Part shown: positions 1 to 64,000 of the stretch, piece by piece
Layout: every line of letters begins with the position of its first letter
How positions within the stretch are numbered: the stretch's first letter is position 1
NCBI RefSeq assembly: GCF_030698125.1
Contig: NZ_JAUYNV010000006.1
Span: 186,001-250,000 of the forward strand
Direction: 5' to 3'
Length of the DNA: 64,000 nt
DNA from: Methyloversatilis sp.
GTDB taxonomy: Bacteria > Pseudomonadota > Gammaproteobacteria > Burkholderiales > Rhodocyclaceae
Notes under the pieces: generated by a model
Databases searched by the model: none
Told to the model about the DNA's origin: nothing
The model's input: the letters and a program-made list of their open reading frames with translations, nothing else
Translations under genes and position numbers: made by a program

Positions 1-262
1 CGCCCGGCGCGCCGGCGCCGATTACGTGGCGTTCGGCGCGATGTTTGCGTCGGCGACCAAACCCGCCGCGCCGGTCGCCGACCGCGCGCGCTTCGCCGAG
101 GTGGCCGATCTGGGCATTGCCCGCTGCGCCATCGGCGGCATCACGCTGGATCGGGCACCGTTGCTGATCGAAGCCGGAGCCGACCTGCTCGCCGTGGTGT
201 CCGACCTGTTCGACGCCCCCGATATTTCCGCGCGGGCACGTGCCTACGCGCAGCTTTTCTGA
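1..262 (+). CDS. thiE: Thiamine-phosphate synthase, C-terminal part (cut by window start)
   Basis: The frame is open from base 2 to the TGA at 260-262, so only the last 86 or so residues are present and the start lies outside the window. The fragment begins with [16 protein letters not shown], the loop of ThiE that closes over the pyrophosphate (family form GADYxxxGPxFxTxTK), followed by AIGGIT, the glycine-rich phosphate-binding turn at the end of the TIM barrel. ThiE joins hydroxymethylpyrimidine diphosphate to the thiazole phosphate to make thiamine phosphate in the cytoplasm. hemL follows after 10 bases, so the two are probably co-transcribed, an order common in betaproteobacteria. Confidence 0.88.
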
Positions 263-272
263 AGGAATCGCC

Positions 273-1556
273 ATGACCACCCGCAACGAGCAGCTTTTCG
301 AACGCGCCCAGCTCAGTATTCCGGGCGGCGTCAATTCACCGGTCCGGGCCTTCCGCTCGGTCGGCGGCACGCCGCGCTTCTTCACGCGCGGCGTGGGCAG
401 CCGGCTGTGGGACGCCGATGGCGTCGAGTACATCGACTATGTGGGGTCGTGGGGTCCGGCCATCCTTGGCCACGCACACCCCGAGGTGATCCGGGCCGTG
501 CAGGAAGCGGCGGTGGGCGGCCTGTCGTTCGGCGCTCCCACCGAAGCCGAAATCATCATGGCCGAAACGCTGTGCGCCCGCGTACCGTCGATCGAACAGG
601 TGCGCCTGGTCAGTTCCGGCACCGAGGCGACGATGAGCGCCATCCGTCTGGCACGCGGTTTCACCGGCCGCGACACCATCGTGAAGTTCGAAGGCTGCTA
701 CCACGGCCACGCCGACAGCCTGCTGGTCAAGGCCGGCTCCGGTGCGCTCACCTTCGGCAATCCGAGTTCGGGCGGTGTGCCGGCCGACTTCGCCAAGCAC
801 ACGCTGGTGCTCGACTACAACGATCCGCAGCAGCTGGAAGACTGCTTCCGCAACCACGGCGAGCGCATTGCCTGCGTCATCGTCGAGCCGGTGGTCGGCA
901 ACATGAACCTCATCGTGCCGACGCGCGCCTTCCTCGATGCGATGCGCGCGCTCTGTACACAGTATGGTGCGGTGCTGATTTTCGACGAGGTGATGACCGG
1001 TTTCCGCGTCGGCCCGGTCGGCGCCCAGGGCCTGTTCGGCATCACGCCCGACCTGACCACGCTGGGCAAGGTGATCGGCGGCGGCATGCCGGTCGGTGCC
1101 TTCGGCGGCCGGCGCGACATCATGGCCGCCATTGCGCCGATCGGTGCCGTGTATCAGGCGGGTACGCTGTCCGGCAACCCGGTCGCTGTGGCGGCGGGTC
1201 TGAAGACGCTTGAACTGATCGACGTACCCGGCTTTCATGACCGGCTCGCCACCCGCACGAAGCAATTCACCGACGGCATGGTCGCCGCCGCCCGCGAGGC
1301 AGGCGTGCCGTTTTCGGCGCAGTCGGTCGGCGGCATGTTCGGCCTGTATTTCCGCGACGCGGCGCCGGCCAGTTACGCCGAAGTGATGCAGTCTGACCGC
1401 GAACGCTTCAACCGCCACTTCCACGCCATGCTCGATGCCGGCGTCTATCTCGCGCCGTCGGCGTTCGAAGCCGGTTTCGTGTCGGGTGCGCACAGCGAGG
1501 ACGACGTGGCGCAGACGCTGGCGCGGGCGAAGGCTGCATTTGCCGCGGTTGCCTGA
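273..1556 (+). CDS. hemL: Glutamate-1-semialdehyde 2,1-aminomutase
   Basis: A 427-residue PLP enzyme that converts glutamate-1-semialdehyde to 5-aminolevulinate, the C5 route to haem and cobalamin. Visible marks are the N-terminal [13 protein letters not shown] segment, the [20 protein letters not shown] phosphate loop, GCYHGHADS, the [10 protein letters not shown] cofactor aspartate motif and [18 protein letters not shown] with the Schiff-base lysine near residue 266. Length matches the family. I chose the ATG at 273 because it is preceded by GAAGGA and begins [12 protein letters not shown]; an in-frame ATG at 240 would overlap thiE and adds residues unlike the family. Confidence 0.97.
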
Positions 1557-1602
1557 CGCTGTGCGAGAGGTTAGCCGCATAGCGCAAGGAAAAGCGGGCA
1601 GT

Positions 1603-1617
1603 TTCCCTGTCCCTTGA
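1603..1617 (+). repeat. Left copy of a direct repeat flanking the accessory island
   Basis: TTCCCTGTCCCTTGA here recurs as TTCCCTTGTCCCTTGA at 4723-4738, with one extra T. The two copies bracket the A/T-richer block that holds the ATPase pair, the hsdS relic and the toxin-antitoxin genes. They could be the footprint of an insertion, but they may also be a simple dispersed motif. The rest of 1557-1809 shows no gene. Confidence 0.35.
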
Positions 1618-1809
1618 GGTTATTCGTTGCTCATGTATTCATGGGGCGACAGTGCGCAGAACTGATCGACCTTTCGGTTGCCTGCAGTGTGTCAGGTCCC
1701 GGCTGATGGAGAACTGCCTGCTGAAACGGATTTGGATGTGAGTGCGGTGAGCGCACTCGGAAATTGGAGTCGAAACCCAAAGAACCAGCCCAGCACCGGG
1801 CTCTGCACA

Positions 1810-2307
1810 TCAAGCTGGCGACTTGAACAAAAACGGTTTCACGTTCTGGATCAGTCGATCTACCTCAGCTTGATTGTGTTGCAGCATCTCGTGCCCCCAC
1901 AAGCCCACCTCGCCTCGAGCGCAGGACTTAGCGAGTTGTTCGCCCACATTTTCCAGCGATGTGCCACATTCTTGGCGCAGAGGTTCCGGCTCATCACGCG
2001 TATCCAGTAGATAGACCCGCTCACGCACATCGGATGGGACAACTTGCAGGAAGCTCTGCCGTCTATTGATCTCTTGACCATCAAAGTCGATTAACAACAC
2101 CAGATGTCGTTCGGGATACTCGCGCAGCTTTTGCGCGTGTGAGTCTTCAAATTCCGAGCGTACCTTGACCCAGCCACCTGCAACAGGCAACACTTGAATA
2201 GCTCGCTCTTGCAGAGAAGGGTCCAATAAGAATCCGTTGACGATCTCGCGGTTGGCGTCATCTTCAGGCAAGACAATTACATGAGGTCTGTACACGTTGA
2301 CGCTCAC
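1810..2307 (-). CDS. Small TOPRIM-like protein, partner of the upstream AAA ATPase
   Basis: 165 residues, not matched with certainty to a named family. The GTG start at 2307 overlaps the TGA of the ATPase gene (GTGA), so the two are translationally coupled. A hydrophobic strand leads into VLPEDDANREIV (E15, D16, D17, N19) and a second into LVLLIDFDGQ (D74, D76). One acidic strand end followed by a DxD is the layout of TOPRIM metal sites as in OLD nucleases, RloB and AriB of PARIS. The fold call is inference from these motifs. Codon use and base content are more A/T-rich than hemL or the argS operon. A role as nuclease or effector of an antiphage pair is possible but untested. Confidence 0.55.
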   Translation of the reverse strand: MSVNVYRPHVIVLPEDDANREIVNGFLLDPSLQERAIQVLPVAGGWVKVRSEFEDSHAQKLREYPERHLVLLIDFDGQEINRRQSFLQVVPSDVRERVYLLDTRDEPEPLRQECGTSLENVGEQLAKSCARGEVGLWGHEMLQHNQAEVDRLIQNVKPFLFKSPA

Positions 2308-3419
2308 GGCTCCAGCTCTCCGCAAATCAGGGACTGAATCACGTCGGTGCGGACTTCGAAGTCCGTCAGCGACCGGATGACTGTGGGCTCCAAATGGCTC
2401 TTGCGGCCTAATACCCAAGTGTTGTCATTTGAAAAGCGCCGGACGGCTTCCTCGTTGTGCGAGGTCATCCAGAGTTGCCCGCCGCCCTCTTGGAAGCCTC
2501 GACGCAAGGCCATGACGAAATGGCTGACTTCGCTGATCGACAAGTAGTTGTCTGGTTCATCCCAAAATGCGAACAGCGGACCATAGCTCTGGTTGGCTGC
2601 CAGCACCACTCCACACAAGAAGAAGCACTTCTCGCCGTCTGATAGGGCTTCGAAGCCCAACTCATGCAGGGCGTTGCCGGCCCTGAAGCGCACCAATAAC
2701 GCTTTGGCTTCCTTGCCGGCACGTTCAAAACGGAAATCAGACAGGTCAGGCATGACCTGCTGGAGGTACTGACTTAGAGGGGCGTAAGCAGCAGGGTATT
2801 GGGCCAGTAGGCCTGAAAGCCAGTCGGCTAAATTGCTGGCGTCTTCGGTCGGCTCCAGCGTTTCGCCCGCGGTTTCTCCTCGCATCAACCGTGGCATTGG
2901 GGCCAACAACACCATGCGAGCCAGCCATTCGCGGAAGGTGCCCAGCGCGTTGGCGGTTGAGGGATCCTGGATAACCGGCAATGCCACCAAGTGCCAGTCC
3001 ATATTGAAGCGTGCTTCAGGCTGACTGGCGTTTTGGCGCCTCAGGGTTACCAGAGCCAACTCTCTTGAGTAAACCGGTTCGCCGTCCACTACCAACTCTT
3101 CTTCCACAACGCGCAGTTCTCTGAAGCGGTCGGGGAGATCCAGCGCCAACCTGAACTTGAAGGCGCGACCGCCGAGAACACCTTCTAGTTCAAAGCGCAT
3201 CGGAACATCGGAGCGGCCGAGCGTGAAGTCACTCGGCTTCAGCAACTGACCCACGCGATTACCGCCTCTGCCGATAGATTGGAGAACCTTTAGGGCCTGG
3301 GCCAGCGTGGACTTGCCGCTACCGTTCTTGCCGATCAACAGTGCTGAAGGTGCATCACCGGGTTTGAACTCGAAGTTCTCGAGGCAGCGAAAGTTATGGA
3401 TATAAACACGTTGGAGCAT
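2304..3419 (-). CDS. AAA family (AAA_21, SMC/OLD-like) ATPase
   Basis: 371 residues with an ABC/SMC-type ATPase layout in one chain: N-terminal strand with MLQRVYIHNFRCLENFEF, Walker A GKNGSGKST (30-38), a long middle insert, signature-like ALSDGEKCFF (about 258-267), Walker B LFAFWDEPD (282-290, D287/E288) and the H-loop MTSHNEE (H321). Starts of this form are typical of OLD, RloA, PtuA and AriA ATPases found in defence islands. It lies directly downstream of an HsdS relic and overlaps the small TOPRIM-like gene, so the pair may once have travelled with a type I restriction locus. There is no fused nuclease domain, unlike Gabija GajA or class 1 OLD. Specific system unassigned. Confidence 0.82.
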   Translation of the reverse strand: MLQRVYIHNFRCLENFEFKPGDAPSALLIGKNGSGKSTLAQALKVLQSIGRGGNRVGQLLKPSDFTLGRSDVPMRFELEGVLGGRAFKFRLALDLPDRFRELRVVEEELVVDGEPVYSRELALVTLRRQNASQPEARFNMDWHLVALPVIQDPSTANALGTFREWLARMVLLAPMPRLMRGETAGETLEPTEDASNLADWLSGLLAQYPAAYAPLSQYLQQVMPDLSDFRFERAGKEAKALLVRFRAGNALHELGFEALSDGEKCFFLCGVVLAANQSYGPLFAFWDEPDNYLSISEVSHFVMALRRGFQEGGGQLWMTSHNEEAVRRFSNDNTWVLGRKSHLEPTVIRSLTDFEVRTDVIQSLICGELEP

Positions 3420-3481
3420 ATTCGTTCCATTCAGTTGTCCGAGGTCTGCATAGCCTCTGCGATGACCAATCCGAGCCGTCG

Positions 3482-3600
3482 GTTAGTAGTTTATGCATCA
3501 AGCCCTGCTTGAGGGCGTGGGTTTTGTCGCGACGCACTTCGAGGGCATCTAGCCGCCGAGTTACAACGCCGACTAAACCGGACATCACGCCACAAACGTC
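3482..3600 (-). pseudogene. Relic of the C-terminus of a type I restriction specificity subunit (HsdS)
   Basis: On the minus strand this stretch reads VTRRLDALEVRRDKTHAL then KQGLMHKLLT. That is very close to the coiled-coil end of HsdS proteins (usual form IDxEIxALExRRDKTRALKQGMMQELLTG). Upstream (3601-3827) I find no continuation of an HsdS target-recognition domain, and downstream the normal GRxRL ending is replaced by DGSDWSS, so only about 35 residues of homology survive. The open frame around it (3394-3633) is short and overlaps the ATPase start, so I treat it as debris, not a gene. It indicates that a type I restriction locus stood here before. Confidence 0.6.
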
Positions 3601-3827
3601 TGTCCAGAGAAAGTTGTCGTTACTGTCGGGCAATCAGCGTCAGGGCGATTTTCTACAGACCTTGGTTGCTTTTCGATCCGTCCGCCGGTCACTGCCTGTG
3701 CATATGCAATACAACTCGCGTGCGCAAGTATCAGATAGAGCGGCCAGGGCGTACGACGTGCGTCTGGAAATGATCCGCAGTGCAAAGCCACCCGCTCCAA
3801 TCGCTTTCGGCGCGAGCCACCCGCCTG

Positions 3828-4118
3828 TCAGAAACCCGTTTCCTTCTGATGACGCACGGCGAGTAGCGTGACGACGTCCATGCCGATGTGATAGCGCACC
3901 ACATACCCGCTGTCACCGAAGTCGACCATCCACTCGCGGAATTCATCGGGAAGATCATCGACGGGACGGCCGATGGCAGGTTGCAGCGCCAGCACCTTCA
4001 CCTCTTCGCGTATGGTCTTGATCGCACGTCTGGCCGCATCGGGGCTCGCGCTGGCGAGAAAACGGTAGAGGCGCTGCACATCCGACAGAGCCGGCTGCGA
4101 CCAGATCAGACGTGGCAT
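3828..4118 (-). CDS. ParE/RelE-type toxin
   Basis: 96 residues. MPRLIWSQPALSDVQRLYRFLA followed by SPDAARRAIKTIREEVKVLALQPAIGRPVDDL and a C-terminal strand GYVVRYHIGMDVVTLLAVRHQKE is the standard outline of the ParE/RelE superfamily: two helices, then an antiparallel sheet ending in an RHxxE/K strand. ParE members inhibit gyrase and RelE members cut ribosome-bound mRNA; the sequence alone does not tell me which. The ATG lies inside the upstream antitoxin gene (13-base overlap), the usual coupled antitoxin-toxin order. Confidence 0.85.
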   Translation of the reverse strand: MPRLIWSQPALSDVQRLYRFLASASPDAARRAIKTIREEVKVLALQPAIGRPVDDLPDEFREWMVDFGDSGYVVRYHIGMDVVTLLAVRHQKETGF

Positions 4119-4396
4119 TCAGGCGGCTCGGCGTCGTTGCCCTGTTCGAGTCGAGCCAGCCAGGCATCCGCCTCTTCACCCGTGAGATGCAGGCCAGTGG
4201 TGCGGTAAGCCTCCCACGCTTTCAAGGTGTCCTGGCGGAAAGTTTCACGCTTTTCTTCGCGCTCGACGTACTGCGTTATGGCTTCGCGCATCAGCCAGTG
4301 GGGGGTGCGCTGGCGCGCGTCCGCCAAGCGTTTCACACGCATCCGGATGTCTTCGTCGATCTTGATTGCTACGGGACGTGTGGTCGAAGCAGGCAT
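4106..4396 (-). CDS. Ribbon-helix-helix (CopG/ParD-like) antitoxin
   Basis: 96 residues. The N-terminus RPVAIKIDEDIRMRVKRLADARQRTPHWLMREAITQYVEREE is a ribbon-helix-helix DNA-binding domain (strand at about 7-13, then two helices), of the COG3905 kind that pairs with ParE/RelE toxins. The C-terminal part with LKAWEAYRTTGLHLTGEEADAWLARL would be the toxin-wrapping segment. I start at the ATG 4396; the longer open frame to 4483 adds a low-complexity Arg-rich piece with no domain. A palindrome and a -10-like TATAGT lie directly upstream and fit autoregulation. Confidence 0.85.
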   Translation of the reverse strand: MPASTTRPVAIKIDEDIRMRVKRLADARQRTPHWLMREAITQYVEREEKRETFRQDTLKAWEAYRTTGLHLTGEEADAWLARLEQGNDAEPPECHV

Positions 4397-4409
4397 GATG
4401 GTCCTGACC

Positions 4410-4436
4410 GGTATCGCGTGGTAATACCTGACTATA
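4410..4436 (-). promoter_or_regulatory. Probable promoter/operator of the toxin-antitoxin pair
   Basis: Reading toward the antitoxin, TATAGT (4436-4431) can serve as a -10 box. Between it and the ATG lies an inverted repeat GGTAT-N9-ATACC (4410-4428). A ribbon-helix-helix antitoxin bound there would block its own promoter. No convincing -35 box is seen. Confidence 0.4.
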
Positions 4437-4560
4437 CATGATGCGCCACGCCTACCTGCCCTGGCCGTTGCGCACCTGTCCAATGAACGATGCCGACGTT
4501 GAAAAGAGTGCTCCGGCGGGCGATGCCCTCGACAAAGGGACTACGAATTACCAATTAAAG

Positions 4561-4582
4561 CACTGAGTGAATTTACTCAGTG
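4561..4582 (-). terminator. Perfect 8-bp inverted repeat, possible terminator
   Basis: CACTGAGT-GAATTT-ACTCAGTG forms a perfect stem with a six-base loop. On the minus strand it is followed by GCTTTAATT, a weak T-rich stretch, and it lies about 180 bases after the stop of the SDR gene. It may end the argS operon transcript or be a protein-binding palindrome. Nothing else was recognised in 4440-4720. Confidence 0.35.
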
Positions 4583-4722
4583 GGGCAAGTCACCGCTTCC
4601 GGTCTCGACAACCGGTGGTCATCGAAGGCCTGGCGTCTTTTTCACGTTGTCCGGAGTCAGGATGTGGACGGTGATCGCACGCGCCGTTCCCCTCCGCGCG
4701 ACAGGCGCGGGTCGCGGCGCCG

Positions 4723-4738
4723 TTCCCTTGTCCCTTGA
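4723..4738 (+). repeat. Right copy of the direct repeat flanking the accessory island
   Basis: TTCCCTTGTCCCTTGA matches 1603-1617 except for one extra T. It stands just before the conserved argS operon begins (from its 3' end), so it marks the right border of the A/T-richer block. Confidence 0.35.
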
Positions 4739-4759
4739 ATCTTGTAACTTGCATCTGCC

Positions 4760-5560
4760 CTACAACGTGCCGCGCGGTTTGCGGCCGGCCTTCGCGAACG
4801 CGAAGTCGAATACGGTGTCCGGCAGCAGGCGCAGCAGCCTGGCCACCACCCCCATCTGCCAGGGCACGACTGCGCAGGACGTGCCGCGTGCGATGACGCG
4901 GGCGAAGCGCGGGGCGGCTTCGTCGGCGCTGAGCAGGAAGGGCATCGGGTAGGGGTTGATGGCAGTCATCGGCGTGTCGATGTAGCCGGGGCAGATCGTC
5001 TGTACCTTCACGCCGCTGCCGCGCAGTTCCACGCGCAGGCTTTCCAGATAGGTGATGGCCGCCGATTTCGACGCGCAGTAGGCACCGGCACCCGGCAGGC
5101 CGCGGATGCCGGCAACCGAGGCGATGCCGACCAGCGCACCGCTGCGCCGCGCCTGCATCGGTTTCACGAAGGGTGCGAAGGTGCGCACCAGCCCCAGCAC
5201 GTTGATGTCGAATATGGCTTCGAACGCCGGCAGGTCTTCCAGCTCGCCGGTCAGCGTGCCGACCGACACGCCGGCGTTGCCGATGACGATGTCCGGCACA
5301 CCGGCCTGCTGCATGAAGGATCCGGCGGCGGCCTGCAGTGCGGCCGCGTCGCGCACGTCGGCGGCAAAGGTGAAATGTCGCCCCGGCAGGCTGGCAGCCA
5401 GCGCATCAAGCTGCGCCGCTCGCCGCGCAACGAGGCCGAGCGTGGCGCCTTCCGCGGCGTAATGGCGGGCCAGTGCTTCGCCGATGCCGCTCGATGCACC
5501 GGTCAGAAAGACGACGGGTGCCGCGCGGGCACCCGTTTTTGCCGGACGCGCTGCGTCCAT
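4760..5560 (-). CDS. SDR family NAD(P)-dependent oxidoreductase
   Basis: 266 residues, classical short-chain dehydrogenase. It has the cofactor motif FLTGASSGIGEALA (TGxxxGxG, near 19-25), DVRD for the adenine pocket, IGNAGVS (NNAG-like), a SVAG strand with the catalytic serine, and the YCASK tyrosine-lysine pair, followed by CPGYIDTPM. The substrate cannot be read from sequence. It starts five bases after dsbA and is the last gene of the argS-SPOR-dsbA-SDR unit, an order repeated in many betaproteobacteria, so it is probably read from the argS promoter. The longer open frame upstream runs through dsbA in a different frame and is not real. Confidence 0.88.
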   Translation of the reverse strand: MDAARPAKTGARAAPVVFLTGASSGIGEALARHYAAEGATLGLVARRAAQLDALAASLPGRHFTFAADVRDAAALQAAAGSFMQQAGVPDIVIGNAGVSVGTLTGELEDLPAFEAIFDINVLGLVRTFAPFVKPMQARRSGALVGIASVAGIRGLPGAGAYCASKSAAITYLESLRVELRGSGVKVQTICPGYIDTPMTAINPYPMPFLLSADEAAPRFARVIARGTSCAVVPWQMGVVARLLRLLPDTVFDFAFAKAGRKPRGTL

Positions 5561-5565
5561 GCGGC

Positions 5566-6204
5566 TTACTTCCTGGCGGCCGCTGCGCGCTCGCCGCGGG
5601 CGCGTTCGATCAGCTGGTCGACAATGGCGAGCATGCCTTCGTAGCTGTTGCCGAGCGCGATGTATTTGCCATCGACCACCAGTGCCGGCACGCCGGTCAG
5701 CTGATAGGCGGCACTCATCTGCTGCGCACGCTGCACCTTGCCTGACACCGCGAACGACTTGGCGGTGTCTTCGAACTTCTTCGCATCGATGCCGTTCTTG
5801 CCCATCCAGCTGCTGATGGTCGCCATGTCGTTGAACGCCTGGCGCTCCATGTGGATGGCGTCGAACACCTTGCTGTGCATGCGGTCGAGCTCGCCCAGGG
5901 TTTCCAGGGTGTAGTAGGTCTGCGCACCGGCCACCCAGGACTGGCGGAAGATGGCCGGTACCCGCTTGAAGGTCACGTCGTCCGCCTTGCGGTCGAGCCA
6001 CTTCTTCAGTGACGGCTCGAGCTCGAAACAGTGCGGGCAGCCGTACCAGAAGAACTCGATCACCTCGACCTTGGGGCCCGGTTCGACCGACTGCGCCGGC
6101 TTGATTTCGCGAAAGTCCTTTTCGTTCAGCGGGGCGGCAGCGACGCCACCGGCCATGAAGCCGGCAAAAGCCAGCGCGGCAATCTGCTTGAATCCGAATT
6201 TCAT
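5566..6204 (-). CDS. dsbA: Thiol:disulfide interchange protein DsbA
   Basis: 212 residues. The signal peptide MKFGFKQIAALAFAGFMAGGVAAA is followed by a thioredoxin fold with the active site EFFWYGCPHCFELEP (C56-P-H-C59, the CPHC of DsbA) and a helical insert. The cis-proline loop is TGVPALVVDGKY. DsbA donates disulfide bonds to newly exported periplasmic proteins and is reoxidised by DsbB, which is not in this window. I use the ATG at 6204 because it opens the signal peptide; the longer frame adds 26 residues that run back into the SPOR gene. Part of the argS operon. Confidence 0.93.
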   Translation of the reverse strand: MKFGFKQIAALAFAGFMAGGVAAAPLNEKDFREIKPAQSVEPGPKVEVIEFFWYGCPHCFELEPSLKKWLDRKADDVTFKRVPAIFRQSWVAGAQTYYTLETLGELDRMHSKVFDAIHMERQAFNDMATISSWMGKNGIDAKKFEDTAKSFAVSGKVQRAQQMSAAYQLTGVPALVVDGKYIALGNSYEGMLAIVDQLIERARGERAAAARK

Positions 6205-6235
6205 GCTGTCTCCTGTGTATGCATGGCAAGTCCGG

Positions 6236-6835
6236 TCATCGGACAAGCGAAGTGTCGATCCCGTTCTGCGCCAGGTCTGCACGGACCCGGCTCATGTCGT
6301 CCGGGCTGGCGAACGGGCCGAGCCGTACGCGGTACAGCGTGCCCTTGCCGGCGACCGCATGGGACTGAATGTTCGACTCCAGACCCATCAACGCAAGACG
6401 GGCGCGCAGGTTGTCCGCTTCTTCTTCCGACGAAAAGGCGCCGGCCTGCAAAACCAGCGATTCAGGCGCAGCGGCCGGCGCCGGCGCGGCCGTGGGCGCG
6501 CTGGTTTCTTCCGGCTGAGTCGGTGCGGCAGCGGGCGGTGTCCGGGTGGGGGCCGGCTGCGCACTCTGGCTGCCCGGCAGGATTTCATAGAAATCGAAGC
6601 GCGGCCTGGCGGGGGGCTTGTCACCCGGCTTGCCGGGCAGTGCGACCGGTTCGCTACCGGACGCAGCGGCTGTCGGCGCGGCTTCACGCAACTGCAGCGG
6701 CAGCGCCGAGCCGTTGATGTACCACATCACGCCGGCGCACAGCACCACCCCCAGTACCAGGCCGACGAAGATGCCGACGACCGTGCCGCCGCGATGCTTG
6801 CGCGCGGGCGCCTTCTTTTGCGCTGCTTTGGCCAT
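6236..6835 (-). CDS. SPOR-domain cell-envelope protein
   Basis: 199 residues in three parts: a short basic cytoplasmic tail (KKAPARKHRGG), one membrane segment (TVVGIFVGLVLGVVLCAGVMWYI, about 19-41), a long Pro/Ala-rich periplasmic linker, and a C-terminal SPOR domain (LVLQAGAFSSEEEADNLRARLALMG to the end, about 125-199). SPOR domains bind glycan strands stripped of stem peptides at the division septum, so this is a FtsN/DedD-like protein. The ATG at 6835 shares its A with the argS stop (TGATG). A GTG one codon earlier is the alternative. Confidence 0.85.
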   Translation of the reverse strand: MAKAAQKKAPARKHRGGTVVGIFVGLVLGVVLCAGVMWYINGSALPLQLREAAPTAAASGSEPVALPGKPGDKPPARPRFDFYEILPGSQSAQPAPTRTPPAAAPTQPEETSAPTAAPAPAAAPESLVLQAGAFSSEEEADNLRARLALMGLESNIQSHAVAGKGTLYRVRLGPFASPDDMSRVRADLAQNGIDTSLVR

Positions 6836-8577
6836 CACATCGATTCCGGTGCGGACACGCCGAGCAGCGCCAGCCCGTTGGCGATGACCTGCCGGGTCGC
6901 GGCGGCCAGCGCCAGACGGGCTTCGCGTACCGCCAGATCGTCGACAAGCATGCGCGAAGCGTTGTAGAAGGCGTGGAAATCGGACGCCACGTCGCGCAGG
7001 TAAAAGGCGACCGAGTGCGGCGCACGGTCAGCAACCGCCTGGGTGATCACGTCCGGAAACTCGGCCAGACGCTGGGCCAGCAGCAGTTCGCGCTCGCCGG
7101 TCAGCGCATCGAACGGGATGCCGGGCAGCAGCGACAGGTCGAGCGCGTGATTGGCAACCGCCTCGCGCAGCACCGAGCAGATGCGGGCGTGCGCATACTG
7201 GATGTAATAGACCGGATTGTCGTTCGACTCGGATTTGGCGAGATCAAGGTCGAAATCGAGGTGCTGGTCGCTCTTGCGCAGCACGTAGAAGAAACGCGCC
7301 GCATCGTTGCCGACTTCGGCACGCAGGTCGCGCAGCGTGACGAAGTCGCCCGAGCGCTTGCCCATGGCGGCCTTTTCACCGCCGCGGTACAAAACGGCGA
7401 ACTGCACCAGCGCGATTTCGAGCTTGTCGGGGTTTTCGCCCAGCGCGGCCAGCGCGCCCTTCACGCGCGGGATATAGCCGTGGTGGTCGGCACCCCACAC
7501 ATCGATGACCAGGTCGAAGCCGCGCGCGAACTTCTCCGCGTGATAGGCGATGTCGGACGCGAAATAGGTATAGGCGCCATTTTCTCGACGGACGACGCGG
7601 TCCTTCTCGTCGCCGAAGCGGGTCGACCGAAACCACAGCGCACCATCCTGTTCGTACAGGTAGCCGCCGTCCTGCAGGCGCTTCACGGCGCGATCCACCG
7701 CGCCGTTGCTGTGCAGCGACTGTTCCGGATACCACACGTCGTAATGCACGCGGAATTCGCCCAGATCATTGCGCTGGTCGGCCAGCATGGCATCGAGCGC
7801 GTAGCGGTGCACCGTCCACCAGTCTTCGCCGAGTGTGGTCCTGGCGTGGGCGATCAATGCGTCGAGCATGGCGTCGGCGGTATCGCCGGCGACCGAGGCG
7901 TCGGGCAGCTCGGCCGTGTGCCGGTTCAGGCGAGTGCCCTGCTGGATGAACAGCTCCGCCCCGATGTCGCGCACATAGTCGCCGCGATAGCCGTCGGCTG
8001 GGAACTTCACTGCCGCGCCCTGCGTTTCCATGTAGCGCAGCCACACCGACACCGCGAGGATGTCCAGCTGGCGACCGGCGTCATTGACGTAGAACTCGCG
8101 CGTCACCGCATAGCCGGCGGCGTCGAGCAGGTTGCACAGCGCCGAGCCGTAGGCGGCACCGCGACCATGGCCGACATGCAGCGGCCCGGTCGGGTTGGCC
8201 GACACGAATTCGACCTGCACCTTTTTGCCGGCGCCGGTGTCCGAGCGGCCGTAGCGTTCGCCTTCGTTCAGGATGCGGCCGACGATGGCCTGCTTGACCG
8301 ATGCGCTGAAGAAGAAATTGATGAAACCGGCGCCTGCCACTTCGGCGCGCTCGACCATGCCCGATGGCGGCAATTCGCGCACGATGCGTTCGGCGATGAC
8401 GCGCGGATTCTGTTTCAGCGCCTTGGCCAGCTGCAGCGCGACGTTGCAGGCGAGATCGCCGTGCGAAGCCTGCTTCGGGCGATCAAGAAGAATGTCGGGC
8501 GGCGCGATGTCGGGCGCCACGCTGGCCAGTGCGGCATGCAGCAGACGGGTCAGTTCTCGGCGCAGTTCGGGGGTCAT
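6835..8577 (-). CDS. argS: Arginyl-tRNA synthetase
   Basis: 580 residues, class Ia synthetase that charges tRNA-Arg. The N-terminal Add-1 domain (about 1-100) recognises the tRNA D-loop. The HIGH motif appears as PLHVGHGRG (HVGH 134-137), and the KMSK position reads MGKRSGDFVTL, a variant without the canonical lysine that is common in ArgS. The C-terminal anticodon-binding helices end in ANGLALLGVSAPESM. I start at the ATG 8577 (MTPELRRELTRLL). First gene of the unit that continues with SPOR, dsbA and SDR; ubiB diverges on the other side. Confidence 0.97.
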   Translation of the reverse strand: MTPELRRELTRLLHAALASVAPDIAPPDILLDRPKQASHGDLACNVALQLAKALKQNPRVIAERIVRELPPSGMVERAEVAGAGFINFFFSASVKQAIVGRILNEGERYGRSDTGAGKKVQVEFVSANPTGPLHVGHGRGAAYGSALCNLLDAAGYAVTREFYVNDAGRQLDILAVSVWLRYMETQGAAVKFPADGYRGDYVRDIGAELFIQQGTRLNRHTAELPDASVAGDTADAMLDALIAHARTTLGEDWWTVHRYALDAMLADQRNDLGEFRVHYDVWYPEQSLHSNGAVDRAVKRLQDGGYLYEQDGALWFRSTRFGDEKDRVVRRENGAYTYFASDIAYHAEKFARGFDLVIDVWGADHHGYIPRVKGALAALGENPDKLEIALVQFAVLYRGGEKAAMGKRSGDFVTLRDLRAEVGNDAARFFYVLRKSDQHLDFDLDLAKSESNDNPVYYIQYAHARICSVLREAVANHALDLSLLPGIPFDALTGERELLLAQRLAEFPDVITQAVADRAPHSVAFYLRDVASDFHAFYNASRMLVDDLAVREARLALAAATRQVIANGLALLGVSAPESM

Positions 8578-8788
8578 GGATGAAACGGAAGCGCGATGCG
8601 CAAGTGCATTTGGAGACCGCGAAGTATAGCGCGAGCCCGCATTCAGCCCGGAAAGCCGCTTCCGGCGTGACGGTGCTTCTTGTACAGTGCGCGCTCCGCA
8701 CGCCGCTGTCGAGTCCCCGCAACATGAGGTTTCAACCCCCCAGATCGTCTGTTCCTGCCCCGCAACGTGCGGCCGAGGGCTGAGCCGC

Positions 8789-10312
8789 ATGCGCTGGCTG
8801 CGACTGCTCAAGATCCTCACGGTGAGCCTGCGGTTCGGGCTGGACCAGATGCTGCTCGACGCCGGCAGCAAGCTTCGCTTTGCCGGTCTGCTGCGCGTTA
8901 CCCGGATGGGGCGGCGCTTCAGCGACCCGCGCGCCGTCAGGCTGCGCGAGGCGCTGGAGGCGCTGGGCCCGATTTTCGTCAAGTTCGGCCAGATGCTGTC
9001 TACGCGGCGCGATCTGCTGCCGCCGGACATTGCCGACGAACTGGCCAAGCTGCAGGACCGCGTGCCGCCGTTCCCGTCGGAACAGGCGATCGCCCGCCTC
9101 GAAGCCTTCTACGGCAAGCCGCTCGATCAGGTGTTCCGCAGCTTCGAAAGCCGGCCGGTGGCGTCCGCATCGGTGGCGCAGGTGCATTTCGCGGTGCTGC
9201 CGAATGGCGAGGACGTGGCGGTCAAGGTGCTGCGCCCCGGCATCGAACACATCATCGCGAACGACATCCTGCTGATGGAAACCGCAGCCGGCCTGCTGGA
9301 ACGGGTGTGGTCGGAAGGGCGCCGTCTGAAGGCGCGCGAGGTGGTGGCCGAATTTTCCAAGCATCTGGGCGACGAACTTGACCTGATGCGCGAGGCGTCG
9401 AACTGTTCTCAGCTGCGCCGCAACTTCCGCGATTCGCCGCTGCTCGCCGTACCCGAGGTGTACTGGGACTTCTGCGGTCCGACCGCGATGGTGATGGAGC
9501 GCATGGTCGGCTTGCCGATTTCGCATACCGATGCACTGCGCGCCCAGGGGGTCGACATGGCGGCGCTGTCGCGCGCCGGCGTCGAAATCTTCTTCACCCA
9601 GGTGTTCCGCGACGGCTTCTTCCACGCCGACATGCACCCGGGCAACATTTTCGTCGCGCCCGACGGCCAGTACATTGCGCTCGACTTCGGCATCATGGGT
9701 ACGCTAACCGACGTGGACAAGAATTACCTGGCGCAGAACTTCCTCGCCTTCTTCCAGCGCGACTACAAGCGGGTGGCGCAGGCGCACGTCGATGCCGGCT
9801 GGGTGCCGCGGGGCACCCGGGTGGATGAGTTCGAGGCGTCGATCCGTGCCGTGTGCGAACCGATCTTCGACAAGCCGCTGAAGGAAATCGAGTTCGGCCG
9901 CACCCTGCTGCGGCTGTTCCAGGTGTCGCGCCGGTTCAACGTCGAAATCCAGCCGCAGCTGGTGCTGCTGCAGAAAACCCTGCTCAACATTGAAGGCCTG
10001 GGTCGTCAGCTCGACCCGGAACTCGACTTGTGGAAAACCGCCAAGCCCTTTCTGGAACGCTGGATGAGCGAACAGGTCGGCTGGCGCGCGCTGCGCCGCA
10101 AGCTGCTCGACGAGGCGCCGGCCTGGGCGATGATGATGCCGGAGCTGCCGCGGCTGGCGCACAAGGTACTGAGCCAGTCTGCCGCGCAGGACGTGCGGCA
10201 GGACGCGGTCGATCTCGAATATCGCAGCCGCCGGCAGCTGCGCTGGATACAGTTCCTGTGCCTGCTGGTCGCACTGCTGATCGGCTTCGAGGTGTGGCAC
10301 GCCTACGCCTGA
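8789..10312 (+). CDS. ubiB: Ubiquinone biosynthesis protein kinase UbiB (ABC1/COQ8 family)
   Basis: 507 residues, an atypical protein-kinase-like ATPase needed for ubiquinone synthesis. The family KxGQ motif is seen as [18 protein letters not shown] (65-68), then the Ala-rich nucleotide loop ASVAQVH (127-133), the lysine in VAVKVLRPG (K146), [11 protein letters not shown] and the DFG-like [10 protein letters not shown]-terminal hydrophobic stretch ([21 protein letters not shown]) anchors it to the membrane. I start at the ATG 8789 ([10 protein letters not shown]); the open frame back to 8687 is unlike the family. It is not next to ubiE/ubiJ here. Confidence 0.95.
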
Positions 10313-10448
10313 GCGTCGCGCGGGATTGCTTCCCTAAAGATGTCGCCGCGAAGGTCGTTAGCCCATGCTCATACCGGGAGATGCCAACGATGAAAACGAC
10401 CACGGTAGCGGCGGCAGGTTTTGTGCGGGGCAGCGCAGGGGCGGGAGC

Positions 10449-11045
10449 ATGATTCCTCCACACATGAAGGCATTCGGCGAACTGGCCGGTTCGATGAGCC
10501 GCTCGGTGCATTGCGCCGCGTCCACCTTCACGCAGATCGTGTCCGAGCAGGTGGGCATGTCGGTTTCGCATGTCGAAATCGCCGACCGCGCCCGCCTCGA
10601 TCTCTGTCTGGCCAGCCTCGACAGTTGCCTGTGCGGCGTGGCTCAGCGCATGCGCACCACCGAGGGCTGCGGCGCCGAAGCCATGCTGGTGCTGCCGCAG
10701 ATCGGCGGCCTGGCGCTGGTGCGACGCATGCTCGGTCTGCCGGGTGACATTGCCGAACCGGGCGAACTGGAACAGGACGCACTCGCAGAGGTCGGCAACA
10801 TCGTCATCGACGCCTGCACGGGCGTGCTGGCCGGCGCATTGGGTTGGCACATCGAGGCGGCCCAGCCGCGCGTCACGCTGTCGGTACCCGATCGTCTGTT
10901 CGGCGTGGATGAATCCGTACGCAGTGCGCTGGTGACCCATCTGCGCATGCACCTGTCGGGCCTGCGCGTCGATGGTCTGGTGATACTGGAAATGACTGCC
11001 CTCGCCGGTCTGCCCATGCTGCCGCCGCGGCGCCTCGACGCCTGA
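10449..11045 (+). CDS. CheC/CheX-like chemotaxis phosphatase domain protein
   Basis: 198 residues. EQDALAEVGNIVIDACTGVLAGALGW resembles the active helix of CheC-type CheY-P phosphatases, where E and N in an E-x2-x-N pattern position the water (here E-V-G-N near residue 112). A second half with VRSALVTHLRMHLSGLRVDG continues the fold. The duplicated second catalytic helix of CheC is not obvious, so it may be a one-site CheX-like form or an inactive adaptor. Start at 10449 has GGGAG just ahead. No chemotaxis or flagellar gene is nearby; its neighbours are ubiB and a symporter, so the partner response regulator is unknown. Confidence 0.7.
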   Translation: MIPPHMKAFGELAGSMSRSVHCAASTFTQIVSEQVGMSVSHVEIADRARLDLCLASLDSCLCGVAQRMRTTEGCGAEAMLVLPQIGGLALVRRMLGLPGDIAEPGELEQDALAEVGNIVIDACTGVLAGALGWHIEAAQPRVTLSVPDRLFGVDESVRSALVTHLRMHLSGLRVDGLVILEMTALAGLPMLPPRRLDA

Positions 11046-11146
11046 GCGAAAACCCCGCAGATCCAGTGCCCGCAAGGCTTGTGCGCCGTTATCATTGAGC
11101 CTGCGCGGTGTCGTGCCGCGCCGCGAAATGTTGCTCCGGGGCGTGC

Positions 11147-12649
11147 ATGCTGATCTGGTTCGTGGTGCTCTATCTGATGGTGTCGGTCGGCATCGGTCTG
11201 TACGCCGCGACACGGGTCCATAACGCCAGGGATTTCGCCGTGGCCGGCCGCAGCCTGCCGCTGCCGGTGGTGACCGCCACGGTATTCGCCACCTGGTTCG
11301 GCGCCGAGGCGGTGTTCGGCGTGTCGGCGCAATTCGTCACCGAAGGGCTCGGCGGTGTGGTCGCCGACCCGTTCGGCGCATCGATGTGCCTGATCATCGC
11401 CGGCATCTTCTATTCGACCAAGCTGTACAAGCTGAACCTCATGACCGTTGGCGATTACTATCGCCTGCGCTACAACCGCACGGTCGAAGTCATCACCTCG
11501 CTGTGCATCATCGTGTCGTATCTGGGCTGGGTGGCGGCCCAGATCAAGGCCATGGGCCTCATTTTCTTCATGGTGACGGACGGCGCGGTCAGTCAGGAAA
11601 CCGGCATGGTGCTCGGTGCCCTCATCGTGCTGACCTACACCACCTTCGGCGGCATGTTTTCGGTGGCCATTCTGGATTTCGTGCAGATGGCGGTGTCGAT
11701 GGGTGGTCTGCTCTACATCGCCTACGTCATCAGCGGCCTGACCGGGGGGGTGGCGCCGGTCATCGACCACGCGTCGGCGGCCGGCAAGCTCGACTTCTTT
11801 CCGCCGGCCGACCCGTGGCTGTGGATCACCTTCCTCGGCGCCTGGCTGACCATGATGCTGGGCTCCGTTCCGCAGCAGGACGTGTTCCAGCGCATCACGT
11901 CGGCGAAGAGCGCGAAGGTCGCGATCGGCGGCTCGGTGCTCGGTGCATCCATCTACTTCTGCTTCTGCTTCGTTCCGATGTTCATCGCCTACTCGGCGAC
12001 GCTGATCGACCCCGGCACCTTCAACGCGCTGATCGAGGAGGATTCGCAGCGCGTGCTGCCGACGCTGGTCATGCAGCACACGCCACTGATCGCGCAGATC
12101 CTGTTCTTCGGTGCGGTACTGTCGGCCATCATGAGCTGTTCGTCTGCCACGCTGCTGGCGCCGTCGGTTACCTTCGCCGAAAACATCGTCAAGGGCTTCT
12201 ACCCGCGCATGGGCGATCGCCAGCTGCTGTTTGTCATGCGCAGTGCCATTGTCGGCTTCACCAGCATCGTGCTGGTGGTGGCGCTGAATTCCGAAGCGGG
12301 CATTTTCGAAATGGTCGAGAACGCCTACAAGGTGACGCTGGCCGGCGCCTTCGTGCCGCTGTTCTTCGGTGCGTTCTGGAAGCGCGCGACGACCCAGGGC
12401 GCGCTGGCGGCGATCATCGGCGGCCTGGGGTCATGGCTGCTGGTCGAGATACTGGTTGGCGAGGCCAGTGCGGTGCCGGCTCAACTGATCGGTCTGCTGG
12501 TCAGTGCCACCGGAATGATTGCCGGCTCGCTGCTGCCGCAGTGGGTCGGCCATCGTCTGCCGCACGAGCCGGACCACGCAGCGCTGCATCACCATGCAGC
12601 CGCCGGCACGCATCACGCCGCCACCGGTCATGCCCCGCCGCAGCGCTGA
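11147..12649 (+). CDS. Sodium:solute symporter (SSF family)
   Basis: 500 residues with about 13 hydrophobic segments, of the PutP/SSS type. The N-terminal helix is followed by NARDFAVAGRSLPLPVV and ATWFGAEAVFG, the SSF first core helix, and later GGMFSVAILDFVQM and GSVPQQDVFQRITSAKS, also typical of the family. It moves a solute with Na+ across the inner membrane; substrate is not readable. The C-terminus is unusual: a cytoplasmic tail rich in histidine (HEPDHAALHHHAAAGTHHAA) that could bind metal. Start at 11147 because the preceding Cys-rich residues in the open frame are not membrane-like. It ends three bases from a convergent gene. Confidence 0.88.
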   Translation: MLIWFVVLYLMVSVGIGLYAATRVHNARDFAVAGRSLPLPVVTATVFATWFGAEAVFGVSAQFVTEGLGGVVADPFGASMCLIIAGIFYSTKLYKLNLMTVGDYYRLRYNRTVEVITSLCIIVSYLGWVAAQIKAMGLIFFMVTDGAVSQETGMVLGALIVLTYTTFGGMFSVAILDFVQMAVSMGGLLYIAYVISGLTGGVAPVIDHASAAGKLDFFPPADPWLWITFLGAWLTMMLGSVPQQDVFQRITSAKSAKVAIGGSVLGASIYFCFCFVPMFIAYSATLIDPGTFNALIEEDSQRVLPTLVMQHTPLIAQILFFGAVLSAIMSCSSATLLAPSVTFAENIVKGFYPRMGDRQLLFVMRSAIVGFTSIVLVVALNSEAGIFEMVENAYKVTLAGAFVPLFFGAFWKRATTQGALAAIIGGLGSWLLVEILVGEASAVPAQLIGLLVSATGMIAGSLLPQWVGHRLPHEPDHAALHHHAAAGTHHAATGHAPPQR

Positions 12650-12652
12650 ACG

Positions 12653-13393
12653 CTACTGCGCGGGCTGAGGCTGAGCCGCTGCCTTGGCGGCCGCTTCGGC
12701 TTCGCGCTGCAGGCGCTGTGCTTCCTTCCGGCGCACCCGTTCATCGATCTTGTCGGCATGGCGCTGCTGGTCTGCAGCACGCTCGGCAGCGCGGGCGTCT
12801 TCGCGTTGTCGCCCGGCGGCCTGTTCGGCCTCCTTCCGGGCGGTTTCCTGTGCTTTCAGCCGTGCGCGCGCTTCCGCGTCGGCATCCTTCTGCGCACGCT
12901 CCAACGCTTCCTGCTCGCGCTGTCGCGTCAGCGCCTGCTCGGTTTCACGCGTCTTCACGCTCATTTCGATCGACTTGAGCCGGCGTTCATCGGCTGTCCG
13001 CTGCTTCTCCGCGCGTCGCGCCTGCGCGGATCGCGTGCGCACATCGCGTTCGATGTCGCGCGCCTCGAGTTCGAGCTTGCGCACTTCGGTAACGCGCTGA
13101 CGCAGCGTTTCGTCCGCTTCTTCGATGCAGGACGACACCAGCGTGCGCTGCCAGCAGAGCGCGTCGGCGGCGGCCCGATCGGCATCGGCCTTGCGCCGCA
13201 GTTCGCGTGCCTCATCCTTCAAAATGGTCGCGCGCTGGCGAAGCCGGTCGCGCTCCTCGGCCGGGAAGGCATCGGCCTCCACGATGGGGGAATCGTTGGC
13301 GGCAGCGGAGCCGGCCGCAGCCAGACCGCTTGCCGTCAGGGCAATCAGTCCCGCCAGCAGGTGTGCGGCAAAAGTGTTCACGAGCATCCTCAT
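12653..13393 (-). CDS. Periplasmic coiled-coil protein of unknown function
   Basis: 246 residues, not recognised as a named family. It has a signal peptide (hydrophobic AAHLLAGLIALTASGLAAAGSAAA), two cysteines about twelve residues apart (ALCWQRTLVSSCIEE) and then about 150 residues of heptad-like, highly charged helix rich in Glu, Arg, Gln and Ala (EQALTRQREQEALERAQKD). It ends in a short Ala/Pro/Gln tail. This suggests an extended rod in the periplasm, possibly with a disulfide near its N-terminal side. Two ATGs six bases apart (13393 and 13387) can serve as start; the second has the better-placed AGGATGAGG. It converges on the symporter. Confidence 0.7.
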   Translation of the reverse strand: MRMLVNTFAAHLLAGLIALTASGLAAAGSAAANDSPIVEADAFPAEERDRLRQRATILKDEARELRRKADADRAAADALCWQRTLVSSCIEEADETLRQRVTEVRKLELEARDIERDVRTRSAQARRAEKQRTADERRLKSIEMSVKTRETEQALTRQREQEALERAQKDADAEARARLKAQETARKEAEQAAGRQREDARAAERAADQQRHADKIDERVRRKEAQRLQREAEAAAKAAAQPQPAQ

Positions 13394-13574
13394 CCTTGAA
13401 CTTCAACGCCGCGCGGCGCCGCGCGGTCCATCCGCCGCGATGCTAACCCGGCGGACGGATGTTGGACATGCAAACGCCCTCAACGCATCGGACAGGCGAA
13501 CGATGGACAGGACATGTTGCGGCCCGGTCAGGTGCACTGCCCGCTTCATCGCACCAGCGGTCTGCAACGGGGTG

Positions 13575-13602
13575 AAAAAAAACGGGCACCCGAAGGTGCC
13601 CG
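13575..13602 (-). terminator. Rho-independent terminator of torF-glnK-amtB
   Basis: On the minus strand, CGGGCACC-TTCG-GGTGCCCG (13602-13583) forms a perfect 8-bp stem with a stable UUCG loop, followed by eight T residues (13582-13575). It lies 32 bases past the amtB stop. The remainder of 13394-13574 shows no gene. Confidence 0.93.
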
Positions 13603-13633
13603 AAATTTGCAGAGGAGAAAGTGGGTCTGCAGC

Positions 13634-15073
13634 TCACATACGGTAGGCGGTTTCGCCATGCGCAGTCACGTCCAGGCCTTCGCGTTCTTCGTCTTCCGGC
13701 ACCCGCAGGCCGATGAAGATATCCACCAGCTTGAAGGCGATGAAGGACACGACGGCCGACCAGATGATCGTGATCACGACGCTCATCACCTGAACGGTGA
13801 CCTGCGAGCCGATCGAGAAGTCATCGGCACCGGTGCCGCCGAGTGACGGGGCCGTGAACACGCCGGTCAGAACAGCGCCGACGATGCCGCCGACACCATG
13901 CACGCCGAACACGTCGAGCGAATCATCTGCGCCAAGCATGTGCTTGAGGCCATTGACGCCCCACAGGCAGATCACGCCTGCCAGCAGACCGATGACCAGT
14001 GCACCGATCGGACCGACCGTACCGCAGGCCGGCGTGATCGCTACCAGACCGGCGATGGAACCGGACGCCGCACCGAGCATCGACGGCTTGCCCTTGAACA
14101 CCGCTTCCGCAGCCACCCACGCCACGATGCCTGCAGCAGCGGCAACCATGGTGTTGAGTGCGGCGAGCACCGTACCGGCGTTCGCTTCGAGGTTGGAGCC
14201 GGCGTTGAAACCGAACCAGCCCACCCACAGCATCGATGCGCCGACCATCGTCAGCACCAGCGAATGCGGCGCCATCGATTCCTTGCCGTAGCCGATGCGC
14301 TTGCCGACCATGTAGGCACCCACCAGACCGGCCACACCGGCGTTGATGTGCACCACCGTGCCGCCGGCGAAGTCCAGCGCGCCATGACCCAGCAGGTAAC
14401 CGCCGGCGCCCCACACCATGTGAGCGATGGGGATGTACGAGAAGGTGAACCACAGCACGCTGAACAGCAGCACCGCGGAGAACTTCACCCGCTCGGCGAA
14501 CGATCCGACGATCAGCGCGGCGGTGATGCCGGCGAACGTCAGCTGGAACACGACGAAGAGGTATTCCGGAATCTTCACGTCGGCACTGAACGTGTCGGAC
14601 AGGGAATCAACCGTCACACCGCTGAGGAACATCTTGTCCAGCGAGCCGATGAATGGCGTCGCTTCGGTGAAGGCCAGGCTGTAGCCGTAGACGATCCACA
14701 GGATGCCGATCAGCGAGAACACGACCATGACCTGCATCAGCACCGACAGCATGTTCTTGGCGCGCACCATGCCGCCGTAGAACAGTGCAAGGCCGGGCAG
14801 GGCCATGAACAGCACGATGATGGTGGCAACCAGCATCCAGGCGATATCGCCCTTGTGCACTTCTGCCTTCACTTCTTCAGCGGGGGCTGCCTCGGCTGCT
14901 GCGTCAGCCGGTGCAGCTTCCGCCGCCATCGGTGCTTCCATTGTCGCGTCAGCCGGAGCGGCAGCCGCTTCTTCGGTTACGACAGCCGGAGCTGCCGGGG
15001 GATCTTCAGCCATGACGGGCGCAGCCAGGCCGATAGCCAGGGTCGCGCACAGGATGCCCAGGAAACGTTTCAT
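13634..15073 (-). CDS. amtB: Ammonium transporter AmtB
   Basis: 479 residues. The signal peptide (MKRFLGILCATLAIGLAAPVMA) is followed by an odd Ala/Pro/Glu-rich stretch of about 50 residues (23-70) before the first Amt helix, GDIAWMLVATIIVLFMALPGLALFYGGMVR. The Amt core then has the pore histidines in SYIPIAHMVWG and FGVHGVGG, the FNAGS segment and a cytoplasmic tail (VPEDEEREGLDVTAHGETAYRM) that contacts GlnK. It conducts ammonium when nitrogen is scarce. AAGGGAGA precedes the ATG at 15073. Third gene of torF-glnK-amtB, under the sigma-54 promoter upstream of torF and closed by a strong terminator. Confidence 0.95.
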   Translation of the reverse strand: MKRFLGILCATLAIGLAAPVMAEDPPAAPAVVTEEAAAAPADATMEAPMAAEAAPADAAAEAAPAEEVKAEVHKGDIAWMLVATIIVLFMALPGLALFYGGMVRAKNMLSVLMQVMVVFSLIGILWIVYGYSLAFTEATPFIGSLDKMFLSGVTVDSLSDTFSADVKIPEYLFVVFQLTFAGITAALIVGSFAERVKFSAVLLFSVLWFTFSYIPIAHMVWGAGGYLLGHGALDFAGGTVVHINAGVAGLVGAYMVGKRIGYGKESMAPHSLVLTMVGASMLWVGWFGFNAGSNLEANAGTVLAALNTMVAAAAGIVAWVAAEAVFKGKPSMLGAASGSIAGLVAITPACGTVGPIGALVIGLLAGVICLWGVNGLKHMLGADDSLDVFGVHGVGGIVGAVLTGVFTAPSLGGTGADDFSIGSQVTVQVMSVVITIIWSAVVSFIAFKLVDIFIGLRVPEDEEREGLDVTAHGETAYRM

Positions 15074-15086
15074 CTTGTGTTCTCCC

Positions 15087-16261
<1,175 letters not shown>

Positions 16262-16302
16262 TGGGTTCACTCCTTGAATTAGGGAAACTGCCCCGCATGT
16301 CT

Positions 16303-16319
16303 TGCATGGACCGTGCCAG
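16303..16319 (-). promoter_or_regulatory. Sigma-54 (RpoN) promoter of torF-glnK-amtB
   Basis: The minus strand reads CTGGCACGGTCCATGCA. Compared with the RpoN consensus YTGGCACGNNNNTTGCW, only one base of the -12 element differs, and the GG/GC spacing is exact. Transcription would start near 16293, giving a leader of about 32 bases before the torF ATG. Confidence 0.88.
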
Positions 16320-16423
16320 ACGTTCTTACGCCTTGTTTTTCAATGGTTTGATGCAGTACGGCGACTATCCGGGGCGGTCCGAAGGGATCCCCCGCCCCAA
16401 ATGCACGCACTGCATTATCGCTC

Positions 16424-16440
16424 TGCACCAATACGGTGCA
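16424..16440. promoter_or_regulatory. NtrC-type enhancer site
   Basis: TGCACCAATACGGTGCA is a perfect dyad matching the NtrC consensus TGCACC-N5-GGTGCA. Its centre is about 140 bases upstream of the predicted start of the sigma-54 transcript, the usual enhancer distance. It explains nitrogen control of torF-glnK-amtB. No gene was found in the remaining parts of 16262-16626. Confidence 0.85.
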
Positions 16441-16626
16441 TTCCTGGGCGCATGGTGCTGCTTTGTGCACAATCGGTGCCTCGCCTGCCACCCGGGCAAT
16501 CATTTGTCGTGAATTCCGTCACGCCGGGATCGCGCGTTCGGCTGCGCGACGGCACAATGCGGGGCTTCGCGGTCGGCGAAGACCGGATGTAGTGCGTTGT
16601 ACCGACCATAGCCTGGAGAGAAACCT

Positions 16627-16875
16627 ATGCTGAATCCGAAGATGCTCGAAGAACTGTCGTCGCGCTTTTCCGAACTGCTCGCCGCCAGCCCGGCCAGGGA
16701 TCTGGAGAAAAACGCCAAGGCGATGGCAAGTGCCATGTTTTCGCGCCTTGACCTGGTGACGCGCGAGGAATTCGATGTGCAGAAGGATGTGCTCGCCCGC
16801 ACCCGGGCGCAGCTCGAGGGGCTCGAAGCGCGGGTGTCCGAGCTGGAAAAACAGCTCGCCGCGCGTGCCGGCTGA
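16627..16875 (+). CDS. ubiK: Ubiquinone biosynthesis accessory factor UbiK
   Basis: 82 residues, YqiC/BMFP family. MLNPKMLEELSSRFSELLAASPARDLEKNAKAM matches the amphipathic N-terminal part, and the C-terminal half (VQKDVLARTRAQLEGLEARVSELEKQLAAR) is a coiled coil that forms trimers with UbiJ. UbiK helps assemble the soluble Ubi complex that works on hydrophobic ubiquinone precursors. The preceding bases GGAGAG fit a ribosome site. It is transcribed away from torF; a run of six T at 16913-16918 after a partly paired G/C stretch may end the transcript. Confidence 0.9.
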   Translation: MLNPKMLEELSSRFSELLAASPARDLEKNAKAMASAMFSRLDLVTREEFDVQKDVLARTRAQLEGLEARVSELEKQLAARAG

Positions 16876-16965
16876 GCTCCGGGCCGCGTGGCGGTCTCGC
16901 CTCACGGCGGAATTTTTTGGCTCCGGTGACATCACACCGGTGTCTTTCACAGTCTGGAGCAGTCG

Positions 16966-17550
16966 ATGAAGCAGGGAATTTCGCCGCTTGCGCGCCGCGT
17001 GCTGACGCTGGGCGCGGGGCTTGCGTTACTGTCGTCCGCGGTGCAGGCGGCAGGCAGCTATTCGCGGGTGTTGCCGGAAAAGAGTTCGCTGGCCTTCGTG
17101 TCGCAGCAGATGGGCGTATCGGTCGACGGCCGGTTCACCCGCTTTTCGGCCACGCTCGACTTTGATCTCGCGAAGCCGGAAGCCGGCAGCGCCACGCTCG
17201 ACATCGAACTGGCGTCGATCGATGCCGGCGGGCCGGAAGCGAACGACGAGGTCAAGGGCAAGAACTGGTTCGATGTGAAGCAGCACCCGACGGCGCGCTT
17301 CGTATCAAGTTCGGTCAAGCCGCTCGGCAACAACCGTTACGAGGTGCGCGGCCAGATGAGCATCAAGGGCAAGACACGCGAGGTTGCTGCACCCTTCACG
17401 CTGAAGCCTGACGGCACCGGTGCGCTGCTGGAAGGCAGCTTCCCGATCAAGCGCCTTGAATTCGGTGTTGGCACCGGCGCCTGGGGCGATACCTCGGTCG
17501 TTGCCGACGAGGTGGAGATCCGTTTCAAGCTGGCCGTTGCAGGCAAGTAA
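16966..17550 (+). CDS. YceI family periplasmic lipid-binding protein (copy 1)
   Basis: 194 residues. Signal peptide (LARRVLTLGAGLALLSSAVQAAG), then the YceI eight-stranded lipocalin-like barrel: YSRVLPEKSSLAFVSQQMGVSVDGRFTRFSATLDFD, the NWFDVKQHPTARFVSSSVKP segment (usual DWFDxxxxPxaxF), MSIKGKTREVAAPF and FPIKRLEFGVGTGAWGDT. Such proteins bind polyisoprenoid chains, and some bind amides or act in acid stress. A second YceI gene follows after 37 bases, so the two are probably an operon. The two copies differ clearly, so this is not a recent tandem duplication. Confidence 0.9.
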   Translation: MKQGISPLARRVLTLGAGLALLSSAVQAAGSYSRVLPEKSSLAFVSQQMGVSVDGRFTRFSATLDFDLAKPEAGSATLDIELASIDAGGPEANDEVKGKNWFDVKQHPTARFVSSSVKPLGNNRYEVRGQMSIKGKTREVAAPFTLKPDGTGALLEGSFPIKRLEFGVGTGAWGDTSVVADEVEIRFKLAVAGK

Positions 17551-17587
17551 GCCGCCGTCCTCCCTTCAACACAATTCTGGAAACCAC

Positions 17588-18160
17588 ATGAAATTCACTC
17601 CCGCTCTGTTCGGCCTTCTGATGGGCGCTTCGCTGACCACCGGTGCGATGGCGGCCGACAGCTACACCATCGATTCGCGTCACACCTTTCCGACCTTCGA
17701 AATCAACCACCTCGGGTTTTCGACCCAGCGCGGCCGCTTCAACAGCACCAGCGGCAAGATCATGCTGGTGCCGTCGCAGAACAGCGGCAGCATCGAGGTG
17801 AAGATCGATACCGCCTCGATCGACATGGGGCTCGAAGCGTGGGACAAGCACATGCGCGGCGAGGACTTCTTCAATTCCGAGCAGTTTCCGGTCATGACCT
17901 TCAAATCCACGAAGCTCATGTTCGATGGCGACAAGCTGGTGGGTGCCGAAGGCGACCTGACGCTGCTCGGGGTGACCAGGCCGGTCACGCTGGACGTCAA
18001 GGGCTTTGCGTGCGGCACGCATCCGATCAACAAGAAGCCACTGTGCGGCGCCGACATTTCGACCACGATCAAGCGCTCCGACTTCGGCATGACCAAATAC
18101 GTGCCGGGCATCAGCGACATCGTCTACATCGAAATTCCGGTCGAGGCTTTCCGCGACTGA
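17588..18160 (+). CDS. YceI family periplasmic lipid-binding protein (copy 2)
   Basis: 190 residues with signal peptide MKFTPALFGLLMGASLTTGAMAA, directly followed by YTIDSRHTFPTFEINHLGFSTQRGRFN, the standard YceI opening. EDFFNSEQFPVMTFKSTKL and LTLLGVTRPVTLDVKGF are the other conserved segments, and FGMTKYVPGISDIVYIEIPVEA closes the barrel. A CGTHPINKKPLCG loop carries two cysteines that could form a disulfide; this is also seen in other family members. It is closer to canonical E. coli YceI than copy 1. The ATG at 17588 directly opens the signal peptide. Confidence 0.93.
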   Translation: MKFTPALFGLLMGASLTTGAMAADSYTIDSRHTFPTFEINHLGFSTQRGRFNSTSGKIMLVPSQNSGSIEVKIDTASIDMGLEAWDKHMRGEDFFNSEQFPVMTFKSTKLMFDGDKLVGAEGDLTLLGVTRPVTLDVKGFACGTHPINKKPLCGADISTTIKRSDFGMTKYVPGISDIVYIEIPVEAFRD

Positions 18161-18200
18161 GCGCAGCGGTCGGAGAGCGGGCCGGATCCGACCGGACTGA

Positions 18201-18704
18201 ATGGACACGCTGAAGTACCTGGCCGGCTATCCGGCGCACATCCAGGATCAGGTGCGTGCGCTGATCGAGCAGGGCCGCCTTGCCGAAACACTGAAGGCAC
18301 GCTACCCCGACTCGCACGCGGTGCGCAGCGACGGCGCACTGTACGATTACGTACTCGCATTGAAGCAGCGCCACTTGCGCAACGGGGCACCGATCAACAA
18401 GGTGATGTACGACAGCAGCCTCGGTCTGGTCGCCCGGGCGCTCGGCACGCACACCACGGTGTCGCGCGTGCAGGGTGGCAAGCTGAAGGCCAAGCACGAA
18501 ATACGGGTCGCCACATTGTTCCGCGACGCGCCACCGGAATTCCTGAAAATGATTGTCGTGCACGAACTGGCCCACCTGAAGTCGCGCGAGCACGACAAGG
18601 CGTTCTACCAGTTGTGTACACATATGGAACCGCAGTATCACCAGTACGAATTCGATCTGCGGCTGCACCTGACCCAGCTCGACCTGTGCGGCGGGCCCGC
18701 CTGA
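18201..18704 (+). CDS. YgjP-like (DUF45) metallopeptidase
   Basis: 167 residues. The zinc-protease motif VVHELAHLKSREHDKAFYQL (HExxH at about 119-123 with the third ligand histidine in the REH) belongs to the YgjP/M48-type WYX family. Canonical members begin with an N-terminal beta domain; here the first 70 residues are helical and rich in Asp/Arg, and GALYDYVLALKQRHLRNGAP is conserved among betaproteobacterial relatives as far as I recall. The cellular substrate is unknown. It lies between the YceI pair and the patatin gene, five bases from the latter, so the two are likely co-transcribed. Confidence 0.82.
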   Translation: MDTLKYLAGYPAHIQDQVRALIEQGRLAETLKARYPDSHAVRSDGALYDYVLALKQRHLRNGAPINKVMYDSSLGLVARALGTHTTVSRVQGGKLKAKHEIRVATLFRDAPPEFLKMIVVHELAHLKSREHDKAFYQLCTHMEPQYHQYEFDLRLHLTQLDLCGGPA

Positions 18705-18709
18705 ATCCG

Positions 18710-19609
18710 ATGAGCAAGCGACCTACCGTATCGCTGGTGCTCGGTTCCGGCGGCGCGCGCGGGCTGGCACACGTCGGTGTCATCCGCGAGCTGGAATCGC
18801 GCGGCTACGACATCCGCGCCATTTCGGGCTCGTCGATGGGCGCGCTGGTCGGTGGCATCCATGCGCTGGGCGGACTTGGCGCCTACGAAAAATGGGTGAC
18901 CGCGCTGGGTCAGTCAGACATGCTCCGACTGCTCGACCTCACGTTGTCCGGCGGCGGCCTGATCCGCGGCGAGGTGCTCATCCAGCGCCTGCGCGAGCTG
19001 GTCGGTGAATGCAATATCGAAGACCTGCCGCTCGACTACACGGCGGTCGCCGTCGACATCGAACGCGGGCGCGAGGTGTGGCTGTCGGACGGCTCGCTGT
19101 TCGAAGCGATCCGCGCGTCGATGGCTGTGCCATCAGTGTTCACGCCACACGCCTACCGCGGCCGCCTGCTGGTCGACGGCGGCCTGCTCAATCCGGTGCC
19201 GGTGGGGCCGACCCTGCGCACGCTGACCGATCTGACGGTGATCGTCGATCTGAATGGCGAAGCCGTCATGCCGCCGCCGCTGCACGCCGATGCGGATCCC
19301 GGCCTGCTGGCGCGGCTGCGCAGCTACCTGCCCGGTGGCATCGGCAATGGCGCGGTGAAGGTCGCCGAATCAGGGCTGGCCATGTCGGATGTGCTGATGC
19401 GTTCGCTGGAAACCATGCAGGCCGCCCTGACGCGTCGCAACCTGGCGGTGTTCTGGCCCGATGTGGTCATCAGCGTGCCGAAGAACACCTGCCGGTTTCA
19501 TGAATTTCATCTGGCGTCGCCGCTGATCGAGTACGGCCGCCGTCTTGCCATCGACGCGCTGGACCGGCTGGAGGCGTCGCCCGGCGCGCGCGGCGGGCCG
19601 CCGCCCTGA
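18710..19609 (+). CDS. Patatin-like phospholipase (RssA type)
   Basis: 299 residues. The oxyanion loop is LVLGSGGARGLAHVGVI near the N-terminus, the nucleophile elbow is ISGSSMGALVGG (GxSxG, serine about 45), and the catalytic aspartate is in LLVDGGLLNPVP (DGG). This is the serine-aspartate dyad of bacterial patatins such as RssA and YchK. They hydrolyse acyl chains from phospholipids or lysophospholipids. No signal peptide, so cytoplasmic. The ATG at 18710 is used because it directly precedes the conserved strand. The stop touches the stop of the convergent dbpA gene. Confidence 0.92.
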   Translation: MSKRPTVSLVLGSGGARGLAHVGVIRELESRGYDIRAISGSSMGALVGGIHALGGLGAYEKWVTALGQSDMLRLLDLTLSGGGLIRGEVLIQRLRELVGECNIEDLPLDYTAVAVDIERGREVWLSDGSLFEAIRASMAVPSVFTPHAYRGRLLVDGGLLNPVPVGPTLRTLTDLTVIVDLNGEAVMPPPLHADADPGLLARLRSYLPGGIGNGAVKVAESGLAMSDVLMRSLETMQAALTRRNLAVFWPDVVISVPKNTCRFHEFHLASPLIEYGRRLAIDALDRLEASPGARGGPPP

Positions 19610-21052
19610 TCAGTCGCTGCCGAGCCGCTTCACCTTCACGTCGCGCCCCTTCACCCGCCCGCCATCGAGCCGGCGCACCACCTCGTCGGCAATGTTGCGT
19701 TCCACCGCGACATAGGTCAGGTAGTCGGTGACGTCGATCCGGCCCACCTGCTCGCGGGTGAAGCCGGCTTCGCCGGTCAGCGCGCCCAGCACGTCGCCCG
19801 GCCGCATCTTTTCCTTGCGCCCGCCGAGAATCTGCAAGGTGGCCATCGGCGGCACCAGCGGTGCATGACCGGCCGGTTCCAGTTCCGCCACCGGCTGCCA
19901 TTCGAGCGCCACGCCCTGCGCCTTTTCGATGCGCAGCGCCCGGCCCATCTCGTTGCGGCTGACCAGGCTGAGTGCCCAGCCTTCGGCGTCACCGCGCCCG
20001 GTGCGTCCGATGCGGTGGACGTGCACCTCCGGGTCGGGCGTCACGTCGACGTTGATCACCGCTTCGAGCTTGTCGATGTCCAGCCCGCGCGCGGCCACGT
20101 CAGTGGCCACCAGCACCGATGCGCTGCGGTGCGCAAAACGCACCAGCACCTGGTCGCGCTCGCGCTGTTCCATGTCGCCATACAGCGCAAGCGCCTCGAA
20201 ACCCTGCGCGCTCAGGCGGTCCGCCAGTTCGCGGCAGCGTGCCTTGGTGTTGCAGAAAGCCAGCGTGCTGACCGGCCGGAAGTGGCGCAGCAGCTGCGCC
20301 ACGGCGTCGAGCCGCTCGGTGTTGTCGATCTCGTAGAAGCGCTGGCGGATCTTGCCGGCCGCATGCTGCGTCGCGACCTGCACCCGTTCGGGCTCGCGCA
20401 GGAACTGCGACGCCAGCTTTTCGATGCCGGGCGGGAAAGTGGCCGAAAACAGCAGGGTCTGGCGTGCGGCCGGGCACTGTTGCGCGATCCACACGATGTC
20501 GTCGAAGAAGCCCATGTCGAGCATGCGGTCGGCTTCGTCGAGCACCAGCATGTTCAGGCCGCGCATATCCAGCGTGCCGCGTTCCAGGTGATCCATGATG
20601 CGGCCCGGCGTACCGACCGCGACATGCGCACCGTGCTCCAGGCTGCCGATCTGCGGCCCCATCTTCGCACCGCCGCACAGCGTCACCACCTTGATGTTGT
20701 CGGTGGCGCGCGCCAGACGGCGGATTTCCTTCGCCACCTGATCGGCCAGTTCGCGCGTCGGGCACAGCACCAGCGCCTGTGGGGAAAACCAGCGCGGATT
20801 GAGTTTGGCCAGCAAGGGCAACGCAAACGCCGCCGTCTTGCCGCTGCCGGTCTTCGCCTGCGCGATCAGGTCGCGCCCGGCCAGCGCCAGTGGCAGTGTC
20901 GCCGCCTGCACCGGCGTCATCGCGAGGTAGCCGAGCGTGGTCAGGTTGGCGAGCGTCTCGGGCGCCAGCGGCAAGGTGTCGAACGCGGTTTCGGTCAGCG
21001 TCGACGGTGCAGCGTCGGGCGAGGTGGGTGCGGAAGGGATTGATTCAGTCAT
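19610..21052 (-). CDS. dbpA: ATP-dependent RNA helicase DbpA
   Basis: 480 residues. All DEAD-box motifs are visible: Q motif TPVQAATLP, Walker A AKTGSGKT, PTRELADQV, GTPGRIMDHLERG, DEAD in LVLDEADRMLDMGF, SAT in LFSATFP, then in the second RecA domain VATDVAARGLDI and HRIGRTGRG. The last 75 residues (ATLQILGGRKEKMRPGDVLGALTG to VKVKRLG) form the DbpA-specific RNA-binding domain that docks hairpin 92 of 23S rRNA. So it acts in late assembly of the large ribosomal subunit. Divergent from the asparaginase gene. Confidence 0.95.
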   Translation of the reverse strand: MTESIPSAPTSPDAAPSTLTETAFDTLPLAPETLANLTTLGYLAMTPVQAATLPLALAGRDLIAQAKTGSGKTAAFALPLLAKLNPRWFSPQALVLCPTRELADQVAKEIRRLARATDNIKVVTLCGGAKMGPQIGSLEHGAHVAVGTPGRIMDHLERGTLDMRGLNMLVLDEADRMLDMGFFDDIVWIAQQCPAARQTLLFSATFPPGIEKLASQFLREPERVQVATQHAAGKIRQRFYEIDNTERLDAVAQLLRHFRPVSTLAFCNTKARCRELADRLSAQGFEALALYGDMEQRERDQVLVRFAHRSASVLVATDVAARGLDIDKLEAVINVDVTPDPEVHVHRIGRTGRGDAEGWALSLVSRNEMGRALRIEKAQGVALEWQPVAELEPAGHAPLVPPMATLQILGGRKEKMRPGDVLGALTGEAGFTREQVGRIDVTDYLTYVAVERNIADEVVRRLDGGRVKGRDVKVKRLGSD

Positions 21053-21157
21053 GCGCGATTATAAGGGCCCGTGCCAGGTCGGCGCGTGCCTCGCCCTTGC
21101 GCCGTGGCGCGCCGCTCCACCAGAATGCGCCGACAACATCCGACAGGCAGCGAACCG

Positions 21158-22153
21158 ATGAAACGCATCGTCATCCTCGGCACCGGCGGAACCATCGCCG
21201 GTCAGGCGCGCAGCGCAGCCGACAACACCGGCTACGTCGCCGGCACGATCGCCGTGGCGGATCTGATCGCTGCCGTGCCGCCGCTGTCGGCGTTTGCGAT
21301 CGATGCCGAGCAGGTCGCGCAGAGCGACAGCAAGGACATGACTTTCGCCATCTGGCGCGCGCTGGCGCAGCGGGTTGCGCATCACCTTGCGCGCGAGGAC
21401 GTCGCAGGCATTGTCATCACCCACGGCACCGATACGCTGGAAGAAACCGCCTTCTTCCTGCACCGTGTGCTGGCGCCAGCCAAGCCGGTCGTGCTGACCG
21501 CCGCGATGCGCCCGGCCGGCGCGCTGGCCGCCGACGGACCGCAGAACCTGCTGGACGCGGTGCGCCTTGCTGCCTCACCGGAAGCGAGCGGCGTGCTGGT
21601 CTGCATGGCAGGCAGCGTTCACGCCGGCTGCGAGGTGCGCAAGGCGCATCCCTATCGAGTCGACGCCTTCGATTCCGGCGATGCCGGTCCGCTCGGCTAC
21701 ATCGAAGAGGGCGTGCTGCGCCGCTTGCGCGACTGGCCGCGCGGTGATGCGCTGGGTCTGGCGCGTGTGCTGTGCGAAGACTGGCCGCGCGTCGATATCG
21801 TGCTGAACTACGCCGGTGCGGACGGCGCGCTGGTCGACGCGCTGTGCGCGCTCGGTGCGCGCGGCATCGTCGCGGCGGGCACCGGCAACGGCACCCTCGG
21901 CGCACCGCTCGAGGCGGCGCTGCTGCGTGCGCAGGCAGGCGGCGTCGCCGTGCTGCGCACCAGCCGAACCGCACGCGGCAGTGTCATCGATACACGCGGT
22001 GCCGGGCTGCCAGGCGCCAGCGCGCTCACGCCGGTACAGGCGCGCGTCGAGTTGATGCTGCGGCTGATGTGGCACCTCACGGCGGGGCTGCCGGGATGCA
22101 CGTACGTTCGCCCGTCGCGACACATCGTGAATTTCGCGCAGCCACGCAGGTGA
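21158..22153 (+). CDS. L-asparaginase
   Basis: 331 residues. The two catalytic threonine regions are present: IVILGTGGTIAGQ at the N-terminus and GIVITHGTDTLEETAFFL (T91-D92). TAAMRP and MAGSVHAGCEVRK follow as in the bacterial asparaginase/glutaminase family. It hydrolyses asparagine to aspartate and ammonia. No signal peptide is seen, which suggests a cytoplasmic enzyme, though the sequence also resembles type II forms. I start at ATG 21158, which places GTGG at the usual distance. It stands between dbpA (divergent) and a CSS-EAL gene and seems monocistronic. Confidence 0.9.
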   Translation: MKRIVILGTGGTIAGQARSAADNTGYVAGTIAVADLIAAVPPLSAFAIDAEQVAQSDSKDMTFAIWRALAQRVAHHLAREDVAGIVITHGTDTLEETAFFLHRVLAPAKPVVLTAAMRPAGALAADGPQNLLDAVRLAASPEASGVLVCMAGSVHAGCEVRKAHPYRVDAFDSGDAGPLGYIEEGVLRRLRDWPRGDALGLARVLCEDWPRVDIVLNYAGADGALVDALCALGARGIVAAGTGNGTLGAPLEAALLRAQAGGVAVLRTSRTARGSVIDTRGAGLPGASALTPVQARVELMLRLMWHLTAGLPGCTYVRPSRHIVNFAQPRR

Positions 22154-22236
22154 ATCGACACGATGCGCTTACACTTCGGCATCGTGCACACAGACAACAA
22201 AGTCGCCCGAGCGACTGCTGATCGAACAACGCCCTG

Positions 22237-23793
22237 ATGCGACGCCGCGCATTCATCACGCTGCTGACGGCCGCGGCCCTTTTTGCCGGGCTGCTGCCGC
22301 TCGCTGCAGCGCTCTATTTCTCCTGGAGCTATACGCTCAGGGTCGAAACGCTGCACCTCGACGCGCTGGCGCAGCAGGCCCTGCTGCGTGCCGAGCAGGT
22401 GTTCGACGAGGCGCAGTCAGAGCTGCCTGGCCTCGACACGGTTCCGGATACCCCGTGCTCGCCTGCCCACATCGAGCGCATGCGCCAGATCGCCTACTGC
22501 ACGCCTTTCGTGCGTGAGATCGCCTACACCCGTGACGGCCGGATACAGTGCAGCAGCATGGGTTCGGGCGAGGAGAACGGCATCCGTTCGCTGCCCGCCG
22601 CCGACTGGACCGATGGCAAGGGACGCCAGATATGGTTCCGGCTGACGCATCCGCTCGACGATGCACGACCGTCGGTCGCCATCGGGCGCGGTTCGCACCT
22701 CGCGCTGATTCACGCCAGCCATTTTCAGGTGCGCAGCATCCCCGACACCCGGCTGGTCGTGCTGAGCATTACCGACTGGCTGCCGCTTGCTGTGGTCGAC
22801 GAGCCGCTGCTGTCGAGCATGATCGATACCGCCATGACCGGCCGCGAACATATCCAGGGCGACCGCCTCTACGCAGTTGCCCAGTCCGGCCAGCTGCCCA
22901 TCGTGGCGGTGGCGGCGCAGTCGCGCGCCCAGCTGCTCGCGGCATGGACCGAGCCGCTGGTGATGACCACGCTGTTCGGCGTACTGGTGAGCACGTTGAT
23001 GGTCTGGACGGTGCGTCGGTTCACGCGCCAGTTCTTTTCGCCGGCCACGGCGCTGCTCGCAGCCATCCGGCGCGGCGAGTTGCGGGTGGCCTACCATCCG
23101 CAGATACGCCTGTCCGACGGCCGCTGCGTCGGTGCCGAACTGCTGGTGCGCTGGCCGGACCAGAACGAGCCGGTCATGAGCACCGACGACCTGGTGCATC
23201 TGGCTGAACATTCCGGTTTCGAACACGAAATCACCGCGCGCGTGCTGCGCACCGCGATTGCCGAGATCGGCGACCTGCTGCAGCGCCGACCCGAGCTCAC
23301 CGTGTCGCTGAACGTGGCATCGCACGATCTGGAAAGCGGCGGTTTGAGCGAGTTGCTGTCCGACGTGCTGGACGGCAACGGTATCCGGCGCAGCCAGATC
23401 GAACTCGAGCTGACCGAACGCAACCTGATCCAGGCTGGTTCGGCCGGCCTCGTGCTGGCGCAGCTGCGCGAGGCGGGTCACAAGGTGCTGCTCGACGACT
23501 TCGGCACCGGCTATTCCAGCCTGTCCTACCTGCATGACCTGCCGGTCGACGCGCTGAAGATCGATCGCGCTTTCGTCGGCACCATCGGTGCCGATTCGCC
23601 GCATGCGCCGCTGGTGCCGCACATCGCCGAAATCGCCCGCGCACGCAAGCTGCAGATGGTGGCCGAAGGCGTCGAGACGGAACAGCAGGCCACCTATCTG
23701 CGCGAGCAGGGCGTGCAGATTGCGCAAGGCTTCCTGTATGCGCGGCCGATGGATGCCGCCGAATTCCGCCAGTTCCTCGCCACGCGCGCCTGA
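22237..23793 (+). CDS. CSS-motif EAL-domain c-di-GMP phosphodiesterase
   Basis: 518 residues. Two membrane segments (ITLLTAAALFAGLLPLAAALYF and PLVMTTLFGVLVSTLMVW, about 8-30 and 247-265) enclose a periplasmic CSS domain with the name-giving motif GRIQCSSMG. The cytoplasmic EAL domain (about 275-518) has AYHPQIRL, the motif itself as GAELLVRW, NVAS, ELTERN, DDFGTGYSS with both metal aspartates, KIDRAF and AEGVET. The catalytic set looks complete, so it should cleave c-di-GMP to pGpG. In PdeC-type enzymes the CSS cysteines sense periplasmic redox state through the Dsb system; the same control is likely here. Confidence 0.92.
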   Translation: MRRRAFITLLTAAALFAGLLPLAAALYFSWSYTLRVETLHLDALAQQALLRAEQVFDEAQSELPGLDTVPDTPCSPAHIERMRQIAYCTPFVREIAYTRDGRIQCSSMGSGEENGIRSLPAADWTDGKGRQIWFRLTHPLDDARPSVAIGRGSHLALIHASHFQVRSIPDTRLVVLSITDWLPLAVVDEPLLSSMIDTAMTGREHIQGDRLYAVAQSGQLPIVAVAAQSRAQLLAAWTEPLVMTTLFGVLVSTLMVWTVRRFTRQFFSPATALLAAIRRGELRVAYHPQIRLSDGRCVGAELLVRWPDQNEPVMSTDDLVHLAEHSGFEHEITARVLRTAIAEIGDLLQRRPELTVSLNVASHDLESGGLSELLSDVLDGNGIRRSQIELELTERNLIQAGSAGLVLAQLREAGHKVLLDDFGTGYSSLSYLHDLPVDALKIDRAFVGTIGADSPHAPLVPHIAEIARARKLQMVAEGVETEQQATYLREQGVQIAQGFLYARPMDAAEFRQFLATRA

Positions 23794-23823
23794 ACGTCCG
23801 GCGCGGCGCGCAGTCCATTCGCC

Positions 23824-24510
23824 GTGCTTTCCCTGACCGCCCTCGACAAGACCTTGCCCGGCACGCCGCCGCGCGTGCTGCTGCAGGCGCTCGACCTCGA
23901 CATCGCCGCCGGCGAATACGTGGCGGTGATCGGCGAATCCGGCTCCGGCAAATCGACGCTGCTCAACGTCGTGGCGGCACTCGATCGCCCGGATGCGGGC
24001 CGTGTGCGTTTCGACGGTGTCGAGGTGTCGGCGCTGGACGATGACGCCGCCACCCTATGGCGGCGCACCCGGGTCGGCTTCGTGTTCCAGGCCTTCCATG
24101 TGCTGCCCTGGCTGAGCCTGCGTGACAACGTGGCGCTGCCGCTGGCGCTGGCCGGTGTGTCGCTGCGCGAGCGCCGCCAGAGGGCGTGCGCGCAGCTGGC
24201 CGCGGTCGGGCTGGCGAACCGTGCCGACGACAGCCCGACGCAACTGTCCGGTGGCGAACTGCAGCGCGTGGCGATCGCGCGCGCGCTGGTGCACCGGCCG
24301 CGCCTGCTGCTGGCCGACGAGCCGACCGGCAATCTGGACGCCGACAACGCCGAGCGGATCGCCGCGCTGCTGCGCGATGCCGTGAAGTCGGGCGGCGCCT
24401 GCGGCCTGCTGGTCACCCATTCGGCCACCGTCGCGGCCACTGCGGACCGCGTGCTCAGGCTGGGCCGCGACGGTCGCCTGCATCCGGCCGACGCGCACGT
24501 CGATGCTTGA
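23824..24510 (+). CDS. ABC transporter ATP-binding protein (MacB/LolD-like)
   Basis: 228 residues with GTG start at 23824. Walker A GESGSGKST, Q-loop VFQAFHVLPWLSLRDNV, signature LSGGELQRVAIARAL, Walker B LLLADEPTGNLD and the H-loop VTHSATVAA are all intact. The DEPTGNLD phrase and the small size are typical of the MacB/LolD/FtsE (type VII, mechanotransmission) class. It overlaps the FtsX-type permease gene by eight bases, so both form one transporter. No periplasmic adaptor (MacA) or outer-membrane channel is adjacent, which argues against an efflux pump of the MacAB-TolC form. Confidence 0.93.
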   Translation: MLSLTALDKTLPGTPPRVLLQALDLDIAAGEYVAVIGESGSGKSTLLNVVAALDRPDAGRVRFDGVEVSALDDDAATLWRRTRVGFVFQAFHVLPWLSLRDNVALPLALAGVSLRERRQRACAQLAAVGLANRADDSPTQLSGGELQRVAIARALVHRPRLLLADEPTGNLDADNAERIAALLRDAVKSGGACGLLVTHSATVAATADRVLRLGRDGRLHPADAHVDA

Positions 24511-26977
24511 GCTGCTGTGCCGCTCGGCCTGGCGTGGCGCGAGCCGGCTTGCGCTGCTGGCCATCGCGCTCGGCGTGGCGCTCGGGGTCGCGGTATCCGC
24601 CATTCACCGGGCGGCGCTCGACGAGTTCGAATCCGGCCTGCGTGCGGTGTCGGGCTCGGCCGATCTGGAAGTGGTGGCGGCGCGCGGCATGGATGAATCG
24701 GTCTATCCCCTGCTCGCCCGCCTGCCCGACGTGGCATACGCCAGCCCGCTGGTCGAGCGCGAACTCGACGTTGCGGTCGGCGCGCGCACGCTGAAGCTGC
24801 GCGTCATCGGCCTCGATGCCTTTCGCGCGGCGGCGGTGCAGCCGACCTTGCTGCCGCCGGCCGGCGACATCGGACGCCTGCTGGAGCCGGGCGCGATCTT
24901 TCTGAGTCATGCCGCCGGTCAGGCGCTCGGCGTCCAGCCGGGGCAGACGCTGAAGCTCGGTCGCGACAACACTGCTTTCACCGTTGCGGGCTGGCTCCCG
25001 TCGGCCGGCAGTGGCGCCGTGCTGGCCGTGATGGACATCGGCGAGGCGCAGTGGCGGCTGGCCACCCTCGGTCAGATCAGCCGCGTCGCGCTGCGCCTGC
25101 GCGAAGGCGCGAATCGCGCCGAGGCGATCGCGCGCATCGCGGCCGTGCTGCCGCCGGGCGTGCACTGGCAGACGCCCGCGCAGGCGCTGGAACGGGCGGA
25201 CCGGCTGTCGCGCGCCTATCGCGTCAATCTGGGTCTGCTGGCGCTGATCGCGCTGGCGGTCGGCAGCTTTCTGGTGGCGGCGACCCAGGCCGCGGCGATT
25301 GCGCGGCGCACGGCCGAGATCGCCTTCCTGCGGGCGGCCGGACTGACGCGCGCGCAGCTGTTCCGCATGCTGATCGGTGAGGGGGCGCTGCTGGGCGCGT
25401 GCGGCGCGCTGCTGGGCATCGCGCTCGGACACGCACTGGTGGCGCTCGCGCTGACGCTGATCGGCGCCGATCTGGGCGCTGGCCTGGTGTCAGGCGTGGC
25501 GCCGGCGCTGTCGTTCGACATCGCGGCCAGCGTCGGTTTCGGGTTGCTCGGCGTGGCCAGCGCGGCCGCCGGCGCCGCCTGGCCGGCGCGCGATGCGCTG
25601 ATGATTGCGCCCGCACAGGCGTTGCGGGCCGGGCATTTCGGTCCGCCGCTGCGCATGCTGGACAGTCGCCGCCGCACCGCGGCGGCACTGATCGCGCTGC
25701 TGCTGGGCGTCGCCACCGCGTCGCTGCCGCCACTGGCCGGTCTGCCGCTGGGCGGCTATGCGGCGATTGCCTGCGTGCTGGTCGCCGCCGTGCTCGCCGT
25801 GCCGCCACTGGCCCGGGCGCTGGCGCGGCGCCTGCCGACGTTCTCGGCGGTGCCGCTGGATCTGGCGCGGGCGCGGCTGATGGCCGAGCCCGGGTTCGCG
25901 TCGCGCAGTGCGGCCGGCGTGCTCGCCGCCACGGCACTGATCGTCGCGATGGCCGTCATGGTGTCGTCCTTCCGCAGCTCGGTCGACGGCTGGCTGACCG
26001 ATGTGCTGCCGGCCGAGCTGTACCTGCGCGGCGATCGCGATCGACCGTGGGTGGATGACATCGAAGCGCGGCTGGCGGCCGTGCCGGGTGTCGAGCGGCT
26101 GGAAGCGATCCGGCATCAAAGCCTGCTGCTGAGCGCCGACCTGCCGGCCGTGGCGCTGATCGCCCGGCCGCTGCCGGATGACGCCGGTCGCGTGCTGCCG
26201 CGCGTCGGTGCGTCGGTGGCATCGGGTGCGCTGCCTCAGGTATGGGCGTCCGAGGCGATGGCGGATCTGTATGGCTGGATTCCCGGCCGCGAGGTCGATC
26301 TACCGCTCGCCGGGCAGTCGCTGCGCGTGCAGGTGGCCGGCCTGTGGCGCGACTACGCGCGCCAGCACGGCGCGGTGGTGATCGATCTGGCGCGCTATCG
26401 CGCGCTGACCGGCGACACCGCTGCCGACGATTTCGGGCTGTGGCTCGATGCAGGGTCCGATGAAGAGGGCGTCGCGCGCGCGCTGCGCGATGCCAGCGGC
26501 AAGGGCGAGGCGCTGGAACTGACATCGAGCGACGAGGTGCGCCGGCTGTCGCTCGGCGTGTTCGACCGCACCTTCGCCGCGACCTATGCGCTGGAAGCGG
26601 CGTCGGCGTTGATCGGTCTGGCCGGTATCGCGGCTGCGTTTGCCGCATCGGCCAGTGCGCGGGCGCGCGAGTTCGGGCTGTTGCGCCACATCGGCTGCAC
26701 GCGCAGGCAGATCGCCGTCCAGCTCGCCGCTGAAGGTTTGCTGTGCGCGTTGCCCGGACTGCTGCTGGGTCTGGTCGCCGGGTTCGCGATGAGTGCGCTG
26801 CTGATTGAAGTCGTGAACCGCCAGTCCTTCCACTGGAGCATGGACTGGGAGGTGCCCTGGGACTGGCTCGCCGTCATTGTGTTCGCCATGCTGGCGGCCT
26901 CGACGCTCGCGGCAATACTGGGCGCACGCGGTGCGCTGGGTGTGGCCGCGGTGCGCGCGGTAAAGCTGGATGATTGA
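24503..26977 (+). CDS. FtsX/MacB-type ABC transporter permease
   Basis: 824 residues. One N-terminal helix (RLALLAIALGVALGVAVSAI), a large periplasmic domain (about 35-240), then an FtsX block of three helices around 245-370, further helices near 390-440, a second periplasmic domain (about 490-690) and a final FtsX block (YALEAASALIGLAGIAAAFAASA to the end). This duplicated FtsX plan is that of YbbP/AcrB-unrelated lipoprotein or lipid exporters and of DUF214 permeases. It begins inside the ATPase gene, so it is translationally coupled. The cargo is not evident; YbbAP-like work on envelope lipids or thioesterase partners is one option. Confidence 0.88.
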   Translation: MLELLCRSAWRGASRLALLAIALGVALGVAVSAIHRAALDEFESGLRAVSGSADLEVVAARGMDESVYPLLARLPDVAYASPLVERELDVAVGARTLKLRVIGLDAFRAAAVQPTLLPPAGDIGRLLEPGAIFLSHAAGQALGVQPGQTLKLGRDNTAFTVAGWLPSAGSGAVLAVMDIGEAQWRLATLGQISRVALRLREGANRAEAIARIAAVLPPGVHWQTPAQALERADRLSRAYRVNLGLLALIALAVGSFLVAATQAAAIARRTAEIAFLRAAGLTRAQLFRMLIGEGALLGACGALLGIALGHALVALALTLIGADLGAGLVSGVAPALSFDIAASVGFGLLGVASAAAGAAWPARDALMIAPAQALRAGHFGPPLRMLDSRRRTAAALIALLLGVATASLPPLAGLPLGGYAAIACVLVAAVLAVPPLARALARRLPTFSAVPLDLARARLMAEPGFASRSAAGVLAATALIVAMAVMVSSFRSSVDGWLTDVLPAELYLRGDRDRPWVDDIEARLAAVPGVERLEAIRHQSLLLSADLPAVALIARPLPDDAGRVLPRVGASVASGALPQVWASEAMADLYGWIPGREVDLPLAGQSLRVQVAGLWRDYARQHGAVVIDLARYRALTGDTAADDFGLWLDAGSDEEGVARALRDASGKGEALELTSSDEVRRLSLGVFDRTFAATYALEAASALIGLAGIAAAFAASASARAREFGLLRHIGCTRRQIAVQLAAEGLLCALPGLLLGLVAGFAMSALLIEVVNRQSFHWSMDWEVPWDWLAVIVFAMLAASTLAAILGARGALGVAAVRAVKLDD

Positions 26978-27074
26978 GGAAGCAACAGCTTGATGAGGTA
27001 GCCGGACAACCGGGCTGGGCGACGCGTCGGGTCGCGACGATTGTCCGCCGGGCCAAGCCCCTTACAATGAAGTC

Positions 27075-27572
27075 ATGGCGCGCAAACTATTTGATTTTGG
27101 CAAGGCCGATACAGTCAATGACTGGTCGCCGATCGATGATGGCGTGATGGGCGGCATGTCGCGCAGCCGGCTGCGGCCGGACCCTGCCGGGCACGCGGTA
27201 TTCGAAGGCATCGTGTCGCTGGAACGCAACGGCGGCTTCGCCTCGGTGCGCGCCCAGCCGGGCAATATCGCCGAGCCCGGCGCGACCCACTATGGGCTCG
27301 TGGTGCTGGGCGACGGCAAGCGCTACAAGCTCAGCCTGCGCTGCGACGACGATTTCGACGGCCTGAGCCACCAGATCAGCTTCGAACCGCCGGCCGGTCA
27401 ATGGGCCACCGTGCATCTGCCGGTGGCGGCGTTCCGCGCCACCTTCCGCGGTCGCAACGTGATGGGTGCGCCGCCGCTCGACCCGTCGCGCGCGCGGCAG
27501 ATCGGTCTGATGATCGCCGACCGTCAGGCGGGTACCTTCTCGCTCGGCATCCGCGCGATCCGGGTCGAATGA
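27075..27572 (+). CDS. CIA30 family protein (NDUFAF1-like)
   Basis: 165 residues. DFGKADTVNDWSPIDDGVMGGMSRSRL is the conserved opening of the CIA30 domain (W-x-x-x-D-x-V-M-G-G-x-S), followed by FEGIVSLERNGGFASVRAQP, YKLSLRCDD and a C-terminal IGLMIADRQAGTFSLGIRAI strand. The fold is a carbohydrate-binding-like jelly roll. In eukaryotes the family helps assemble complex I; in bacteria its role is not settled. No signal peptide. It is monocistronic, about 100 bases after the ABC permease. Confidence 0.88.
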   Translation: MARKLFDFGKADTVNDWSPIDDGVMGGMSRSRLRPDPAGHAVFEGIVSLERNGGFASVRAQPGNIAEPGATHYGLVVLGDGKRYKLSLRCDDDFDGLSHQISFEPPAGQWATVHLPVAAFRATFRGRNVMGAPPLDPSRARQIGLMIADRQAGTFSLGIRAIRVE

Positions 27573-27581
27573 ACGTCTTGC

Positions 27582-27713
27582 TCAGTGCGGCTTGATCAGC
27601 GGCTGCATCAGTTCGGACGCATTTTTCTTCGCCTGCTTGGCGGCCTTCTTTTCCTTCGGTGTCGACGCCGCCTGTTTCTTCGTCGCCTTCACGCTGTTTC
27701 GTTCCTTGCTCAT
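27582..27713 (-). CDS. Small lysine-rich protein (43 aa)
   Basis: A 43-codon gene: ATG at 27713 with AAAGGT just upstream, TGA at 27582-27584. The product begins MSKERNSVKATKKQ, has 12 lysines with Ala/Gln between (TPKEKKAAKQAKKN) and ends ELMQPLIKPH. The strong bias to Lys/Ala helix-forming residues, the good ribosome site and my memory of similar short proteins in other betaproteobacteria support a real gene. It could bind nucleic acid or ribosomes, but that is only a guess from charge. It converges on the CIA30 gene, 9 bases apart. Confidence 0.6.
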   Translation of the reverse strand: MSKERNSVKATKKQAASTPKEKKAAKQAKKNASELMQPLIKPH

Positions 27714-27811
27714 GGTGTGACCTTTCGAGTGCCGCCGGCGCAGTAGGCGCATGGCTCGGCCCGAGCACTATAAGCCGATGCGGCCTTGCGGCGGGAAATG
27801 ACGGGTGCGGC

Positions 27812-29560
27812 TCAGTCGCCGCCGAGTTGCGAGTGGTAGAGGTTGGCGTACATGCCGCCGGCTGCCAGCAGCTCTGCGTGGCGACCGATCTCGGCGATGC
27901 GCCCGCGATCCATCACGACGATGCGGTCGGCCCGTTCGATCGTGGACAGCCGGTGCGCGATGACCAGCGTGGTGCGGTTCTTCATCAGCACTTCGAGTGC
28001 AGCCTGCACCTGCCGCTCCGATTCGGTGTCGAGCGCCGACGTCGCCTCGTCGAGAATGAGCACCGGTGCGTCCTTCAGCAGTGCGCGCGCGATCGCCAGC
28101 CGCTGGCGCTGGCCGCCGGACAGCTTGACGCCGTTTTCGCCGATCAGCGTGTCGAAGCCTTCCGGCATGGCCTGGATGAAGTCGAGCGCGTAGGCCGCGC
28201 GCGCGGCGGCTTCGATGTCGCCGCGATCGGTGTCGCGCAGCGCACCGTAGGCGATGTTGGCCGCCACGGTGTCGTTGAACAGCACCACGTCCTGGCTCAC
28301 CAGCGCCATGTTGGCGCGCAGGCTGGCCAGCCGGATGTGCTGGATGTCGTGACCATCGAGCAGGATGCGTCCGCTGCCCGGCGTGTAGAAGCGCGCCAGC
28401 AGATGAGCCAGCGTGGTCTTGCCTGAGCCGGATGCGCCGACCAGCGCGACCGTTTCGCCCGGTGCGATGGCCAGATCGATGTGCTGCAGCACGCGTTCGT
28501 CGCGCCCCGGATAACCGAAGCCGAGCTGGTCGAAGTCGATGCGGCCGAGTGCGCGCTCGATGTCTACCGTCCCGGTGTCGCGCTCAGCCTGTTCGTCGAT
28601 CAGCTGGAACACGCTTTCCGCCGCCGCCAGCCCGCGCTGCAGCGGCGCGTTGACGTCGGTCAGTCGCTTCAGCGGCGCCAGCAGCATCAGCATGGCGGTG
28701 ACGAAGCCCATGAAACTGCCGACCGTCGTGCGGTTGCTCGCCGAGTCGTGCAGAGCCACGGCGATGACGATGCCCAGCGCCATCGCAGTCAGCACCTGGG
28801 TCATCGGCGACACCAGCGACGCGGCAACGATGTTGCGCATGTTCTGCCGTCGCTGCTTGCGACAGGCCGCATCGAAACGGCCCATTTCGTAGTCCTGGCC
28901 ACCGAAAATCTTGACCACCTTGTGCGCTTCGATGGTTTCTTCCAGTGTGTGCGCGATGCTGCCCATGGCGGTCTGCGCACCGCGCGCCGATTCGCGGATG
29001 CGGCGGGAACTCAGGCGCACCACGATGGCGATCAGCGGCAGCATGCCGAGCACGATGAGCGTGAGCTTCCAGTCCAGCCACAGCAGCCAGGCGAGCAGGC
29101 CGGCCACGGTCAGTGTGTCGCGCACGAATACGGTGATGACATTGGTCGCCGCCTGCGTCACGCCCTGCACGTCGTAGGCGACCTTGGAAATGAGCGCGCC
29201 GGAATTGTGGTTGTCGAAGAATTCGGTCGGCAGCGCCAGCAGGCGGCCGAACATCGCGCGGCGCAGGTCAAGCACGACGTTGTTGGCGGCCCAGGCGAAG
29301 GCGTAGTCGGCGATGAAGCCGAAAATGCCGCGCGCGGCGAACAGCGCGACGATGAGCACCGGATAGAACCACACGGCATCCGGGTCACTGCCGCCGAAAC
29401 CGCCGTCGAGCAGCGATTTCATGATGGCCGGAAATACCGGTTCGGCCGCCGCGGTGAGCGCCATGCAGAGCAGTGCGACGGCAAAAGCCACCCAGTAGGG
29501 ACGCACGTAACCGAGCAGGCGCACATAGATCGCGCGGCTGGAAACCTGGACTGAAGTCAT
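27812..29560 (-). CDS. msbA: Lipid A export permease/ATP-binding protein MsbA
   Basis: 582 residues, a fused half-transporter. Six membrane helices lie in about 15-310 (for example YWVAFAVALLCMALTAAAEPVFPAIMKSLLDGGF), and the nucleotide-binding domain in about 340-580: Walker A GASGSGKTT, Q-loop SQDVVLFNDTVAANIAYG, signature KLSGGQRQRLAIARAL, Walker B VLILDEATSALD and H-loop IAHRLST. The N-terminal AEPVFPAIMKSLLD phrase and length match MsbA, the homodimeric flippase that moves lipid A-core across the inner membrane. A cobC-like phosphatase gene lies 44 bases upstream on the same strand. Confidence 0.92.
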   Translation of the reverse strand: MTSVQVSSRAIYVRLLGYVRPYWVAFAVALLCMALTAAAEPVFPAIMKSLLDGGFGGSDPDAVWFYPVLIVALFAARGIFGFIADYAFAWAANNVVLDLRRAMFGRLLALPTEFFDNHNSGALISKVAYDVQGVTQAATNVITVFVRDTLTVAGLLAWLLWLDWKLTLIVLGMLPLIAIVVRLSSRRIRESARGAQTAMGSIAHTLEETIEAHKVVKIFGGQDYEMGRFDAACRKQRRQNMRNIVAASLVSPMTQVLTAMALGIVIAVALHDSASNRTTVGSFMGFVTAMLMLLAPLKRLTDVNAPLQRGLAAAESVFQLIDEQAERDTGTVDIERALGRIDFDQLGFGYPGRDERVLQHIDLAIAPGETVALVGASGSGKTTLAHLLARFYTPGSGRILLDGHDIQHIRLASLRANMALVSQDVVLFNDTVAANIAYGALRDTDRGDIEAAARAAYALDFIQAMPEGFDTLIGENGVKLSGGQRQRLAIARALLKDAPVLILDEATSALDTESERQVQAALEVLMKNRTTLVIAHRLSTIERADRIVVMDRGRIAEIGRHAELLAAGGMYANLYHSQLGGD

Positions 29561-29604
29561 GGCGGGTCAGCTGCTGAGAAGCGCGGATTATAGGTGCAGC
29601 GCGC

Positions 29605-30186
29605 TCAGCGGTTGAATGCGCGCAGTTTGGCGCCGAGCGGACCGATCGTCAGATGTGTCAGGTGGCCGAAGTCGAATTCCAGATTCAGCCAGCGCTCGGG
29701 CGGCAGCCCGAGCAGCGTGCCGGTCAGCGCGCGCATCGGCCCGTTGTGGCCGACCAGTACGAGCGCATCGGTGCCGTGCCGGTGCGCCTCGAACGCGGTC
29801 CAGACGCGCGCGGCCATGTCGGCGTACAGCTCGCCAGCCGGCGCCCGGAAGTCGATCAGGGCATTGCCCCAGGTGTCGAAGCCGTGCGGCGGAATGTCGC
29901 TGAACGGCTTCATTTCCCAGTCGCCGAAGTCAAGTTCGCGCAGCCGCTCGTCGGTTTCCACCGCCGGATGCAGGGCATCAGCCAAAAGGCGCGCCCGCTG
30001 CAGCGGGCTGCTGACGGTGCGCACACCGGCCGGCAGGAGCGGGCGCAGTCGGTCGGCGCAGGCCACCGGATCCTCGGCGACGTCGAGGTCGGTCACGCCG
30101 TAACATAGCCCCGGCGCCACAGCCGGCTTCGGATGACGCACCAGATAGAGGTTCAGCGGATCCCTCAAACGGAACATTCCGCTCAT
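29605..30186 (-). CDS. Histidine phosphatase family protein (CobC/alpha-ribazole phosphatase-like)
   Basis: 193 residues. The phosphohistidine motif is YLVRHPKPAV (RHP, as in CobC and phosphoglycerate-mutase-like enzymes), with SSPLQRARLLADAL, ELDFGDWE and the second histidine in LVLVGHNGPMRAL. Overall pattern and length are those of alpha-ribazole-5'-phosphate phosphatase, which works late in cobalamin assembly, but related enzymes act on other phosphates. No cobalamin genes or B12 riboswitch are adjacent, so the CobC label is tentative. Two ATGs (30186 and 30177) can start it. It may be co-transcribed with msbA. Confidence 0.82.
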   Translation of the reverse strand: MSGMFRLRDPLNLYLVRHPKPAVAPGLCYGVTDLDVAEDPVACADRLRPLLPAGVRTVSSPLQRARLLADALHPAVETDERLRELDFGDWEMKPFSDIPPHGFDTWGNALIDFRAPAGELYADMAARVWTAFEAHRHGTDALVLVGHNGPMRALTGTLLGLPPERWLNLEFDFGHLTHLTIGPLGAKLRAFNR

Positions 30187-30331
30187 GGTGTGCCGCCTGT
30201 GGCATTACCCGAACATGTCGGCGCACCGGGCCGAGTCGCATCACTGACACACAGTGCTGAGCTTGCGATCCACTGTGCTGCGCCGCAAAAATAAACCAAG
30301 AATTTATTCACGATCCAATACTGGCGCGGGG

Positions 30332-30360
30332 TTGAAAGAGTTGTTGCAGTGCACTATATT
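30332..30360 (+). promoter_or_regulatory. Strong sigma-70 promoter for the small secreted protein
   Basis: TTGAAA (30332-30337), an exact 17-base spacer and TATATT (30355-30360) are five of six and five of six matches to the -35 and -10 consensus, with expected start near 30367. The surrounding 30260-30400 is unusually A/T-rich for this genome. Confidence 0.75.
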
Positions 30361-30400
30361 GAATTCAACAACTGCTTTTTAACTTGCTGGGAGCTTCATC

Positions 30401-30655
30401 ATGAAAACCACTGCACTCCGTATCTTGCTCGCTGCGAGCCTTTCACTTTCGGCCTTTGCGGCGTCTGCCGATACCGCCGGATCGTCGAAGGCGGTCGGAC
30501 ACCCCGAAGACTACAAGGTGTTCATTGACGCCAAGACGGGTTACGCCTTCGTGCGCACGCCGGCACGCTGGGTGTTCACCCGCAAGGTGGATGCCGGCCG
30601 TGTCGCCGAAACGTCCATCGACAAGCGCATCGATACGGCCGAACTGGCGCGTTGA
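30401..30655 (+). CDS. Small secreted protein of unknown function (84 aa)
   Basis: The signal peptide MKTTALRILLAASLSLSAFAASA leaves a mature chain of about 60 residues: a short polar start, then YKVFIDAKTGYAFVRTPARWVFTRKVDAG and a charged tail. The aromatic strand pattern looks like a small beta domain. I do not recognise a named family. It has its own near-consensus promoter, a leader of about 34 bases with GGGAG before the ATG, and its own terminator, so it is an independent and probably well-expressed gene. Confidence 0.75.
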   Translation: MKTTALRILLAASLSLSAFAASADTAGSSKAVGHPEDYKVFIDAKTGYAFVRTPARWVFTRKVDAGRVAETSIDKRIDTAELAR

Positions 30656-30693
30656 TCGCAGGACCCGGCGGGTTTGCCCCCGCCGCCCACCCG

Positions 30694-30726
30694 AAAAAGC
30701 CACTCGCAAGAGTGGCTTTTTCTTTT
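30694..30726 (+). terminator. Rho-independent terminator after the small secreted protein
   Basis: GCCACTC-GCAA-GAGTGGC (30699-30716) is a perfect 7-bp stem with a GNRA loop, flanked by five A and followed by TTTTTCTTTT. It can act on the + strand and, with its A-run, weakly in reverse. Confidence 0.92.
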
Positions 30727-30788
30727 GCGCAGCCGGCCGGCCGGTACTTGTCTTGACCGCCTGATGGGCGCCCCCCTATAGTTCGCCG

Positions 30789-30983
30789 ATGGATCACGAT
30801 ATCAATCAATTGGGCGACCGTCTCGACATCCTGCTGGGTCGATTCGGGGCGCTGCACGATGAAAACATCGTCCTGCGCAACCGCGTGGCGGCGCTCGAAG
30901 GCGAGAACAGGGTGCTCGGCGACAAGGTCGAAGCGGCGCGCGAGAAGGTGAGCAGTCTGCTCGAAAGGTTGCCACAGGAATGA
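30789..30983 (+). CDS. ZapB-like coiled-coil protein (TIGR02449 type)
   Basis: 64 residues, nearly all coiled coil: LGDRLDILLGRFGALHDENIVLRNRVAALEGENRVLGDKV has leucines at heptad positions through the chain. This short protein regularly precedes zapA and is thought to act in the ZapA-ZapB layer that organises the FtsZ ring. Its stop overlaps the zapA start (ATGA at 30980-30983), so the pair is translationally coupled. E. coli zapB is located elsewhere, so the functional match rests on context and coiled-coil form. Confidence 0.82.
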   Translation: MDHDINQLGDRLDILLGRFGALHDENIVLRNRVAALEGENRVLGDKVEAAREKVSSLLERLPQE

Positions 30984-31297
30984 GCCGCGAACCCGCGCAG
31001 GCGGAAACCACTGAAATCACGATACTCGGACGCGAGTACCGGGTGCAATGCCGGGAAGGCGATCGCGAGGCGCTGAACGCGTCGGTCGAACTGGTCGAGC
31101 GCCGCATGCGCGATCTGGCGGAGACGACGCGCGCGTCCGGCGAACGTCTGGCGGTCATGTGTGCGCTCAATCTGGCGCACGAAATTTTTCAGATGCAGGC
31201 GACCGGCGGTGTTGATTTGGTGCCGCTGCGGCGTAGAATAAATTCCATGCAATCACGCATTGAAGAGGTGCTTTCCAGTCAGGAAAAGCTTTTCTAG
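30980..31297 (+). CDS. zapA: Cell division protein ZapA
   Basis: 105 residues. ITILGREYRVQCREGDREALNASVELVERRMRDLAE is the FtsZ-binding globular head of ZapA, and SGERLAVMCALNLAHEIFQMQ leads into the C-terminal dimer coiled coil. ZapA tetramers crosslink FtsZ filaments at midcell. It follows the ZapB-like gene by overlap and is followed by 6S RNA 38 bases later, the same zapA-ssrS order as in E. coli and many proteobacteria. The last third of the gene also seems to carry a promoter (31212-31239) for that RNA. Confidence 0.93.
   Translation: MSREPAQAETTEITILGREYRVQCREGDREALNASVELVERRMRDLAETTRASGERLAVMCALNLAHEIFQMQATGGVDLVPLRRRINSMQSRIEEVLSSQEKLF
31212..31239 (+). promoter_or_regulatory. Possible promoter inside zapA for 6S RNA precursor
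   Basis: TTGATT (31212-31217), 16 bases, then TAGAAT (31234-31239). Transcription would begin near 31246, about 90 bases before the mature 6S 5' end, much like the long precursor made from a distal promoter in E. coli. Confidence 0.4.
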
Positions 31298-31335
31298 ATG
31301 CCGGTTGCGTCAGGGCTGACCGCCCTGAGCATCAA

Positions 31336-31512
31336 TCCCCTGCGGTGTTCGCCAAGGTCATAGATTCCTTGAACCAATGTTGATTGGCATGAGGTCGCGA
31401 ACCTAGGACGCCGCTGTTGTGCCGGCCCTTCACGGGCTGGCCTGATGCGGCAGGAACGCAGCCGCTCTGAACCCTCGGTTCAGGATGCCGGCCTAGCGAC
31501 ATGCGCGGGGGT
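31336..31512 (+). ncRNA. ssrS: 6S RNA
   Basis: About 177 bases right after zapA. The 5' part CCCCTGCGGTGTTCGCC can pair with the 3' part GCGACATGCGCGGGG to give the closing stem, and the interior has the CCTTGAACC stretch and further paired arms (GCCGGCCC / GGGCTGGC; CTGAACCCTCGGTTCAG as a perfect apical hairpin) that leave the large central bubble of 6S RNA. 6S mimics an open promoter and sequesters sigma-70 RNA polymerase in stationary phase. The start and end are estimated from the pairing and may be off by a few bases. The formyltetrahydrofolate ligase gene that follows ssrS in E. coli is absent here. Confidence 0.85.
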
Positions 31513-31549
31513 CCCCCTACCGACAGCCCACCACCCCGGGCGCGCGGTA

Positions 31550-31567
31550 CGGTCACCAAGGTGACCG
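31550..31567. repeat. Perfect palindrome downstream of 6S RNA
   Basis: CGGTCACCAAGGTGACCG is an 8-bp perfect dyad with a two-base centre. It can fold into a short hairpin, but no T-run follows (CCTCTGG), so it is a weak terminator at best; a protein-binding site is as likely. Nothing else is seen in 31568-31690. Confidence 0.4.
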
Positions 31568-31692
31568 CCTCTGGCGGGCGATGAGACACATCGCAGCCAT
31601 GGTCTTGTGGCTTATCTGTCACAGACTGCTCCAACTCAGTGTCTTTGCAGCAAAGTTGTGCATAAGCGGACCGGTTCGTACTGGCGTGGCTT

Positions 31693-31716
31693 GAACGATC
31701 GTTCGTTATGAACGAA
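31693..31716. promoter_or_regulatory. Overlapping palindromic operator ahead of the ligase-transporter unit
   Basis: Two dyads share bases: GAACGATCGTTC (31693-31704) and TTCGTTATGAACGAA (31702-31716). Both contain the AACGA/TCGTT half-site, as expected for a TetR/AcrR-type dimer pair. They lie about 140 bases before the acyl-CoA ligase start. No regulator gene is in the neighbourhood. Confidence 0.5.
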
Positions 31717-31851
31717 ACTCGTTTGCCACCTGTTGTTCTGCATTTGCAGAACAGCGGTCGCCTGCGTCGACCTGTCGGCCGGTGCGCCTGCAGAACCCCG
31801 AAGCGCGTCATCTGCGGCTTCCTGAATTTCAAACTGTCTTACGGAGTCTGT

Positions 31852-33378
31852 ATGTCGGCCACTTCCACGCTGATCGAGCTGTTTTCCACCGGCGCCGATG
31901 CATCTGTCGCGCTGTCTGCGCCGGCGCGCCCGGACCTGAGCTTCGGTCAGCTGCGAGCCCTGATGGCACGCACCATCGCACGCCTGAACGCGCTCGGCAT
32001 CGGTCGCAATGATCGCGTCGCCATCGTGCTGCCGAACGGCCCGGACATGGCCAGCGCATTCATCAGCATCGCCGCCGGCGCCACGGCCGCACCGCTCAAC
32101 GCCGGTTACCGCGCGGAAGAATTCGAGTTCTATCTGTCCGACCTGAACGCCCGGGCGCTCGTGGTCGATCGCGGCAGCGTGTCGCCGGCCATCGAAGTGG
32201 CGAAGAAGCTGGGCGTTCGCGTCATCGATCTGGTGGCGCAGGACGCCGCTGGAGATTTCACGCTGGAGCCGCGCGAGGCGGCCGATGTGGCCGCTGCGGC
32301 CCTTCCGGGCAATGCGCAGCCCGATGACGTGGCGCTCGTGCTGCACACCTCGGGCACGACGTCGCGTCCGAAGATCGTTCCGCTGACCCAGCGCAACGTG
32401 TCCGCCTCGGCGCAGAACATCTGCGCGACGCTCGCCTTCACCGAAAAGGACCGCGGCCTGAACATCATGCCGCTGTTCCACATCCACGGTCTGATCGCCG
32501 GCATCATGGCGCCGCTGTCGGCGGGTGCGTCGGTGTTCTGCACGCCAGGCTTCGACGCGTTGAAGTTCTTCTCCTGGATGGATGAAGCGCATCCGACCTG
32601 GTACACCGCGGTGCCGACAATGCACCAGGCCATCCTGTCGCGCGCATCGCGCAACAAGGAAACGATAGCCCGCAACCCGTTGCGCTTCCTGCGCTCGTCG
32701 TCGTCGTCGATTCCGCCGCAGGTCATCCGCGAGCTGGAAGAAGTATTCGGCGCGCCGTTGATCGAAGCCTACGGCATGACCGAGGCGTCGCATCAGATGG
32801 CGTCCAACCCGCTGCCGCCGCGCCCGCGCAAGCCTGGTGCGGTCGGCCTGGCGGCCGGCCCTGAAGTGGAAATCATGGACGACGACGGCAACATCCTGCC
32901 GGCCGGCGAGATCGGCGAAATCGTCATCCGCGGCGCCAACGTGACGCCCGGCTACGAAAACAACGAGAAGGCGAACAAGGAAGGTTTCACCCACGGCTGG
33001 TTCCGTACCGGCGACCAGGGCAGCAAGGACGCCGAAGGCTATCTGTCGCTGACCGGCCGTCTGAAGGAAATCATCAACCGCGGTGGCGAGAAGATTTCGC
33101 CGCGCGAAGTCGACGAAGTGCTGATGGACCACCCTGCGGTCGCCCAGGTCGTGACGTTCGGCATTCCGCATCCGAAGCTGGGCGAAGAAGTGGGCGCCGT
33201 GGTCGTGCTGCGCGAAGGGCAGAGCGCGACCGCCAAGGAAATCCAGGCCTTCGCGTCCACGAAGCTCGCCGATTTCAAGGTGCCGCGCAAGATACTGTTC
33301 ATGGACGAAATTCCCAAGGGTGCAACCGGCAAGCTGCAACGTATCGGGCTGGCACAGAAGCTGGGTCTGGGTACCTGA
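31852..33378 (+). CDS. AMP-forming acyl-CoA synthetase (oxalyl-CoA synthetase/AAE3-like)
   Basis: 508 residues, ANL superfamily. The P-loop is LHTSGTTSRPKIVPLTQRN, with MPLFHIHGLIAGIMAPL, the adenine motif EAYGMTEASHQMASNPLPP, the hinge aspartate in WFRTGDQG, GRLKEIINRGGEKISPREVDEVL and the catalytic lysine in PKGATGKLQRI. HIHGL and MTEASHQMASNPLPP resemble the short-acid clade that includes plant AAE3/yeast Pcs60 oxalyl-CoA synthetases, but substrate cannot be fixed. ACGGAG precedes the ATG at 31852. It heads a run with a TctCBA carrier and a PanE-like reductase, so it likely activates the imported acid. Decarboxylase or CoA-transferase genes for oxalate are not in the window. Confidence 0.85.
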   Translation: MSATSTLIELFSTGADASVALSAPARPDLSFGQLRALMARTIARLNALGIGRNDRVAIVLPNGPDMASAFISIAAGATAAPLNAGYRAEEFEFYLSDLNARALVVDRGSVSPAIEVAKKLGVRVIDLVAQDAAGDFTLEPREAADVAAAALPGNAQPDDVALVLHTSGTTSRPKIVPLTQRNVSASAQNICATLAFTEKDRGLNIMPLFHIHGLIAGIMAPLSAGASVFCTPGFDALKFFSWMDEAHPTWYTAVPTMHQAILSRASRNKETIARNPLRFLRSSSSSIPPQVIRELEEVFGAPLIEAYGMTEASHQMASNPLPPRPRKPGAVGLAAGPEVEIMDDDGNILPAGEIGEIVIRGANVTPGYENNEKANKEGFTHGWFRTGDQGSKDAEGYLSLTGRLKEIINRGGEKISPREVDEVLMDHPAVAQVVTFGIPHPKLGEEVGAVVVLREGQSATAKEIQAFASTKLADFKVPRKILFMDEIPKGATGKLQRIGLAQKLGLGT

Positions 33379-33432
33379 TCCAGGACCTTGCCCGCAGTAC
33401 TGTCATCAACAATATCCACTGAGGAGAGTGCA

Positions 33433-34437
33433 ATGATCGAATTCAAGAACTGGGCCGCAAGAGCTCTGGTATCTGCGGTTGCAGCGATCGGCCTGACCGG
33501 TGCCGCACACGCCTGGGAACCGACCAAGCCGGTCGAGTTCGTCGTGCCGGCCGGCACCGGCGGCGGCGCCGACCAGATGGCCCGTTTCATCCAGGGCATC
33601 GTCGCCAAGAACAAGTTGATGGAGCAGCCTCTGGTCGTCGTCAACAAGTCGGGCGGCGCCGGTGCCGAAGGCTTTCTGGAGCTGAAGGGTGCCAAGGGCA
33701 ATCCGCACAAGATCATCATCACGCTGTCGAACCTGTTCACCACGCCGCTGGCGACCGGTGTTCCGTTCAACTGGCGTGATCTGACGCCGGGCGCGATGCT
33801 CGCTCTCGACCAGTTCGTGCTGTGGGTGAATGCCGACGCGCCGTACAAGACCGCCAAGGAATATATCGACGACATCAAGGCCAAGCCCGCCAGCACATTC
33901 AAGATGGCCGGTACCGGTTCGAAGCAGGAAGACCAGATCATCACCGCGATGATCGACAAGGCCACCGGCAAGAAGATCATCTACGTGCCGTTCAAGGGCG
34001 GCGGTGATGTGGCGGTACAACTGGTCGGCGGTCATGTCAATTCGACCGTCAACAATCCGATCGAGGCCGAAGCCCACTGGCGCGGCGGCAAGCTGCGTCC
34101 GCTGTGCATCATGGACACCGAACGCCTGGCCTACACCGACAAGGTCACGGACACGCAGTCGTGGGCTGACATTCCGACCTGCAAGAGCGCCGGTGTGCCG
34201 ATCGAGTATCTGATGTTGCGCGGCATTTTCCTCGCCCCGGGCGTGACGCAGGAACAGGTCGACTTCTACGTCAATCTGTTCAAGAAGGTGCGCGAAACAC
34301 CGGAATGGGCCGACTTCATGAAGAAGGGCGCGTTCAAGCAGACCTTCATGAGCGGCAAGGAATTCGCCGACTGGGTGAGCAAGACCGAAGCGATGCACTA
34401 CGGCCTGATGAAGGACGCCGGCTTCCTCGCCAAGTAA
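33433..34437 (+). CDS. Tripartite tricarboxylate transporter substrate-binding protein (TctC/Bug family)
   Basis: 334 residues. The signal peptide (ARALVSAVAAIGLTGAAHA) is followed by WEPTKPVEFVVPAGTGGGADQMARFIQ, the Bug-family opening whose glycine-rich loop holds the carboxylate through two waters. Later segments (YVPFKGGGDVAVQLVGGHVNSTVNNPIEA) form the second lobe. It captures an organic acid in the periplasm and hands it to TctB-TctA, encoded next. Bug proteins usually read VPFPPGGxxD here; the VPAGTGGGAD variant may reflect a different ligand. GAGGAGAG precedes the ATG at 33433. Confidence 0.92.
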   Translation: MIEFKNWAARALVSAVAAIGLTGAAHAWEPTKPVEFVVPAGTGGGADQMARFIQGIVAKNKLMEQPLVVVNKSGGAGAEGFLELKGAKGNPHKIIITLSNLFTTPLATGVPFNWRDLTPGAMLALDQFVLWVNADAPYKTAKEYIDDIKAKPASTFKMAGTGSKQEDQIITAMIDKATGKKIIYVPFKGGGDVAVQLVGGHVNSTVNNPIEAEAHWRGGKLRPLCIMDTERLAYTDKVTDTQSWADIPTCKSAGVPIEYLMLRGIFLAPGVTQEQVDFYVNLFKKVRETPEWADFMKKGAFKQTFMSGKEFADWVSKTEAMHYGLMKDAGFLAK

Positions 34438-34457
34438 ACCGCCTCAAGCAAGTCAGG

Positions 34458-34485
34458 AACACGGGCGGGTCATCCCGCCCGTGTT
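34458..34485 (+). terminator. Strong hairpin between tctC and tctB (attenuator-like)
   Basis: AACACGGGCGGG-TCAT-CCCGCCCGTGTT is a perfect 12-bp stem followed by CGTTTGATT. With only a weak T-tail it should end or stall part of the transcripts, or protect the 3' end of the tctC message, giving more binding protein than membrane subunits. Confidence 0.75.
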
Positions 34486-34542
34486 CGTTTGATTGCCCGC
34501 CGCAAAGATGCATGCGCCCTGTTTTCAATCTGGAGATTCGTG

Positions 34543-35052
34543 ATGGAGCGATCCGAGGAAGCCGCTGAACCCGGCTTGTCCAACCGCTGGCCGGAACTAC
34601 TGGTCGCGCTGTTCCTGTTCGCCATGGGAGTTGTCGCGGTCATCGACAGCATTCGCGTCGGCATAGGCTGGGAAGAGGGTGAAGGCCCGCGCGCCGGCTA
34701 CTTCCCGTTCTACATCGGCTGCATCCTGCTGGTGTCGAGCGGCTGGATCCTGATCACGGCGCTGAGGAAGTTCAAGCAAGCGCAGCCGCAGTTCGCCAGC
34801 TGGACCGAACTGAGATTGGTGATGCAGATGCTGGTGCCGCTGACCATCTACGTGATCGCCGTCGTGTTCCTTGGCATCTACATTTCGTCGCTGGTGCTGA
34901 TCGCCTTCTTCATGAAGGTGCATGGCAAGTTCGGCTGGCTGGTCACTGCGATGACTGCGATCGGCGTGCCGCTCGGCGCCTTCCTGCTGTTCGAGCGCTG
35001 GTTTCTCGTGCCGCTTCCAAAAGGTCCGATCGAGCTGATGCTCGGTCTTTGA
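34543..35052 (+). CDS. Tripartite tricarboxylate transporter small membrane subunit TctB
   Basis: 169 residues with four hydrophobic segments (ELLVALFLFAMGVVAVIDSI, FYIGCILLVSSGWILITAL, LVPLTIYVIAVVFLGIYI and WLVTAMTAIGVPLGAFLLFERWF). GPRAGYFPFYIG is the usual TctB loop after helix one. It is the small integral subunit of the TTT system and sits with TctA in the inner membrane. I start at ATG 34543, which has TGGAGA ahead of it; the frame back to 34489 runs into the hairpin. tctA begins 30 bases later. Confidence 0.9.
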   Translation: MERSEEAAEPGLSNRWPELLVALFLFAMGVVAVIDSIRVGIGWEEGEGPRAGYFPFYIGCILLVSSGWILITALRKFKQAQPQFASWTELRLVMQMLVPLTIYVIAVVFLGIYISSLVLIAFFMKVHGKFGWLVTAMTAIGVPLGAFLLFERWFLVPLPKGPIELMLGL

Positions 35053-35082
35053 CACCACAAGAACTCATCCTCCGAGAGCGAG

Positions 35083-36579
35083 ATGGACGAACTCAACAAC
35101 CTCATGCACGGGTTCAGCGTCGCGATGACGCTGCCCAACCTGGGTTTCATGGTGCTCGGCGTCACGCTGGGCATCCTGATCGGCGTGCTGCCCGGTCTGG
35201 GCGGTGCCAACGGCATCGCCATCCTGCTGCCGCTGACCTTTTCGATGGACCAGACCTCGGCCATCATCATGCTGTCCTGCATCTACTGGGGCGCATTGTT
35301 CGGCGGCGCGATCACGTCGATCCTGTTCAACATTCCGGGTGAGCCGTGGTCGGTGGCGACCACCTTCGATGGCTATCCGATGGCCCAGCAGGGCCGTGCC
35401 GGTGCTGCGCTGACGGCGGCATTCACGTCGTCCTTCGTCGGTGCCTTCTTCGCCGTGCTGCTGATCACCTTCCTCGCGCCACTGGTTGCGCGCTTCGCGC
35501 TGAAGTTCGGTGCGGCGGAAATGTTCGCGGTGCAGATGCTTACCTTCTGTTCCTTCGTCGGCATGAGCAAGGAACCGCCGGCCAAGACGCTGGCCGTCAT
35601 GGCGCTGGGTTTCGCGCTGGCTGCGGTCGGCATGGATACGGTGACCGGCACGTTGCGCATGACCTATGGCGTGACCGAGCTGTTGAAGGGCTTCGACTTC
35701 CTGATCGCGGTGATCGGACTGTTCGGCATCGGCGAAATCCTGCTGACGATGGAAGAAGGTCTGGCTTTCAAGGGCAAGAGCGCAAAGATCCAGCTCGACG
35801 TGGTGCTGAAGACCTGGGCTGAACTGCTGCGCTACTGGAAAACCTCGATCCGCTCCGTGCTGGTCGGCTGCTGGATGGGTGTCACGCCGGGCGGTGCCAC
35901 GCCGGCCTCGTTCATGGCCTACGGCCTGGCCCGTCGCGGCGCGAAGGACAAGGACTCGTTCGGCAAGGGCAACATCGAAGGCGTGGTGGCGCCGGAAACC
36001 GCAGCGCACGCGGCCGGTACGTCGGCGCTGCTGCCGATGCTCACGCTGGGCATTCCGGGTTCGCCGACCGCTGCCGTGCTGCTGGGCGGCTTGCTGATCT
36101 GGGGTCTGCAGCCCGGCCCATTGCTGTTCACCGAGAAGCCCGACTTCGTGTGGGGCCTGATCGCCTCGATGTATCTGGGCAACATCGTCGGCCTGATCAT
36201 CGTGCTGACCACCGTGCCGTGGTGGGCAGCCATCCTGCGCATTCCGTTCTCGGTCATCGGCCCGATCATCATCGTCATCTGCGCGATCGGCGCCTACACG
36301 GTGCACAGCTCGATCTTCGACGTGGTGATGATGCTGGTGTTCGGCGTATTCGGTTACCTGTTCAAGAAGCTGCGCTATCCGCTGGCGCCACTGGTACTCG
36401 CGCTCGTGCTGGGCGACATGGCCGAATCGAGCTTCCGCCAGTCGATGCTGCTGTCGCAGGGCAGCCTGGACATCTTCTGGGCGAATCCGCTGGTCGGCGG
36501 CCTGATGACCTTGTCGTTCGTCATGCTGCTGTGGCCCATCGTGCCGGTGCTGAAGCACAGGCTGCGCCGCCGGACGTGA
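35083..36579 (+). CDS. Tripartite tricarboxylate transporter large membrane subunit TctA
   Basis: 498 residues, about 12 membrane helices. Family signatures are GILIGVLPGLGGANGIAILLPLTF (helix 1-2 loop), ALFGGAITSILFNIPGEPWSVATTFDGYPMAQQGRAGAAL, and, in the second inverted half, GGATPASFMAYGLARR and PETAAHAAGTSALLPMLTLGIPGSPTAAVLLGGL. The paired PGLGG/IPGxP loops line the transport site. Energy comes from the proton or sodium gradient. It completes the TctC-TctB-TctA carrier and is followed by the PanE-like reductase gene after about 97 bases. Confidence 0.95.
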   Translation: MDELNNLMHGFSVAMTLPNLGFMVLGVTLGILIGVLPGLGGANGIAILLPLTFSMDQTSAIIMLSCIYWGALFGGAITSILFNIPGEPWSVATTFDGYPMAQQGRAGAALTAAFTSSFVGAFFAVLLITFLAPLVARFALKFGAAEMFAVQMLTFCSFVGMSKEPPAKTLAVMALGFALAAVGMDTVTGTLRMTYGVTELLKGFDFLIAVIGLFGIGEILLTMEEGLAFKGKSAKIQLDVVLKTWAELLRYWKTSIRSVLVGCWMGVTPGGATPASFMAYGLARRGAKDKDSFGKGNIEGVVAPETAAHAAGTSALLPMLTLGIPGSPTAAVLLGGLLIWGLQPGPLLFTEKPDFVWGLIASMYLGNIVGLIIVLTTVPWWAAILRIPFSVIGPIIIVICAIGAYTVHSSIFDVVMMLVFGVFGYLFKKLRYPLAPLVLALVLGDMAESSFRQSMLLSQGSLDIFWANPLVGGLMTLSFVMLLWPIVPVLKHRLRRRT

Positions 36580-36676
36580 CCTGAAACCGCCGCGCCCGTT
36601 GCACGACGGCCGGGCGCGGCTGGCGGCGGCGCGACCGGTATCCGGCCTGCCGCTGCGCCCTCAAGGGAGATGAAAG

Positions 36677-37681
36677 ATGAAGATTGCAGTCGTTGGCGCA
36701 GGCGCCATCGGAGGTTATCTGGCCGTGAAACTGTCGCGTGCCGGCAATGAAGTGACCTGCGTCGCACGCGGCCCCAACCTCGCGGCCATCCAGGCGAAGG
36801 GCATGTCGCTGATGCTGGAAGACGGCACGGTCGAGCATGCACCGGACATCCGCGGCGTGCAGAAGATGACGGACGCCGGCGTGCAGGACGTGATCCTGCT
36901 GACGCTCAAGGCGCATCAGGTAAAGGACGTCGCCGCCGACATGCGGGCGCTGTTCGGCCCGGACACGATGGTCGTGACGATGCAGAACGGCATTCCGTGG
37001 TGGTACTTCCACAAGCTGGCCGGCGACTACGAAGGCACGCCGGTCACCTCGGTGGACCCGGACGGCATCGTCGCCGCGAACATCGAAGTCGAGCGGGTCA
37101 TCGGCAGTGTGGTGTATCCGGCGTCCGAACTGGTCGAGCCGGGCGTCATCAAGCTGATCGAAGGCAACCGTTTCACGCTGGGCGAACTGGACGGCTCCCG
37201 CTCGCCGCGCATCGAGGCGCTGTCGCAGGCGATGATCGCCGCCGGCTTCAAGTCGCCGGTGTCGAAGGACATCCGCTCCGAAATGTGGGTGAAGCTGTGG
37301 GGCAACCTGAGCTTCAATCCGATTTCGGCGCTGACGCACGCCACGCTGGAAGACATCTGCCGCTTCCCGCTGACCCGCGAACTGGCCGCCAACATGATGC
37401 GCGAGGCGCAAGCGGTCGGCGAAAAGCTCGGTGTGGAATTCAAGATCGCGCTCGACAAGCGCATCGCCGGCGCCGAAGCGGTCGGTGCGCACAAGACTTC
37501 GATGCTGCAGGACGTCGAAGCCGGCCGGCCGCTGGAGTTCGAGGCGCTGGTCGGTTCGGTGCGCGAACTGGGTCGCATCACCCGCATCCCGACGCCGACC
37601 ATAGACGCGGTCTACGCGCTGGTGTCGCTGCTGGCGCGCACCCTGTCGGACAAGCGCGGCAAGCTCGCCATCGCCGGCTGA
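36677..37681 (+). CDS. 2-dehydropantoate 2-reductase family protein (PanE/ApbA-like)
   Basis: 334 residues. MKIAVVGAGAIGGYLAVKLSRAGNEVTCVARG is the Rossmann NADP site (GxGxxG). LKAHQVKDV and TMQNGIPWW are the family's substrate-side segments, and the all-helical second domain contains KLWGNLSFNPISALTHATLEDI with the catalytic lysine and asparagine. PanE reduces ketopantoate to pantoate, but paralogues in catabolic clusters reduce other 2-keto acids. Its place behind a TTT carrier and an acyl-CoA ligase favours a catabolic role here. AAGGGAGATGAAAG precedes the ATG; a strong terminator follows. Confidence 0.87.
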   Translation: MKIAVVGAGAIGGYLAVKLSRAGNEVTCVARGPNLAAIQAKGMSLMLEDGTVEHAPDIRGVQKMTDAGVQDVILLTLKAHQVKDVAADMRALFGPDTMVVTMQNGIPWWYFHKLAGDYEGTPVTSVDPDGIVAANIEVERVIGSVVYPASELVEPGVIKLIEGNRFTLGELDGSRSPRIEALSQAMIAAGFKSPVSKDIRSEMWVKLWGNLSFNPISALTHATLEDICRFPLTRELAANMMREAQAVGEKLGVEFKIALDKRIAGAEAVGAHKTSMLQDVEAGRPLEFEALVGSVRELGRITRIPTPTIDAVYALVSLLARTLSDKRGKLAIAG

Positions 37682-37703
37682 TCCGCTCGGCGATCATCGC
37701 CGT

Positions 37704-37735
37704 CACGGGGCACCTGCGGGTGCCCCGTGTGTTTC
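37704..37735 (+). terminator. Terminator after the PanE-like gene
   Basis: CACGGGGCACC-TGCG-GGTGCCCCGTG is a perfect 11-bp stem (37704-37729) followed by TGTTTCT. It closes the ligase-TctCBA-PanE unit. Confidence 0.85.
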
Positions 37736-37800
37736 TGCGCAACGCCGGCTTTGCGATCGCGGTGCTGCCTGTGTTCAGATAGCGGTTTTTGCAGCGCACC

Positions 37801-38619
37801 ATGATGTTCTTTCCCGATACCGAATTCGTGCTCGCCTGCCTGTTGCTGGGCACCGTCGTCGGCTTCTTCGCCGGCATGCTGGGCATTGGCGGTGGTGCAG
37901 TGCTGGTGCCGATGCTGGTCAGCCTGTTCGAACGACTGCATGTCACGCCCGACCACATCCTGCATCTGGCGCTCGGCACCTCGATGGCCGCCATCGTCGT
38001 GTCGGCCGCGATCAGTCTGCGCACGCACCATGCGCATGGCGCCGTCGACTGGCCGACCGTGCGCACGATGACCATCGGCGTGCTGATCGGCACCCTGCTC
38101 GGTACCTTCATCGCGCGCGAGGTTTCGACCCAGGCGCTGTCGCTCATCTTCGCCGTGTTCATCGGCTATGTTGCACTGACCATGCTGATCGGTTTCAAGC
38201 CCAAGCCGTCGCGCCAGCTGCCCGGTCCGGGCGGCTTGATTACGGCCGGCGGCGGCATCGGTGTGGTGTCGGCGCTGGTCGCCATCGGCGGTGGCGCGCT
38301 GACCGTGCCCTTCCTGACCTGGTGCAACCGCGACATCCGCCAGGCCATCGGTACGTCGGCCGCGCTCGGCCTGCCGATCGCGCTCGGCGGCACGGCCGGC
38401 TACATCTTCAATGGCTGGGGGGTGGCGGACATGCCGCCGCAAGTGCTGGGCTACGTGCACCTGCCGGCGCTGGTCGCCATCGTCGCGGCCAGCCTGTTCA
38501 CGACACCGCTCGGCGCGCGCGCCGCGCACCGGTTGCCGGTGCCGCTGATCAAGCGGCTGTTTTCGCTGCTGCTGATCGCGCTGGCCGCGCACATGCTGTG
38601 GAAACTGTGGAACGCATGA
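37801..38619 (+). CDS. TauE/SafE (TSUP) family permease
   Basis: 272 residues with about eight membrane helices in two halves. GTVVGFFAGMLGIGGGAVLVPML (first half) and GVVSALVAIGGGALTVPFLTWCNRD (second half) are the duplicated TSUP signature loops. The family exports or imports sulfur-containing or organic anions such as sulfoacetate, sulfite or taurine-related compounds. Substrate is not evident. I use the ATG at 37801 (MMFFPDTEFV) over a TTG four codons earlier. It follows a terminator, so it may be separate from the TTT unit though it runs in the same direction. Confidence 0.9.
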   Translation: MMFFPDTEFVLACLLLGTVVGFFAGMLGIGGGAVLVPMLVSLFERLHVTPDHILHLALGTSMAAIVVSAAISLRTHHAHGAVDWPTVRTMTIGVLIGTLLGTFIAREVSTQALSLIFAVFIGYVALTMLIGFKPKPSRQLPGPGGLITAGGGIGVVSALVAIGGGALTVPFLTWCNRDIRQAIGTSAALGLPIALGGTAGYIFNGWGVADMPPQVLGYVHLPALVAIVAASLFTTPLGARAAHRLPVPLIKRLFSLLLIALAAHMLWKLWNA

Positions 38620-38632
38620 TCGGCGCCGCGCT

Positions 38633-39160
38633 TCAACGGCGGTGCGTCGCCCGGGCCAGCCGCTCCACCAGCGCGTCCTGATCGGCGTTGCGGCCGGCGG
38701 CACCCATTGCGGTGAAGCTCACCGTCAGCTCGCCCACCTTCAGCATGCCCTGCCGCAGCATGGAGAAGGGCTCGGGCGTGATGTCGCCACCGGCGTCGAA
38801 GAAATAGCCGGCGGGTGCGCTTGCGGGCACCGGTTGCAGTGGCGCATCGGCCGCACCGACGGTCTGCGCGGTGCGCGTCACGCGGGTGCGGATTTCATCC
38901 AGCGTTGACGGCGGCTTGCGATCGGCCGCCTTCCACACCGCGGTCACCACCCACTGTGCCTTGCCGTCGGGTGCCGACACGGTCAGCGTCGGCGGCATGC
39001 GCACATCGTGCCGGCTTTCCTCGACCGACCAAGTGTCAGGCACGGTCAGTTGCAGCGCGCCCGCTTCGGCGCACGTGACGGTCAGCGCGCGGTCCGCCGC
39101 TTCGACGCTGGCGCCGGCGATCATCAGGGCAAGGCTGGCAGTGAATAACCGGATGCGCAT
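38633..39160 (-). CDS. Secreted protein of unknown function
   Basis: 175 residues, no family recognised. A signal peptide (MRIRLFTASLALMIAGASVEAA) is followed by LTVTCAEAGALQLTVPDTWSVEE, a pattern common in small periplasmic beta-sandwich proteins of betaproteobacteria, then PPTLTVSAPDGKAQWVVTAVWK and a second half AGYFFDAGGDITPEPFSMLRQGMLKVGELTVSFTAMG. It is probably soluble in the periplasm. It lies 12 bases downstream of mgtE on the same strand, so both are likely one transcript. Confidence 0.75.
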   Translation of the reverse strand: MRIRLFTASLALMIAGASVEAADRALTVTCAEAGALQLTVPDTWSVEESRHDVRMPPTLTVSAPDGKAQWVVTAVWKAADRKPPSTLDEIRTRVTRTAQTVGAADAPLQPVPASAPAGYFFDAGGDITPEPFSMLRQGMLKVGELTVSFTAMGAAGRNADQDALVERLARATHRR

Positions 39161-39172
39161 TGACGGTCCCGA

Positions 39173-40615
39173 TCAGAGCAAAACCAGGGTGGCCAGCCCC
39201 AGAAAGATGAAGAAGCCGCCCGAGTCGGTGACCGCGGTGATCAGCACCGAACCACCGACCGCGGGGTCACGGCCGAGCCGCGTCAACACGATCGGCACCG
39301 TTACGCCGACGCAGGCGGCCAGCAGCAGGTTCAGCGTCATCGCCGCACTCATCACCGCGCCCAGCGCCCACGAATCGTACAGCCATGCGGCCAGCAGGCC
39401 GAGCAGGCCGCCCCACACGATGCCATTGATCAGCGCCACGCCCATTTCCTTGCGGTAGAGCCGGCGTGCCGCATCGGGTGCGATCTGGCCGAGCGCGATC
39501 GCACGCACGATCATCGTGATGGTCTGGTTGCCTGAATTGCCGCCAATGCCGGCCACGATGGGCATCAATGCGGCCAGCGCGACCAGTTTTTCGATCGAGC
39601 CTTCGAAGGCGCCGATGACGCGCGAGGCGAAGAACGCAGTGCCCAGATTGATCGCCAGCCAGGCCCAGCGGTTGCGCACCGAATCCATGATGGGCGCAAA
39701 GATGTCTTCTTCCTCGCGCAGGCCGGCCTGCGCAAGCAGCTCTTCTTCCGACTGTTCGCGGATGAAGTCCATCACCTCGTTCACGGTCAGCCGGCCGATC
39801 AGCTGATCATGGTGATCAATCACCGGCGCCGACACGAGGTCGTAGCGCTCGAAGGCCTGGGCCGCCGATTCGGCATCGTCCGAGGCGTGCAGCACCAGCG
39901 GGTGTTCGCGCATCACGGTTGCCACTTCGACTTCGCCGTCGTTGATCAGCAAGGTGCTCAGTGACAACACGCCGCGCAGTTTTTCTTCGCGGTCGACGAC
40001 GAAGATCTGGTCGGTGTGATCGGGCAGTTCGTCGAAGCGGCGCAGATAGCGCAGCACCACTTCAAGCGTCACGTCCTCGCGAACGGTGACCATGTCGAAA
40101 TCCATCAGCGCGCCGACCGAATCGTCCGGGTAGGACATGGCCGAACGCAACTGTTCGCGCTCTTCCACGTCGAGCGCACTGAACACGTCCTGCATGACCT
40201 CGGTCGGCAGGTCGGGCGCCAGGTCGGCCAGTTCGTCGGCGTCCAGCTGCTCGACCGCGGCCACCAGTTCCTTTGGCTCCATCGCGTCGATCAGCGACTC
40301 GCGCACCGCGTCCGACACTTCGAGCAGGATTTCGCCGTCGCGGTCGGCGCGCACCAGATCCCACACCAGCAACCGGTCTTCCGGCGGCAGCGCTTCGAGG
40401 ATGTAGGCGATGTCGGCCGGGTGCATCGTGTCGAGCTTTTTCGTCAGCTCGCTGTGGTGCTGCTTCACGACCAGCGTTTCCACCAGATCGTGGCGCGGCA
40501 TTTCCTGACGGTGCAGCAGGCTTTCGACGCGTTTCTGACGGTCGAGCAGCGACCTCACCTCTTTCAGGCGACGTTGCATTGCATCAAGCGGCAGGAGTTC
40601 GTCGTGTTCGGCCAC
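39173..40615 (-). CDS. mgtE: Magnesium transporter MgtE
   Basis: 480 residues. It has the cytoplasmic N domain of superhelical repeats (MHPADIAYILEALPPEDRLLVWDLV, about 60-160), two CBS domains (about 165-290, with VRREHPLVLH-like MREHPLVLHASDD and VIDHHDQLIGRLTVNEVMD), the plug helix, and five membrane helices with RVIGAFEGSIEKLVALAALMPIVAGIGGNSGNQT and the AVTDSGGFFIFLGLA ending. Mg2+ bound between N and CBS domains closes the pore. The GTG at 40615 is the start. No Mg2+ riboswitch is seen in the short upstream region. Confidence 0.95.
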   Translation of the reverse strand: MAEHDELLPLDAMQRRLKEVRSLLDRQKRVESLLHRQEMPRHDLVETLVVKQHHSELTKKLDTMHPADIAYILEALPPEDRLLVWDLVRADRDGEILLEVSDAVRESLIDAMEPKELVAAVEQLDADELADLAPDLPTEVMQDVFSALDVEEREQLRSAMSYPDDSVGALMDFDMVTVREDVTLEVVLRYLRRFDELPDHTDQIFVVDREEKLRGVLSLSTLLINDGEVEVATVMREHPLVLHASDDAESAAQAFERYDLVSAPVIDHHDQLIGRLTVNEVMDFIREQSEEELLAQAGLREEEDIFAPIMDSVRNRWAWLAINLGTAFFASRVIGAFEGSIEKLVALAALMPIVAGIGGNSGNQTITMIVRAIALGQIAPDAARRLYRKEMGVALINGIVWGGLLGLLAAWLYDSWALGAVMSAAMTLNLLLAACVGVTVPIVLTRLGRDPAVGGSVLITAVTDSGGFFIFLGLATLVLL

Positions 40616-40776
40616 AGGGTGTCGTTCAGGCAGGGTGGTCGGTGCAGCGGCTGGCAGACGATTGTAGCCGTCGACTGTCCGCCGCCTCCGGGTTTTTGCC
40701 GCAATGCGACAACGCGCAGACCCCGGGCGGCGCTTATCCGCGATAATCGCGGTCCGAGTTCTTCCGTACCCGCTTC

Positions 40777-42789
40777 ATGAATGTTCTTTTCGAAGAGGAC
40801 GGCCACTTCCGTGCCGGCTCCGTGATGACCGACAGCGTGTCCTCGCTGCAGGTCGAACTGCCGAGCGGCAAGCGTTCAAAGGTGAAGGCGGCCAATGTGC
40901 TGCTGCGTTTCGCCAGCCCGGAGCCGGGCGTGCTGCTGGCCGCCGCCGAAGCGCAGGCGGCCGACCTCGACGCCACCTTTCTGTGGGACGTGTGCGGCGA
41001 CGACGAATTCCCGTTCGAGGAACTGGCGCGCGAGTACCACGGCGCCGCACCGACCGCCGAACAGGCTGCTGCCATCCTCTTCTGCCTGCACGCCGCGCCC
41101 GTCTACTTCCACCGCAAGGGCAAGGGCCGCTTCCGCAAGGCGCCGCCCGACATCCTGAAAGCCGCACTGGCCGGTCTGGAAAAGAAGCGGCTGCAGCAGG
41201 AGCAGGTCGATGGCTGGGTCGCCGAGCTGCTCGCCGGGCGCACGCCGCCGGACATCGCGGCCTGCAGCGCACAGATCCTGTACAAGCCGGACCGCAACCG
41301 GCTCGAAACCAAGGCGGTGGAAGCCGCCGCCGCATCGGCCGGCCTGTCGGTGGTCGGCCTGATGGCGAAGGCGGGCGCATTTGCGTCCAGCCACGAGTAC
41401 CACCTCGGGCGCTTCCTGTTCGAATACTTCCCGCGCGGCACCGACTTTCCGACGCACGAGGTGCCGCCTGCCGGCGACCTGCCCGATGCCGGCGTGCGCG
41501 CCTTTTCGATCGACGACGCGACCACGACCGAAATCGACGACGCCTTTTCGGTGCAGCCGAAGGACGGTGGCGGCTGGCGCATCGGTATACATATTGCAGC
41601 GCCGTCGCTCGGTATCCAGCCCGGCACACCGCTGGGCGACATCGCGCGCAGCAGGTTGTCCACGGTGTACTTCCCGGGCCGCAAGATCACCATGCTGCCG
41701 GACGAAGCGGTCGACACCTACACGCTGCAGGCCGGCCGCAGCTGTCCGGCGCTGTCGCTCTACCTCGACGTCGAAACCGACCTGCGCGTCACGGCGAAGG
41801 AAAGCCGCATCGAGCAGGTCGCCGTGGCCGCCAATCTGCGCCACCACGAAATCGAGCCGCTGTTCAACGAAGACACGATCACCGGCGGCGAACTGCCCGA
41901 ATTCGAGTGGCGCGACGAACTGCTGCTGCTGTGGCGCCTGGCCGAAGTGCTTGAAGCGGGGCGCGGCAAGCCGTCGGCCAACGCCGGCCAGATGGATTTC
42001 AACTTCTACGTCGACTGGGCACAGACGACGGAAGACGGCGAAGGCCGCGTCGACATCCAGCGCCGCGCGCGCGGCAGCCCGCTCGACAAGCTGGTCGCCG
42101 AACTGATGATCGTCGCCAACAACACCTGGGGCAGCGATTTGCGCGATGCCGGCATTCCGGCGCTGTACCGCGCGCAGGGCGCCGGCAAGGTGCGCATGAC
42201 CACGGTGGCCGCACCGCACGAGGGGCTGGGCGTCGATTGCTACGCGTGGTCCACCTCGCCGCTGCGTCGTTACGTCGACCTGGTGAATCAGTGGCAGATG
42301 ATTGCGCTGCTGCGTGGCGAAGAGCCGGTGTTCCCGCCGAAGTCCGAAGCGCTGTTGTCGGCGCTGCGCGATTTCGAACTGGCTTACGCGGCCTACGCCG
42401 ACTTCCAGCGCGGCATGGAGCGTTACTGGTGCCTGCGCTGGCTGCGCCAGCAGGCACGCGAGGGCAATACCGTGTGGCCGGCCATCGTGCTGCGCGAATC
42501 GCTGGTGCGGCTTGAGCATGTGCCGCTGGTGCTGCGCTCACCCAGCCTGCCGGCGCGCGACCCGCGTTCGCGCGTCGAGGTCGAGATCGACCAGCTCAAT
42601 CTGCTCGACAACGACGCGCGCGCCCGCTGGGTCGGCGATCTGGCTGCGCTGAGCGGTGCGGCGCAGGTGTCCGAGGAAGAGCTGGCGGAAGAAATCGCCG
42701 AGGCGGAACTGCCACCCGAGATGCCGGCGGCAGACGCGCCGGTGCCTGACCTGCCGGTGGCCGCACCGGAAAGCGGCGAGGCGGATTGA
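40777..42789 (+). CDS. RNase II family exoribonuclease (RNB domain)
   Basis: 670 residues. The RNB domain (about 240-560) has the catalytic acidic cluster FSIDDATTTEIDDAFSV (D246, D254, D255), IHIAAPS, YFPGRKITMLPD and STSPLRRYVDLVNQWQMIALL, the arginine-rich end of the active site. The N-terminal 60 residues form an OB-like domain, and the C-terminus after 600 replaces a typical S1 domain with a short OB-like piece and an acidic Glu/Ala/Pro tail. The enzyme degrades single-stranded RNA 3' to 5'. Sequence plan differs from E. coli Rnb and RNase R and matches the shorter form found in betaproteobacteria. Divergent from mgtE. Confidence 0.9.
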   Translation: MNVLFEEDGHFRAGSVMTDSVSSLQVELPSGKRSKVKAANVLLRFASPEPGVLLAAAEAQAADLDATFLWDVCGDDEFPFEELAREYHGAAPTAEQAAAILFCLHAAPVYFHRKGKGRFRKAPPDILKAALAGLEKKRLQQEQVDGWVAELLAGRTPPDIAACSAQILYKPDRNRLETKAVEAAAASAGLSVVGLMAKAGAFASSHEYHLGRFLFEYFPRGTDFPTHEVPPAGDLPDAGVRAFSIDDATTTEIDDAFSVQPKDGGGWRIGIHIAAPSLGIQPGTPLGDIARSRLSTVYFPGRKITMLPDEAVDTYTLQAGRSCPALSLYLDVETDLRVTAKESRIEQVAVAANLRHHEIEPLFNEDTITGGELPEFEWRDELLLLWRLAEVLEAGRGKPSANAGQMDFNFYVDWAQTTEDGEGRVDIQRRARGSPLDKLVAELMIVANNTWGSDLRDAGIPALYRAQGAGKVRMTTVAAPHEGLGVDCYAWSTSPLRRYVDLVNQWQMIALLRGEEPVFPPKSEALLSALRDFELAYAAYADFQRGMERYWCLRWLRQQAREGNTVWPAIVLRESLVRLEHVPLVLRSPSLPARDPRSRVEVEIDQLNLLDNDARARWVGDLAALSGAAQVSEEELAEEIAEAELPPEMPAADAPVPDLPVAAPESGEAD

Positions 42790-42854
42790 GCGGTTTTTGC
42801 AGGCGCGGCAACCGTCGCGAAGGTTGCGACCCTGCGCTGGCGCGCCGTTCGTCC

Positions 42855-42885
42855 GTTGGGCATCGCTGCGCTCACCCCAACCTAC
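42855..42885 (-). repeat. 31-bp REP-like element, copy 1
   Basis: Identical in reverse orientation to four other copies in the window. The unit starts GTAGGTTGGGGTGAG and ends GATGCCCAAC; its GTTGGG and CCCAAC ends pair, as in REP palindromes. It faces copy 2 about 65 bases away, a REPIN-like arrangement. Located between the RNase gene and the CorA-like gene, both of which end here. Confidence 0.9.
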
Positions 42886-42950
42886 GGGTGATGCATCTGC
42901 CGGATGGTTGGTTGCGCGCGCATTCGCGGCAATGAGGTCGTGACACCCGC

Positions 42951-42981
42951 GTAGGTTGGGGTGAGCGCAGCGATGCCCAAC
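42951..42981 (+). repeat. 31-bp REP-like element, copy 2
   Basis: Perfect copy, direct orientation. Together with copy 1 it can form a long inverted-repeat hairpin. Confidence 0.9.
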
Positions 42982-43018
42982 GCCCGCATCAAAAAAAGAA
43001 GCGCTCGCCCAACCCGCC

Positions 43019-43049
43019 GTAGGTTGGGGTGAGCGCAGCGATGCCCAAC
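43019..43049 (+). repeat. 31-bp REP-like element, copy 3
   Basis: Perfect copy, same orientation as copy 2 and 37 bases after it. The next base pairs enter the 3' end of the CorA-like gene at 43075. Confidence 0.9.
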
Positions 43050-43074
43050 AGGCCCGCCGCGTCTCCGGCAACCC

Positions 43075-44763
43075 TCAGGGCTTGCGTGCCCGCAGGTCGT
43101 TGCGTCGCCGCCCGTTCGGCCGGTTGCGCCAGATGCGCAGGAAGGACCTGAATTTCTGCCGCCGGGTCAGCGTGTCGTCCGATACCGCGTCGAAGAATTC
43201 CGACAGCGCGCTGGACTTTTTCAGCGTGTAGAACGCGAGCAGCACGGTTGGCACGGTCACCACCAGCACGGCGCCGATCTTGCCGGCCAATGTGGCCGGC
43301 GGGCCGTCGAAGATGTTCATGCCGAGGAAGCCGGTGACGATGGTGCCGACCAGCCCGAAAATGGTCACCACGGTGAGGCGGAGCAGCGTTTCGTTCTGGC
43401 GCCGGCTGTCGTCGGCTTCGAGGTAGTTGTCCATGTCCAGCACCTCGGCGCGCAGTTCGTTGTACAGCGCCTCGTTGCCGAGGTTGCGGCTCCACAGGTC
43501 GAACAGGTCCTTGGCCATCGACTGCTTCGACACCTCGCCGAACCAGTAGCGGTGGTTGAAGCGCAGGAAGATTTCCATCGTCTGGCGGATGCCGCGCTTG
43601 AAGCGGCGGCGCGAATCGACGTCGTCGGCGTCGAGCAGGCTGACCGCGACCACCAGCCGGTCCATCAGCATCAGCAGCGAGGCGCGGTGGAAGTGTGCGA
43701 TCAGCCCGATCAGGAAATACTGGTGGCGGAACTCGGCCAGCAGGCCGTTCTGCGGGTCGGAATAACCGGCCAGACCGTGTTTGCCTACCATCACCATCGA
43801 GGGGCCGGTGCAGATGACGCGCGTGCTGGCGTTGTCGCTGCGCCGCGACGGCACCCAGAAACGGTCGTAGCAGGCAGTGCGTTCGAACTCGTCCATCACC
43901 TGTTCCGAATACGGCAGCGGATGGCCGTCGTCCGGCTGGGTGGCCTGGCCGAGGCGCACGAAATCTTCGCGGCTCAGCGCGAACGGGTCGTCGAAGGACA
44001 GGAAGGTCATCTTCGGCAGCCGGTGGTATTCGAGCTGGCGGTAGCGGATGTCGCCGACCGATTCCGAGTGGTGCAGCACCATGGGCTGCAGCAGGTATTC
44101 CCAGTGCCGGCCGATGCACGAGGCGCGGTGCTCCCAGGCGTGGTGCAGATAGCGTTCGCGATCGGCATAGTCGGACTCGGCTAGCACCGCGCCGTCGTGG
44201 CCGACCCATTGCACGGTGCGCATGCACTGCGCCGCGCGGCCGTCCGAGTCGCCATTGCTCCACTTTGCCGGAAACGCGCGTCCGAAGCGGAACATCAGTT
44301 CCTGTACGCGGGCCAGCGGCAGGTTGTCGGCATGCACCTCCATCGCGAGGATGACCACATCCACGTCGTAGAAGAAGTACAGGTCGATGTGCTGCACCGC
44401 GAGGTCGAGCGTGCTGCCGTCCTCGCAGCCGAGGCGCACTGCGGCCACATCATTGCGCCGGAATACGCGGATCGGCGATTCGCCGTAGCCGGGCTGGGTC
44501 GCACTCGATCGCCCCTGGCCATACAGGAAGCGCTGCACATGCGGCAGGAAGGTGACGAATTCGCGGTAGTGCCGTTCGTGGAAGTCGGCCGGCGAACCGG
44601 TGAATTCGTCGCGCTGTTCGCGCCAGGGATTGCCGTCGGTGACGGCGGCCAGCGCCTGCGGGTGGCGCTGCACCTGATCGCCGCTGCGCAGCGGCATCAG
44701 CCGCAGCGGCCACATCAGGATCTGGCGGAAATGTCGGGCGACCGGCGGATCGCTGCGGCTCAT
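43075..44763 (-). CDS. CorA-like membrane protein with long cytoplasmic domain
   Basis: 562 residues. Two closely spaced membrane segments near the C-terminus (LRLTVVTIFGLVGTIVTGFLGMNIF and IGAVLVVTVPTVLLAFYTL, about 465-525) with GMN between them are the layout of CorA channels, though the signature continues as IFDGP, not FEFMP. The N-terminal 450 residues are soluble, with DIDLYFFYDVDVVILAMEV and long helices preceding the first membrane segment. It may conduct Mg2+ or another divalent ion; the size and the divergent loop argue for a distinct subgroup. Its 3' end faces the cluster of three REP-like repeats. Confidence 0.75.
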   Translation of the reverse strand: MSRSDPPVARHFRQILMWPLRLMPLRSGDQVQRHPQALAAVTDGNPWREQRDEFTGSPADFHERHYREFVTFLPHVQRFLYGQGRSSATQPGYGESPIRVFRRNDVAAVRLGCEDGSTLDLAVQHIDLYFFYDVDVVILAMEVHADNLPLARVQELMFRFGRAFPAKWSNGDSDGRAAQCMRTVQWVGHDGAVLAESDYADRERYLHHAWEHRASCIGRHWEYLLQPMVLHHSESVGDIRYRQLEYHRLPKMTFLSFDDPFALSREDFVRLGQATQPDDGHPLPYSEQVMDEFERTACYDRFWVPSRRSDNASTRVICTGPSMVMVGKHGLAGYSDPQNGLLAEFRHQYFLIGLIAHFHRASLLMLMDRLVVAVSLLDADDVDSRRRFKRGIRQTMEIFLRFNHRYWFGEVSKQSMAKDLFDLWSRNLGNEALYNELRAEVLDMDNYLEADDSRRQNETLLRLTVVTIFGLVGTIVTGFLGMNIFDGPPATLAGKIGAVLVVTVPTVLLAFYTLKKSSALSEFFDAVSDDTLTRRQKFRSFLRIWRNRPNGRRRNDLRARKP

Positions 44764-44808
44764 GGGAGATGCGGCCTGTTTGCGCGCGATGTGCGAAGGT
44801 CGCGCAGT

Positions 44809-46458
44809 TTAGCGCAGCACCCGGCGCTGTTCCGCCGTCAGCATGCGCCGGTCCTTCAGCAGGGTCAGCGGCAGGCCTTCGCGTGCCACCTGGCCGATGA
44901 CGCGGCCGGCCAGCACGCTGTCGCAATCCATGTGCGTGGTCGAAATGAAGAAGTCGGCGCGCACCCAGTCACGGGTGATGACGAACTCAGGCCCCAGCCA
45001 CGCGTCGGCTTCGACCGGGTCGGCACACACCGCGACCTGCCAGGGCTCGGCCGGCCGGGTCGTGCCCTTCAGATGGTCGCGCAGCAGGCCGCTGGCTTCG
45101 CGCACGCCGTCCGACCAGTAATCGGCTTCCCAGCGCCCGGCGACTGCGGCTTCGAAGCCGCCGGCCAGCCGGTTGTAATTGACGTAGTGATACGGATGCA
45201 GTCGCGCCAGCGCGACCAGCGGATCGAGCGCACCGATGAGGCACAGCGCGATGAAGGCAGCCGCCAGACTGCGCGAGCTGCGGGCGTGCCGCCACAGGGC
45301 GTACACCCCGGCGGCGGCCAGCACCGCCAGCGGCGGCAGCAGGAAGGTGAAGTGGCGGATGCCGTTGTACAGCGCCGGCCGGGTCGCGATGGCCAGCGCC
45401 AGCGGCAACAGCGCCGCCAGGATGACGGTCAGCCACGGCAGGTGCTGTCGCCACGGGCGGTGCCGCCCGGCCGGCGCTGCCGTCATCGCCGCAGTGAGCG
45501 CCGCACCCAGCGCGGCGACGAGTCCGGCCAGCGCCAGTTCCGGCAGCCGCACGGCAAGATAGATCGGCAGATAGCTGCGCGGCACCTCGGTGATCGCCAT
45601 GATCTGGCCATCGAGTACGGTCTGGATCGCGAAGGTGACATGCGAAAAAGTGGTCAGCGCCTTGATCAGATTGCCCGGCGCCTGCGCCGACCACGGCCAG
45701 AACAACGCGATCAGCGCCAGCGCGACCGGCACGGCCGGCAGCAGTGCGCGCAGCGAGCGGCCCAGATGTGCGAGGCGGGCGCGCCAGTCGCCGTCGGCCA
45801 GCGCCATCGACGCCAGCACGCCAAGTCCGAGCACCATGACGCCGAACACCGCACCGACGCGCAGCCCGAACGCGCAGCCAATCGCCACGCCCAGCTTCAG
45901 CACCAGACCGAGTGGCGGTGCCGGCAGGCGCGCCACGATGAGCGTCGTGTACCAGGTCACCCAGGCCATGCAGGCGGCGAACGGGATGTCCTTCGTATGG
46001 GTGAACAGTGCGCCGCTCCAGGCGCCGGTGAGCATCAGCAGCGCCACGGCGATGCAGGCGGCCGTGTCGTTCAGCAGGTGACGCGCCAGCCGATACACGG
46101 CGACCATGCCGGCAAAACCGAACGCCGCCGACAGCAGGTGGCGCATGTCCCACACATTCATCGGCAGCGCGCGTTCGAGCGCGGCAGCGATCAGGTCGAA
46201 CAGCCCGCCATACAGATACAGGTCCTTGTAGTGGAAGGCCGACATGTCGGTCAGCCCGGACGCGTAGTAGTCGAGCAGCAGCCGGCCGTAGGTGTGCTGC
46301 ACCCATTCGTCGTTGCTGATGCCGTGCTGGCCGAAGCTCAGTGCGATATGCAACGCGATGAGCGCGAACAGCGCCAGTCCCGTGCCATATGCGGTCAGGC
46401 GAGGGAGGCTGCGTGTTGCAGGCTGAAACGTCGTGGCAGTCGGTGTTACAGGATGCAT
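44809..46458 (-). CDS. ArnT/GT39-like membrane glycosyltransferase
   Basis: 549 residues. About 10-12 hydrophobic helices, with FGQHGISNDEWVQHTYGRLLLDYY between helices one and two: the acidic DE of this first periplasmic loop is the catalytic site of GT-C enzymes such as ArnT and PMT. Later LFTHTKDIPFAACMAWVTWY carries a second conserved DxP-type loop. A periplasmic C-terminal domain (about 430-549) follows. Such enzymes move a sugar from undecaprenyl phosphate onto lipid A or a protein. With the GT2, GtrA and YdjC-type genes upstream, I infer transfer of a deacetylated hexosamine, as FlmK or LgmB do. ATG at 46458 chosen; longer frame is not membrane-like. Confidence 0.8.
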   Translation of the reverse strand: MHPVTPTATTFQPATRSLPRLTAYGTGLALFALIALHIALSFGQHGISNDEWVQHTYGRLLLDYYASGLTDMSAFHYKDLYLYGGLFDLIAAALERALPMNVWDMRHLLSAAFGFAGMVAVYRLARHLLNDTAACIAVALLMLTGAWSGALFTHTKDIPFAACMAWVTWYTTLIVARLPAPPLGLVLKLGVAIGCAFGLRVGAVFGVMVLGLGVLASMALADGDWRARLAHLGRSLRALLPAVPVALALIALFWPWSAQAPGNLIKALTTFSHVTFAIQTVLDGQIMAITEVPRSYLPIYLAVRLPELALAGLVAALGAALTAAMTAAPAGRHRPWRQHLPWLTVILAALLPLALAIATRPALYNGIRHFTFLLPPLAVLAAAGVYALWRHARSSRSLAAAFIALCLIGALDPLVALARLHPYHYVNYNRLAGGFEAAVAGRWEADYWSDGVREASGLLRDHLKGTTRPAEPWQVAVCADPVEADAWLGPEFVITRDWVRADFFISTTHMDCDSVLAGRVIGQVAREGLPLTLLKDRRMLTAEQRRVLR

Positions 46459-46579
46459 GGGGCGGTCGGAAGGACGAGTGCAAAGGCATAACGCGCTGCA
46501 TGCGGGCGCGCTGACAATGCCGTCGGATAATCGGGTGGAAATGTCTGGTGGACGGGATGAAACGCCGGCTGCCTGCTGT

Positions 46580-47359
46580 TCACGGTCGCAGTTGTCCGAT
46601 CTGAATATCGGCTGTGGCAAGCAGGTCGTGGAAATCAGCGCCCGCCAGCACGCCGTGCTCGACTGCGCGAGCGCGGCCGATCGGGTCGCCCGGTACAGCC
46701 TCGGTCGCCGGATGACACATCACGGCGTCGCCGTCATCCGCAGTGGCGAACCAGTGCGCCAGCCGTTTGCGGTAGCCGGCGGCATCGCAGTCGAAACCGT
46801 AGGCGCCCAGCAAGCGCGGCATCACGCGGAAACCTTCGGCGCGGGCGCGGCGCAACAGCGCCTGTGCACCGAGCGCGGCAATGAAGCGCGGCTTGAAGCC
46901 GTCGCCCGGATGCGCACCGCTGATGCGCAACCACGGCAGGCGGCTGCCGTAGCGCGTCAGCAGCACCTCGATCAGCGCGTCGCGGATCTGCGGCAGCTGG
47001 TGCACATGCTGGTGGCCGTCGACGTAGTCCGGTGCGCGGCCCATGGCGTCTTCGAAGCGTGCGCATTGGGTCGTGATCTCGTCGTGCAGCTGCGTCGGGT
47101 TCAGGCGGCGGCCATGGCTGAGGGCAATCAGCGGCCACAGACCGCGACGCGCCGGCGCAAATTCAGTGAAATCCAGGTGCAGGCCAAACCCGGCGGCGTT
47201 GTGGCGGGCGGCGATGCGAGTGGCCGCAGCCGGCCAGCCCGGCGCGCGCGCCATGCAGGCCGCGCCGCTGAGACGGCCGGCGTCGATCAGGTCGAGTACC
47301 GCCGCGTCGACCGCAGGGTGAAAGCCGTAGTCGTCGGCGGTCAGAAATACCGTCTTCAT
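46580..47359 (-). CDS. YdjC/ChbG-family deacetylase (NaxD/LgmC-like)
   Basis: 259 residues. TVFLTADDYGFHPAVD (D9, D10) and VDGHQHVHQLP (H116, H118, H120) with HLDFTE (H61) are the metal ligands of the YdjC fold, a deacetylase family acting on acetylated amino sugars. Members include ChbG (chitooligosaccharides), HpnK (hopanoids) and NaxD, which deacetylates undecaprenyl-phosphate-N-acetylhexosamine before transfer to lipid A. Position between a GtrA-like flippase (4-base overlap) and an ArnT-like transferase favours the NaxD role. A 121-base gap separates it from the transferase gene. Confidence 0.82.
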   Translation of the reverse strand: MKTVFLTADDYGFHPAVDAAVLDLIDAGRLSGAACMARAPGWPAAATRIAARHNAAGFGLHLDFTEFAPARRGLWPLIALSHGRRLNPTQLHDEITTQCARFEDAMGRAPDYVDGHQHVHQLPQIRDALIEVLLTRYGSRLPWLRISGAHPGDGFKPRFIAALGAQALLRRARAEGFRVMPRLLGAYGFDCDAAGYRKRLAHWFATADDGDAVMCHPATEAVPGDPIGRARAVEHGVLAGADFHDLLATADIQIGQLRP

Positions 47360-47739
47360 GCCGCGCGGTGTGCGAACGCCCAGTAGCGGCCGAGCACCCA
47401 GGTGCTGATGGCGACGCACACCAGCACGATGGCCAGCGCGATCCACAGCGGCAGCGGCGTGTAGCGCAGCAGCGCGGCAAGCATCAACTGGTTGCCGACG
47501 AAGGCGGTGCACGACACTGCGAGCAGACGCGGCAGTGCCTGTCGGTGACCGGCTTGCGTGCCGGCAAACGAGAAGCGCCGGTGGCCGAGGTAGCTGACCG
47601 GAAAGGCGCACACGAAACCGATCAGGTTGGACCACGCGGGATCCATGGTGGTCGCGGCATCCACCGCCAGCGTGACCAGATAGTGCACGCCCGCGGCGCA
47701 GCCGCCGACGATGAGGAACAGCAGCACGGAGGCGCGCAT
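47356..47739 (-). CDS. GtrA-like flippase family protein
   Basis: 127 residues, four membrane helices: LLFLIVGGCAAGVHYLVTLAV, NLIGFVCAFPVSYLGHRRFSF, LPRLLAVSCTAFVGNQLMLAALL and LPLWIALAIVLVCVAISTWVLGRYWAF. GHRRFSF and GRYWAFAHR are the conserved Arg/Phe ends of the GtrA family. GtrA proteins turn undecaprenyl-phosphate-linked sugars to the periplasmic side. Start and stop overlap or abut the neighbours (two bases after the GT2 stop, ATGA with the deacetylase), so all three are one operon. Confidence 0.9.
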   Translation of the reverse strand: MRASVLLFLIVGGCAAGVHYLVTLAVDAATTMDPAWSNLIGFVCAFPVSYLGHRRFSFAGTQAGHRQALPRLLAVSCTAFVGNQLMLAALLRYTPLPLWIALAIVLVCVAISTWVLGRYWAFAHRAA

Positions 47740-47741
47740 GT

Positions 47742-48758
47742 TCAGTCTTCGAGCCGGTCTGCGCGCGGCACCGGCTCGCGCCGCACCAGCTCCGCCACGA
47801 CATAGGGCGGCCGGCCCTTCACCTCTTCGTACACCCGCGCCAGGTATTCGCCGAGGATGCCGATGAAAAGCAGCTGCACGCCGGAGAAGAACATGATGCT
47901 GACCACCACGGTCGGCCAGCCCGGAAGATCGATGCCGAACACCAGCTTTTCGATCACTTCATACAGGCCGTAGGCGAAGGCCAGCGTCGACAACAGCAGC
48001 CCGGTCAGGCTGGCCATGCGCAGCGGCAGCACCGAAAAGCTGGTCAGACCGGTCCACGCGAGCCGGATCAGGTTGAGCCGGTTGAAGGTGGTGATGCCGG
48101 CCGAGCGCGGCAGCGGCGTGTACGGAATGCCGATGGAGCGGAAGCCGACCCAGGCGTACATGCCCTTCATGAAGCGCTGACGCTCGGGTAGTGCGAGCAG
48201 GGCGTCGACCACGCAGCGGTCCATCAGCCGGAAGTCGCCGGCGTTGGGCGGAATGTCGAGCCGGCCACCCATATTCATCAGGCCATAGAAAACTTTCGAG
48301 CCGAACCGGTTGAACAGGCCCTGTTGGCCGCGGTCGGCGCGCACCGCATAGACCATGTCGTAGCCGTCGCGCCAGCGCGCGAGCATGTCGCCCAGCAGTT
48401 CGGCCGAATGCTGGCCGTCGGCATCCATGCACACCACCACGTCGCCGCGCGCGTAGTGCAGCCCGGCGGAAATCGCCGCCTCCTTGCCGAAATTGCGCGA
48501 AAAGCGCACCAGCGTGACCGGCAGACGAGCGGCGCACTCGCTGGCGATCCGTGCCGTCGCGTCGCGGCTGCCGTCATCGACGACCACCAGTTCGAAAGCG
48601 GGTGTCAGTGCCGACAGGTGGCCGGCAATCATGTCGAGCGTGGCGGCCAGCGCGCCCGCTTCGTTGTAGGCCGGGATGACGATGCTGACGCAGGCGGGCG
48701 GCCCGAAGCGTCGCGAGGAAGGCTGCAGCCGGGTGTCGGCGGGGTCGGTCGGGATCAT
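47742..48758 (-). CDS. GT2 polyprenyl-phosphate glycosyltransferase (GtrB/FlmF2/LgmA-like)
   Basis: 338 residues. The GT-A domain has VSIVIPAYNEAGALAAT, LVVVDDGSRDAT (D61, D62) and the DxD as MDADGQHSAE (112-114), then NAGDFRLMDRCVVDALLALPERQRFMKGMYAWVGF, the hallmark of dolichol/undecaprenyl-phosphate sugar transferases. Two C-terminal membrane helices follow (LLLSTLAFAYGLYEVI and VVVSIMFFSGVQLLFIGILGEYLARVYEE). It puts a sugar onto undecaprenyl phosphate at the cytoplasmic face. In a lipid A hexosamine pathway this would be N-acetylhexosamine. First gene of the unit. Confidence 0.88.
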   Translation of the reverse strand: MIPTDPADTRLQPSSRRFGPPACVSIVIPAYNEAGALAATLDMIAGHLSALTPAFELVVVDDGSRDATARIASECAARLPVTLVRFSRNFGKEAAISAGLHYARGDVVVCMDADGQHSAELLGDMLARWRDGYDMVYAVRADRGQQGLFNRFGSKVFYGLMNMGGRLDIPPNAGDFRLMDRCVVDALLALPERQRFMKGMYAWVGFRSIGIPYTPLPRSAGITTFNRLNLIRLAWTGLTSFSVLPLRMASLTGLLLSTLAFAYGLYEVIEKLVFGIDLPGWPTVVVSIMFFSGVQLLFIGILGEYLARVYEEVKGRPPYVVAELVRREPVPRADRLED

Positions 48759-48984
48759 CGTGGGGTGCCCGCGCGGACGGCAGCGCGGGCCTGGGTACTG
48801 CGTACAGAGTTGGCAAGGTGCGCAGTGTATCGGCCTGCAGACGCTGTCGGGAGGCTTTACAGCGCCGATTGATGATGGATGGGCGCAGTGAAGGAAGTTG
48901 CAAGTGCATGAAAAGCAACAGATCGTCCGCTACATAAAGATGACGCGGCCACGCTTCTGTGTGGCGCATGCGGCGCAGGTGCGC

Positions 48985-49389
48985 TCACGGTCTGTTCTTC
49001 AGCGCCTCGGCAGCGCGGGTCAGGTGTTGCATCAGCTTCGGTGCGACGTCCATCGGGATGTCGGTCGCTTCGATTGCATGCACCATGCAGCGCAGCCAGG
49101 ACACGACTTCCTCCTGACCGATGGCGACGTGGGCATGCATCTGCCGCAGGTTGGAGTGGCCCATGCGCTCGGCGTAATAACGCGGGCCGCCGAGAAAGCC
49201 GCACAGGAACTCGAACTGCGCCTCGCGCAGGTGGGCGACGCCGAAACCGTGCTGGTGCAGCGCGTGTACCGGTGCCCCGTCCGGGTGGGTTTCGACGATG
49301 TCGTAGAAGGCATTGACCAGCCGGCGCAGCGGCTCTTCGCCACCGATCTGCTGGAACATGCTGGGCGGTCTGGTCGCGCCGCTGTTCAT
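48985..49389 (-). CDS. Truncated hemoglobin (group II-like)
   Basis: 134 residues. SMFQQIGGEEPLRRLVNAFYDIVETHPDG is the opening of truncated globins, followed by FEFLCGFLGGPRYYAERMGHSNLRQMHAHVAIG, in which H85 is the likely proximal haem ligand, and WLRCMVHAIEA. It may bind oxygen, NO or related molecules. Length and the GGP motif fit the trHb2 class. The ATG at 49389 is preceded by GGAGACCC. It stands alone between the glycosylation operon and an inverted pair of REP-like repeats. The 226 bases downstream (48759-48984) contain no gene I can see. Confidence 0.88.
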   Translation of the reverse strand: MNSGATRPPSMFQQIGGEEPLRRLVNAFYDIVETHPDGAPVHALHQHGFGVAHLREAQFEFLCGFLGGPRYYAERMGHSNLRQMHAHVAIGQEEVVSWLRCMVHAIEATDIPMDVAPKLMQHLTRAAEALKNRP

Positions 49390-49426
49390 CGGGTCTCCTG
49401 GAAGGGGCTGCTTGTTGGGGCTGCGT

Positions 49427-49457
49427 GTTGGGCATCGCTGCGCTCACCCCAACCTAC
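49427..49457 (-). repeat. 31-bp REP-like element, copy 4
   Basis: Perfect copy, reverse orientation, 37 bases upstream of the globin start. Forms an inverted pair with copy 5, about 80 bases apart. Confidence 0.9.
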
Positions 49458-49536
49458 AGTGACTTCAGAAGCATCCGCCACCACGCCGCCCCGCCGCAAT
49501 ACCCCGGTGGAGGTACCCGCCCAGCACCGTCCACAC

Positions 49537-49567
49537 GTAGGTTGGGGTGAGCGCAGCGATGCCCAAC
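49537..49567 (+). repeat. 31-bp REP-like element, copy 5
   Basis: Perfect copy, direct orientation, 54 bases past the stop of the ABC exporter gene. The reverse-then-direct order repeats that of copies 1 and 2. Confidence 0.9.
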
Positions 49568-49620
49568 TCCGACCCATGCAAGAGGCCGCCACATCCCCCG
49601 CCGCACCGTGACAACACGCA

Positions 49621-51333
49621 TCAACCCGGCTTCGCCGCGGCGAGCGCGACGAACTGCCCGGCGTCCATCGTGAGCACGCGGCCCATGCGTTCGAAGGCGC
49701 GCGGCCGGTGCGCGATCAGGATGACCGTGCGGCCGGGCGCGTGATCGGTCATCAGCGCGTCGATCACGCGCGCTTCGGTGTCGGCGTCCAGCGCCGACGT
49801 GGCCTCGTCCAGCAGCAGCACGGGCGCATCGCGCAGCACGGCGCGCGCAATGCCGACGCGCTGGCGCTGGCCACCTGACAAGCTGTGTCCTTTCTCGCCG
49901 ACCGGACTGTCGAGGCCGTCGGGCAGCAGCGCGATCACGTCTTCGAGTTGCGCGATGCGGCAGGCATTGAGCAGGTCGAGTTCGCTCACGTCGCGGCCCA
50001 GCGTCAGGTTGTCGCGCAGCGACAGGCTGAACAGTTCGGTTTCCTGCGGTACCACGGCGATCTGGTGCAGCAGCGCCTCGTGCCGGATGTCCGACAGCGG
50101 CACCTCGTCGACCGCCAGCCGTCCCGATTCCGGCGGGTAGAGCGCGAGCAGCAGCTTGACCAGCGTGCTCTTGCCGGACCCCGAGCGTCCGGCGATGCCG
50201 ACGTGCTCGCCGCGCCGAATCGTGAAATCGAGCGGGCCGAGCACGCGCCGGCCGTCGTGCGCAAAGGTGAGCGCTTCGGCGTGCAGCACCTGCCAGTCCG
50301 TCGGCCAGTCCAGCGTGCCGTGCTGCGCGGTCTGCGGCGCGAACAGCGGCATCATGCGGCCGAGGTTGGAGGTGCGTTCGATCATGGTCTGCACGCGGTC
50401 GGTCATGTCCATCGACGCTTCGCGCAGCGTGTTGAAGTAGGCGGTGTAGGTGAGCACCAGCCCGACCGACAGTCCGCCTTCCATCACGCCCCAGGCCACA
50501 CCCAGTATGTAGAGCGACCAGGCCAGCGCGGTATGCAGCTGGAACAGCATCCATTTGGTATTGGTCAGCCGCAGCCGGCGGTAGGCGAAGTCGCGCGCGG
50601 CCTGTTCGCGTGCGGCGACCCGCGCCGTCATGTCGGCGCCGGCATTCATCGCCTTCACCGACAGGATGTTGGCGGCGCTCTCGACGAAGCTGCCGCTGGC
50701 ATTTTCCATCGACGCGTTGATCTGGTCCGACAGTTTCGCGATGCGCCGGTAGAAGTACCACTCGATGAAGCCGAGTACGCCGCAGTAGTACAGGAAGAAG
50801 AACACCGTGGCCGGGTGCAGCAGCATGCAGGCGATCAGCGCGCCGAAGAAGGCACCGGATGCCGTGAGCAGCGCATTGACCAGATCGCTGGTCCAGTCGC
50901 GCACCGCGTCGGCGCCGGTCAGCACGCGCTGTGCCTTGTTGCCGGTGCTTTCCTTCTGATGCCAGCCAAGCGAAAAGCCGAGCAGGCGCTCGAAGCCCCA
51001 CACCTTGGCGCGCATGCGGGCATCGATCGACATGCGGCCGATCACCCGCTTGGTGGACAGCCGCACCAGCGCAACCACCGCGTGCGCCACGCCCAGCGTG
51101 GCGATCAGCGTGTACATCGGCGTCAGAGAATCGCCGCGCTGCCAGCCGATCAGGAAGTCGGCGACCTGACCGATCAGGAAGGGCGGCAGCATCGGGTAGA
51201 ACTGCACCACGCCGAGCACGCAGATGAACAGCAGATAGCGTCGCCGGTCCGTGTCCAGAAAGAACCGGATGGCGCGCGGGACGTCGGTCAGGCGGAAGTG
51301 CGCGTCGGCGCGCAGGTTGCGGGAGTCGTTCAC
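49621..51333 (-). CDS. ABC transporter, fused membrane and ATP-binding domains (exporter type)
   Basis: 570 residues. Six helices lie in about 25-310 (RYLLFICVLGVVQFYPMLPPFLIGQVADFLI first). The nucleotide-binding domain has Walker A GRSGSGKST, Q-loop PQETELFSLSLRDNLTLG, signature SLSGGQRQRVGIARAV, Walker B VLLLDEATSALD and H-loop IAHRPRAF. This is a half-size exporter that works as a dimer. It resembles MsbA/HlyB-type lipid or peptide exporters, and the cargo is unknown. It is 50 bases downstream of the transglutaminase-like gene, in a run of three minus-strand genes (TlpA-like, transglutaminase, ABC). Confidence 0.88.
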   Translation of the reverse strand: MNDSRNLRADAHFRLTDVPRAIRFFLDTDRRRYLLFICVLGVVQFYPMLPPFLIGQVADFLIGWQRGDSLTPMYTLIATLGVAHAVVALVRLSTKRVIGRMSIDARMRAKVWGFERLLGFSLGWHQKESTGNKAQRVLTGADAVRDWTSDLVNALLTASGAFFGALIACMLLHPATVFFFLYYCGVLGFIEWYFYRRIAKLSDQINASMENASGSFVESAANILSVKAMNAGADMTARVAAREQAARDFAYRRLRLTNTKWMLFQLHTALAWSLYILGVAWGVMEGGLSVGLVLTYTAYFNTLREASMDMTDRVQTMIERTSNLGRMMPLFAPQTAQHGTLDWPTDWQVLHAEALTFAHDGRRVLGPLDFTIRRGEHVGIAGRSGSGKSTLVKLLLALYPPESGRLAVDEVPLSDIRHEALLHQIAVVPQETELFSLSLRDNLTLGRDVSELDLLNACRIAQLEDVIALLPDGLDSPVGEKGHSLSGGQRQRVGIARAVLRDAPVLLLDEATSALDADTEARVIDALMTDHAPGRTVILIAHRPRAFERMGRVLTMDAGQFVALAAAKPG

Positions 51334-51382
51334 GATGACGGACCGGCGCGCCGGACGGCCGCGCCGGCGGACGCAGTCGGGC

Positions 51383-52480
51383 TCAGGCGGTCACTTCCTT
51401 CGACGTGATGCTGTAGACGAAGCTGGCCGCATCGAGGCTGTCGGCGCGCCCGGCGGATGTTTCCAGCTGCGGATACATCAGGAACGGGATGGCCGGCCCG
51501 GTCGCTTCCGGCAGCTTCAGGTCGTGCGCCACGTTGTAGGCCAGCCAGTTCATTTCCCACGAACCGAACAGCGCCTTGCGCGCAGCCACCACGACGTCGT
51601 CCTTCAGCGTCAGGCCCGGGCGCTCTTCCAGCACCACCTTGCGCACGTCGGCCGGATCGACCGGCACCCAGCCGAAGCCGGCCAGCCACACTTCGGCGCG
51701 GCAGTGCTGCGCCTTCGTGATGTCGCCCGCCTTGCCCAGGCTCTTGTAGCCGAATTTCGAATCCGCCACGCGCACGCCGTATACGTCGCGCGCCGGCAGG
51801 CCGGCGGCGCGGGCCAGACCGACGAACAGCGCATTCAGGTCGGCGCACTTGCCGCTCAGGTTGCCGCTCTCCAGCATGCTGCGGATGTCGCCCAGACCGC
51901 AGCCGCGCGTTTTCGGGTTGCGTTCGGTGTTGTCGCAGATCCACTCGTACAGCGCGCGGGCGCGCTCGATGTCGTTGCCCGCACCCCGGGTGATCTTCAG
52001 CGCGGTGTCGCGCACGATGCCGTCGGTCGGCAGCAGTTCGGTGGCCTGCGTGTAGAGTTTGTGCGATTGCGCATCGAGCGGCGCGACGGCGCCTGGCCGG
52101 CTGAAATCGATTGCGCGATCGCGCGTCGCGAAGCGGTTCACCAGTTCGATCACCGGCGCCTCCTGACCGGCGCGCCACTGCGCCACCAGCATCCTGGCGC
52201 CATACACGGTGTCTTCCGCGATGCCGGCGCGCGCGGCGTTGCCCTGCCAGTCGCTGGCCAGCGGTTTGATCCAGTCCGGGTTGTCGATCGACGGCAACGG
52301 AATCCATGCCGTGGCCACCTCGCCGCGCGTGACCGGCGTGACGACGGTGGTCACCTCGAAGGTGCGCCAGCCGGCGTCCGGCGACGGATTGAAGGCGGGC
52401 TGCGCGGCAGAGCCGGCCAGCGGCAGCATGCCGGACAGGCCGGCCAGTGCGGAAGACTGGATGAAACGACGACGATCCAT
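51383..52480 (-). CDS. Periplasmic transglutaminase-like protein
   Basis: 365 residues. MDRRRFIQSSALAGLSGMLPLAGSAAQ is a twin-arginine-like signal (RRRFIQ). The transglutaminase core has the cysteine in SGKCADLNALFVGLARAAGLPAR (C212), the histidine in QHCRAEVWLAGFGWVPVDPAD (H259) and the aspartate at D275, an intact Cys-His-Asp triad in the order of bacterial papain-like transglutaminases. These usually hydrolyse or re-form peptide bonds. The Tat signal suggests it is exported folded. TlpA-like thioredoxin lies 25 bases upstream, the ABC exporter 49 bases downstream; the three probably share a transcript. Confidence 0.87.
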   Translation of the reverse strand: MDRRRFIQSSALAGLSGMLPLAGSAAQPAFNPSPDAGWRTFEVTTVVTPVTRGEVATAWIPLPSIDNPDWIKPLASDWQGNAARAGIAEDTVYGARMLVAQWRAGQEAPVIELVNRFATRDRAIDFSRPGAVAPLDAQSHKLYTQATELLPTDGIVRDTALKITRGAGNDIERARALYEWICDNTERNPKTRGCGLGDIRSMLESGNLSGKCADLNALFVGLARAAGLPARDVYGVRVADSKFGYKSLGKAGDITKAQHCRAEVWLAGFGWVPVDPADVRKVVLEERPGLTLKDDVVVAARKALFGSWEMNWLAYNVAHDLKLPEATGPAIPFLMYPQLETSAGRADSLDAASFVYSITSKEVTA

Positions 52481-52505
52481 GATGACACTCCGATTGATTC
52501 AACAG

Positions 52506-53030
52506 CTATTTCAACAGACGCCGCAGCCGTTCCAGCACCGCGTCGTCCTCCCATTCGATCACGCCCTGCGCGCGCGCCACGATGCGATGCTGCCGGTCCA
52601 GGATCACCGTACAGGGCAGCAGACGCGCACCCCACAGCCGGCTCAGCCGCTGGTCGCGGTCGTGCAGCACCGGCAGCGCAAGGCGGGCGCGCTGCATGAA
52701 CAGCGCGGCATCGGCTTCGCGGTCGGCCACCGCCACGGTCAGCACGACCAGTCCGGTGCCCGCCAGCTTCGTCGGCAGGCGCGCCAGCGCCGGCATTTCG
52801 TCGCGGCAGGGCTCGCACCACGAGGCCCAGAAATTGATCACCAGCGGCTGACCGGCATGGCGGGCAAGCTGCTGCGCCAGCCGCACATCGTCGCCCACCG
52901 GGGCCGCCGTCGGTGTTTCGGTCACCAATCCGGCAACCGACCCGGCGGCTGACGCCGTGCCGCACAGGGCAAGCCAGAGCAGAAAGGGTGGCAGCGCGCC
53001 CATTGCGGCGCCGCGAAGTGTCGCCCACAT
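52506..53030 (-). CDS. TlpA-like periplasmic thioredoxin
   Basis: 174 residues from ATG 53030. Signal peptide MWATLRGAAMGALPPFLLWLALCGTASA, then a TlpA/ResA-type thioredoxin domain with LVINFWASWCEPCRDEMPALARLP (C72-E-P-C75) and the cis-proline in RLLPCTVILDRQHRI. It would reduce disulfides or assist cytochrome c or Cys-protein maturation in the periplasm. The residue before the cis-proline strand (LLPC) gives a third cysteine, unusual there. AGGGAAG upstream supports this start; an ATG at 53087 adds 19 polar residues without a ribosome site. Confidence 0.87.
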   Translation of the reverse strand: MWATLRGAAMGALPPFLLWLALCGTASAAGSVAGLVTETPTAAPVGDDVRLAQQLARHAGQPLVINFWASWCEPCRDEMPALARLPTKLAGTGLVVLTVAVADREADAALFMQRARLALPVLHDRDQRLSRLWGARLLPCTVILDRQHRIVARAQGVIEWEDDAVLERLRRLLK

Positions 53031-53156
53031 CGAAGTTTTCGTCTTCCCTTTTGTTCGATTGCCGGTTTGTGTTGCGCCGACGGACATCAAGCGGCTGTCA
53101 TGGTTGCGTCACCGCACCGTCATGTTGCTGCATTGGCCGGTCGCGACACTGCGCGG

Positions 53157-54389
53157 ATGCGACCGGATGACACCGACGACGAACTCGCCTTCACCGTGGA
53201 ACGACTGCACGCGGCAGACGAACCGCTGCGCATCGCCGTGGTGACGGAAACCTATCCACCGGAAATCAACGGCGTCGCCATGAGCCTCAAGCGCATGCTC
53301 GACGGTCTGCTGGCGCGCGGTCACCGCATCCAGCTGATCCGGCCGCGCCAGCACGCGGACGATACCGCGATGCAGTCGGGCGCGCTGCACGAAGTGCTGG
53401 CGCGCGGCATGCCCATTCCGCGCTACGGAACGCTGCGCGTCGGCCTGCCCGCCAAGCAGAAGCTGGCCCGGTTGTGGGCGGTCGAACGGCCGGACCTGGT
53501 GCATCTGGTCACCGAAGGTCCGCTCGGCTGGTCAGCCATGGCGGGCGCACGCAAGCTGAAGCTGCCGGTGACCAGCGATTTCCGCACCAATTTCGACGCC
53601 TACAGCGCGCACTACGGCATCCGCTGGCTCAAGCGCCCGATCTCCGCCTACCTGCGCCGCTTCCATAACATGGGTCACGAAACCTTCGTGCCGACTCGTG
53701 CCATGCAGGCGCAACTGATCGATTGCGGCTACCGCAACGTCGAGGTGGTGGCGCGCGGCGTCGATACGCGGCTGTTTTCGCCGCAGCGGCGCAGCGCGGC
53801 GCTGCGCACCGCCTGGGGCGTCGGCGAGCGCGACCCGGTGGTGGCATTTGTCAGCCGGCTGGCGCCGGAAAAGAACCTCGACCTCGTGGCGCGCGCCTTC
53901 GAAGCGCTGCGTGCGCAACGGCCGCGGGCCCGCATGCTGTGGGTGGGCGATGGCCCGGCGCGTGAAACGCTGGCGCGGCAGTATCCGCATCACCTGTTTG
54001 CCGGCATGCGCACCGGCGACGATCTGGCCACCCATTACGCCAGCGCCGACCTGTTCCTGTTCGGCAGCCTGACCGAAACCTTCGGCAATGTGCTGACCGA
54101 GGCGCTGGCCAGCGGACTGCCGGTGGTGAGCTATGCGCAGGCGGCCGCGGCTGAACTGGTGGTGCCGGAGCACAACGGGCTGCTGGCCGCGCCGGGCGAC
54201 GAAAACACCTTCATCGCGCAGGCAGTGCGCGCAGGGCTCGATGACGATCTGCGCGCCGGCATGGCGGTGCACGCGCGTGCCAGCGTCGAACAGCTGGGCT
54301 GGGACAGCGTGGTGGACGCCTTTGCCGGCCGCCTGCGCGCCACGGTGCGCAATGCGGAGGCACTGCGCAGCGCGCGTTCGCGCGGCTGA
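53157..54389 (+). CDS. Glycosyltransferase family 4 protein
   Basis: 410 residues. RIAVVTETYPPEINGVAMSLKRMLDGLLARGH is the usual N-terminal Rossmann half, and the C-terminal half has FVSRLAPEKNLDLVARAF and SLTETFGNVLTEALASGLPVVSY, the GT4 E-x7-E motif. It looks like the lipid-linked alpha-mannosyl/glucosyl (SqdX/MgtA-like) subgroup that uses UDP- or GDP-sugars to glycosylate diacylglycerol or similar acceptors; a more exact role is not readable. I start at 53157 (MRPDDTDDE) but an upstream ATG at 53100 is possible, as no clear ribosome site marks either. The TlpA-like gene diverges. Confidence 0.85.
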   Translation: MRPDDTDDELAFTVERLHAADEPLRIAVVTETYPPEINGVAMSLKRMLDGLLARGHRIQLIRPRQHADDTAMQSGALHEVLARGMPIPRYGTLRVGLPAKQKLARLWAVERPDLVHLVTEGPLGWSAMAGARKLKLPVTSDFRTNFDAYSAHYGIRWLKRPISAYLRRFHNMGHETFVPTRAMQAQLIDCGYRNVEVVARGVDTRLFSPQRRSAALRTAWGVGERDPVVAFVSRLAPEKNLDLVARAFEALRAQRPRARMLWVGDGPARETLARQYPHHLFAGMRTGDDLATHYASADLFLFGSLTETFGNVLTEALASGLPVVSYAQAAAAELVVPEHNGLLAAPGDENTFIAQAVRAGLDDDLRAGMAVHARASVEQLGWDSVVDAFAGRLRATVRNAEALRSARSRG

Positions 54390-54440
54390 AACGGCGGCGG
54401 AAGCCCGTATACTCGCGCTTTTCGCCACCGGTCTGCCTTC

Positions 54441-55379
54441 ATGTCCGTCCTCATCTGCGGCTCCATCGCCTACGACACGATCATGGTGTTCCCCGATCGT
54501 TTCAAGCAGCACATCCTGCCCGACCAGATACACATCCTGAACGTGGCCTTCCTGGTGCCCGACATGCGGCGCGAATTCGGTGGCTGTGCCGGCAACATCG
54601 CCTACAACCTGAAGCTGCTGGGCGGCGAGCCGCTGATCATGGCCACGGTCGGCCACGACGCCGGCCCCTACATGGACCGCCTCGCGTCGCTCGCCATCCC
54701 GGCGACCCATGTGCGACGCGTCGACACCGCCTTCACCGCCCAGGCCTTCATCACGACCGATCTCGACGACAACCAGATCACCGCCTTCCACCCGGGCGCG
54801 ATGAATGTGTCGCACGAAAACAGCGTGTCCGATGCCGCGGGCGTCAAACTGGGCATCATCGCGCCCGATGGCCGTGACGGCATGATTTCGCACGCGCGCC
54901 AGTTTGCCGACGCCGGCATCCCGTTCGTGTTCGATCCGGGTCAGGGCCTGCCGATGTTCGGCGGCGACGATCTGCTGAATTTCCTGGATCTTGCGCGCTG
55001 GTGCACGGTCAATGACTATGAAGCCCGCCTGTTGTGCGAGCGCACCGGTCTGACCGAAATGCAGATCGCGGAGCGGGTCGAGGCGCTCATCGTGACGCGC
55101 GGCGCCGAAGGCTCGCGCGTCTACACCGGTGGCTCGGTGACCGAAGTGGCCTGCGTGCCGGCCGACGCGCTGACCGACCCGACCGGTTGCGGCGACGCCT
55201 ACCGCGGCGGCCTGCTGTACGGCCTGTCGCGCGGCGCTGACATCATCGCCTCGGCGCGTCTGGCGTCGGTCATGGGATCGATCAAGATCGCCAGCCGGGG
55301 CGGGCAGAACCACCTGCCGACGCGAGACGACGTCGCCGCCCGTCATCGCGCCGCCTTCGGCACTGCGCTGGCCTTCTGA
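54441..55379 (+). CDS. PfkB family carbohydrate/nucleoside kinase
   Basis: 312 residues, ribokinase fold. The N-terminal substrate part has MSVLICGSIAYDTIMVF and EFGGCAGNIAYNLKLLGGEP (glycine-pair loop), and the C-terminal ATP site is LTDPTGCGDAYRGGLLYGL, with the catalytic aspartate in GCGDAYRGG and the anion hole before it. VTRGAEGS is the ATP contact. Members phosphorylate sugars or adenosine; the FGGCAGNIAYNL form is common in proteins annotated as adenosine kinase, but substrate needs testing. It begins 51 bases after the GT4 gene and is probably co-transcribed. Confidence 0.88.
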   Translation: MSVLICGSIAYDTIMVFPDRFKQHILPDQIHILNVAFLVPDMRREFGGCAGNIAYNLKLLGGEPLIMATVGHDAGPYMDRLASLAIPATHVRRVDTAFTAQAFITTDLDDNQITAFHPGAMNVSHENSVSDAAGVKLGIIAPDGRDGMISHARQFADAGIPFVFDPGQGLPMFGGDDLLNFLDLARWCTVNDYEARLLCERTGLTEMQIAERVEALIVTRGAEGSRVYTGGSVTEVACVPADALTDPTGCGDAYRGGLLYGLSRGADIIASARLASVMGSIKIASRGGQNHLPTRDDVAARHRAAFGTALAF

Positions 55380-55501
55380 GGGCCAGGGCGACGGTTGGGG
55401 AGCCGAAACATGCGCTCACCATTGGCCGGCTGACGCACCGTGCGGCGCGCGGTAAAAGGTGAACATGGCCGCGATGTCGCGGCCGAATACGGAGAAGCAT
55501 C

Positions 55502-55945
55502 ATGAATCGCATCGCATTGCCCGCCCTGTTGCTGGCCGGCATCGTTCTCGCAGGTTGTCAGTCCAGCCTGTCGGGAGACACCTATTCGCGCGAACAGGCG
55601 CGGCGCGAAATGTCGGTCCGCCAGGGAACGGTCGAAAGCGTCCGCGCGATCACGATTGAGGGCACGAAATCGAACATCGGTACCGCTGCGGGCGCAGCAG
55701 TGGGCGGTCTGGCCGGCGGTCAGGGCTCCACGGCGGGTGCCATCGCCGGCGCCGTGGTGGGCGGTGTGGCCGGCGCCTTCATCGAGGAAGGTGCGACCCG
55801 CCGCAAGGGGCAGGAAATCACGATACGGCTCGACACCGGCAATGTGATTGCGGTGGTGCAGGAGGGCGACGAGAAGTTCGCGATCGGCGAGCGCGTCCGC
55901 CTGGTCGGCGCCAGCGGCAACACCCGGGTGACGCGCGCGCAATGA
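55502..55945 (+). CDS. Glycine-zipper outer-membrane lipoprotein (SlyB-like)
   Basis: 147 residues. Lipobox LLAGIVLAGCQSS (cysteine 19) marks a lipoprotein; the absence of Asp after Cys directs it to the outer membrane. TAAGAAVGGLAGGQGSTAGAIAGAVVGGVAGAFIEEG is a glycine-zipper double helix, the 17-kDa antigen/SlyB family hallmark. SlyB helps stabilise the outer membrane under envelope stress and is often PhoP-controlled; no such box was seen here. A good ribosome site (GGAGAAGC) precedes the ATG. Overlaps the YchJ gene by four bases. Confidence 0.9.
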   Translation: MNRIALPALLLAGIVLAGCQSSLSGDTYSREQARREMSVRQGTVESVRAITIEGTKSNIGTAAGAAVGGLAGGQGSTAGAIAGAVVGGVAGAFIEEGATRRKGQEITIRLDTGNVIAVVQEGDEKFAIGERVRLVGASGNTRVTRAQ

Positions 55946-56316
55946 GCGTGTGCCCGTGCGGCAGCGGTCGCCTCGCGGCCGACTGCTGCGCACGGCATCA
56001 CGCCGGCGAACCGGCTGCTACGCCCGAAGCATTGATGCGCTCGCGCTACAGCGCCTACGTGCTCGGTCTGACCGACTACCTTCTCGCCACCTGGCACCCG
56101 ACGACACGTCCGGCCATCCTGACGCTCGACGAGGTTGGGTTGAAGTGGCTGGGGCTGGATGTGCGTCGCTGCGCGATGCAGGACGCCGATCGCGGCACGG
56201 TCGAATTCGTCGCCCGCAGCAAGCTGGGCGGACGCGCGCACCGGCTGCATGAAACGAGCCGCTTCGTGCGCGAGAACGGTCGCTGGTTCTACCTGGACGG
56301 CGACTTCGCGGCCTGA
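55942..56316 (+). CDS. YchJ family protein with SEC-C metal-binding motif
   Basis: 124 residues, UPF0225/YchJ. MSVCPCGSGRLAADCCARHHAGEP holds the SEC-C zinc motif (CxCxSG...CC). TPEALMRSRYSAYVLGLTDYLLATWHP is the conserved family helix, and the NTF2-like remainder runs to ENGRWFYLDGDF. Function is not known; SEC-C motifs elsewhere bind zinc and contact SecB or ribosomes. It starts inside the SlyB-like gene (ATGA), so both are probably translated together. Confidence 0.9.
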   Translation: MSVCPCGSGRLAADCCARHHAGEPAATPEALMRSRYSAYVLGLTDYLLATWHPTTRPAILTLDEVGLKWLGLDVRRCAMQDADRGTVEFVARSKLGGRAHRLHETSRFVRENGRWFYLDGDFAA

Positions 56317-56364
56317 TTGATCCCTCGGAATCGACCCACCGAAGACGCCTCCGCCCGCGGATGC

Positions 56365-56571
56365 TCAGTAGTCGTCGGCGCCAGCGCTTTCCTCTTCTTC
56401 GTCCTCGTCGTAGCCATCGACCGCCTCTTCCGCCACGCGGGCTTCAAGGAAGGCCTTGAAATCATCCGGGTCGGTGAATTCGTCGATGAACTCGGCAAGG
56501 ATGCCGACGACGGTATCCGGATCCCATTCGCACTCGTCGGCGGCGTCGTGAATCAGCTTTTCGGCACTCAT
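56365..56571 (-). CDS. Small acidic protein of unknown function
   Basis: 68 residues, strongly acidic: it begins MSAEKLIHDAADECEWDPDTVVGILAEFIDE, goes through DPDDFKAFLEARVAEEA and ends in a run of Asp/Glu (DEDEEEESAGADDY). The middle resembles helical, EF-hand-free small proteins found as singletons in betaproteobacteria. GGGAGAAAGCA ahead of the ATG supports a real gene. A role as anti-nucleic-acid mimic or chaperone tail would be pure guesswork. It lies about 115 bases downstream of the GST gene. Confidence 0.7.
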   Translation of the reverse strand: MSAEKLIHDAADECEWDPDTVVGILAEFIDEFTDPDDFKAFLEARVAEEAVDGYDEDEEEESAGADDY

Positions 56572-56686
56572 TGCTTTCTCCCGAAGGACTGGAAAGATGC
56601 GCAGGGCGCAGTGCCGGAAAGCCTAGCACAGGCCGATCCGCGCTTCATCGTGCAGCGCGTCGAACATGTTGTGAAGCGCGACCACG

Positions 56687-57430
56687 TCAAACGCCCGGAG
56701 CCTTGCCGACGGTGTCTGCGTTCTGCCCGAACAGCAGCTTGCTGGAAAGCTCGTCGACCACCGGTTTGTCGCTGATCTGCACACCCCGCAGGTACGCCCG
56801 CACGGTGGCCGCACGGTCGCGGATGCTTTCGTGCCAACGCTTCAGATGCGGAAAGTCGTCCAGATTCATCTGCTGGCGCTTGTGCGGCACGGTCCATGGG
56901 TAGCTCGCCATATCGGCGATGCCGTACTGCCCGCCGGCGATGAAGTCGCGATCGGCCAGGTGCTTGTTCAGCACACCGTACAGGCGCGAGGTTTCGTCGA
57001 CGTAGCGGCGTATCGCGTAGGCGATCGGTTCCGGCGCGTACTGCACGAAATGGTGGTTCTGGCCGGCCATCGGGCCGAGCCCGCCGACTTGCCAGAACAG
57101 CCACTCCAGCGTCTGCACCCGCTGGCGCAGCCCGCCCGGCATGAACTGACCGGTCTTCTCGGCCAGATAGAGCAGGATGGCGCCGGACTCGAACACCGAC
57201 AGCGGTGCGCCGCCATCCGCCGGCGCATGGTCGACGATGGCCGGCATGCGGTTGTTCGGCGAAATGGCGAGAAATTCCGGCCGGAATTGTTCCCCGGCGC
57301 CGATGTTCACCGGCACGATGCGGTGTTCGATGCCGGATTCTTCGAGAAACATCAACACCTTGTAGCCGTTGGGTGTGGGCCAGAAATGAAGGTCGATCAC
57401 GATGTGCTGCCCCGCTGTGGTCACGTCCAT
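56687..57430 (-). CDS. Glutathione S-transferase family protein (YfcG/YghU-like)
   Basis: 247 residues. The thioredoxin-like N domain has HFWPTPNGYKVLMFLEESGIEH, in which TPNG replaces an active-site serine as in nu-class YfcG/YghU, then SPNNRMPAIVDH (cis-proline) and VFESGAILLYLAEKTG. The helical C domain has GPMAGQNHHFVQYAPEPIAYAIRRYVDE and YGIADMASYPW. Such enzymes act as disulfide-bond reductases using glutathione. The product could protect against peroxide. Its promoter faces the MBL hydrolase gene on the other strand. Confidence 0.9.
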   Translation of the reverse strand: MDVTTAGQHIVIDLHFWPTPNGYKVLMFLEESGIEHRIVPVNIGAGEQFRPEFLAISPNNRMPAIVDHAPADGGAPLSVFESGAILLYLAEKTGQFMPGGLRQRVQTLEWLFWQVGGLGPMAGQNHHFVQYAPEPIAYAIRRYVDETSRLYGVLNKHLADRDFIAGGQYGIADMASYPWTVPHKRQQMNLDDFPHLKRWHESIRDRAATVRAYLRGVQISDKPVVDELSSKLLFGQNADTVGKAPGV

Positions 57431-57544
57431 CGACCGTAACCGCTGCCCGCAACGCGCGCCAGTTGCATCTCGCCCTGCGTGTGGCGAATGCCTCGCGCAC
57501 CCACCACGTACAATGCGCGGTTACTGCCTCTTACCGCACGCCGC

Positions 57545-58183
57545 ATGCTCCGTCACGCCATCATTCCGGTCACCCCGTTCGAACAGAACTGCACCCTGCT
57601 GTGGTGCGACGAAACCATGAAGGGCGCCGTGGTGGATCCGGGCGGCAATCTCGAACGGGTGCTGGCCGAAGTCAAACGGCAGGGTGTCACGCTGGAAAAG
57701 ATACTGATCACGCACGGCCATCTCGATCACGCCGGCGCCACGCTGGATCTGGCCGAACAACTCGACCTGCCGATCGAAGGCCCGCACCCGGACGACAAGT
57801 TCTGGATCGACGGCTTTGCCGTGCAGTCGCAGATGTTCGGCTTTCCGCCGTGCCGGCCCTTCGTGCCGACGCGCTGGCTGGCCGACGGCGACACCGTCAC
57901 GGTCGGCAACGTGACGCTCGACGTCGTGCATTGCCCGGGCCACACGCCGGGTCATGTGGTGTTCGTCGACCGCGTCGGCCGGCTGGCCCAGGTCGGCGAC
58001 GTGCTGTTCGCCGGGTCGATCGGCCGCACCGACTTTCCGCGCGGCAACCACGCCGACCTGATCCGCTCGATCCGCGAAAAACTGTTTCCGCTGGGCGACG
58101 ATATCCGCTTCATTCCGGGCCACGGCCCGATGTCGACGTTCGGCGAAGAACGCCAATACAACCCACACGTTGGACAACGCTGA
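57545..58183 (+). CDS. Metallo-beta-lactamase-fold hydrolase (glyoxalase II-like)
   Basis: 212 residues. ILITHGHLDHAGATLDLAEQ is the metal motif (H57, H59, D61, H62), with HCPGHTPGHVVF and a final GHGPMSTFGEERQYNPHV. The size and IRFIPGHGPMSTFGEE ending match the YcbL group of short glyoxalase II-like thiolesterases, which lack the substrate-binding C-terminal helices of GloB. Substrate is probably a glutathione or similar thioester. The ATG at 57545 is used; the stop is one base ahead of the pseudouridine synthase start. Confidence 0.9.
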   Translation: MLRHAIIPVTPFEQNCTLLWCDETMKGAVVDPGGNLERVLAEVKRQGVTLEKILITHGHLDHAGATLDLAEQLDLPIEGPHPDDKFWIDGFAVQSQMFGFPPCRPFVPTRWLADGDTVTVGNVTLDVVHCPGHTPGHVVFVDRVGRLAQVGDVLFAGSIGRTDFPRGNHADLIRSIREKLFPLGDDIRFIPGHGPMSTFGEERQYNPHVGQR

Positions 58184-58184
58184 C

Positions 58185-58874
58185 ATGCAGCTCGAACGCA
58201 TCCTGCAGAGCCAGGGTTTCGGTACCCGCCGCGAATGTCGCGCCCTGGTGCGCCTCGAACGCGTCACCGTGCGCGGCGAAATGGTCGACGACCCGTTCGT
58301 CGACGTGGACACGGCTGACCTTGACTACACCGTCGACGGCGAAGCCTGGCGCTATCACTCGCCATCATACGTGATGCTGCACAAGCCAGCCGGCCACGAA
58401 TGTTCGCAGAAGCCCAAGCACCATCCGGCGGTGTTTTCGCTGTTGCCGTCGCCGCTGGTGGTGCGCGCAATCCAGTGCGTCGGCCGGCTCGACGAAGACA
58501 CCACCGGCCTGCTGCTGCTGACCGACGACGGCCAGCTGATCCACACGCTCACGTCACCGAAGCACGGCGTGCTCAAGCGCTATGTCGCCACCGTGAAGCA
58601 TGCGGTGGATGATGCAATGCTCAAGGCGCTGGGCAGCGGCGTGGCGCTGAACGACGCACCCGACGTGTCGGTCGCTGCGCATGCGGTCGAGCGGCTGGAC
58701 GAGCACCGGATCGCCATTACCATCGGTGAGGGCAAGTACCACCAGGTCAAGCGCATGGTGGCCGCTGCCGGCAACCGGGTCGAGGCGCTGCATCGCGTGG
58801 CTGTCGGCCGGCTCGAACTGCCGGCCGATCTGGCGCCTGGCGAGTGGCGCTGGTTCGATCCGGCAGAGGTGTGA
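58185..58874 (+). CDS. 16S rRNA pseudouridine synthase (RsuA family)
   Basis: 229 residues. An S4-like N-terminal RNA-binding domain ([32 protein letters not shown], about 1-45) precedes the catalytic domain with the aspartate in [19 protein letters not shown] (D103) and [25 protein letters not shown] near the end. RsuA makes pseudouridine 516 in 16S rRNA; close relatives act on 23S rRNA. The ATG at 58185 matches the S4 domain start. The gene sits one base after the MBL gene and five bases ahead of ruvB, so the three look like one operon. Confidence 0.88.
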
Positions 58875-58878
58875 CGCC

Positions 58879-59949
<1,071 letters not shown>

Positions 59950-59953
59950 GTGC

Positions 59954-61198
59954 TCAGTCGGCTGCGCGCACAGCCGCCACGGCAGCGATCCGCGCCGCCT
60001 GCACTTCGCGCGCGATGGCGGGTCCGCTGTCCGGCGACCCCGGCTTGCGCTTTTCGGCCATCGATCGCGCAATGGCGCCCGCATCGACCGCCCTGAACGC
60101 CGCCGCCGACCTGCGCACGATGTCCGCCTGCGGATAACCGGCGGCGTCGAAGCCGGGCCGGCTGCGCTGGTCCGCTTCGCAGGCAAGCAGCATGTCGGCC
60201 AGCCGCTCCGGCTTGCGCATCACGTCCAGCCGCTCCAGCAGTTTCACCATGGTGTCGGCGCGCAGTTCGGCGGCGCGGTGGATGTTGGTGTGCTCCTGGG
60301 CGACCAGCCGGCCGATGTCGGCAATCTCGGTCGGCACGCGCAGGCGCCCGGCCAGCGCGTGCGCCAGTTTCACGCTGCGCGCTTCGTGGGCGATGTGGCG
60401 CGGCCATGCTTCGCGCGGTGTCGTGCCCTTGCCCAGATCGTGCGCCAGCAGCGCCCAGCGCGTCGCCAGTGACGCATCGTGTGCGGCGGCCCAGTCCAGA
60501 CACTGCAGCAGATGGATGCCGGTATCGATTTCGGGGTGGTGCTTTTCCGGCTGTGGTACGCCGAACAGCGCATCGACCTCGGGCAGCACGACGGCCAGCG
60601 CACCGCAATCGCGCAGCACGGCCATCATGCGCGAAGGGCGCGCTTCCATCAGGCCGCGCGACAGTTCCTGCCACACGCGCTCGGCCACGAGGGCGCCGGC
60701 TTCGCCCGCCTCGACCATGCCGCGCATCAGCGCCAGCGTTTCCGGTGCGACGGTGAAATCGACGAAGCGGGCGGCAAAGCGGGCCAGCCGCAGGATGCGC
60801 ACCGGGTCTTCGGCAAAGGCGGGGCCGACATGACGCAGCACGCGCGCCTCGATGTCGGCCCGACCGTTGCAGGGATCGAACAGCGTGCCGTCGTCGGCCC
60901 GTGCGATCGCATTGATCGTCAGATCGCGCCGCTGCAGATCTTCTTCCAGCGTGACCGATGCATCGGCATGGAACACGAAGCCGCGGTAGCCGGGCGCGGT
61001 CTTGCGCTCGGTCCGCGCCAGCGCGTATTCCTCGTGCGTGTCGGGATGCAGGAAGACCGGAAAATCGCGGCCGACGGGCATGTAGCCGGCGGCGCGCATG
61101 TCTTCGGGCGTGGCGCCCACCACCACCCAGTCGCGGTCACCGGCCGGCAGCTGCATCAGCTCGTCGCGAACCGAGCCGCCGACGCGGTAGATGCGCAT
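59954..61198 (-). CDS. cca: Multifunctional CCA-adding tRNA nucleotidyltransferase
   Basis: 414 residues. [15 protein letters not shown] with [11 protein letters not shown] is the nucleotidyltransferase head (GGSVRD, then DxD as DRDW). [15 protein letters not shown] and [21 protein letters not shown] (RxxR template for ATP/CTP) follow. The C-terminal HD domain has [16 protein letters not shown], so this is the class II form with 2'-phosphodiesterase and phosphatase activity, as in E. coli. It repairs and completes the CCA end of tRNAs. It begins one base after the NDUFA9-like gene. Confidence 0.95.
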
Positions 61199-61199
61199 G

Positions 61200-62156
61200 T
61201 TATCTGCGTGCCTTCGAGCGCGCGCGCTCGAAGCGGTCGGTCGGCGTGAAGTCGGCCAGGCAGCGGCCGATCTCGCTTTCCAGCAGCGCCGGCGTAAAGC
61301 CGAACGGCAACGTGCAGCCGGCGTCGCATACGTTGTCGACGCTCATCGAACGCAGGTTGTCGCGCGACATCAACGTCGGGCCCGGCGCCAGCTCGAGCGC
61401 CAGCGCCTGCAGCGATGCCAGCGGCCCCGGCAGGCCGATGACGCAGGGATCGCGGCCGATGGTGCGACCAGTCAGCTGCACCAGTTCGCGCATCGTGTAG
61501 ACCCTGGGCCCGCACAGCGGATACAGCTGACCGATGCTGTCGTCGCTGTCGAGCGCATGCACGATGCAGCGCGCCACGTCGCGCACATCCACCGGTTGAT
61601 AGCGCGTGTCGGCGCCAGCCAGCGGCATCACCGGAAACAGCTTCAGCAGCCGCGCGAACAGGCGCAGGAAGCATTCGCCGTCGCCGAACACCAGCGACGG
61701 CCTGAATATCGTCCATTCGAGTCCGCTGGCGCGTACGGCGTCTTCGCCTGCCGCCTTCGATCGCTGGTATTCGGCGGGTGCGTCAGCGGCTGCGCCGAGT
61801 GCGCTGACCTGCACCATGCGGGCTACACCCGCTGCCTTCGCTGCCGCGGCGACGGCGCGTGGCAATGCGACGTGCGCGCGTTCGAAGTCTGCACCCCACG
61901 GGCTGCCGCGGCGCGAATGCAGGATGCCGACCAGATTCACCACGGCATCGGCGCCATGCATCAGGCGGTTCAGCGTGGCGGCGTCATGCACATCGGCTTC
62001 GACGACATCGACCGTCGGCAACAGGATGAGATGCTTGGCGCGGTCGCGCCGGCGCGTCGGCACGATGACGCGGATATTGCGCTCGGCAAGCAGGCCGGCA
62101 ACGTGGCTGCCGATGAAACCGCTGCCGCCGATCAGGAGAACTGTGGAAAAGGACAT
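61200..62156 (-). CDS. NDUFA9-like NAD(P)-binding protein (complex I assembly/epimerase family)
   Basis: 318 residues from ATG 62156. [21 protein letters not shown] is the Rossmann motif (GxxGxxG), with [30 protein letters not shown] (an YQRSK in place of the YxxxK), and [12 protein letters not shown]. These are atypical extended SDR proteins related to the 39-kDa subunit of complex I (NDUFA9). In bacteria the gene often pairs with cca. A GTG at 62165 is an alternative start, but AGAG is better placed for the ATG. Exact task unknown. Confidence 0.85.
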
Positions 62157-62270
62157 CGCGCTCACTCTGGTTGAACAACGGCGATCATGCTACCAGCGTC
62201 GCAGCAGGGGGATGCGTGACCGGGATCAAGGCGTGTGCCGGCCGCGGCGCGATCCAGTGCGCGCGGCCTC

Positions 62271-64000
62271 TTATATCGGATCGTCCGGCAGCGCGCCCGG
62301 ACCCGGCCGTATCGTGCCCAGGCGCTGCTTGAGCCCGGGGCTGTCCGGCTGTCCGAACACCAGGCTGTACAGCACTGCGTTGGCCATCACCTTTTTCACG
62401 TAGTCGCGCGTTTCGTTGAACGGAATGGTTTCCGCGTAGATCGCGCCTTCAAGCGGCCTGGCCGCGCGCCACTTCCTGGCCCGTCCCGGCCCGGCGTTGT
62501 ACCCGGCGCTGGCGAGTACCGGGTGATCGTCGAGGCTGTCCAGCACCAGCCGCATGTAGCTGGTGCCGAGCAGCAGATTGGTGTCCGGGTCGGCGATCTG
62601 CGATGGCTTGTAGCCGTTCAAGCCGATTTTCTTGGCCACCCACTGGCCGGTGGCCGGCATCACCTGCATCAGGCCCTGCGCGCCAGCCGAAGATTTCGCG
62701 CGCGTGATGAAGCGGCTTTCCTGCCGCATCAGCCCATACACCCAGCTCAGATCAAGCGAGCGGGCGTGCACATGTGGTTCGACATCGCTGCGCATCGGTG
62801 CGAGGTAGCGCAGCGAGTAGTCGTGTTCCAGCGTCGTGCGATCGGCGCTGTTGATGGCGCGGTCCCACAACTTGTGGCGCAGCGCCACGTGCGCCGCGGT
62901 GAGCAGGGCGCGGTCATCGGCTTCGCGGATGGCCCAGTTCCATTCGCGTACCGCCTCGGTGCGCAGGTCGAGCTCGAACAGCTTGAGCGCGCGCGCGATC
63001 GCCGGCGTCGCCTCGGCGCGACGGATTTCATCGACCGATGGTGCTGTGGCCTGCGGCGGCAGTCGATGCGGCTGATCGAGCTCTTCGGCGGCCAGCAGGC
63101 CGTAAAAGTGCGGCTCGCCGGCAATGCGCCGCCACGCGGCGTGCGCCTGATCGACGTGTCCGGTCGCGCTGCGCGCCCGGCCGTCCCAGTAGATCCACTC
63201 GGGCTTTTCGGCCAGCGCCTGCGGCATGCGGCCGATGATGTCGCGCAGCACCTTCCAGTTTGTTGCGCGCAGCGCGGCGCGCGCGCACCAGGCCAGGGCT
63301 TCTTCGCCCTGCAGCGCGTCATCGGCCGATCGGCACCACTGCACCGCGCGCGTATCGTGCTGCTGCGCGCCCTGCCAGCCAAGTTGCTCGAAGGCATAGC
63401 CGCGCTCCCCGACGCTGAAGCGGTGGGCGACCACTTCGAGGCTGCGTTCGGCGCCGCGCACGTCGCTGCGCGCGCGGCGTGCGATGGCCATCAGCGCCAG
63501 TTCGCGCCCGCGCCGCGTGATCGAGAAGTTGGCCGGCTGTCGATCGAGCCAGCGCGTCGGGTTGCTGACGATGTCGTCCAGCGCGCTGGACGGCGGCTGG
63601 GCGGACGCCGGCAGCAAGGCGAGCGTGCTGCGTGCCAGGCCGGGGCGGCGCAATTCCATGTGACGGCGCGCGCGCAGCCACACTTCATCCTCGGTCAGGC
63701 GGCCGGCATCGAACAGGGCGGCAAACACGGGCACGCAGGCGGAGGGCGGTTCGTCCATCGCTGCCCACAGCAGCTTGGCGTCGGCGAGTGCCGCCTGTTC
63801 GGCGGCATCGAGCCGGGCGCGCAGCGCGTGACAGCGCAGATCGGCTTCGGGTGTCGGCGAGCTCTGCGGCAGCAGCGCGTACTCGGCACGATAATCGCTC
63901 CACTGTTCGGCTTTCGCGAGCTGGCGCAGCCAGTCCGAACGCAGGCGCTGTGCAACGAGCGTACCGGCGTGTTGTTCGAGGAAGGCGGCGACGCGGTCGG
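62271..64000 (-). CDS. Soluble lytic murein transglycosylase (N-terminus beyond window)
   Basis: At least 576 residues; the frame stays open through the window's last base, so the start and signal peptide are outside. The C-terminal SLT domain has LMRQESRFITRAKSSAGAQGLMQVMPATGQWVAKKIGL (catalytic glutamate in ESRF), then SYMRLVLDSLDDHPVLASAGYNAGPGRARKW. The long N-terminal helical part, with RRGRELALMAIARRARSDVRGAERSLEVV, forms the U-shaped superhelix of Slt70. It cleaves the glycan backbone of peptidoglycan to 1,6-anhydro ends. An ATG at 63758 lies inside the helical region and is probably internal. Confidence 0.9.
   Translation of the reverse strand, partial: DRVAAFLEQHAGTLVAQRLRSDWLRQLAKAEQWSDYRAEYALLPQSSPTPEADLRCHALRARLDAAEQAALADAKLLWAAMDEPPSACVPVFAALFDAGRLTEDEVWLRARRHMELRRPGLARSTLALLPASAQPPSSALDDIVSNPTRWLDRQPANFSITRRGRELALMAIARRARSDVRGAERSLEVVAHRFSVGERGYAFEQLGWQGAQQHDTRAVQWCRSADDALQGEEALAWCARAALRATNWKVLRDIIGRMPQALAEKPEWIYWDGRARSATGHVDQAHAAWRRIAGEPHFYGLLAAEELDQPHRLPPQATAPSVDEIRRAEATPAIARALKLFELDLRTEAVREWNWAIREADDRALLTAAHVALRHKLWDRAINSADRTTLEHDYSLRYLAPMRSDVEPHVHARSLDLSWVYGLMRQESRFITRAKSSAGAQGLMQVMPATGQWVAKKIGLNGYKPSQIADPDTNLLLGTSYMRLVLDSLDDHPVLASAGYNAGPGRARKWRAARPLEGAIYAETIPFNETRDYVKKVMANAVLYSLVFGQPDSPGLKQRLGTIRPGPGALPDDPI

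Follow-up and report, generated by a model that had tools for sequence, protein, structure and literature searches.

A window of 64,000 nucleotides of the Methyloversatilis sp. contig NZ_JAUYNV010000006.1 (assembly GCF_030698125.1, positions 186,001–250,000 of the forward strand) contains two overlapping genes that probably form a mobile two-gene abortive-defence module composed of a sensor ATPase and a TOPRIM nuclease (Table 1). The computed basis of this reading comprises the conserved pairing of the genes, the TOPRIM-like profile of the smaller protein, its acidic residues at the strand ends of a structural model and the motifs of the ATPase, together with a patchy distribution over distant hosts and the lack of the pair in close relatives, some of which have an empty site. 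From these data we infer horizontal spread of the pair, complex formation, nuclease activity, a target, a trigger and phage defence.

Table 1. Location of the gene pair and associated features in the window
Feature	Position	Strand	Basis
OLD/SMC-type ABC ATPase gene, 371 aa	2304..3419	-	AAA_21/AAA_15 over cut-off, PADLOC matches, invariant motifs
Partner gene, 165 aa, GTG start; minimal stand-alone TOPRIM-like protein, putative metal-dependent nuclease effector	1810..2307	-	Profile comparison and model
GTGA stop/start overlap of ATPase and partner genes	2304..2307	-	4-nt overlap in 6/6 junctions measured
E15 codon, putative TOPRIM glutamate after strand 1	2263..2265	-	Invariance and model strand 10–14
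D74-F75-D76, putative TOPRIM DxD at the end of strand 3	2080..2088	-	Invariance and model strand 68–74
79-aa frame with type I specificity subunit C-terminal tail	3394..3633	-	HsdS-like part ~3481–3552; PADLOC
ParE-type toxin, same insert as the pair	3828..4118	-	PF05016, 1.5e-17 (Pfam)
Ribbon-helix-helix (RHH) protein, presumed antitoxin to ParE	4106..4483	-	PF01402, 7.2e-7 (Pfam)
Lower-GC insert holding the pair, HsdS tail and ParE/RHH genes	1559..4713	.	GC profile and congener joins

A preliminary description of this DNA had proposed an ATPase and a small partner overlapping by GTGA, and both genes and the 4-nt overlap are present. An alternative partner start at TTG 2418, which would give 202 aa, was rejected, since the relatives match the GTG start at 2307. 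Rfam analysis of positions 1–9000 of the window and a tRNA scan revealed nothing informative.

The larger protein had been described as SMC/OLD-like, in agreement with its Pfam matches to AAA_21 (57.9 bits) and AAA_15 (43.5 bits), each of which exceeds its cut-off. Among PADLOC models, AbiLi was the best match (6.8e-24), followed by mad3 (6e-18), HEC-01A (3.3e-16) and AriA (1.3e-15). Alignment of five homologues revealed the invariant residues G30, N32, G33, G35, K36, S37, S260, G262, E263, D287, E288 and H321. Besides H321, they mark what we take to be the P-loop GKNGSGKS (K36), a signature-like motif LSDGEK (259–264) and the Walker B motif FWDEP (D287/E288).

Six other ATPases of the same clade are 52–60% identical to that of the window over 368–371 aa, while the nearest of the other ATPases compared by BLAST belong to HEC-01A (22% over 380 columns, E = 2.5e-10). 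We constructed a maximum-likelihood tree of 41 ATPases, which included 10 of the 13 HEC loci L013–L025, both L011 and L012, 8 of 11 from PDC-M38, 7 of 12 from RloB loci, 7 of 12 from DUF4435 loci and seven of the eight ATPases of the window's clade (the broken one of L004 was left out). Each of the six partner-type groups made up one side of a branch; thus, in this sample the ATPase lineage tracks the partner type. Ultrafast bootstrap support was 100 for five groups and 93/89 for DUF4435, with 100/100 for the window's clade. The deep branches are weak (76/80), the program issues a warning about long branches meeting, and the nearest relative of the clade is not fixed by the tree. Judged from their sequences, the window-type ATPases are a lineage of their own within this sample.

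The smaller protein could not be assigned to any family of Pfam, PADLOC or NCBIfam, its lone NCBIfam match being at chance level (E = 0.12), and none of the five intact partners had a meaningful Pfam match. In particular, PF14491 (DUF4435) did not match the window partner or the four other intact members at E values up to 10, no match to PF13707 (RloB) was found in the partner family by Pfam, and sequence searches of the PDB with the partner yielded chance-level matches only. The four other intact partners are 37–61% identical to that of the window. Weak N-terminal matches to PADLOC models were revealed in two other members, HEC-01B (E = 0.007) and PDC-M38B (E = 0.028), each in one of five, and these families were therefore collected for comparison. 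An ATPase-like ORF directly precedes the partner gene in the 26 HEC-01B/PDC-M38B loci read, and its N-terminal strand is visible in 24. Of two HEC-01B proteins scanned with Pfam, one exceeded the DUF4276 cut-off and the other stayed below it (E = 0.012), while all three PDC-M38B proteins scanned were DUF3226.

In profile–profile comparison, the best match to the five intact partners was DUF4435 (E = 2.6e-4, score 32.7, reached by none of 100 column shuffles), the second DUF3226 (E = 0.0058, score 24.1, again 0/100) and the third the mixed HEC-01B set (E = 0.016, score 21.7, with 2 of 200 shuffles as high and a highest shuffle of 24.9). These scores are in the range of known relatives, since known TOPRIM families compared with each other (six comparisons) scored 20–35; six ATPase decoys scored 12–18 and five reversed profiles 10–15.5. 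The DUF4276-type subset and RloB did not rise above their shuffles (62/200 and 40/100 as high, respectively). Hence the matches expected for the partner in the preliminary description (TOPRIM, DUF4435 or RloB) were borne out for DUF4435 by profile but not for RloB. The DUF4435 profile was made from the top-scoring 4 of 12 loci, one of which, L052, came from a longer 556-aa frame; the others included 14 of 15 HEC-01B proteins (L023 dropped), 12 in the DUF4276-type subset, 11 of 11 PDC-M38B and 12 of 12 RloB proteins. When DUF4435 sequences were left out one at a time, E ranged from 7.5e-5 to 0.019, and the aligned part started after E15 in two of the four runs. E15 is aligned with the TOPRIM glutamate, and D74-F-D76 with the DxD, in all three matching profiles (DUF4435, DUF3226 and HEC-01B); GG44-45 also aligns with a conserved GG in the DUF4435 comparison.

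The TOPRIM motif consists of a glutamate after strand 1 and a DxD at the end of strand 3. In the AlphaFold model of the partner (pLDDT 77.8, pTM 0.75) strand 10–14 ends just before E15 and strand 68–74 is closed by D74-F-D76, which is the arrangement of this motif. E15 and D74, both singled out in the preliminary description, are invariant together with GG44-45 and D76 in all five intact sequences aligned, and E15 is also retained in the broken L005 and shortened L006 copies. Structural alignment of the model ranked OLD nucleases (TOPRIM domains) first and second, and AriB structures were absent among the best 50 matches listed. The fold match alone is only suggestive of TOPRIM. Taken together, the profile comparison, the model and the invariant residues (E15, GG44-45, D74-F-D76) speak for a TOPRIM domain, as the preliminary description had supposed. 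It is very improbable that the partner is a non-nuclease Rossmann-like regulator resembling receiver domains or lumazine synthases, with an ATPase acting in DNA repair or plasmid maintenance: proteins of these two folds differ from the OLD nucleases by less than 1 Z unit and so tie with them, but the partner's profile matches those of TOPRIM families with its acidic motifs in register, and the genes are arranged as in ATPase + TOPRIM operons.

To find relatives, one genome per species was scanned for 84,980 species by a pattern-based search, which detects close relatives only. It revealed five partner loci; with one from a plasmid collection and the window there are seven. The ATPase gene is immediately upstream of the partner in all seven, although interrupted in L004, and the junction is a 4-nt overlap in all six measured. 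Chance overlap of ORFs was rejected as the origin of the pair, because this gene order recurs in seven loci. The relatives come from records named Giesbergeria, Contendobacter, Competibacteraceae, an uncultured proteobacterium, a Synechococcus bin and a Kovacikia minuta plasmid; the first three belong to beta- and gammaproteobacteria and the last two to cyanobacteria. Thus, the pair is hosted by both proteobacteria and cyanobacteria. An eighth, intact ATPase of the clade (L010, 6001–7110) is located on a Dolichospermum plasmid typed as conjugative; a VapC-family gene adjoins it, and no recognisable partner was found beside it.

Decay of the pair is frequent: L004 (pair at 4963–6486) has an interrupted ATPase gene and an intact partner, the L005 partner has an internal stop and the L006 partner is cut short. 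The L004 pair sits directly between what we take to be hisG-like and hisD-like genes. The partner family is rare. Beyond the window's own genome, it was absent from 12 genomes of the genus, 299 further genomes of the order and 397 of the phylum (overlapping samples). Searches of phage records and viral contigs with the ATPase or the partner gave nothing informative.

We next compared the pair with known systems of similar plan. PARIS consists of the ABC ATPase AriA and AriB, a DUF4435 TOPRIM tRNase, and responds to anti-restriction proteins such as Ocr. Like the window pair it has two genes and an ATPase over the AAA_21/AAA_15 cut-offs, and DUF4435 is the family closest in profile to the window partner, with the E, GG and DxD in matching register. 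According to the rule of Rousset et al. (2022), a PARIS ATPase exceeds a score cut-off of 32 for AAA_15 or 27 for AAA_21 (PMC9122126, in part), and the window ATPase scores above both. For the partner, the rule applied was an adjacent DUF4435 protein over 27 bits. No DUF4435 match was obtained by Pfam for the window partner, whose similarity to this family is seen in profile–profile comparison only, and, as the preliminary description noted, it is considerably shorter (165 aa against 282–335 aa in seven DUF4435 proteins beside a separate ATPase-like ORF). Since its ATPase belongs to its own clade and its partner lacks the DUF4435 match, the pair is not PARIS proper.

The candidate systems HEC-01 (AAA ATPase and DUF4276-type partner) and PDC-M38 (AAA ATPase and DUF3226) of PADLOC share with the window pair the operon plan of an ATPase followed by a partner, which is small in HEC-01; PMC12988326, relevant to their names, contains the phrase "Hma-embedded candidate". 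HEC-01 has the closest ATPases outside the clade by BLAST, whereas its partner is of 182–212 aa and its DUF4276-type subset resembles the window partner no more than shuffles do. The PDC-M38 partner has a profile in register with that of the window, but it is longer (a model of 220 positions), belongs to a named Pfam family in three of three proteins scanned and is accompanied by an ATPase of a separate clade. Neither the HEC-01B nor the PDC-M38B (DUF3226) model of PADLOC matched the window partner. The AbiL/RloA–RloB systems (ATPase + RloB) are related through the best PADLOC match of the ATPase, AbiLi, while the partner profile is not RloB-like above shuffles and has no PF13707 match. The PADLOC search proposed in the preliminary description thus succeeded for the ATPase but found no model for the partner. 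OLD nucleases and GajA of Gabija contain the same two domains, and the TOPRIM domains of OLD nucleases are the first two structural matches, but in the window the two domains are separate proteins; no helicase gene was recognised beside the pair on reading the ORFs by eye.

On the result of the partner searches, PARIS, HEC-01, PDC-M38 and RloAB proper were all rejected for the window pair, consistent with the initial view that it matches no named system. The best explanation, by analogy, is that the pair may work like PARIS, AbiL/RloAB, AAA:DUF4276 and AAA:DUF3226 pairs but is a member of none. Small stand-alone TOPRIM proteins are already known, and common, as neighbours of ATPases (DUF4276, DUF3226 and RloB pairs); therefore only the clade and the small size of the partner are new. 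No description of this clade was found in Pfam, PADLOC or NCBIfam, or in literature searches that covered article listings and selected passages. It should be mentioned that the same genome carries outside the window a second ATPase + small partner pair (C13, 33824–35688; L063, 825–2689), whose partner is DUF4276 and HEC-01-like; its frames overlap by 40 nt as listed and by 4 nt if the internal ATG of the partner is used.

The window pair lies in a 3.2-kb block between hemL, which ends at 1556, and the next core gene, which starts from ~4714. The GC content of the block is about 0.54–0.62 against 0.61–0.70 on either side (500-base windows). In 4 of the 11 congener loci fetched (L065, L066, L067 and L070) hemL is followed by the next core gene after 42–61 bases. 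These empty sites join window position ~1558 to 4714–4736, at 93–95% in three loci and at 84–87% in the fourth; therefore, the window most likely holds an insertion. In congener L072 this site contains DNA that matches the ParE/RHH genes but lacks the pair, so the pair and the ParE/RHH genes may have arrived separately. At this site L076 and L077 encode a 1386-aa protein with a P-loop-like stretch (by eye) and a 416-aa protein; in L076 the latter is AAA_14/DUF4143 by Pfam and the former has no Pfam family, while the L077 copy of the 416-aa protein was assigned by likeness. Further congener loci (within L065–L083) contain other genes after hemL. Thus, the site is variable in the genus and may be a hotspot for accessory genes.

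A relic of HsdS had been proposed upstream of the pair. It is real but very short: the PADLOC type I specificity model matches residues 28–51 of the 79-aa frame with its C-terminal end (E = 1.4e-4), and the frame has no Pfam match. In L002 the pair is located between a fragment of the specificity subunit (HsdS) and a type I HsdR. Together with the window tail, this arrangement fits the suggestion that the pair once sat in a type I locus. Type I genes, or the tail of one, thus adjoin the pair in two of the eight ATPase loci. A link to type I restriction operons has been reported for RloB as well (PMC10440598, in part). If the pair worked with HsdRMS in the manner of RloA/RloB and were inert alone, the window copy would be a relic of a lost locus. 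Besides the two loci just described, this would agree with the location of the genome's type I specificity frame: the only one found by PF01420 is on another contig. We regard such an accessory role as improbable, because in the other six ATPase loci no type I genes were recognised by eye in the stretches read (ORF lists and one annotation table), and both window frames are intact and keep the conserved acidic and P-loop residues.

In PARIS, a hexamer of the ABC ATPase sequesters the TOPRIM tRNase and frees it once phage anti-restriction proteins bind (PMC12409363, in part). In a 2026 survey, OLD-ABC ATPases linked to TOPRIM are treated as a backup effector that is widespread beside BREX and related systems (PMC12839542, in part). 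By analogy, a defence role is likely for the window pair. The OLD-type ABC ATPase would probably assemble into an oligomer that keeps the small TOPRIM protein inactive and would sense a cue of the invader; upon this trigger the TOPRIM protein would be released or activated and cut an essential nucleic acid, either host tRNA, as in PARIS, or DNA, so that growth stops.

Alternatively, the pair could be an AAA:TOPRIM toxin–antitoxin system, in which the partner is toxic alone, the ATPase is a dedicated antitoxin and maintenance rather than defence is selected. Toxicity neutralisation assays have validated two AAA(D29):TOPRIM_OLD pairs (PMC10440598, in part), and both the overlap of the genes and the adjoining ParE/RHH pair would suit this reading, which nevertheless seems unlikely to us. 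A free toxin should be harmful in L004, where an intact partner accompanies the interrupted ATPase; it should be mentioned that this locus comes from a bin and an assembly error is possible. In PARIS, deletion of ariA was non-toxic (PMC9122126, in part). The state of L004 suggests that the window-type partner, too, may do no harm when its ATPase is lost, in accordance with the defence module preferred here.

More tentatively, and with considerable doubt, the pair might guard type I restriction in the manner of a minimal PARIS: its TOPRIM effector, reduced to about 160 residues, would be held by an ATPase of a clade of its own, be carried with HsdS/HsdR, and kill or arrest the cell once the restriction enzyme has been disabled by a phage protein. 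If so, the effector would be unusually small for its kind, and the guard strategy would have had a separate origin here. Because HsdS/HsdR accompany the pair, the idea of a restriction guard can be tested in a system other than PARIS.

Bacterial immunity makes repeated use of ATPase + TOPRIM pairs, but their detection rests on named partner families. Because its partner is small and divergent, the clade described here escapes the models of Pfam, PADLOC and NCBIfam, and therefore such modules may be undercounted. The 165-aa partner makes the pair an attractive minimal system for studying how an OLD-type ATPase may restrain and release a TOPRIM nuclease.
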